Below, piece by piece: positions 1-22,813 of a DNA stretch of 22,813 nt (the stretch's first letter is position 1; each line of letters starts with the position of its first letter). The position numbers were made by a program, and so were the translations under genes. The notes under the pieces were generated by a model, which worked only from the letters and a program-made list of their open reading frames with translations, was not told the origin of the DNA and made no database searches. The DNA lies in the IMG/VR virus record IMGVR_UViG_3300037193_001180, positions 1 through 22,813 of that record. One strand, 5' to 3'. The stretch is from a virus.

Positions 1-95
1 ATCTGCTTGAGACGAATCAGCAACGCGACACGCCTTACGCGCTGCATGTATGGAACTGTCGTCTCAATCTTACGACGGCAGCACTCGCAGATCAC
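1..95 (-). CDS. Partial small Cys-rich protein, C-terminus outside the window
   Basis: A leftward frame stays open from a GTG at 95 to the window edge, about 31 codons. The GTG overlaps the TGA of the upstream gene (GTGA), the same coupling used by other genes in this arm. The protein begins with a C-E-C-C cluster followed by basic residues (C-R-R-K), so a small metal-binding or nucleic-acid-binding protein is possible. No strong ribosome binding site is visible, so translation would depend on coupling. Function unknown; the call rests on overlap and an open frame only. Confidence 0.35.
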   Translation of the reverse strand, partial: MICECCRRKIETTVPYMQRVRRVALLIRLKQ

Positions 96-367
96 GACAC
101 TGCCCGAAGCTGCGCTATGCGCTCACGCTCGGTAAGCATCTTCGCCTCCACGTCGCAAAGCCTTGCCTCCAGCTGAGTCGAAACGCGCTGATACGTTTCG
201 AGGTTTCGCCAGATGGTACAGTTACCGATGTACGTTACCTCCAGCGTTTCGTACTTCGGCAACTTCCAAAGCATCCGTGCGATCATCCCGTGTCTGATAC
301 GCCACGTACACTTGATCGTGCTTCTGCCTTGACGATGGCTTACCAGTTCAACCTGAACGAGCATCAT
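92..367 (-). CDS. Hypothetical protein (91 aa)
   Basis: The start ATG at 367 follows GGAGA with an 8-base spacer and is itself followed by a second ATG. The protein is basic and has no membrane segment. Its C-terminal third (T-Q-L-E-A-R onwards) looks helical and charged, compatible with a short coiled coil. It is the first gene downstream of the weak terminator at 402-426, so it may start a separate transcript or depend on read-through. I do not recognise the family. A rightward frame over the same DNA (50-400) lacks a ribosome binding site and runs against all neighbours. Confidence 0.6.
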   Translation of the reverse strand: MMLVQVELVSHRQGRSTIKCTWRIRHGMIARMLWKLPKYETLEVTYIGNCTIWRNLETYQRVSTQLEARLCDVEAKMLTERERIAQLRAVS

Positions 368-401
368 TTGTATTCTCCGTTATTAGAATTTCAACCGTGA
401 T

Positions 402-426
402 CAACAAACCCGCTACTACCTGCGGG
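402..426 (-). terminator. Weak rho-independent terminator, leftward
   Basis: On the minus strand a CCCGC/GCGGG stem (409-413 with 422-426, 8-base loop) is followed by TTTGTTG. The stem overlaps the stop codon of the gene ending at 416. A 5-bp stem with an interrupted T tract suggests partial termination. Confidence 0.45.
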
Positions 427-595
427 CTTCCTTCGAGAACTCACGAATGAGTTCTGCGTCTTCGAAGTACGCACGGTCGGCGGCGGTCATGGGACGTTCT
501 GCCACCATGACGTCTGGTATTTCCAGTACGTCGCCGGCCTGCGTATAGACTGGCCTCTTGGCCGTCTTCCTATCCTGATAGTCAAAGAAGTTCAT
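416..595 (-). CDS. Hypothetical acidic protein (59 aa)
   Basis: The start is the ATG at 595, which overlaps the TGA of the upstream gene (ATGA), indicating translational coupling. A longer in-frame start at 637 would lie well inside that upstream gene and has no ribosome binding site. The protein is soluble and acidic in its second half (Y-F-E-D-A-E-L-I). No motif or family is recognised. The stop codon sits inside the terminator hairpin that ends this transcription unit. Confidence 0.6.
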   Translation of the reverse strand: MNFFDYQDRKTAKRPVYTQAGDVLEIPDVMVAERPMTAADRAYFEDAELIREFSKEARR

Positions 596-822
596 AACAG
601 CTTGTACTCCATCAGCCCTGCGAATCCGTTGATGCACAGCTCTTCAGTTGGCAGCTGTGGCGGGCGCACCATCCATACGACCTCCTTGCCTTTCCAGCAG
701 AAGGCGATCGTATGCGGCCCTACGCGGATCTCGTCGAACTTCATCATCTTCTTGCCGTCTTGCTCGATGAAGAGTTCCGGCATGAGCTTCGACAGATCCG
801 GCTTCTTACTAGTGATTGCCAT
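592..822 (-). CDS. Hypothetical protein (76 aa)
   Basis: The ATG at 822 is preceded by an excellent AGGAGGTGAC site, which fixes this start over a longer frame reaching 864. The protein starts M-A-I-T-S-K-K-P-D-L. Its middle alternates charged and hydrophobic residues (I-R-V-G-P-H-T-I-A-F-C-W-K-G), suggesting a small beta-rich domain, with a V-V-W-M-V strand after it. No catalytic motif or known family is recognised. It lies between a tiny membrane protein gene (8-bp gap) and a coupled downstream gene. Confidence 0.7.
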   Translation of the reverse strand: MAITSKKPDLSKLMPELFIEQDGKKMMKFDEIRVGPHTIAFCWKGKEVVWMVRPPQLPTEELCINGFAGLMEYKLL

Positions 823-830
823 GTCACCTC

Positions 831-935
831 CTATATGGTGATGAAGCCGTGCGTCCATAGCCATAGAATGAACAGCACCGTGAACAGTGCTGTCGTTCCG
901 GCGGTCACCATCGCGAGGAAAACTTCACCGGACAT
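831..935 (-). CDS. Single-helix membrane miniprotein (34 aa)
   Basis: The ATG at 935 is preceded by CAGGAGGA with tight spacing. The 34-codon frame ends in TAG at 831-833, a stop that overlaps the GGAGG site of the next gene. After a short polar start (M-S-G-E) the protein is one hydrophobic segment, about residues 5-28, rich in Ala, Val, Leu and Phe and ending F-I-L-W-L-W. This fits a single transmembrane helix. Holin-related, superinfection-exclusion or membrane-anchor roles are possible; the sequence does not decide. Good ribosome site and exact packing between neighbours support it. Confidence 0.6.
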   Translation of the reverse strand: MSGEVFLAMVTAGTTALFTVLFILWLWTHGFITI

Positions 936-948
936 TCCTCCTGGTGGA

Positions 949-1170
949 TTATCCACGGTGGCCTCCCTTCAGCTTCGTCGCTTCGACGCGCTTCACGATG
1001 CGCTCGATATCGGTACGGACCTTGTTCATAATCCGGATGAACTCGTCGGTGTTTTCCAATCGAACCATACCGAATGCTTGTTTGTCTGCGACGCGCTGTG
1101 CTGATCGCAGATCGGCATTCATGCCTGACAGAATGTCCTCATCGAACAAATCGTCCCATACCGTCTTCAC
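949..1170 (-). CDS. Hypothetical acidic helical protein (73 aa)
   Basis: It starts with GTG at 1170, 5 bases after AGGAGG in the leader CCATAGGAGGTACCT. The N-terminus is acidic (W-D-D-L-F-D-E-D). Residues 20-70 are amphipathic and charged (R-I-M-N-K-V-R-T-D-I-E-R-I-V-K-R-V-E), suggesting a helical or coiled-coil protein. The C-terminus is basic. No family is recognised. It follows the two-helix membrane protein gene at 1187-1339 by 16 bases and precedes the miniprotein at 831-935. Confidence 0.7.
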   Translation of the reverse strand: MKTVWDDLFDEDILSGMNADLRSAQRVADKQAFGMVRLENTDEFIRIMNKVRTDIERIVKRVEATKLKGGHRG

Positions 1171-1186
1171 AGGTACCTCCTATGGT

Positions 1187-1339
1187 CTATGCATCGTTGG
1201 CGCTTAACCATTGAATGTGCATGACCGCTCCGGCCAGCATGCTCATCCAGAAAGGTGGAGACTCGCCAACGATACTCCACCCTATTAACCATCCGGCGTT
1301 GCACACTGCTATATGCAACGCCCACTGTAACAACATCAT
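1187..1339 (-). CDS. Two-helix membrane protein (50 aa)
   Basis: The start ATG at 1339 overlaps the TGA of the VWA-like gene (ATGATG), so the two are probably translationally coupled. Two hydrophobic stretches are visible: about residues 3-25 (A-L-H-I-A-V-C-N-A-G-W-L-I-G) and about 29-46 (P-F-W-M-S-M-L-A-G-A-V-M). They are separated by a short G-E-S-P turn, which suggests a helical hairpin. Size and topology resemble small class II holins, but nothing else in the neighbourhood is lysis-related: no endolysin or spanin is seen. It may instead belong with the AAA+/VWA pair just upstream. Confidence 0.6.
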   Translation of the reverse strand: MMLLQWALHIAVCNAGWLIGWSIVGESPPFWMSMLAGAVMHIQWLSANDA

Positions 1340-2250
1340 GCAGCGTCGGCCGCTGCCTTTGCCGCCTCCACTTCTTTCCAGGCGTACTCGTACTCGCGCA
1401 GCACTTCTTGCCGGCTGTAGCACTGCCCGATGCGCACCACCACCTCACCGGCCGCGCGGCGCTCACGCAGTGTATAAGGCAGGCCATACCCAAGCGCACC
1501 ACCGAAGCTATGGTTAGCGGCCCACGGGCCGGCTCCCATTGCCATAAAGCCAGCTGTGCGCATAAAGCCAACGCTACACATAGCGCACAAGCGGTCCATG
1601 TTAATGGGGTCTGCGGTAGCCTTAACGCACCATGCAGACCACAGCCGCATTGGCCTATGACCTCCGCCGCCCCACGCAAAGGGGTTGCTTGTGCTGTCTA
1701 CTACCCACACTTCCAGCGTGCGCCCGGCACGGGCTAGGCTGTCAACCAGCAGCATGCATAACGCCGCGCGCCACATAGCCATGTCGTTGCTCACTGTGGC
1801 GTTAGCAGTTACGTCGAACGCCAGCGTAACGCGCTTAGTGCTCTGTGCGTCGCGCTCGGTACGTACCGGGCGTTCCCATGCCGTGTCCAGCTGGCCGTTC
1901 CATACGCGGCCCATGTCCAGGCTGTCACCGTGGTCGTCGCGCTGGCGCTTGCGTCGGCGCACAGTTGCGGCTGTAGGGTACTGCGGTAACTGCAACTCGA
2001 TGCCGAACATCATGCGCTCCAACTTCTGGCGCAGCTCGGGCCAACCAGTACGAATCTTCTCCTGCACTTCGTTGTAGGAGTTCGCGCCCCACCATCGCTG
2101 AGCCGAGTTGAACCCCATGCCGCATGCGGTCGTCCGCTGATAGATGCCTGGGTCCTTCTTACGAATCTCGATGAGATCCGGGATGAAGTCTTCATAGCTT
2201 CGCCACTCGTACGAAACTCCATCGTTCATCTTCTTGATGTCGACGTTCAT
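1336..2250 (-). CDS. VWA-like protein, probable partner of the AAA+ ATPase (304 aa)
   Basis: The ATG at 2250 overlaps the TGA of the upstream gene (ATGA). The N-terminal 80 residues are helical with many aromatics (Y-E-D-F-I-P-D-L, R-W-W-G). At residues 141-165 a hydrophobic strand ends in F-D-V-T-A-N (D146, T148, N150), followed by a helix and a second strand, E-V-W-V-V-D-S-T-S-N. This order resembles a von Willebrand A domain with a degenerate MIDAS motif (D-x-T-x-N instead of D-x-S-x-S). A Gly-rich segment (A-W-G-G-G-G) follows, and the C-terminus is a charged helix. MoxR/CobS ATPases are usually encoded beside VWA proteins, and one lies two genes upstream. The VWA assignment is inference from motif order and context. 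Confidence 0.55.
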   Translation of the reverse strand: MNVDIKKMNDGVSYEWRSYEDFIPDLIEIRKKDPGIYQRTTACGMGFNSAQRWWGANSYNEVQEKIRTGWPELRQKLERMMFGIELQLPQYPTAATVRRRKRQRDDHGDSLDMGRVWNGQLDTAWERPVRTERDAQSTKRVTLAFDVTANATVSNDMAMWRAALCMLLVDSLARAGRTLEVWVVDSTSNPFAWGGGGHRPMRLWSAWCVKATADPINMDRLCAMCSVGFMRTAGFMAMGAGPWAANHSFGGALGYGLPYTLRERRAAGEVVVRIGQCYSRQEVLREYEYAWKEVEAAKAAADAA

Positions 2251-2459
2251 AGCGGGTCTCCATAGTTCATGTGCCGGCACCATTTGGACGCGGCGTCGTT
2301 ACGCTTACGAGCCTTCTTCTCGTAGAACGCAGTCCAATGTCCACGCACCATCAGTAGATGCGGCTTGCCGGGCACTTGCTTATGTGCTCTAGCCATTAGA
2401 ACTTGGATTTTGCAGAATTGCCTTTCCGCTATAGCGCTGGCTATATCTTTAGCATTCAT
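2247..2459 (-). CDS. Hypothetical basic protein (70 aa)
   Basis: The ATG at 2459 is one base after the TGA of the AAA+ ATPase gene and is preceded by GGAGGCTGAC, which lies inside the ATPase coding end. The downstream VWA-like gene overlaps its stop. The product is basic, with a Lys/Arg-rich C-terminal half (Y-E-K-K-A-R-K-R-N-D). Its position between an AAA+ ATPase and a VWA-like protein, with coupling on both sides, suggests a role in the same complex. No known family is recognised. Confidence 0.65.
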   Translation of the reverse strand: MNAKDIASAIAERQFCKIQVLMARAHKQVPGKPHLLMVRGHWTAFYEKKARKRNDAASKWCRHMNYGDPL

Positions 2460-2460
2460 G

Positions 2461-3666
2461 TCAGCCTCCAACCAACACGGTTTCTGCCGCCGTCCAGCCT
2501 TTGAAGAACGCGCCGTGCCACTCGGCCTTGCCCCATCCATACATTTCAGTCATGGTGGCGAGGTCCTTGATCACACGAGTCGACATTATGCGGCGGATCT
2601 TGTTGGTGTAGATCTTGTCGCGAATGCTCCATGCCCACTCGCACAACTCTGGCGTCGCGATGCTGGCCTCGACGTCACGATTGTAGTCCATCGTGATCAG
2701 GCCTACTTTGAATCGATCCAGAGTTGCCGCATCGAGTTGATTGCGACCAACATACATAGCGTCAGCGCCATTGCCAAAAGTATTGGCAGCCGCAACCAGA
2801 ACGAAATCCTTGTGCTTGCGCATGACCGGCTTTTCATAGCGCTGCTCCACAGTGTACGACGTGTTCGCGATCGCCTTGTTCACATACGTGAACAGGTTAG
2901 GATCACCTGCATCCATCTCGTCGAGCAGGAACACGCCGCCCTTCTCGTAACGAACCATCCATGGCGATGGCATGTGCTTGAACGAGCCGCGATCACCGAT
3001 CGGAAGCAAGCGCCCGTTGAACACTGCTTCGCTCATGCCCTCCGAGCAGCTCTGGTCGCTGTAGTCCAGATCCAACGCCTCGGCCAGCTTCTCACACAAG
3101 AACGTCTTGCCGCATCCGGCAGGGCCAACCAACAGGATCGGAATGCGCGCACTGGCAAGCTCGACCATCTGCTTGAACTCTGGCGGCAGCACGCCCTTGA
3201 CCTGCTTGACCTTGTCCTTCGACTTCACGATGATCGGTGCGCGCTTCTCAGCGGCCTCGCGCACTTGCTCCTTCGCGAAAGCCTCCAGCTGCTTCTTCAT
3301 CGCAGAGACGCACTGGTCCACAGCTTGGAACGCTTTCTCGCCAATCGCGTCGGCATGCTGGCTGATCACGCTCGTCAGCGTAGCATACATCCGCTTTTCC
3401 ATGTCTTCAGGCACAGCGCCGGCGGACGTCTGCGGTTCCTCTTTGAGCACGATGATCTCGTAACCTGTCTGAGCACGCGGCAGGTTCGCCAAGCACTTCG
3501 CCTTCAGGACCTCGGCATACGCTTCCTTCGTTTTAGTTTCTTCGCAAGCGTGGAAGCATCCCATCCACTCAGCAAGCACACGCTGCTGCCATCGTGGCAT
3601 GCGCTCGAAGTCTGCATCCTGAACCTTACCGACGAACTTATTGATGTTACGATTGCTGCGTCTCAT
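2461..3666 (-). CDS. MoxR/CobS-like AAA+ ATPase (401 aa)
   Basis: The AAA+ module has a Walker A motif G-P-A-G-C-G-K-T at residues 181-188 and a Walker B motif F-L-L-D-E-M-D at 246-252. A sensor-1-like stretch follows (V-A-A-A-N-T-F-G-N-G), then an L-D-A-A-T-L-D-R-F segment typical of the MoxR/CobS clade. Residues 1-165 are helical and charged and have no match I recognise. MoxR-type ATPases remodel protein complexes with a VWA partner; the VWA-like gene two positions downstream fits that. The start at 3666 is set by the leader CCATTAGGAGGCAACATC; earlier in-frame codons have no such site. The DNA is unusually rich in GATC. Phage relatives are known, but their substrates are mostly not. Confidence 0.85.
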   Translation of the reverse strand: MRRSNRNINKFVGKVQDADFERMPRWQQRVLAEWMGCFHACEETKTKEAYAEVLKAKCLANLPRAQTGYEIIVLKEEPQTSAGAVPEDMEKRMYATLTSVISQHADAIGEKAFQAVDQCVSAMKKQLEAFAKEQVREAAEKRAPIIVKSKDKVKQVKGVLPPEFKQMVELASARIPILLVGPAGCGKTFLCEKLAEALDLDYSDQSCSEGMSEAVFNGRLLPIGDRGSFKHMPSPWMVRYEKGGVFLLDEMDAGDPNLFTYVNKAIANTSYTVEQRYEKPVMRKHKDFVLVAAANTFGNGADAMYVGRNQLDAATLDRFKVGLITMDYNRDVEASIATPELCEWAWSIRDKIYTNKIRRIMSTRVIKDLATMTEMYGWGKAEWHGAFFKGWTAAETVLVGG

Positions 3667-3701
3667 GATGTTGCCTCCTAATGGCCAAAGCTTCTGGTTT
3701 G

Positions 3702-4016
3702 TTACTTGACTTCGCGACACGACTCGACAGGCCACCCGAACGACTGCCATCGCTCTTTGTTAGGCCGCTTGTTCGATTGCAGATACACGAGCCGCGTTGG
3801 CGATGGTGGCAACACGACGTCTTCCATCGTGGTGCCCGACAAGCCTTGCGTCTTCACTTGTACCGTCTCCGGTTGCGACTCTGCATACTTCCACTCGTCG
3901 GTGAAGATGCTGTCAACATCTGCGTCGTGGACCGGATAGCACTTGTCTCTGCGCAGCATCGTTGCTGGGAATGATCCGCTGCCTTTGACGATGAACTGAT
4001 ACAACTTGTTAGTCAT
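3702..4016 (-). CDS. Hypothetical protein (104 aa)
   Basis: The ATG at 4016 follows TTAGGAGGCATC with good spacing. The protein is soluble and mixed in charge, with a run of short polar stretches and an aromatic C-terminal part (R-W-Q-S-F-G-W-P). It has no membrane segment or Cys cluster and I do not recognise a family. It is the first gene after the terminator at 4041-4067 and shares the CCAT-GGAGG leader type with the downstream AAA+ ATPase, 35 bases away, so it probably opens the unit that includes the ATPase. Confidence 0.7.
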   Translation of the reverse strand: MTNKLYQFIVKGSGSFPATMLRRDKCYPVHDADVDSIFTDEWKYAESQPETVQVKTQGLSGTTMEDVVLPPSPTRLVYLQSNKRPNKERWQSFGWPVESCREVK

Positions 4017-4040
4017 GATGCCTCCTAAATGGCCAAGTCT

Positions 4041-4067
4041 GAAAAGGGAGCAGCGAGTACCGCTCCC
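4041..4067 (-). terminator. Rho-independent terminator, leftward
   Basis: On the minus strand GGGAGC (complement of 4062-4067) pairs with GCTCCC (complement of 4046-4051), with an internal AGCG/CGCT helix possible, and TTTTC follows directly. It sits between the gene ending at 4077 and the gene starting at 4016. Confidence 0.7.
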
Positions 4068-4076
4068 CGATTGTTG

Positions 4077-4559
4077 TTAACCGAAGTCTTTCGTGAAGTG
4101 CTTCGCGATCTCGGCTCGCTTGACGTCACGATCACCTTCGAAGTTGATAGCCTCCACCATGCCCTCGACCGTCTTGAACGTGACCGGCGTGGTGTCCTCG
4201 TGATTGTAGCCGCCGCTGTCGTCTTCCACGAACTTGCCATCGTCGTCCGTGTATCGATGCGTGTGGCTATGCGTGACACGATGGTCGTGCGTACCATCCG
4301 GCTTCACAGCCAAGTGCACCTTCACATGCACGCGGCACCACGGCATGGTCCTAACGTAACACTGCGCCACGCCATTGGTCACGGTGGCCTCGTCCCACTC
4401 GCGGACGAAGTGCAGTTCACGCAACCGCTCCTGAAACGGCTTGAGCGACTTGCTACTCACTGGCCGCTTCCGCTTCGCAGGTTCCCTACCCTCGGTGACT
4501 CGCTTCGAGGAAGGAGTCACGCCTTTGTTATAAACAGTCAACTTCTTGTTCGTCATCAT
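4077..4559 (-). CDS. Hypothetical protein with His-rich segment (160 aa)
   Basis: The ATG at 4559 lies 9 bases after AGGAGG in a CCATAGGAGG leader. Residues 1-40 are basic and Ser/Lys-rich, probably disordered. Residues 60-90 alternate as beta strands (C-R-V-H-V-K-V-H-L-A-V). A His cluster follows (H-D-H at 91-93, H-S-H-T-H at 97-101), then an acidic stretch (T-D-D-D-G-K-F-V-E-D-D). The His cluster could bind metal, but no established motif is matched. The C-terminus is charged and helical. Transcription appears to end at the hairpin just downstream. Confidence 0.7.
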   Translation of the reverse strand: MMTNKKLTVYNKGVTPSSKRVTEGREPAKRKRPVSSKSLKPFQERLRELHFVREWDEATVTNGVAQCYVRTMPWCRVHVKVHLAVKPDGTHDHRVTHSHTHRYTDDDGKFVEDDSGGYNHEDTTPVTFKTVEGMVEAINFEGDRDVKRAEIAKHFTKDFG

Positions 4560-4588
4560 GATCGAAAGCCTCCTATGGCTGTACGGGT

Positions 4589-4822
4589 TTAATTGAACAC
4601 TCGACCGCTAAGCCGCACCTTACGATGTTGCTTAGTAAACAAATCTATGAACTCCCTTCGCGCATCTTCCCAGTAGTCGAAGCGAAGTATGAGACGCCAG
4701 ATGCGCAAGTGCGTGTCGTACTCCGAAATGATGTAGTCGTCATAGTCGTACATCTCCGGCTCGTATGGCACGGTCGCGTCGTACGCCAGATGCGACAGGT
4801 TGTTAGTTGCGTGGATGCCCAT
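4589..4822 (-). CDS. Hypothetical Tyr/Asp-rich protein (77 aa)
   Basis: The most likely start is the ATG at 4822, one base after the TAG of the upstream gene. A longer frame to 4891 lies inside that gene and looks like shadow sequence. The protein has an acidic aromatic segment (Y-E-P-E-M-Y-D-Y-D-D-Y) and a basic C-terminus (K-Q-H-R-K-V-R). The ribosome binding site (GAAGGG) is weak, so coupling with the upstream gene is likely. No family is recognised. Confidence 0.55.
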   Translation of the reverse strand: MGIHATNNLSHLAYDATVPYEPEMYDYDDYIISEYDTHLRIWRLILRFDYWEDARREFIDLFTKQHRKVRLSGRVFN

Positions 4823-4823
4823 G

Positions 4824-5012
4824 CTAGTGCTTACCCTTCGGCATCGGGAAGATGGGCAGCACGTCGATGACGTACCACTCCAACCCGTCATGCCTCGTTG
4901 CGAGCACGAGTGCAGTCGCTGCGCACGCGGCCTCCAATGGGTCGAGCGCGTTGCTTATGGTTATCTCATCCGTGTCGTGGTTGCCATGCCCCACGTATAC
5001 TAAGAAGTCCAT
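4824..5012 (-). CDS. Hypothetical protein (62 aa)
   Basis: The ATG at 5012 follows CATAGGAGGCACGAGC, with AGGAGG 7 bases upstream. The TAG of the preceding gene lies inside that AGGAGG site. The N-terminus reads M-D-F-L-V-Y-V-G-H-G-N-H-D, followed by an Ala-rich helix (E-A-A-C-A-A-T-A-L-V-L-A) and an aromatic strand (W-Y-V-I-D-V-L). A small alpha/beta protein is plausible; the family is unknown. Confidence 0.65.
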   Translation of the reverse strand: MDFLVYVGHGNHDTDEITISNALDPLEAACAATALVLATRHDGLEWYVIDVLPIFPMPKGKH

Positions 5013-5023
5013 GCTCGTGCCTC

Positions 5024-5281
5024 CTATGCCTTTGCCGCTGCGTTAACCAACGTTGCCGCGTAGTGTGCGCGGCGCTTGTACTGCATGCGTGGGTACGCCT
5101 CCCACAGCGTCTTAGCGCGTGGCGCTTCGCGCAGCTTTGCGCGCCAGCCGTCTTCCATGGCCTCGGCAGCTTCCTCGATGCTGCCTACGTTCAGCGCGCC
5201 TTCGACCACGTAGTACCCTTGGTCCGGCCGCTCGATGCTGCGCCATGCCCTACGGCGCGTCTTGTGTTTGATGATTCTCAT
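5024..5281 (-). CDS. Hypothetical basic protein (85 aa)
   Basis: The ATG at 5281 overlaps the TGA of the tiny membrane protein gene (ATGA). The product begins with a strongly basic segment (K-H-K-T-R-R-R-A-W-R) and contains an acidic helical patch (S-I-E-E-A-A-E-A-M-E-D). The basic start suggests nucleic-acid or ribosome binding, but no known motif is present. The stretch from 4563 to 5829, which includes this gene, has no GATC site. Confidence 0.6.
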   Translation of the reverse strand: MRIIKHKTRRRAWRSIERPDQGYYVVEGALNVGSIEEAAEAMEDGWRAKLREAPRAKTLWEAYPRMQYKRRAHYAATLVNAAAKA

Positions 5282-5358
5282 AGTGCCACCATGACAGCGG
5301 CCAGCAGTAACATGCCAGCCATAACGCCCTTTATAATGTTGCCCATGTCGATGCCCAT
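5278..5358 (-). CDS. Single-helix membrane miniprotein (26 aa)
   Basis: The ATG at 5358 is preceded by GGGAGGGCATC, and the short frame ends in a TGA that overlaps the start of the next gene. After a short polar N-terminus (M-G-I-D-M-G-N) the rest is one hydrophobic helix (M-A-G-M-L-L-L-A-A-V-M-V-A-L). Only size, ribosome site and exact overlap support the call. Function unknown; a membrane-acting regulator or accessory lysis peptide is possible. Confidence 0.5.
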   Translation of the reverse strand: MGIDMGNIIKGVMAGMLLLAAVMVAL

Positions 5359-5368
5359 GATGCCCTCC

Positions 5369-5680
5369 CTACAGCGCCAACGCCGTGCGGCGTGAGTGGT
5401 GCGCGTTGTACATGCAGCCTTCCCACATGGCGTTAGCGAAGCGCCTGTCGTCGCCACAGTCGTACACGTTAACGCCCGGCATGTTCCAGATGCGTTTGCG
5501 GTATGCTGCAGCGGCCAGCAGGTTGCTACGCGCTTGCTCGATGCACTGCTGGCGCAGCTTTGCCTCCACGTCGGCACGGCATATAGCCTCTTCAGGCCCT
5601 AGGCCGTCGGCCCGTGCGCGGTCGTAGCGCCGCACCCATACACTACTAAGCCGCGATACCTTGACCATGGTGGTGTTCAC
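5369..5680 (-). CDS. Hypothetical basic protein (103 aa)
   Basis: The GTG at 5680 overlaps the TGA of the upstream gene (GTGA) and has GAGGAG 8 bases before it; an in-frame ATG at 5668 is the alternative start. The protein is Arg/Ala-rich and helical (C-I-E-Q-A-R-S-N-L-L-A-A-A-A-Y-R-K-R) and has three scattered cysteines in its second half. No motif points to a function. It belongs to the GATC-free part of the left arm. Confidence 0.6.
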   Translation of the reverse strand: MNTTMVKVSRLSSVWVRRYDRARADGLGPEEAICRADVEAKLRQQCIEQARSNLLAAAAYRKRIWNMPGVNVYDCGDDRRFANAMWEGCMYNAHHSRRTALAL

Positions 5681-5907
5681 AGCGGGTTCTCCTCGACGTA
5701 GAGTTCCGTGATGTGGCGCGCGACAGCGGTCGCATACTCTAGGGCAGTGTGCAGCGCATAGAAGCGCTTGTCTTCCTCGCCGCTCGGCAGCGTGCCAGCG
5801 TTTACATACACGCGTACCTCATGCTCCGCGATCAGTGCCACATGCACGTCGCCGATGCCGTCGCCCTTGATGGCGCTCTCACCGCAAGCAATCTTCATAA
5901 CTAACAT
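5677..5907 (-). CDS. Hypothetical protein (76 aa)
   Basis: The ATG at 5907 follows the leader GTCCATTGGAGGAACCCGTC, shared almost exactly with the gene at 6209-6478. Earlier in-frame codons fall inside that leader. The protein has an N-terminal beta-rich half (V-H-V-A-L-I-A-E-H-E-V-R-V-Y-V) and a C-terminal amphipathic helix. No family is recognised. It is the first gene after the strong terminator at 5928-5953, so a promoter may lie in the intervening bases, but I see no clear one. Confidence 0.65.
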   Translation of the reverse strand: MLVMKIACGESAIKGDGIGDVHVALIAEHEVRVYVNAGTLPSGEEDKRFYALHTALEYATAVARHITELYVEENPL

Positions 5908-5927
5908 GACGGGTTCCTCCAATGGAC

Positions 5928-5953
5928 AAAAGAAAGGGCCTCTTGCGAGGCCC
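5928..5953 (-). terminator. Strong rho-independent terminator, leftward
   Basis: On the minus strand a perfect 7-bp GGGCCTC/GAGGCCC stem (5936-5942 with 5947-5953, tetraloop) is followed by TTTCTTTT. It lies between the gene ending at 5975 and the gene starting at 5907. Confidence 0.85.
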
Positions 5954-5974
5954 GTTAAGTTGGGTCGACTGAAC

Positions 5975-6205
5975 TCATCGCTTCAGTGCACGACACTTTG
6001 TCGAGTGCGGCGCATGCTTGTCACCGCACAACTCGCAAGCATCGACTGCATGCATGTCGGGCTCGTCGTCGTACACGAACGTCCGATCGATGTTCCGCTC
6101 GGGCGGATCGATGCGACGCACGACGTACCCTTCGTGCTCCAGTCCTTGCACTTCGAACAGCTCGTCTTCGAACATGAAGACGTCATCCGTTTTGAACTTC
6201 GGCAT
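5975..6205 (-). CDS. Small protein with C-terminal zinc-binding-like motif (76 aa)
   Basis: The ATG at 6205 is 3 bases from the TGA of the upstream gene, and no strong ribosome site separates them, suggesting coupling. Residues 1-45 look like a small beta barrel (D-V-F-M-F-E-D-E-L-F-E-V-Q-G-L). The C-terminus holds C-x-x-C (C-E-L-C-G-D-K-H) and a further His and Cys (H-S-T-K-C), a likely zinc-binding site. Nucleic-acid binding is plausible but unproven. The gene ends just before the terminator at 5928-5953. Confidence 0.7.
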   Translation of the reverse strand: MPKFKTDDVFMFEDELFEVQGLEHEGYVVRRIDPPERNIDRTFVYDDEPDMHAVDACELCGDKHAPHSTKCRALKR

Positions 6206-6208
6206 GGG

Positions 6209-6478
6209 TCAGGCCACCTTGATCAGACCGCGACGCAGGAAGCCGCGCAGCCACGGCTCGATCTTGTCGGCCTTGACGTGCAGCTCTTTGGCTGCCTTCG
6301 CCTTCAGAGCGGTCACCGTGATGCCGCCCTTCTTCGGTATGAGCGAGTGAAATTTTTTCTTCGTGCCTCCTTGCTTGCGGTCCTTGATGTTGACGACCTT
6401 CGCAGTACCGCTGATGGTGGCAGCGTGCTTCGCAGTGGCCTTAGTAGCAGCCTTGGAAGTTTTGGTCTTAGCAGTCAT
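6209..6478 (-). CDS. Histone-like basic protein, probable DNA-binding (89 aa)
   Basis: The ATG at 6478 follows GTCCATCGGAGGAATCCCGTC. Residues 1-25 form a Lys/Ala/Thr-rich tail (T-K-T-S-K-A-A-T-K-A-T-A-K), reminiscent of histone H1-type tails. Residues 40-89 look like a compact winged-helix-like fold (G-I-T-V-T-A-L-K-A-K-A-A-K-E-L and W-L-R-G-F-L-R-R-G-L-I). A DNA-binding or nucleoid-associated role is inferred from this charge pattern. The gene is coupled to the Cys-motif protein downstream. The family is not identified with certainty. Confidence 0.7.
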   Translation of the reverse strand: MTAKTKTSKAATKATAKHAATISGTAKVVNIKDRKQGGTKKKFHSLIPKKGGITVTALKAKAAKELHVKADKIEPWLRGFLRRGLIKVA

Positions 6479-6527
6479 GACGGGATTCCTCCGATGGACA
6501 AGTGTTTCTGGCGAGTGGCCTCGTCAG

Positions 6528-6561
6528 CGCTGCAGAAAGCAGCGGACGCCCTCGCGGGCGT
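6528..6561 (-). terminator. Tandem hairpins, possible leftward terminator
   Basis: Two adjacent hairpins lie between genes: ACGCCC/GGGCGT (6546-6551 with 6556-6561, tetraloop) and CGCTGC/GCAGCG (6528-6533 with 6539-6544). On the minus strand no clear T tract follows, only a CTTTC inside the second loop. Termination or RNA stabilisation are both possible. Confidence 0.35.
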
Positions 6562-6568
6562 TTCGGCC

Positions 6569-6895
6569 TTATGCCAATTCGAATGTTTCGAGCGACTCGA
6601 TCAGCTCTGGGTTCGCGGCCAGGAAGTTGCCGTACTTCTCTGCGGCGTCCACGCCCTTGTGAAATTCCTGACTGTAGTACACCGGCTTGAAAATGCGACG
6701 TGAGAACCGCATCTCGCCATCTTCGCTCGTCACCGTGACTTCTACGAGCGTCTGACTGTTACTGGCATCGTCGCCGCTCACGATGATGGCGTACGGCCCA
6801 ACGTGGGCGATAAGCGGCTCGCGGCCGTCGGCCAGCTTGCAAGCGCCCGCATAACCGTACCAATCTTGACGGGTAAAGGGTTTGAGCATTGTCAT
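6569..6895 (-). CDS. Hypothetical protein (108 aa)
   Basis: The ATG at 6895 follows GGAGAACGCAA; upstream in-frame codons lie in the gene before it. The protein has an aromatic N-terminal part (W-Y-G-Y-A-G) and a central beta-rich region (Y-A-I-I-V-S-G-D-D, L-V-E-V-T-V-T). The C-terminal helix is F-L-A-A-N-P-E-L-I-E-S-L. It is soluble and slightly acidic. I recognise no family. It ends against the tandem hairpins at 6528-6561. Confidence 0.65.
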   Translation of the reverse strand: MTMLKPFTRQDWYGYAGACKLADGREPLIAHVGPYAIIVSGDDASNSQTLVEVTVTSEDGEMRFSRRIFKPVYYSQEFHKGVDAAEKYGNFLAANPELIESLETFELA

Positions 6896-6909
6896 TTGCG
6901 TTCTCCAGG

Positions 6910-7302
6910 TTACAGCATGCCGTTGTCTTTCATCCACGCCACAGTGCTGGCGCTTACGCCAGTCTTGCGCCAGTGCGCGGCCCTACGCTTGGCCCGCTGC
7001 TCCGGCGTGGATGGCTTGCGCGGCTTGGTAGGCGCAGCGCCAGCCACTGGCACAGCCTTATATGCAAAGTTCTGGCATACCTTGTAGCGCGGCCCTTGCC
7101 GGTACGCAGGCACAATCCAGCCGTTGTATGTAACCTCGATGGCCTGGAACATTTTCTCCTGGCCTGCCGACGTGCGGCCCTTGAACTTGCCCACTACCTT
7201 GTATGTAGCGCCCTCGGGCAGCGCGTACACTGTAGCCTCGCCTAGCAGCGGCTTGTCCAGACGCTGGCCCCTGGCACGACGAACGATTGACTTGCGATAC
7301 AT
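6910..7302 (-). CDS. Hypothetical basic protein (130 aa)
   Basis: The ATG at 7302 follows CATCGTCCATCGGAGGAA, identical in its 18 bases to the leader of the gene at 7449-7688. The N-terminal two-thirds alternate as beta strands (T-Y-K-V-V-G-K-F-K-G-R). A Pro/Ala linker (P-T-K-P-R-K-P-S-T-P) leads to a basic C-terminal helix-rich segment (Q-R-A-K-R-R-A-A-H-W-R-K-T-G), possibly DNA- or RNA-binding. No family is recognised. The surrounding stretch 6603-7658 contains no GATC. Confidence 0.65.
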   Translation of the reverse strand: MYRKSIVRRARGQRLDKPLLGEATVYALPEGATYKVVGKFKGRTSAGQEKMFQAIEVTYNGWIVPAYRQGPRYKVCQNFAYKAVPVAGAAPTKPRKPSTPEQRAKRRAAHWRKTGVSASTVAWMKDNGML

Positions 7303-7335
7303 GGTTGCATTCCTCCGATGGACGATGCTGTGAAG

Positions 7336-7443
7336 TTACTTGTGCTTTCGGGCGGCACGACGCCGCCCTCGCAACTGCCATTCCTTTTGCTGCCACACTG
7401 CGCGCAGCTTCCGGTCTGCGCGGCTTGTCTTTTGCTTTCTCAT
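7336..7443 (-). CDS. Very basic miniprotein (35 aa)
   Basis: A 35-codon frame starts at the ATG at 7443, 5 bases after the stop of the upstream gene (TGACCGCC-ATG). About 40 percent of its residues are Lys or Arg (R-R-R-A-A-R-K-H-K at the end). Such peptides often bind RNA or DNA, but no motif is defined. The ribosome site is weak (GGTGA), so coupling would be needed. Possible non-coding spacer is the alternative. Confidence 0.4.
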   Translation of the reverse strand: MRKQKTSRADRKLRAVWQQKEWQLRGRRRAARKHK

Positions 7444-7448
7444 GGCGG

Positions 7449-7688
7449 TCACCCTACGAGCTTCTCGACGTTGGCGCAGTCGCCGTGCTGTGCAAGCCAC
7501 TTGGCTGCGTCGAGGCACGCTTTGCGAAGCGCCTTCTCAAGTTCCTTGCGGCTGCCATGGTGCTGCTTCTTGTTCAGGTTGCTACCGATGCGCAGTTCCA
7601 TGCCTCCTGGCAGCTTGACTTGCACTGAACCGAAGTGCGTCTTGTTCTTGCCGCCAGTGATCATCAACTTCTTGATTGCCTTGCTCAT
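7449..7688 (-). CDS. Hypothetical basic protein (79 aa)
   Basis: The ATG at 7688 follows CATCGTCCATCGGAGGAA, so the start is well set. The protein begins with a Lys-rich segment (S-K-A-I-K-K-L), has a beta-like middle (F-G-S-V-Q-V-K-L-P-G-G-M-E-L-R-I), and ends with a charged helix (R-K-E-L-E-K-A-L-R-K-A). A small RNA- or DNA-binding protein is conceivable. The family is not recognised. Confidence 0.65.
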   Translation of the reverse strand: MSKAIKKLMITGGKNKTHFGSVQVKLPGGMELRIGSNLNKKQHHGSRKELEKALRKACLDAAKWLAQHGDCANVEKLVG

Positions 7689-7725
7689 GACGATTTCCTC
7701 CGATGGACGATGTTTGTTTGCAGAA

Positions 7726-7752
7726 CAGAGCGCACTCGACGAATGCGCTCTG
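7726..7752 (-). promoter_or_regulatory. Perfect 9-bp hairpin upstream of the 7449-7688 gene
   Basis: CAGAGCGCA (7726-7734) and TGCGCTCTG (7744-7752) form a 9-bp perfect stem with a 9-base loop. On the minus strand no T tract follows, so it is not a textbook terminator. It lies 38 bases before the start codon of the downstream gene, inside its leader. Confidence 0.4.
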
Positions 7753-7788
7753 CGCTACATGCGCCGCGATCCATGCGACGCCGTAACA

Positions 7789-7911
7789 CTACAAGGTGCG
7801 TTTGCGCTTAACGGCAGACTGCTCACAAGAGCAATGTGGCCTGCGCGCCAGTTTGCGCGGTTTGCATGCGCCGCACCTTGCAACCATATACCACTCGCAC
7901 TTGCTGTCCAT
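7789..7911 (-). CDS. Cys-rich miniprotein, probable zinc knuckle (40 aa)
   Basis: A 40-codon frame starts at the ATG at 7911, preceded by GAGG with a 9-base gap, and ends in TAG at 7789. The protein reads M-D-S-K-C-E-W-Y, then R-C-G-A-C-K-P-R-K, then H-C-S-C-E and a basic tail K-R-K-R-T-L. C-x-x-C plus C-x-C with basic flanks is typical of small zinc-binding nucleic-acid proteins. The other frames over the same DNA look compositionally random. It is the only gene candidate I can defend between 7689 and 8555. Confidence 0.45.
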   Translation of the reverse strand: MDSKCEWYMVARCGACKPRKLARRPHCSCEQSAVKRKRTL

Positions 7912-8360
7912 GGGGCGCGGCCTCGGTGGGTACTGGCCCCCCTGCGCTTGTGCAGTTTGTAATTGCTGGCAGCTTGCGCCCTGCCTAGCCGGTTGCGTTG
8001 CCCGGCTGCGTTACCACGCACCTTATACGGTGCGCTTGTACCTCCTGCCTTGTTTACAGCCGCGCAGTGTGCGGCGTTGGCGTGGCGTTGCTAGTGCCTT
8101 GCCCTTGTCGGCTCGCTGCTGGTTTCATGCGCGCCCCGTGGCGCGGTTTGCAGCTTAGTGCTTTGGTGCTTAGGTGCGGGCGGTACTTTGCCTGCGTTGC
8201 CTGCCAGCCTGTTACCTGCTGGCCCCTATGCCTTACCGGCACTGCGGGCGACTAACTCCGCTTGCCTACTGTCGCTTGGGGCGCGCTAGCGCTTTGCCGC
8301 CCCTACTTTGCGCCCGGCTGTACTGGCCCTTTGCCAGCCCGGTCTCCCTATGCAGCACAT
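7912..8360. other. Gene-poor block with A-depleted plus strand
   Basis: No convincing gene is seen in about 450 bases. Across 8041-8340 I count about 22 A in 300 bases on the plus strand, while T is about 30 percent where counted (8041-8100). The minus strand is therefore T-poor and has few stop codons, which creates spurious open frames. Small hairpins occur, such as CGCACC/GGTGCG at 8017-8034. The leftward promoter candidate at 8361-8390 would transcribe it as a U-poor leader or non-coding RNA. Confidence 0.5.
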
Positions 8361-8390
8361 ATTATAGGTGTGCAACTACTAGCGGTGCAA
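8361..8390 (-). promoter_or_regulatory. Candidate leftward sigma70-type promoter
   Basis: On the minus strand a perfect TATAAT (complement of 8361-8366) lies 18 bases after TTGCAC (complement of 8385-8390). The -35 box matches the consensus TTGACA at 3 of 6 positions. It would drive the genes from 7911 leftward. The three palindromes at 8457-8548 lie 70-190 bases upstream. Confidence 0.45.
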
Positions 8391-8456
8391 CCGAAATTCG
8401 GCCGAAATCGCAACTATAAACGGTGCAGGAACAAGCACTTACGCGCGCTTTTGCCG

Positions 8457-8548
8457 GTTGCTCAAAAAGTGAGCAACTCGCTGCTCAAAAAATGAGCAAC
8501 TCGCGCACTGCCCTACCGCTCAGTAGCCTTCTGCTCAAAATTTGAGCA
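8457..8548. repeat. Three TGCTCA-N5-TGAGCA palindromes
   Basis: Three near-identical palindromes, each with TGCTCA and TGAGCA arms around a 5-base A/T-rich spacer: 8457-8477 (arms extend to GTTGCTCA/TGAGCAAC), 8482-8498, and 8532-8548 (arms extend to TGCTCAAA/TTTGAGCA). The first two also share the flank GAGCAACTCGC. Centres are 23 and 50 bases apart. They resemble operators for a dimeric regulator or initiator-binding sites. Confidence 0.75.
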
Positions 8549-8555
8549 ATGTTTG

Positions 8556-9599
8556 TTACGCGCCTTCCGATTTTCGTTCTGTTGCCAGCTTGTAGCCTTC
8601 CAGCTCGAAGGCTTTCGTGATCGCTCGTCCTCGTGCAGCGGCGCGTCCTTTGGCTGCATCGAAGTTTTCCGGATCGGCGCACGCCGACTCGCCAGTGATG
8701 GTCGCGCCAGACTTCATGACGAGCACGCAGAATGTTAGCAAGCTCAGCGACGGGTGTATCGTCACCGCCGTCTCGCCACGCCCTTCCTGATTCGCAACGG
8801 CATCGGCCGCTGTGAAATAGTACTCGTGTGCGATCATGGCGTCGAGCTTCTCGTATGTGATCCGTGTTGCGTCGTTCACTTCGTTCTCCAGTTGTATGAT
8901 GACGGGATTTGCGATCAGGGTCGCGTGTTGTTCGACTTCGACAATTGTCACTCCTCGCTCGTACGCATCGATACGAACTTGGAGTCCAGCTCGCAGCGCC
9001 TCGACTCCACCGTTCTCCGCCGCGAAGCCTTCGTTCTTGTGCGCCATCAGCAGGTCGCTTGCAGCTTCCCATACTCCCTTCAGCTGATCTCGTTCGCGCA
9101 CCACTTCTTCGTACGTCTGTGGAAGTAGCGACACGAGCGCATGAGCGAACGCGTCGCAAGCCATTTGACGTACATCCTTCAACTGATTCAGCTCGTTCAG
9201 CGCGTCGTTCAGTCGAAACTGCAACTGCGACGCACGGTCGCACATGTCGTTGCCAGCGTCGCGCTCGGTCACACGCCATAGCGGTGACCCGCAGTTGGGG
9301 CAGTTGTCCGGCGTGTTGTCCGCCGTCATTGCGCCAGAGCGCACATGCATCGCGATCTTGTTCAATTGGAACTGGCACTTCGCGCAGCGGAACAGGCCGG
9401 GCACATAGCACAGCTCTTCCAACTGCCTGATCCGTGACAGCAGTTGCTCCAGCTGTGGCACTCGTAGTCGGTAGCCTTCCTGTACGCCAGCGCTGAAGAA
9501 CGACTGCAAGTGCGGATGCGAGTGCGCATCGGACAGCCCGGCCTTCTTCAAGTATTCCTGATATGCGTTGTTCAGCAACGTGTCAACGTCGACGCTCAT
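8556..9599 (-). CDS. Zinc-ribbon protein with C-terminal N4 gp49/Sf6 gp66 domain (347 aa)
   Basis: The ATG at 9599 overlaps the TGA of the upstream gene (ATGA) and has GGAGA before it. Residues 65-110 contain two Cys pairs (C-A-K-C and C-P-N-C-G), a likely zinc ribbon. The middle is a long charged helical region (L-N-D-A-L-N-E-L-N-Q-L-K, V-V-R-E-R-D-Q-L-K). The last 90 residues match the N4 gp49/Sf6 gene 66 family pattern: Y-Y-F-T-A-A-D, L-T-F-C-V-L-V, T-G-E-S-A-C-A-D-P-E-N-F-D, then A-F-E-L-E-G-Y. That family is widespread in phages, usually as a stand-alone protein of about 80-110 residues, and its function is not established. Confidence 0.8.
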   Translation of the reverse strand: MSVDVDTLLNNAYQEYLKKAGLSDAHSHPHLQSFFSAGVQEGYRLRVPQLEQLLSRIRQLEELCYVPGLFRCAKCQFQLNKIAMHVRSGAMTADNTPDNCPNCGSPLWRVTERDAGNDMCDRASQLQFRLNDALNELNQLKDVRQMACDAFAHALVSLLPQTYEEVVRERDQLKGVWEAASDLLMAHKNEGFAAENGGVEALRAGLQVRIDAYERGVTIVEVEQHATLIANPVIIQLENEVNDATRITYEKLDAMIAHEYYFTAADAVANQEGRGETAVTIHPSLSLLTFCVLVMKSGATITGESACADPENFDAAKGRAAARGRAITKAFELEGYKLATERKSEGA

Positions 9600-9784
9600 T
9601 TGGTGTTCTCCACGACATCGATGCGACAGATCATGCACGGCTGATGCGGCGAACTCTTGATCGCGCTCGCAACCAAGTAGCCAATGGCTTGCGCGCACTT
9701 GTCTTGATTCGGTCCTTCGAGGACACCCTCCAGAAGGACCTTCGTGATCTGTATGCCGCACCATCCCTTCTGCTCATCGTTCAT
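9596..9784 (-). CDS. Hypothetical protein (62 aa)
   Basis: The ATG at 9784 follows GGAGAACACCG and overlaps the end of the upstream gene by 11 bases. Its own end repeats the same GGAGAACACC sequence as the ribosome site of the next gene. The protein contains four Cys, including C-M-I-C near the C-terminus (H-Q-P-C-M-I-C-R), so metal binding is possible. The central part is helical (A-I-G-Y-L-V-A-S-A-I). No family is recognised. Confidence 0.6.
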   Translation of the reverse strand: MNDEQKGWCGIQITKVLLEGVLEGPNQDKCAQAIGYLVASAIKSSPHQPCMICRIDVVENTK

Positions 9785-10202
9785 CGGTGTTCTCCACGAA
9801 GCCTTCCAGCTTGCGCAGCACTTCGATCTTGTGCATGCCGCTGCTGTACGCCATTTCATCCGTGTCGCCAACGATCATGCGGTGCACTTGCAGAGTGATG
9901 ACGTTCACCTCTCGCTCGTAGCCTTGGCCCGTGACCTGCCAACCGAAGCGACGTTCGGTCTGCGTGCCATCCCATGGCAACGTGCCGAGGATCTTCGCCG
10001 GCTCCCAGTGATCTCTAACATTTATTCTTCGCATGTTTGGATCGCCTCTGTATAGAAGTTCCTTTGGAATCTTGTTCACATCGATGTGAGCAGGCACGGT
10101 GAACTCCGCGCCTTGCTCACCGACCAACACCTTCTGCTGCTTCAGCGTGCCTCCTGCATAGTATGGCACGCCACATACCCAAATGATTCTGCTCGTGTTC
10201 AT
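9774..10202 (-). CDS. Hypothetical protein (142 aa)
   Basis: The ATG at 10202 overlaps the TGA of the zinc-ribbon miniprotein gene (TCATGA). The protein looks beta-rich throughout (R-I-I-W-V-C-G-V-P-Y, V-N-V-I-T-L-Q-V-H-R-M-I-V) and has a C-terminal helix (K-I-E-V-L-R-K-L-E-G-F-V). No transmembrane segment or catalytic motif is seen. It sits in a run of coupled small genes between the primase-helicase and the N4 gp49-domain gene. Function unknown. Confidence 0.65.
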   Translation of the reverse strand: MNTSRIIWVCGVPYYAGGTLKQQKVLVGEQGAEFTVPAHIDVNKIPKELLYRGDPNMRRINVRDHWEPAKILGTLPWDGTQTERRFGWQVTGQGYEREVNVITLQVHRMIVGDTDEMAYSSGMHKIEVLRKLEGFVENTDER

Positions 10203-10294
10203 GACTTCGGTACGAACCACACTCTACAGATACGGCAGTAGACCGCCGTCGCCTTCTTGTATTCTTCCAAGCACGCCGGACATTTGCACTTCAT
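10199..10294 (-). CDS. Zinc-ribbon miniprotein (31 aa)
   Basis: A 31-codon frame starts at the ATG at 10294, overlapping the TGA of the upstream gene, and its own TGA overlaps the next ATG. It reads M-K-C-K-C-P-A-C-L-E-E-Y, then Y-C-R-I-C-R-V-W-F. The C-x-x-C pairs, spaced by about 13 residues, form a minimal zinc ribbon. AGGTG lies 7 bases upstream of the ATG. Overlap on both sides and the clear Cys pattern make it credible despite its size. Confidence 0.65.
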   Translation of the reverse strand: MKCKCPACLEEYKKATAVYCRICRVWFVPKS

Positions 10295-10464
10295 GCTTGC
10301 ACCTGATCTGCGGGAGTACGTCGCACTTCCTTCAGCTGGCCGTCGATCCACTCATACGTCACGAACGCGCCGTCTTTGATCGTATGTATGAAGGTGCGCG
10401 GCTCGGTCTGCTTGAAGCTGTAGGTCCAACGCAGCCAGTCCTCAAACGAATCGATGTCGGCCAT
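10291..10464 (-). CDS. Hypothetical acidic protein (57 aa)
   Basis: The ATG at 10464 follows GAGGACGTC, and the frame ends in a TGA overlapping the next start (ATGA). The protein starts M-A-D-I-D-S-F-E-D-W-L-R-W and has an aromatic, beta-like middle (F-V-T-Y-E-W-I-D-G-Q). It is small, soluble and slightly acidic. No family is recognised; the call rests on the ribosome site and coupling with both neighbours. Confidence 0.6.
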   Translation of the reverse strand: MADIDSFEDWLRWTYSFKQTEPRTFIHTIKDGAFVTYEWIDGQLKEVRRTPADQVQA

Positions 10465-10471
10465 GACGTCC

Positions 10472-10735
10472 TCACTCGAACGACGAGTAGTCGCTCATGC
10501 TGATACGACGCTCGTCGTCTGGATCTGAAGATACCTTCAGCGTAGTCGACTCGCCACCGACGTCACCTGTGAACGACATCGAACTGAGATCGCCAGCGCT
10601 GTGAACCTCGTAGCCTTTCAGCGCATCCTTCAGCAACGCCTCCGCCACTTCGATGTGAGCGATGGACTCACCGAAGATCACGGGCACGAAGTGTGTCGTC
10701 TGATCCATCTTCTTTTTGAACATCACGTACTTCAC
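10472..10735 (-). CDS. Hypothetical protein (87 aa)
   Basis: The GTG at 10735 follows AGGTGAATT. It lies 68 bases inside the upstream frame, a larger overlap than elsewhere, so the in-frame ATG at 10723 is an alternative. The N-terminus is basic (M-F-K-K-K-M-D), the centre helical (H-I-E-V-A-E-A-L-L-K-D-A-L-K-G-Y), and the C-terminus Ser/Asp-rich (S-S-D-P-D-D-E-R-R). No known family is recognised. Confidence 0.6.
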   Translation of the reverse strand: MKYVMFKKKMDQTTHFVPVIFGESIAHIEVAEALLKDALKGYEVHSAGDLSSMSFTGDVGGESTTLKVSSDPDDERRISMSDYSSFE

Positions 10736-10952
10736 AATTCACCTCGTAGTGTCGCTTCACTTGTCCAACCGCATCAGCAAAGAATCCACACGTACACCCT
10801 TCGCACTGAACGGGATGGAAACTACCGTCATCCGGCGGATGCTCGATCAGCGACATCCGCAAACAGTTCGGACAGTATACTCGTAGCTGTCGACGCTCGC
10901 AGTCGTCCTGCGCCTTGTACCATCGCACATCATCGTCTGGTCTCTCGTCCAT
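10668..10952 (-). CDS. Zinc-ribbon protein, distantly Lar-like (94 aa)
   Basis: The ATG at 10952 has GAGG 7 bases upstream; a GTG just before it is an alternative. The protein carries two Cys pairs: Y-C-P-N-C-L at about residues 27-31 and V-Q-C-E-G-C-T-C-G-F-F at about 47-56. A helix (D-A-V-G-Q-V-K-R-H-Y) follows. The layout is reminiscent of Lar-type restriction-alleviation proteins, but the similarity is weak and I do not assign that function. The C-terminal 20 residues overlap the next gene and look compositionally poor. Confidence 0.55.
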   Translation of the reverse strand: MDERPDDDVRWYKAQDDCERRQLRVYCPNCLRMSLIEHPPDDGSFHPVQCEGCTCGFFADAVGQVKRHYEVNCEVRDVQKEDGSDDTLRARDLR

Positions 10953-11058
10953 CACAGCACCTCTTTCTCTTCGCGAGAATCAGTCCGATGAATATGCCTG
11001 CAATCAAACATCCCATGCCGTAGGCGTTCAACCATAGGTGCATCATATAGGTGTTCAT
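10930..11058 (-). CDS. Single-helix membrane protein (42 aa)
   Basis: The ATG at 11058 overlaps the stop of the primase-helicase gene (TGATG), with GGAGA 10 bases upstream. The protein has one hydrophobic segment, about residues 8-29 (G-M-G-C-L-I-A-G-I-F-I-G-L-I-L-A), followed by a basic cytoplasmic-type tail (K-R-K-R-C-C-D-G-R). This is a single-pass protein with its C-terminus probably inside the cell. A role in anchoring replication proteins or in exclusion is speculative. Confidence 0.6.
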   Translation of the reverse strand: MNTYMMHLWLNAYGMGCLIAGIFIGLILAKRKRCCDGRETRR

Positions 11059-13235
11059 CAGTGCGACTTCTCCCTTCGGTACTTCGCAAACTGCTTCGCG
11101 AGTCCAACGTAGTGCTCGGCCCAATCGCGGTTCTTCTCGTCCTTCCACTTCTGCCGATCGAAGACGGCATAGAGTGTGATGAGCGGCGAGTCCTCGGTGA
11201 GCCTCACCCTCCGCTTCTCCAGCCTCTGGTCATTGAGCATGCGCGCCATACGCTTCACGGTCACGTTGAAGCGGTACTTCGGATACGTGTGCTCGAACGT
11301 CTTCAGTATGTCCTCGGCGCGGAACAGCTGCATGTCCGGCTTGCTACCATTGACCATGTAGATGCGATCTGGATCTTCGATGACGCGCTCTGCGAACTCC
11401 GACAACGGGTCGCGAGCGAGTTCGATTATCTGTTTCTTCCACTTCGTCATGGGCGCGTCGCCCTTCGGATCGAAGCTGCTTATGTCCACGTTGTTGAGCA
11501 GGTAGTGCATGATGTTCGCCGCCCCTCCGGCTTCGCGCACCCACTCGTCCAGCATCTTGTATGTCCCGGCGCTCAGCCGCTCCTGTGGCCCCTCGATGAC
11601 AAACATGCGTCGGTCGTCGCGCTCCAGCGCGAGGGCATCATCGTGGTTGGATGTGAGGTAGTAGTTGCACACGTCCATGTACTCCACCTCGGGCTGGAAC
11701 TTCTCGTTGATGGTCACGGTCTCACGAGTGATGATGTCCTTGAGCATGCCCATCGCATCTCTTCGGTCCGTGTAGTTGGGCATGAAGATCTCGTTGGTCA
11801 CAACGAACTGCCGTCGAGCGGCATAGCCGTTGAAGTTGGAGTTCATGCCCTTGTTGCTGAGACGATAGAAGTTGCTCGGTCCGTAGATGAACTCCATGAC
11901 CGGATCGACGATGAAGGTCTTGCCGGTGCCTTGCATCTGCGAGTATACAAAGCATGCCTGGAACAGCTTCGTGGCCGGCTTCTGCAATGGATACGCGAGC
12001 CATTTCAGGAACCACTCGAACCACTGGCCGTCTCTCATGATGTGCCGAACGAGTTCGAGCCACATCTTCGGACTGCCCTTCTTCGGCGTCACAGCCGATG
12101 GCGTCCAGATGTTCAGCTCGTTGGACGCGCTCATCTCTGGTTCGCCTGGAAGGTACACCACGTCGCTCACGGATCGTCGCGTGGCCGACTTGGCCCATAG
12201 ATCCACGACTGGCACGGTCCTCTTGCCATCGACAGCCGCTTCACCTAAGTTCATGAAGCTCTCGCGCACGTGGTACAGATTCTTATAGTATTTACCGACC
12301 TTGATGTCGAAGAAGCGCATCTGCTTCTCGACGTAACAGACTCGGCTGTTGAGGATCTGCACTTTCTCGGAGGCCATGTAGGAGTGGCGCTCCAGAGCCA
12401 TGAAGGCATCGACTCCGTTCGCTTTGATGTAGTCGTCCAGGCCGGTCTTCGGCCCGGCGGTCTCGGCGTCGAGGAATATGAAGCTAATGTCCTCTGGCCC
12501 CTGCTCCTGCGTGAGCGTGAAGGCAAGCATGGACAAAGCCTGTCGCACCTCGGCCTTCCACATCACGTCGGCGTCGAAGCAGATCTCGACGCGTCGTCCG
12601 CGCCAGTTGATGTCCTGCAGTTCGGGGATCAGATCCCACAGACGCTTCGAGGACTTGAATGAGTAGACGCCACCGAGCGCCAAACATGCAAGTCCCGCCT
12701 TCGCTGCCACTGCCGCTTTCTTCTCGCCTTCCGTGATGAGTATGGTCTCACTCACGTCCTTGGCGATCTTGTCCCACTCCAGATACGGCGGAAAGTATGC
12801 ATGAGGCGCACTGTTCGCCGGCTGCGAGTATCGGAATGATCCCGTGTTGCCAGAGAACTTCCCCTTCTTGCCTTCGAGGAAGCGCACTCTGGAGTACGCA
12901 ATCTTTTTGCCCTTCAGATCAAAGTAGGGAATTCGGTACGAAGCCCGACGCTCACCTACATAGTCGTCGGTCTCATCGGCCGACATCACCTCAAGTCCAA
13001 GACGGTCGAAGTCCTTGGCACTTAGGCCAGAGCGCTCCAGATCCGCCAGAGCGTCATCATACAGATCCCCAGATCTGCGCTTCTTCCGCTTCTTCGAACT
13101 GGCAGGGTCATCCCGCTTCTCTGCCTTCTGCCTTCCGGCCTTCCGTGACCGCTTAGATTCTCCGTTCTCCGCCTTCTGCCCGTCGGCCTTCCGGCCTTTC
13201 GATTTCTTTATGTCCCGCTTCTTATTCGCACTCAT
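11058..13235 (-). CDS. Primase-helicase: TOPRIM-like (DUF3854-type) plus SF3-like (DUF5906-type) domains (725 aa)
   Basis: Residues 1-55 are a Lys/Arg-rich tail. Residues 100-270 look like a TOPRIM/DUF3854-type primase domain: I-T-E-G-E-K-K-A at about 167-174 and C-F-D-A-D at 209-213 are the acidic motifs. Residues 415-545 form a superfamily 3-like helicase core of the DUF5906 type: P-loop S-Q-M-Q-G-T-G-K-T at 422-430, Walker B-like F-V-V-T-N-E-I-F at 467-474, and a Y-Y-L-T-S-N sensor at 515-520. Such proteins prime and unwind phage DNA at the fork. The start at 13235 is chosen because GAGGA precedes it with normal spacing; 13247 is possible. No DNA polymerase is in the window. It lies beside the origin candidate. 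Confidence 0.85.
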   Translation of the reverse strand: MSANKKRDIKKSKGRKADGQKAENGESKRSRKAGRQKAEKRDDPASSKKRKKRRSGDLYDDALADLERSGLSAKDFDRLGLEVMSADETDDYVGERRASYRIPYFDLKGKKIAYSRVRFLEGKKGKFSGNTGSFRYSQPANSAPHAYFPPYLEWDKIAKDVSETILITEGEKKAAVAAKAGLACLALGGVYSFKSSKRLWDLIPELQDINWRGRRVEICFDADVMWKAEVRQALSMLAFTLTQEQGPEDISFIFLDAETAGPKTGLDDYIKANGVDAFMALERHSYMASEKVQILNSRVCYVEKQMRFFDIKVGKYYKNLYHVRESFMNLGEAAVDGKRTVPVVDLWAKSATRRSVSDVVYLPGEPEMSASNELNIWTPSAVTPKKGSPKMWLELVRHIMRDGQWFEWFLKWLAYPLQKPATKLFQACFVYSQMQGTGKTFIVDPVMEFIYGPSNFYRLSNKGMNSNFNGYAARRQFVVTNEIFMPNYTDRRDAMGMLKDIITRETVTINEKFQPEVEYMDVCNYYLTSNHDDALALERDDRRMFVIEGPQERLSAGTYKMLDEWVREAGGAANIMHYLLNNVDISSFDPKGDAPMTKWKKQIIELARDPLSEFAERVIEDPDRIYMVNGSKPDMQLFRAEDILKTFEHTYPKYRFNVTVKRMARMLNDQRLEKRRVRLTEDSPLITLYAVFDRQKWKDEKNRDWAEHYVGLAKQFAKYRREKSH

Positions 13236-13410
13236 CAGAGTCCTCATCAGTTGAGACGACTAGCGATACCCAAGTGCAAGCAAGGGCCACGATCGCTGGT
13301 GCAGAGCGAATGACGAGTGGAAGCTCGCCAGTCGTCTCACTGATGAAGACTCCGATGTTCGGTGGGCTCCACCTGACCTGTTGTCGAACGAGTCCATGCA
13401 ACGGCCTCAC
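13222..13410 (-). CDS. Hypothetical membrane protein at the head of the leftward operon (up to 62 aa)
   Basis: The frame overlaps the primase-helicase start by 14 bases, as expected of a coupled gene. Its C-terminus is acidic (S-T-D-E-D-S-D-E-C-E), preceded by a hydrophobic segment (P-A-I-V-A-L-A-C-T-W-V-S-L-V-V) that could cross the membrane. The GTG at 13410 is too close to AGGAG; a TTG at 13401 has better spacing. A different frame starting with ATG at 13397 encodes about 45 residues rich in Ser and is less convincing. Confidence 0.4.
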   Translation of the reverse strand: MRPLHGLVRQQVRWSPPNIGVFISETTGELPLVIRSAPAIVALACTWVSLVVSTDEDSDECE

Positions 13411-13490
13411 TCCTGAGGACTATGTTGCTAACAACAGATCAGGCGGACCCGATCCAGAAAAACAAACATCCAGAACCTTCGCGAATCCTA

Positions 13491-13536
13491 CAAACAACAA
13501 CGCCGCGTAACTGGTGTGATCCAATTGCGCGGCGTT
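13491..13536 (-). terminator. Attenuator-like hairpin in the leftward leader
   Basis: AACGCCGCG (13499-13507) and CGCGGCGTT (13528-13536) form a perfect 9-bp stem with a 20-base loop. On the minus strand it is followed by the T-rich GTTGTTTG. It lies between the leftward promoter candidate and the first leftward gene, so it could attenuate the replication operon. Confidence 0.5.
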
Positions 13537-13622
13537 TGCCACATAACCTTACGCGGGCTGCCTTTGGTGGCCGCCCAAGCCCGCCACATTGCACCGTGCG
13601 CAGGCCCTTGCTTGCGGGGCGC

Positions 13623-13652
13623 ATTATGCCATAGGGCGCAACTGGCCCGCAA
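13623..13652 (-). promoter_or_regulatory. Candidate leftward promoter of the replication arm
   Basis: On the minus strand CATAAT (complement of 13623-13628, 5 of 6 matches) lies 18 bases after TTGCGG (complement of 13647-13652, 3 of 6 matches). The spacing and TTGC start are the same as in the 8361-8390 candidate. The -35 box overlaps the plus-strand terminator. Confidence 0.35.
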
Positions 13653-13666
13653 CTTTGCGGCTTTTT
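13647..13666 (+). terminator. Rho-independent terminator, rightward
   Basis: CCGCA (13647-13651) and TGCGG (13656-13660) with a 4-base loop are followed by CTTTTT (13661-13666). No rightward gene ends upstream, so it would stop a short rightward non-coding transcript or antisense RNA. Confidence 0.5.
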
Positions 13667-13685
13667 CCGCAGCGCCAGCGAGGTT

Positions 13686-13700
13686 GGTCCGTTAAGGTTG
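13686..13700 (+). repeat. Copy 1 of GGTCCG-TTAAGGTTG repeat
   Basis: GGTCCGTTAAGGTTG recurs at 14150-14166 with a CG inserted after GGTCCG. The copies are 464 bases apart and bracket the TGAGC-repeat region. A related inverted motif (AACCTTACGCG) occurs at about 13545-13555. Confidence 0.55.
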
Positions 13701-13796
13701 CGCAGCCTATGCGTTAGCAAACATTACTGAGCTTACCGGAGTGTGCGCTGTGAGGCGTGCGAGGAGCAATGTATGTAATGCGTCCATGCAGGCATC

Positions 13797-14145
13797 ATGT
13801 GAGCACATGAGCATACGCTGTAGCGTCCGTTTCGTGCTCATGTGAGCGTGGGCTCACACGTGAGTGAATTAGGTGAGCCGCCGAAATGCCTGTAAATAGG
13901 CTGCAGATCTACGCGGTCACGGAATGGACCGCTATGAGCGGATCGGATCGCGATCAAAGCTTAATGCTTAATGCTTTATTTATATAGGTAACTCTTGCGT
14001 AGCGCGTGCGTCAGGTGTGCGCGCATAACGCCTGGACGCGAGCTCATATCACTATAGTAAAAAGTATGTGAGCATGTGAGCATGTGAGCATTTGCTCTTT
14101 TGGAGCTGAAATACGAGCTCCCGCAAATGCTCATGCCATGCTCAC
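13797..14145. other. Candidate replication origin or major control region
   Basis: The stretch has no gene and many copies of TGAGC/GCTCA: a cluster at 13797-13880 (including the CTCACACGTGAG palindrome at 13852-13863) and another at 14066-14145 with three tandem ATGTGAGC units (14066-14089). Between them are three GATC sites in 15 bases (13941-13955) and an AT-rich tract with tandem TTAATGC (13961-13974) running to TTTATATAGG. Repeats, GATC cluster and AT-rich tract beside the primase-helicase gene fit an origin. This is inference; a regulatory region alone is the alternative. Confidence 0.5.
14085..14133. repeat. Nested inverted repeat
   Basis: TGAGCATTTGC (14085-14095) and GCAAATGCTCA (14123-14133) are perfect 11-bp inverted arms. 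Inside them GGAGCT (14102-14107) pairs with AGCTCC (14116-14121). The structure could form a cruciform in DNA or a long hairpin in RNA. Confidence 0.65.
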
Positions 14146-14149
14146 AAAT

Positions 14150-14166
14150 GGTCCGCGTTAAGGTTG
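14150..14166 (+). repeat. Copy 2 of GGTCCG-TTAAGGTTG repeat
   Basis: GGTCCGCGTTAAGGTTG matches 13686-13700 apart from the inserted CG. Here GTCCGC (14151-14156) can also pair with GCGGAC (14167-14172) as a hairpin just upstream of the rightward promoter candidate. Confidence 0.55.
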
Positions 14167-14179
14167 GCGGACGCCATCC

Positions 14180-14208
14180 TTGGCTACCTTATATATAGGC
14201 CCTAAAAT
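14180..14208 (+). promoter_or_regulatory. Candidate rightward sigma70 promoter
   Basis: TTGGCT (14180-14185, 4 of 6 matches to TTGACA) and TAAAAT (14203-14208, 5 of 6 matches to TATAAT) are exactly 17 bases apart. Transcription would start near 14215, leaving a leader of about 90 bases before the first rightward gene at 14306. Confidence 0.55.
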
Positions 14209-14305
14209 AGCCACCGTTTGGGCATGCGCCCGGCGGCAAGGCGTGGCCGCAGTAAAGCCGGGCACTCATAGCACCTTTAAGAAACATTCCGAGGAGTTTG
14301 CACAG

Positions 14306-14506
14306 ATGCATGATCGAAACGGTACGGAGCTGAGGCAGGGCGATGTCGTGTTGATCCCTGCTGTGATCACGGGCCTGAGTCCAGGTGAGGACTACTGCAA
14401 TGTCTCTCTGCAGACGGTTCACGGTCGTCGCCCGGACGACGCGAAGGAATACATCGGTGCCATCAACACCGGAGTCTGCATTCTCCACGACCGCCCGAAT
14501 GGGTAA
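14306..14506 (+). CDS. Conserved small phage protein (66 aa)
   Basis: The ATG at 14306 follows CGAGGAGTTT with good spacing; an upstream in-frame start at 14180 lies in the promoter region and is rejected. The protein starts M-H-D-R-N-G-T-E-L-R-Q-G-D-V-V-L-I-P and continues E-D-Y-C-N-V-S-L-Q-T-V. This pattern is familiar from small beta-barrel-like proteins of many phages, but their function is unknown. It overlaps the HNH gene by 8 bases. Confidence 0.75.
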   Translation: MHDRNGTELRQGDVVLIPAVITGLSPGEDYCNVSLQTVHGRRPDDAKEYIGAINTGVCILHDRPNG

Positions 14507-14852
14507 GCGGAAGAACGGTGAGCGCCTCCCGATGCTTGCACCGCGTATCGGGTTGGCTCCTCAGCGTGTCACGGTTCAAGTCGGTGACGCAGCGGTGCAT
14601 CGTGAGAGTTCTCGGCCATGGAAGCGCAAGCGTGACCGTGTATTGGCGCGCGAGCCTCTGTGCCGTATGTGTAAAGCCGAAGGTCGCGTGACTGAGGCAG
14701 TGGAGGTGGACCACATTGTTCCACTAGCGATGGGAGGCAACGGCGATGAGAGTAATCTGCAGCCGCTCTGCCATGACCATCATGCGGCGAAGACAGCGCA
14801 AGAAAACGCCGCACTCAACGGCAGAGACGATTCAGTGGTTGCGGTCTACTAA
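14499..14852 (+). CDS. HNH endonuclease, DNA packaging-associated (117 aa)
   Basis: The ATG at 14499 overlaps the end of the previous gene. The HNH fold is clear: C-R-M-C at about residues 53-56, then V-E-V-D-H-I-V-P-L-A (catalytic D-H), then N-L-Q-P-L-C-H-D-H-H at about 88-97. The protein starts with a basic segment. In HK97-type phages, HNH nucleases encoded near the terminase take part in DNA cleavage during packaging, often at cos ends. Here it is separated from the large terminase by seven genes, so a packaging role is likely but not certain. Confidence 0.85.
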   Translation: MGKRKNGERLPMLAPRIGLAPQRVTVQVGDAAVHRESSRPWKRKRDRVLAREPLCRMCKAEGRVTEAVEVDHIVPLAMGGNGDESNLQPLCHDHHAAKTAQENAALNGRDDSVVAVY

Positions 14853-14866
14853 CGAGGTACTTGGAA

Positions 14867-15244
14867 ATGGCACTCAACTATGCTAACAGTGTGAAGGCGG
14901 CGAGGCTCGCTGCTGTGCTCACGGCACTCAATGCCGGTGCAGCTCCCGGCAAGCTGCGCATATTCACGGCTGCGTATGCATCGATGCTCGTCGAGTTCGA
15001 CCTCGATGAATCTGATGCTAACGTTGCCGACAACATTCTGGCTCTGGTCGATGCGCCAGTGACAGAAGCGGCAGTGGCAAGCGGTACGGCTGCCATCGCA
15101 CGCCTCACGGACTCCGACAACAACATGGTCGGTGAGGGCCTCACGGTCGGCACATCAGGCACTGACGTCATCGTTGACTCGACGAACATCACGTCAGGCC
15201 AGAACGTGACGCTCAACGCTGCCAACATCACGCACGCTCCTTAA
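14867..15244 (+). CDS. Probable virion structural protein (125 aa)
   Basis: The ATG at 14867 follows GAGGTACTTGGAA; a TTG two codons earlier is less likely. The N-terminal 60 residues are Ala-rich and helical (A-A-R-L-A-A-V-L-T-A-L-N-A-G). The C-terminal part is rich in Thr, Val, Asn and Gly (V-G-T-S-G-T-D-V-I-V-D-S-T-N), typical of a beta-rich virion domain. Its place among other structural-looking genes supports a head or tail decoration role. No family is recognised. Confidence 0.65.
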   Translation: MALNYANSVKAARLAAVLTALNAGAAPGKLRIFTAAYASMLVEFDLDESDANVADNILALVDAPVTEAAVASGTAAIARLTDSDNNMVGEGLTVGTSGTDVIVDSTNITSGQNVTLNAANITHAP

Positions 15245-15260
15245 TCACGAGTAGCGTGCC

Positions 15261-16265
15261 ATGGCAGACGTAGTTACAAAGTCTTGGAATCTGGCGAACA
15301 TTGGTGGTCGCCGATACTCTACCAACGTTGCGCCTGGAAGCAACGCAGACGTCTGGTACGATGACTGGAACTACGTCGTCAACAGAACGGATTCTTTGGC
15401 CGCAGTGTTGGCAGCATTTCAAGCTCAAGGATATCAGAGCGTAGAAAACATCAACAACGGAACAGCCGCCACGGTAGGCGGATGGTTCTACACTGTCACG
15501 AGCATCCCAGGGTACGCGGGATCTTTCCCGCGAGGTGTGGCGCGCATGCTGTGCGTCGAGACCAACCCGTCTCCGCAAGGAGATCTGTGGCAGGCAGATC
15601 CGTCGCTGGTATTCTTCAACAACAACACTCCAGGCAATCTGCCTCCGAACATCTGGTTACAATGGTGGCAGTACAATTGTCGCAGCGGAGTGCAACAAAC
15701 AACGTTCGACGTTCGTGACAAGACGTTCTACGTCTCGAACGGCAGTGAAGCGCCTGGAGCTAACTATCCATCGAACAACTTTCCATGGCTCGTTCTGCAG
15801 GGAGCAGGCGGATTCAACTTTAACCCGCCACCGAACGACGTCGACAATTATATCGGGCTGCAGGCACAGCGATCGCAAGTGCCTCATGATCCAGGAGTGG
15901 ATCCTGCCGGTGGAGCGAAGATGCCGCAGAACTTGAACGCTGGCCCTATGATCCTGCCGAACACTATGACTCAGGTGCGTCTACATATGGACACGTCTGG
16001 CGCACAAGGACGCTTTGAAGCGTGGGCACGTCCGCGCGGCACACCTACGTTCACTAAGTTCTCAGAGTGGCTTGGCGGAGAAACCATGTACGATGGAGGG
16101 CTCGGTGAAGAGTTGATGCTTTGGCCGACCAACGCGGATGATCGGTCTGGATGCCGTGCCATGATTTGGCCATCCACCACTAACGGAGAAGGTCGTCACG
16201 GATTCAGATACTTTGGACCTCTTGAACTCGCGACTGCATCCAACCTGCTGGATAGTGGTGACTAA
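15261..16265 (+). CDS. Probable virion protein with jelly-roll-like composition (334 aa)
   Basis: The ATG at 15261 has only a weak site (CGAGTAG). The protein is rich in Asn, Gly, Pro, Trp and Tyr (W-Y-D-D-W-N-Y-V-V-N, I-W-L-Q-W-W-Q-Y-N), which fits a carbohydrate-binding or lyase-like beta-sandwich. It ends with a long aromatic segment (F-R-Y-F-G-P-L-E-L-A). No catalytic residue can be named. A tail fibre or receptor-binding component, or a polysaccharide-lyase-like depolymerase, is plausible; this is inference from composition and position. Its stop overlaps the next start (TAATG). Confidence 0.55.
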   Translation: MADVVTKSWNLANIGGRRYSTNVAPGSNADVWYDDWNYVVNRTDSLAAVLAAFQAQGYQSVENINNGTAATVGGWFYTVTSIPGYAGSFPRGVARMLCVETNPSPQGDLWQADPSLVFFNNNTPGNLPPNIWLQWWQYNCRSGVQQTTFDVRDKTFYVSNGSEAPGANYPSNNFPWLVLQGAGGFNFNPPPNDVDNYIGLQAQRSQVPHDPGVDPAGGAKMPQNLNAGPMILPNTMTQVRLHMDTSGAQGRFEAWARPRGTPTFTKFSEWLGGETMYDGGLGEELMLWPTNADDRSGCRAMIWPSTTNGEGRHGFRYFGPLELATASNLLDSGD

Positions 16266-17992
16266 TGTCCGAAATACTGCAACAAGTAGTTGTTCCAGGA
16301 TCGGCTTGGGCGACGGGAGTCTCCGCTCCTGTTTCCTTGCCAGGGCCAGCTACGATTGGAAGTCGTATTGTTGTAGGCACGCGATTCGGTGATGGCGCTG
16401 GTACTGCTACTGTCACAGCTGTGGCCGATGACGGAGATACGGCATTCGGCTTAGGCAAGCGACAACAAAACACTACTACAGGGCTTGTTCTTGAGCAGTG
16501 GTCAGGAATCGCCACAAGCGTAGATGCAGGTCAAAACGTCGTCATCACGCAGAGTACGACTGGAGCGTCCGGAGACGACATTATCTTCCTGATGGAAATA
16601 TCAGAGCCTGATGCAGATCAGGTCTTTGATGGAACTAACACCAACGGTGCGAACACTGATAACGTCGCTACGCACAACTCAGGAAACGTAACTACTACTA
16701 CTGACGGTGCCGTACTGATCGGCTTCTCTTCTGGCGGCAGCGGTACGTACACTGTAGACGCGGATTTCACGTCTGTATATACGAACTCACGATCGACGAT
16801 CGCTTCTCTTGAGCAGTCTGCTGCTGGAGTAACTTCTTACGAGGTTACCAGCAGTCCGACGCGCTTTGCGTCGGTGATAGTGGTTGCATACGAGGCAGGT
16901 GAAGCGGCAGAGCCCGCAATCGAAGCAGATCTGAATGTTACAGAAGGCGCAGACACCATCGCGTCTGATGTAGACGTGGCAGTAGCAGCGTCACTCAGCG
17001 TGACTGAAGGAGCCGACACTATAACCGTAGATGCGGAAGTGTTGGTGAGCGTCGCACTGAACGTGAGTGAAGCGGCTGATACTATGGCCGCGACGTACGA
17101 GTCGCTCTCGTACATTGTGATTCTCACTTCGCTCGCGAGTTCTGGTGACCGCATCACTGCGATCCCAGATCTAGAGGTCGGGTATTGGCTTCGTGTCGGT
17201 CCAGTGGTTACAGGAGGATCAATCTTAGATGTGCAAGTCAATGAAGACGGCACGTTTAACGTTGATGCTTCGGTCACGTCGTTCGAAGTGCAGGCTTTCA
17301 ACGGAAGTACATGGGGAGGCTATGGCACTCAGTACACATTCGAAACCATAGAGGGTGAGCTTACAGTCACGGAAGGTGCGGACACATTCGCGGCGACAAC
17401 GACTGCAGCAGTAGAAGCTTCGCTCAATGTGACTGAGGGAGTAGACACTATAACGGTTGATGCGGATGTGCTCGTGAGCGCCGCGTTGAACGTGACGGAA
17501 GGAAGTGATCAGGCATCGTTCAATGTAGGATCGAGCGTGCTTGGTTCCTTGAATGTGACAGAAGGAACAGACACTGTCGCAGTGAGTGCCGAGGTGCAGA
17601 TCCTCGCCGCGATGTCCGTGATAGAAGGGAGTGATACTGCAAGCCTTGATGTAGAGGTGAGTGTAGCTGCATCGCTGAACGTGACGGAAGGCGCAGATAC
17701 GATATCTGTTAACGCAGGGTCGTACATCTTTGCCGCCATGAGCGTGACAGAAGGGGCAGACACCTTCTCTGCTGATGTGGAGCTGGAGGCCATAAGTGCA
17801 TCACTATCCTTGACCGAAGGAGCTGATGCGTTCAGTGCTGATGTGGAAGTGCATGTAGAGGTAGCACTGTCTGTGACTGAAGGAGCTGACACTGCCTTCT
17901 TCACAACGCTACCTCTGCAGGATCCTACTATTGTGATTCGTCTACAGGGAACGTATGGTACTAGGATAGCGTTGCGAGGAACCAGAGGATAA
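16265..17992 (+). CDS. Repeat-containing virion protein, tail fibre-like (575 aa)
   Basis: The ATG at 16265 overlaps the previous stop. Residues 1-215 form a Thr/Gly/Ala-rich beta domain (T-A-V-A-D-D-G-D-T-A). From residue 223 to about 545 the protein has twelve copies of a unit of 21-22 residues containing L-N-V-T-E-G-A-D-T. A non-repeat domain (about 277-365, W-L-R-V-G-P-V-V-T-G and F-E-V-Q-A-F-N-G-S) interrupts after the third copy. The C-terminus is short and basic. Such repeats are typical of long extended fibres or adhesins; no known family is identified. Copy number may vary between relatives. Confidence 0.65.
   Translation: MSEILQQVVVPGSAWATGVSAPVSLPGPATIGSRIVVGTRFGDGAGTATVTAVADDGDTAFGLGKRQQNTTTGLVLEQWSGIATSVDAGQNVVITQSTTGASGDDIIFLMEISEPDADQVFDGTNTNGANTDNVATHNSGNVTTTTDGAVLIGFSSGGSGTYTVDADFTSVYTNSRSTIASLEQSAAGVTSYEVTSSPTRFASVIVVAYEAGEAAEPAIEADLNVTEGADTIASDVDVAVAASLSVTEGADTITVDAEVLVSVALNVSEAADTMAATYESLSYIVILTSLASSGDRITAIPDLEVGYWLRVGPVVTGGSILDVQVNEDGTFNVDASVTSFEVQAFNGSTWGGYGTQYTFETIEGELTVTEGADTFAATTTAAVEASLNVTEGVDTITVDADVLVSAALNVTEGSDQASFNVGSSVLGSLNVTEGTDTVAVSAEVQILAAMSVIEGSDTASLDVEVSVAASLNVTEGADTISVNAGSYIFAAMSVTEGADTFSADVELEAISASLSLTEGADAFSADVEVHVEVALSVTEGADTAFFTTLPLQDPTIVIRLQGTYGTRIALRGTRG
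16931..17893 (+). repeat. Twelve-unit coding repeat (L-N-V-T-E-G-A-D-T)
   Basis: Twelve degenerate units of about 63-66 bases, each encoding a variant of L-N-V-T-E-G-A-D-T. The third, sixth and eighth units are most diverged (S-E-A-A-D-T, E-G-S-D-Q, I-E-G-S-D-T). Codons differ between units, so the repeat is old or kept at the protein level. Confidence 0.85.
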
Positions 17993-17993
17993 C

Positions 17994-18350
17994 ATGGCAC
18001 TCAAGCAGAACTTCAGTATGTTCAGTGGCAATGATGTCACTCTGGAGGTCGAACTCACGGATGTTCAAGGATCTCCTGAGACTCCACTGATACTGATCGG
18101 AACTCAGGAATTGATATTCGCAATAGGAAGAAGAGGAGCGACTGAGCCTCTGGTCACGAAGACATTGGATGATGGGATCACAATCACGGATGCCGCGAAT
18201 GGAATGATCGAGATCCTACTGAGTGCAGCGGAAATGGAGCCTCTCGTTGGTATCTTCCAGCATGAGCTGAGGATCACGAATCAGCAAGGAAACAAAGCGA
18301 CGTTGATGTATGGCCTCGTTGAGGTCATGGGCAATATGATTAGGAGCTGA
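17994..18350 (+). CDS. Probable virion protein, baseplate/fibre-adaptor-like (118 aa)
   Basis: The ATG at 17994 has GAGGATAAC directly upstream, one base after the previous stop. The protein is beta-rich (V-T-L-E-V-E-L-T-D-V, E-L-I-F-A-I-G-R-R-G, F-Q-H-E-L-R-I-T). The pattern recalls N-terminal domains of baseplate upper proteins that carry fibres, in which a beta sandwich describes imposed conditions (D-G-I-T-I-T-D). The resemblance is by eye and not secure. Its place after the repeat protein suits an adaptor. Confidence 0.5.
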   Translation: MALKQNFSMFSGNDVTLEVELTDVQGSPETPLILIGTQELIFAIGRRGATEPLVTKTLDDGITITDAANGMIEILLSAAEMEPLVGIFQHELRITNQQGNKATLMYGLVEVMGNMIRS

Positions 18351-18355
18351 GCGTC

Positions 18356-18745
18356 ATGCAAGAGATCAATAACAAACGTTTGCAGGAAATGATCGCGAGC
18401 GAAAACAAACATTTACTACGTGGTGACGGATCGGATCCGCAGGCCACGGGGGGTACGATCGGCCTGATTGGATCCGAGGCCGGGCAGGGCGACCCACCTG
18501 TTGGACGCAAAATTTTTCACGCCAAATCCGATCCGCGAGGGCCACTCCGCGAAATCGGGATCGGGAGGGCCACGCGCGGACGCGTCGTTGATCGCGTGAT
18601 GTTAGATGAACCGATCACGGTTCACGCGCCATTCCGTCGCAGCGTGGTACGCATCGCGGTTCACAACGTTTTATACGAGGCGCGACGGAAAGCGCAGATG
18701 GCGAAGGCAGTCGCGCTCGCTGCTCAAGAGTTCGCCGATGCGTAA
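18356..18745 (+). CDS. Hypothetical protein (129 aa)
   Basis: The ATG at 18356 follows AGGAGCTGAGCGTC. The N-terminus is helical and charged (K-R-L-Q-E-M-I-A-S-E-N-K). A Gly/Asp-rich loop region (D-G-S-D-P-Q-A-T-G-G) follows. The C-terminal helix is basic and Ala-rich (E-A-R-R-K-A-Q-M-A-K-A-V-A-L-A-A). The DNA from about 18427 to 18600 is denser in GATC and CGCG than its neighbours. The family is unknown; it precedes the candidate small terminase and overlaps it by 8 bases. Confidence 0.6.
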   Translation: MQEINNKRLQEMIASENKHLLRGDGSDPQATGGTIGLIGSEAGQGDPPVGRKIFHAKSDPRGPLREIGIGRATRGRVVDRVMLDEPITVHAPFRRSVVRIAVHNVLYEARRKAQMAKAVALAAQEFADA

Positions 18746-19103
18746 GCGAAAGAAGCAGCGACGTGATGTTCGTGAGAAGGATCTCACTACAAAGAAGCCG
18801 AAGCGGCAGAAGCCTTTGAAGTTTCTGCTGGGTGTCATGAACGATGAGAACATGGAGTATGCGGAGCGCATCAAGTGCGCCCTCGCGGCGCTGCCATACG
18901 TTCACGCGCAAAAGACACGCAAGGTCGGAAAGGCCGCGAAGTCAGAGGAGCCGAAGGCAGGGGAGGGAGTTCCTGCGAGCAAGCCGAAGAAGCTCGGCAA
19001 GAAGGAGACGAAGCAGGTGGAGGCCAAGTTAGCGGCCAGTTCAGGGCGGTTCAGGCCGCTGTCGCCGCCCAATGCGGTCAGGGTCAACGGGTCAACGCAC
19101 TAG
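18738..19103 (+). CDS. Candidate small terminase subunit (121 aa)
   Basis: The ATG at 18738 lies inside the end of the previous gene. The first 28 residues are very basic (K-R-K-K-Q-R-R). Then comes P-L-K-F-L-L-G-V-M-N-D-E-N-M, followed by R-I-K-C-A-L-A-A-L-P-Y-V-H, a pattern common in small terminase-like proteins of proteobacterial phages. The remainder is Lys/Ala/Pro-rich and probably disordered. Small terminases recognise DNA and load the large subunit; the gene lies one short gene before the large terminase. Assignment is by motif memory and position. Confidence 0.6.
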   Translation: MRKRKKQRRDVREKDLTTKKPKRQKPLKFLLGVMNDENMEYAERIKCALAALPYVHAQKTRKVGKAAKSEEPKAGEGVPASKPKKLGKKETKQVEAKLAASSGRFRPLSPPNAVRVNGSTH

Positions 19104-19112
19104 GGTAGATGT

Positions 19113-19334
19113 ATGGTTGACAACACTTCAATGCTGCATCAGAAGTTCTGTGCAGTGGATCCAGGGAAGGTTGTCATACTCGAAGCGGAGAGGCCGCTTA
19201 CTTATGAGGAGTCGTATCGTATCCGACAGATGCTGAAGCATGCAGTGCAAGCGACCGGTGTGAAGTTTGTACTGTTGCCTCATGGAATCAAGGTAGCGAA
19301 GATCGAAGAACAGAAAGATGAGCAAGCGGGCTAA
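19113..19334 (+). CDS. Hypothetical protein (73 aa)
   Basis: The ATG at 19113 follows AGGGTAGATGT. The protein has a helical middle (Y-E-E-S-Y-R-I-R-Q-M-L-K-H-A-V) and flanking strands (K-V-V-I-L-E-A-E, V-K-F-V-L-L-P-H-G-I). It is small, alpha/beta and soluble. It overlaps the large terminase start by 17 bases, which suggests coupled expression with packaging genes. No family is recognised. Confidence 0.6.
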   Translation: MVDNTSMLHQKFCAVDPGKVVILEAERPLTYEESYRIRQMLKHAVQATGVKFVLLPHGIKVAKIEEQKDEQAG

Positions 19335-21135
19335 CAAAGCAGTCAAGGTCAAGACCGCGCCGAAGCGCACGGACTTGGTCGCGAAGCCTGTCAAGACGGC
19401 AGGCTCTGTGCCTGTCTGGACTACAGCGTGTCCAGACTGGGAGCGGCGCATCGTCGCTCAGGAATCGCTCATACCGTTTGGACCCTTGTTTCCAGATGCT
19501 GCCAATCAGGGCCTCGCGTACTTCAACGATCTGCGCGTTGCAGACGTAGCGCCGAGGGCCGGTGGCGATGTCGATCCTGTGACTGGCCTCATTCTGCCGC
19601 CGAAGATGGGCGAGCTTGCGAAGCCGTGGCTCACGGACTTCGTCAGCGCCATCTTTGGGTCGTATGATGAATCGATCGGCAAGCGCTGGATCACGGAATA
19701 CTTTCTGCTGATCAGCAAGAAGAATACGAAGTCCACGACAGCGGCAGGCATCATGCTGACCGCACTGTTGTTGAACTGGCGTCCGTCTGCGGAGTTCATC
19801 ATTCTCGCTCCGACCAAGGAGGTTGCAAACAACGCCTTCTTCCCGGCGCGTGACATGGTGAAGAATGACGCGGAGCTTGGCTCACTGCTTCATGTGCAGC
19901 CGCTCTTGCGTAGTATCACGCATAGAATTACGAACGCCACGCTCAAGGTGCTGTCTGCATCCGACGAGGTGGTCGGCGGCAAGAAGGCGTCGGGCATTCT
20001 GGTCGATGAGCTTTGGTTGTTCGGCAAGCGTGAGAACGCGGATGCCATGCTGCTCGAAGCGACCGGCGGTCTTGCCTCTCGTGACGAGGGCTTCGTCATC
20101 TACTTGTCCACGCAATCCGATGAGCCGCCAGCTGGCGTGTTCAAGAATAAGCTGGCGTATGCGCGCGACGTGCGTGATGGCAAGGTCAACGACAAGAAGT
20201 TCTTGCCGGTGATCTACGAGTTCCCAGAGAAGATGCTAAAGTCGGAAGCATACAAGGATACGAAGTATTTCTATGTGACGAACCCGAACCTCGGCGCGTC
20301 TGTATCACTTGAGTACCTTGAGCGAGAGTACAAGAAGGCGCAGCCGGATAACCAGAAGCTTCGTAACTTCCTTGCGAAGCATCTGAACGTTGAGATTGGC
20401 ATGCGATTGCGTAGCGCCGCGTGGGAAGGCGCGAAGCATTACATGCAATCGACCGACACAGAGATCAATCTGGATTATATCGTCGAGAACTGCGAGCAGA
20501 TCATCGTGGGCATCGACGGCGGCGGTCTCGCGGACTTGCTTGGAATGGCAGTTGTCGGGCATGACGGTGAACGTTGGGTCGGCTGGTGTAAGGCGTGGTG
20601 TCACAAGAGCGCCATCGAATACGCTACTGAGAACTACGGTCAAGCTGGCGCAGTAGAAATGCTGGAGCTTGAGAAGGACGGTGATCTGGTGATCGTCGAG
20701 CACGTCGGTGATGACGTTGATCAGCTCGCAGATATTGTCGAGAGGCTCAACGACACTGGCAACTTGACAGCGATCGGCCTGGACCCGCACGCAATCGGCG
20801 CTATCGTCGACGCCGTGACGGGCAGGGGCATCGAGAAAGAAAAGATTCTTGGCGTGTCGCAAGGATGGCGGCTCACTTCCGCCATCAAGACGACGGCACG
20901 CAAGATGGTGGAGGGGTCGCTTAAGCTCGCGAAGCAACCTCTCATGCAATGGGCAATGAGCAATGCGAGAGTGGAGGCGCGCGGCAACGCCGTGCTTATA
21001 ACGAAGGCCGCATCGGGCTCGATGAAGATCGATCCGTTGATGGCCTTGCTCGACGCGGTGGAGATCATGTCGCGCAATCCAGCGGCGTCGGATTCGAAGT
21101 ACCAAGTATTCTTTGTTGGAGGAGCACAACAGTGA
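19318..21135 (+). CDS. terL: Terminase large subunit, HK97-type (605 aa)
   Basis: This is the packaging motor and nuclease. The ATPase has a Walker A-like motif S-K-K-N-T-K-S-T at residues 133-140 and Walker B I-L-V-D-E at 227-231. The nuclease domain has V-G-I-D-G-G-G (D400), G-L-D-P (D489) and K-I-D-P-L-M-A-L-L-D-A (D572). The full length and motif order fit the Terminase_1 family. The Walker A is atypical: N-T-K-S replaces the usual N-G-K-S. The start overlaps the previous gene by 17 bases with only a weak ribosome site, and the stop overlaps the next GTG (GTGA). Confidence 0.93.
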   Translation: MSKRANKAVKVKTAPKRTDLVAKPVKTAGSVPVWTTACPDWERRIVAQESLIPFGPLFPDAANQGLAYFNDLRVADVAPRAGGDVDPVTGLILPPKMGELAKPWLTDFVSAIFGSYDESIGKRWITEYFLLISKKNTKSTTAAGIMLTALLLNWRPSAEFIILAPTKEVANNAFFPARDMVKNDAELGSLLHVQPLLRSITHRITNATLKVLSASDEVVGGKKASGILVDELWLFGKRENADAMLLEATGGLASRDEGFVIYLSTQSDEPPAGVFKNKLAYARDVRDGKVNDKKFLPVIYEFPEKMLKSEAYKDTKYFYVTNPNLGASVSLEYLEREYKKAQPDNQKLRNFLAKHLNVEIGMRLRSAAWEGAKHYMQSTDTEINLDYIVENCEQIIVGIDGGGLADLLGMAVVGHDGERWVGWCKAWCHKSAIEYATENYGQAGAVEMLELEKDGDLVIVEHVGDDVDQLADIVERLNDTGNLTAIGLDPHAIGAIVDAVTGRGIEKEKILGVSQGWRLTSAIKTTARKMVEGSLKLAKQPLMQWAMSNARVEARGNAVLITKAASGSMKIDPLMALLDAVEIMSRNPAASDSKYQVFFVGGAQQ

Positions 21136-22813
21136 AGCGCAAGACTGGAGCTGCGGTTCGACGACGAGAGGTGAAGGAAAAAGAATTCGCCTACTCGCTG
21201 ATCGAGATCAAAGCGATCGACGAGGACGAACGTGTAATCGAGGGCATGGCGACAACGCCGACGCCCGACAGTTACGAGGATATCGTTGACCCGATGGGAG
21301 CGGAGTACGAGTTGCCGATCCCGTATCTGTGGCAACATAACTCGCGAGAGCCGATCGGCTGGGTGACCAATGCCAAGCCGACCAAGGACGGCATTCCGGT
21401 CAAGGTGAAGCTCGCCAAGACCGACGAGCCCGGCAAGTTGAAGGAGCTGCTTGACTACGCATGGCAGCAGATCAAGCTGAAGCTGGTCCGCGGGCAGTCC
21501 ATCGGATTCCGCCCAATCGAGTACAGCTACATCAAAGGGACGAACGGGATTCATTTCACAAAGTGGCGGTGGCTGGAATTGAGCGCAGTGACAATCCCTG
21601 CGAACGAGGAGGCCACCATCGACATGGTTCGATCTATCGACCGCGAGCGACGCGCTCTGCCGAGCAAACAATCGTCGCATCGGGTCGTGCACCTTTCCGC
21701 TGGCGCGGAGCGTACTAACAAACGAGGAGTTTCAAACGTGAAGATTGCAGATCAAATCAAGGCACTGGAAGCCGAACGCGCCGCGAAGGCCGCGCGTATG
21801 TTGGAGATCCAGGAGAAGGCAGCGGAAGAGAACCGCAGCAAGGACGAGGCGGAGGCCGAAGAGTTCGGCAACCTGCGCGCCGAGATCAAGAGCATCGACA
21901 GCGAGCTGGCTGACCTCCGCGATCTGGAGAAGCTGCAAGTGTCGAAGGCCCGCAAGATCGATCCGCCGGAAGGCGAGGATCTGGATGAGGATGAGCCGGA
22001 AGTGCGCGGCCAGCAGCAGCGGAGTGGCGTGTCCGCCCTGCAGCTGAAGGTCAAGCTAGAGCCCGGCGTCGAGTTCGCTCGCTTCGCCATGGCACTCGGC
22101 GCTGCGAAAGGCAACCTCATGCAGGCTCTGGAGATCGCGAAGGCGCGCTTCAAGGATTCGCCGCGCGTGGTGCATGTGCTCAAAGCGGCCGTCGCCGCCG
22201 GCACGACCTCCGATGCGACCTGGGCTGGCCCGCTCCTGGAGTACAACCAGTTCGCTGGCGACTTCGTGGAGTTCCTGCGTCCGCAGACCATCATCGGTCG
22301 CTTCGGTGTGGGCGGTATCCCGGCGCTCCGTCGCGTTCCGTTCAACGTCAACATTCGCGCACAGACCTCCGGTGGCTCCGGCTACTGGGTCGGTCAGGGC
22401 GCGCCGAAGCCGCTCACGGCCTTCGGCTTCGCCGCGGTGACGCTGGCCTACACGAAGGTCGCGGCCATCTCGGTCATCACCGAAGAACTCGCGCGCTTCT
22501 CGTCGCCCTCCGCGGAAACGCTGGTGCGCGATGGACTGCGTGATGCGCTGGTGGAGCGGATCGATCGCGACTTCATCGATCCCGCCGAAGCTGGCACCGC
22601 GAACGTGCAGCCGGCGTCGATCACGAACGGCCTGACCGCGCTGACCTCCGCTGGCACCTCAGCGGACAACGCGCGGACGGACCTCGCGAACCTGATGGAG
22701 ACGTTCATCAGCAACAACCTCAACCCGGAAGGCGTGGTCTTGATCATGCCGACCACGTTGGCGCTGTCGCTGTCGTTCCAGGTCAACTCGCTCGGTCAGC
22801 CGGAGTTCCCCGG
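21132..22813 (+). CDS. Prohead protease fused in frame to HK97-fold major capsid protein (partial, 560 codons seen)
   Basis: The frame opens at a GTG overlapping the terminase stop and has no stop to the window end. Residues 20-165 are a prohead protease (peptidase U35/S78 type): catalytic His in L-W-Q-H-N (H69), Ser in G-Q-S-I-G-F (S123), Glu in W-L-E-L-S-A-V-T-I-P-A-N (E149). A 35-residue linker leads to a coiled-coil delta-like scaffold (about 205-265) and then an HK97 capsid fold (W-A-G-P-L-L-E-Y, G-Y-W-V-G-Q-G-A-P-K, S-V-I-T-E-E-L-A). The protease would cut the scaffold region during maturation. An internal ribosome site and GTG at 21738 could also make the capsid protein alone. Confidence 0.9.
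   Translation, partial: MKRKTGAAVRRREVKEKEFAYSLIEIKAIDEDERVIEGMATTPTPDSYEDIVDPMGAEYELPIPYLWQHNSREPIGWVTNAKPTKDGIPVKVKLAKTDEPGKLKELLDYAWQQIKLKLVRGQSIGFRPIEYSYIKGTNGIHFTKWRWLELSAVTIPANEEATIDMVRSIDRERRALPSKQSSHRVVHLSAGAERTNKRGVSNVKIADQIKALEAERAAKAARMLEIQEKAAEENRSKDEAEAEEFGNLRAEIKSIDSELADLRDLEKLQVSKARKIDPPEGEDLDEDEPEVRGQQQRSGVSALQLKVKLEPGVEFARFAMALGAAKGNLMQALEIAKARFKDSPRVVHVLKAAVAAGTTSDATWAGPLLEYNQFAGDFVEFLRPQTIIGRFGVGGIPALRRVPFNVNIRAQTSGGSGYWVGQGAPKPLTAFGFAAVTLAYTKVAAISVITEELARFSSPSAETLVRDGLRDALVERIDRDFIDPAEAGTANVQPASITNGLTALTSAGTSADNARTDLANLMETFISNNLNPEGVVLIMPTTLALSLSFQVNSLGQPEFP
21723..21740 (+). promoter_or_regulatory. Internal ribosome binding site and GTG start for the capsid protein
   Basis: CGAGGAGTTT (21723-21732) lies 5 bases before the in-frame GTG at 21738 (codon 203 of the fusion). 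The same ten bases precede the ATG at 14306. The GTG sits at the junction of linker and coiled coil, where a separate capsid gene would begin. Confidence 0.65.

Follow-up and report, generated by a model that had tools for sequence, protein, structure and literature searches.

A conserved internal start at the protease-scaffold boundary of a phage protease-capsid fusion gene points to two products from one frame

Introduction

The fusion of a prohead protease to a capsid protein within a single gene is already known in phages. The closest described case is ORF003 of phage PAJU2 (UniProt P85500, capsid polyprotein; Detrevirus, phrog_617), which is annotated in its record as 'prohead protease fused capsid protein' and for which a fused, autocatalytically cleaved polyprotein has been proposed (PMC8306868). 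The PAJU2 literature speaks of a fused and cleaved polyprotein only, and no mention of a second start was found in it. Other examples include ORF18 of Nocturne116, a protease-capsid gene (PMC8306868), and gp5 of MD8, a single gene that serves all three functions (PMC8508860). MD8 shares with Gifsy-2 and F10 a protease-scaffold-capsid fusion in one gene, although with a protease of the ClpP type, and the lactococcal c2/Q54 gene is also such a fusion, although very distant in sequence. No internal start is described for either of these groups in the literature searched, and none was reported there for protease-capsid fusions in general; as this literature omits most subscription papers, its silence is weak evidence.

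The layout in which a second start is nested within one frame has so far been described mainly for scaffold proteins. In phage lambda, according to the record annotation, the protease of gene C lies upstream and the scaffold Nu3 is nested in the same frame via an internal start; however, only the scaffold is nested there, protein E of the capsid has a gene of its own and the protease belongs to family S49. In herpesviruses, UL26 and UL26.5 represent a protease-scaffold fusion and a nested scaffold in one frame, with a protease fold that is broadly alike, but here too nothing beyond the scaffold is nested, and a separate gene encodes the capsid protein. UL26.5 begins in the middle of UL26, and scaffold derived from the UL26 fusion makes up about 10% of the total scaffold (PMC12474303). 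Finally, genes 4 and 5 of HK97, and their counterparts in phage D3, present the domain order protease, scaffold (delta) and capsid, but as separate genes, and the protease is packaged unfused to the shell subunit. In HK97 proheads about 60 proteases accompany 415 subunits, and in those of D3 about 90 accompany 540 (PMC12749128).

Organization of the fusion gene

The window analysed here is a stretch of 22,813 nucleotides from the IMG/VR virus record IMGVR_UViG_3300037193_001180. At the end of the terminase gene, a frame that opens with the GTG at 21132 continues uninterrupted to the last full codon, giving 560 residues, and runs past the window end, which truncates the capsid part. The relevant features are the following:

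19318-21135 (+): terminase large subunit gene (ORF list; Pfam TerL_ATPase and TerL_nuclease; phrog_9)
21119-21124 (+): Shine-Dalgarno GAGGAG of the first start, within TTGGAGGAG (sequence; pattern match 21119-21134; duplex energy -9.3)
21132-21134 (+): GTG, picked as the best first start codon of the protease-scaffold-capsid fusion
21192-21647 (+): prohead protease domain (Peptidase_S78), residues 21-172 (Pfam; invariant columns; structure model)
21336, 21498 and 21576 (+): codons of protease residues H69, S123 and E149, respectively (sequence)
21597-21737 (+): hypervariable linker, residues 156-202, probably disordered (low pLDDT; per-position entropy near 3 bits)
21724-21729 (+): internal Shine-Dalgarno GAGGAG (duplex energy -8.4; strength across the family; synonymous constraint)
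21738-21740 (+): GTG, codon 203, in-frame internal start of a predicted nested scaffold-capsid product (ATG/GTG kept in relatives)
21738-22055 (+): scaffold (delta-like) domain of the capsid protein, approximately residues 203-308 (model helices; 9gyi profile match)
22056-22813 (+): HK97-type capsid domain, truncated by the window end (Pfam Phage_capsid; phrog_10, phrog_617)

The terminase stop TGA (21133-21135) shares bases with the GTG that opens the fusion gene, in the form GTGA. In Pfam searches, residues 63-168 of the window protein match Peptidase_S78 (E 2e-8) and residues 406-543 match Phage_capsid (E 9.5e-9), and the match to phrog_617 spans residues 18-560 (E 1.4e-133). Residues H69, S123 and E149 are unchanged across 16 aligned relatives and, judging from this conservation and from the family, are the putative catalytic triad. 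A sequence-only reading of the window had described the unbroken frame, the triad and the position of GAGGAG and GTG exactly at the domain junction, and all of these hold, with the role of the triad being putative. It had also stated that protease-capsid fusions occur in some phages, for which PAJU2 is a precedent: ORF003 aligns over 97% of the window protein with 48% identity, the best-matching phage records are fused across 97% of the query, and PAJU2 shares CAGGAGGGCAACGAC-ATG at the joint.

A further point of that reading, the resemblance of the internal ribosome site to that of the gene at 14306, stands only in part. The sequence GAGGAGTTT does precede the ATG of that gene, but the motif GAGGAG-N4..9-RTG is near chance in the window (5 matches against 2.6 expected, with 12 of 100 shuffles reaching 5), so that the match gives weak support; taken from the window alone, the motif is unremarkable and uninformative.

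According to the predicted structure, the internal start codon sits where the disordered linker ends, immediately before the scaffold helix. Confidence of the model is high over the protease (residues 18-155) and over the scaffold helices (205-272), and poor over the capsid part. Within the scaffold domain it shows two long helices (205-232 and 239-272) followed by disorder, while pLDDT falls below 50 at residues 156-203, which cover the linker. The best Foldseek match of the model is the phage T4 gp21 protease (5jbl, E 9e-4), followed by herpesvirus proteases. At the point of the internal start, the family profile aligns with the first residues of the solved major head protein 9gyi.

Compared with the described systems, the window gene has, as do lambda C/Nu3 and UL26/UL26.5, an in-frame internal start with a ribosome site at the boundary between protease and scaffold. 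It differs from them in what is nested: instead of the scaffold only, the product would comprise scaffold and capsid, that is, the entire shell subunit. The separate-frame layout of HK97 is found in 32 split relatives and not in the window gene, which is one open frame.

Conservation of the internal start among relatives

Scans of sequence collections together with phage records yielded 180 loci with both domains, including the window, of which 148 are fused and 32 split; after removal of near-copies, 120 fused genes were aligned. A sequencing error that hides a stop or a frameshift at the joint, which the earlier reading had named as a possible pitfall, is unlikely, because 147 of the 179 other two-domain relatives are fused at this same joint, including the nearest relative, L108.

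The sequence-only reading had also held that a Shine-Dalgarno sequence and an ATG or GTG kept at codon 203 in relatives would speak for dual starts, and the comparison agrees. All 120 non-redundant fused genes carry an ATG (112) or a GTG (8) within 4 codons of the position of window codon 203, whereas, of the 9-codon windows taken from other parts of these genes, 33% contain an ATG or GTG. In an alignment anchored on the start codon, this column has an entropy of 0.35 bits, against 2.4-3.5 bits at the 16 positions upstream, and the linker residues around the joint are near random in the fused relatives. When the residue at the start column is not Met, it is always Val and always encoded by GTG, a codon that accounts for 34% of Val codons; about 6 changes between Met and Val are needed on the tree. 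The second codon after the internal start is AAN in 97 of the 120 genes. The window itself belongs to an all-fused clade of 39 rows in which the start has never been lost over 12.25 substitutions per column. As the relatives share descent and are not independent, the P values overstate the significance, but the pattern nevertheless holds across deep branches.

One fused relative (L015, 3001-5082) carries an extra module of approximately 130 residues within the linker; its joint still has a Met and a purine-rich site upstream.

Similar joints are found in more distant fusions. Among the lactococcal c2/Q54/GE1 protease-capsid genes, all 15 distinct members carry a Shine-Dalgarno sequence and an ATG where the protease meets the scaffold; phrog_3270 comprises the Q54 and Nocturne116 proteins, and the c2-type members are just 25-28% identical to Q54. 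In the ClpP-type F10/Gifsy-2 genes, an ATG lies right after the protease domain in 14 of 14 distinct members, with GGAG or GAGGA in most of them, but this set gives weaker support, because the surrounding protein is conserved too and part of the Shine-Dalgarno sequence doubles as a conserved protein motif. When the same scoring is applied to lambda gene C (L191), the strongest internal site, a very strong one, falls at codon 309, whereas the annotated nu3 start, at codon 239, is weak. Later work reportedly placed the Nu3 start near codon 309, and the annotation in the lambda record may be outdated.

Ribosome site and RNA-level marks at the joint

Across the 120 fused genes, the duplex with the 16S tail has a mean energy of -7.3 for the junction site, as against -2.1 for the remaining in-frame ATG/GTG codons. 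Energies at or below -5 are reached by 90% of junction sites and 13% of control sites, the control likewise taking the best of nine codons, and weak sequences (above -4) are found at 7 of the 120 junctions. Replacing the six codons upstream by random synonymous ones weakens the site in 110 of the 120 genes and shifts the mean from -7.3 to -5.5, while no comparable effect is seen when this recoding is applied at other in-frame ATG/GTG codons. Consistent with such codon choice, Gly codons just upstream of the internal start are GGA in 43 of 95 cases, as against 350 of 4696 gene-wide. In the family, folding of the RNA around the internal start is weaker than at 92% of codons, and in the window it is weaker than at every sampled codon. 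These comparisons locate the marks at the joint in the DNA, beyond what the protein alone accounts for.

The possibility that the second Shine-Dalgarno sequence is the stronger one and thereby sets the ratio of products was considered and rejected, since the two starts do not differ in strength across the family (119 genes, P 0.90) and differ little in the window (-9.3 for the first start, -8.4 for the internal one). Any ratio between fusion and free protein must therefore come from another source. An excess of free protein may arise from RNA accessibility, from upstream coupling at the GTGA or from an internal promoter, or the ratio may be nearer to 1:1. The earlier proposal that two starts may control the dose of protease is a plausible hypothesis.

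Split relatives, fusion and fission

Among the 31 split loci inspected, 30 have a capsid gene whose first residue is the one that matches codon 203 (M-N/K-..EQI), with a similar ribosome site, and in many split loci the capsid ATG overlaps the protease stop as ATGA. In three split loci (L147, L149 and L150) the capsid ATG is immediately preceded by a lone in-frame TAA, so that fused and split forms differ by one codon. On a tree of both domains (130 rows, linker excluded), changes between the fused and the split state number at least 12. Such easy fission would make sense if the downstream start already functions.

Stop-codon readthrough was considered for the split relatives that are separated by one in-frame stop (10 of 32) and dropped, as roughly one in three would be expected in frame by chance. 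In Stenotrophomonas phage SOVA965 (L020, 3172-4577) the protease is separate and the capsid gene is itself broken into two overlapping frames, for which a programmed frameshift, an intron or a sequencing error may be responsible.

Two starts in one frame and alternative explanations

Comparative evidence from the start column, the Shine-Dalgarno sequence and the synonymous constraint strongly supports dual starts at the joint, and it is highly likely that dual initiation yields a minor protease-scaffold-capsid fusion, which carries the protease into the prohead, together with free capsid protein. The open frame and the domains, as well as the constraint that acts on codon 203 and on the Shine-Dalgarno sequence before it, can be read directly from the DNA; from them we infer that the internal start is used, that the two products co-assemble and are cleaved, and that the fusion is the minor one. 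Ribosomes that initiate at the GTG at 21132, overlapping the terminase stop, would produce the fusion, and those that initiate at the GTG at 21738, at the end of the linker, would produce an ordinary scaffold-capsid protein. Both would co-assemble via their common scaffold and capsid domains, the fusion bringing the protease into the prohead and being held in the shell by its own capsid domain, and two starts would make mixed particles possible. After assembly, the protease would cut away the scaffold part, whereby the fusion would lose its protease and the free protein its scaffold; cleavage after the scaffold domain would leave identical mature subunits from both products. In HK97-like heads, maturation strips the scaffold domain. 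The N-termini of virion proteins therefore cannot tell the two starts apart, since maturation should remove both possible ones.

One alternative, that all capsid subunits are made fused and cleaved later while the internal site is idle, is in line with the cleaved polyprotein proposed for PAJU2 (PMC8306868), with the one-gene description of MD8 gp5 (PMC8508860) and with the equal strength of both Shine-Dalgarno sequences. Yet an idle site gives no reason for the synonymous constraint, for a start column restricted to ATG and GTG or for the unfolded RNA. Moreover, related heads hold several-fold fewer proteases than subunits, and judging from the HK97 and D3 counts a fusion-only product, with one protease for each subunit, would exceed the protease content of those heads several-fold, which leaves this explanation very unlikely. 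An internal start served by its own messenger, transcribed from a promoter inside the protease part, would give the internal Shine-Dalgarno sequence a function and has a model in UL26.5, which starts within UL26 (PMC12474303). The same two products would result. Phage late genes are usually on a single long transcript, which speaks against it, and it is considered unlikely.

The start and its Shine-Dalgarno sequence could also be decaying remnants of an ancestral separate capsid gene, as the at least 12 switches between fused and split states and the shared capsid start residue of the split relatives might indicate, and some fusions may be young. Decay is difficult to reconcile, however, with a start that is kept in 120 of 120 fused members, including the long-diverged all-fused clade of the window, and amid a linker whose residues are otherwise near random; this origin is extremely unlikely. 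Hardly any more credible is that Met or Val is required by the protein where the first scaffold helix starts, and not as a start codon. The position does open a predicted helix, and in the ClpP-type genes the neighbours of the start residue are conserved as well, but the codon choice in the Shine-Dalgarno sequence exceeds any amino-acid need, Val is always GTG, and the AAN codons (N or K) that follow the start so frequently are typical of starts.

Implications

Dual initiation at the joint, if general, can be formulated as a rule: tailed phages never assemble heads solely from a protease-capsid fusion, and every lineage with such a fusion keeps an internal start from which free capsid protein is made. 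This rule, which we regard as reasonably likely, would span S78-type and ClpP-type fusions and hosts from proteobacteria to lactococci, and a design based on mixed subunits would, if true, also explain why these genes fuse and split so readily. The scans returned hundreds of candidate loci, and in many phages and prophages this gene is annotated as one protein; if two products are made, the annotations, the head stoichiometry and the assembly models for the group change. The gene would represent a natural case of enzyme cargo loading in which shell subunits with and without the enzyme are mixed, and changes to a single codon and a single ribosome site, which would leave the protein almost or entirely unaltered, could test the dose control of a maturation protease directly.

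Other genes in the window

Several other genes of the window are worth recording. A 575-residue protein (16265-17992, +) contains many 'LNVTEGADT'-like repeats and has only a weak match to phrog_38872 and no Pfam family. The 729-residue protein encoded at 11058-13247 (-) combines DUF3854 and DUF5906 and is probably a replication primase/helicase. Finally, an AAA_5 ATPase (2461-3750, -) adjoins a DUF7192 protein (1336-2283, -), a pair that recalls the CobS/CobT-like pairs of ATPase and VWA proteins of phages.
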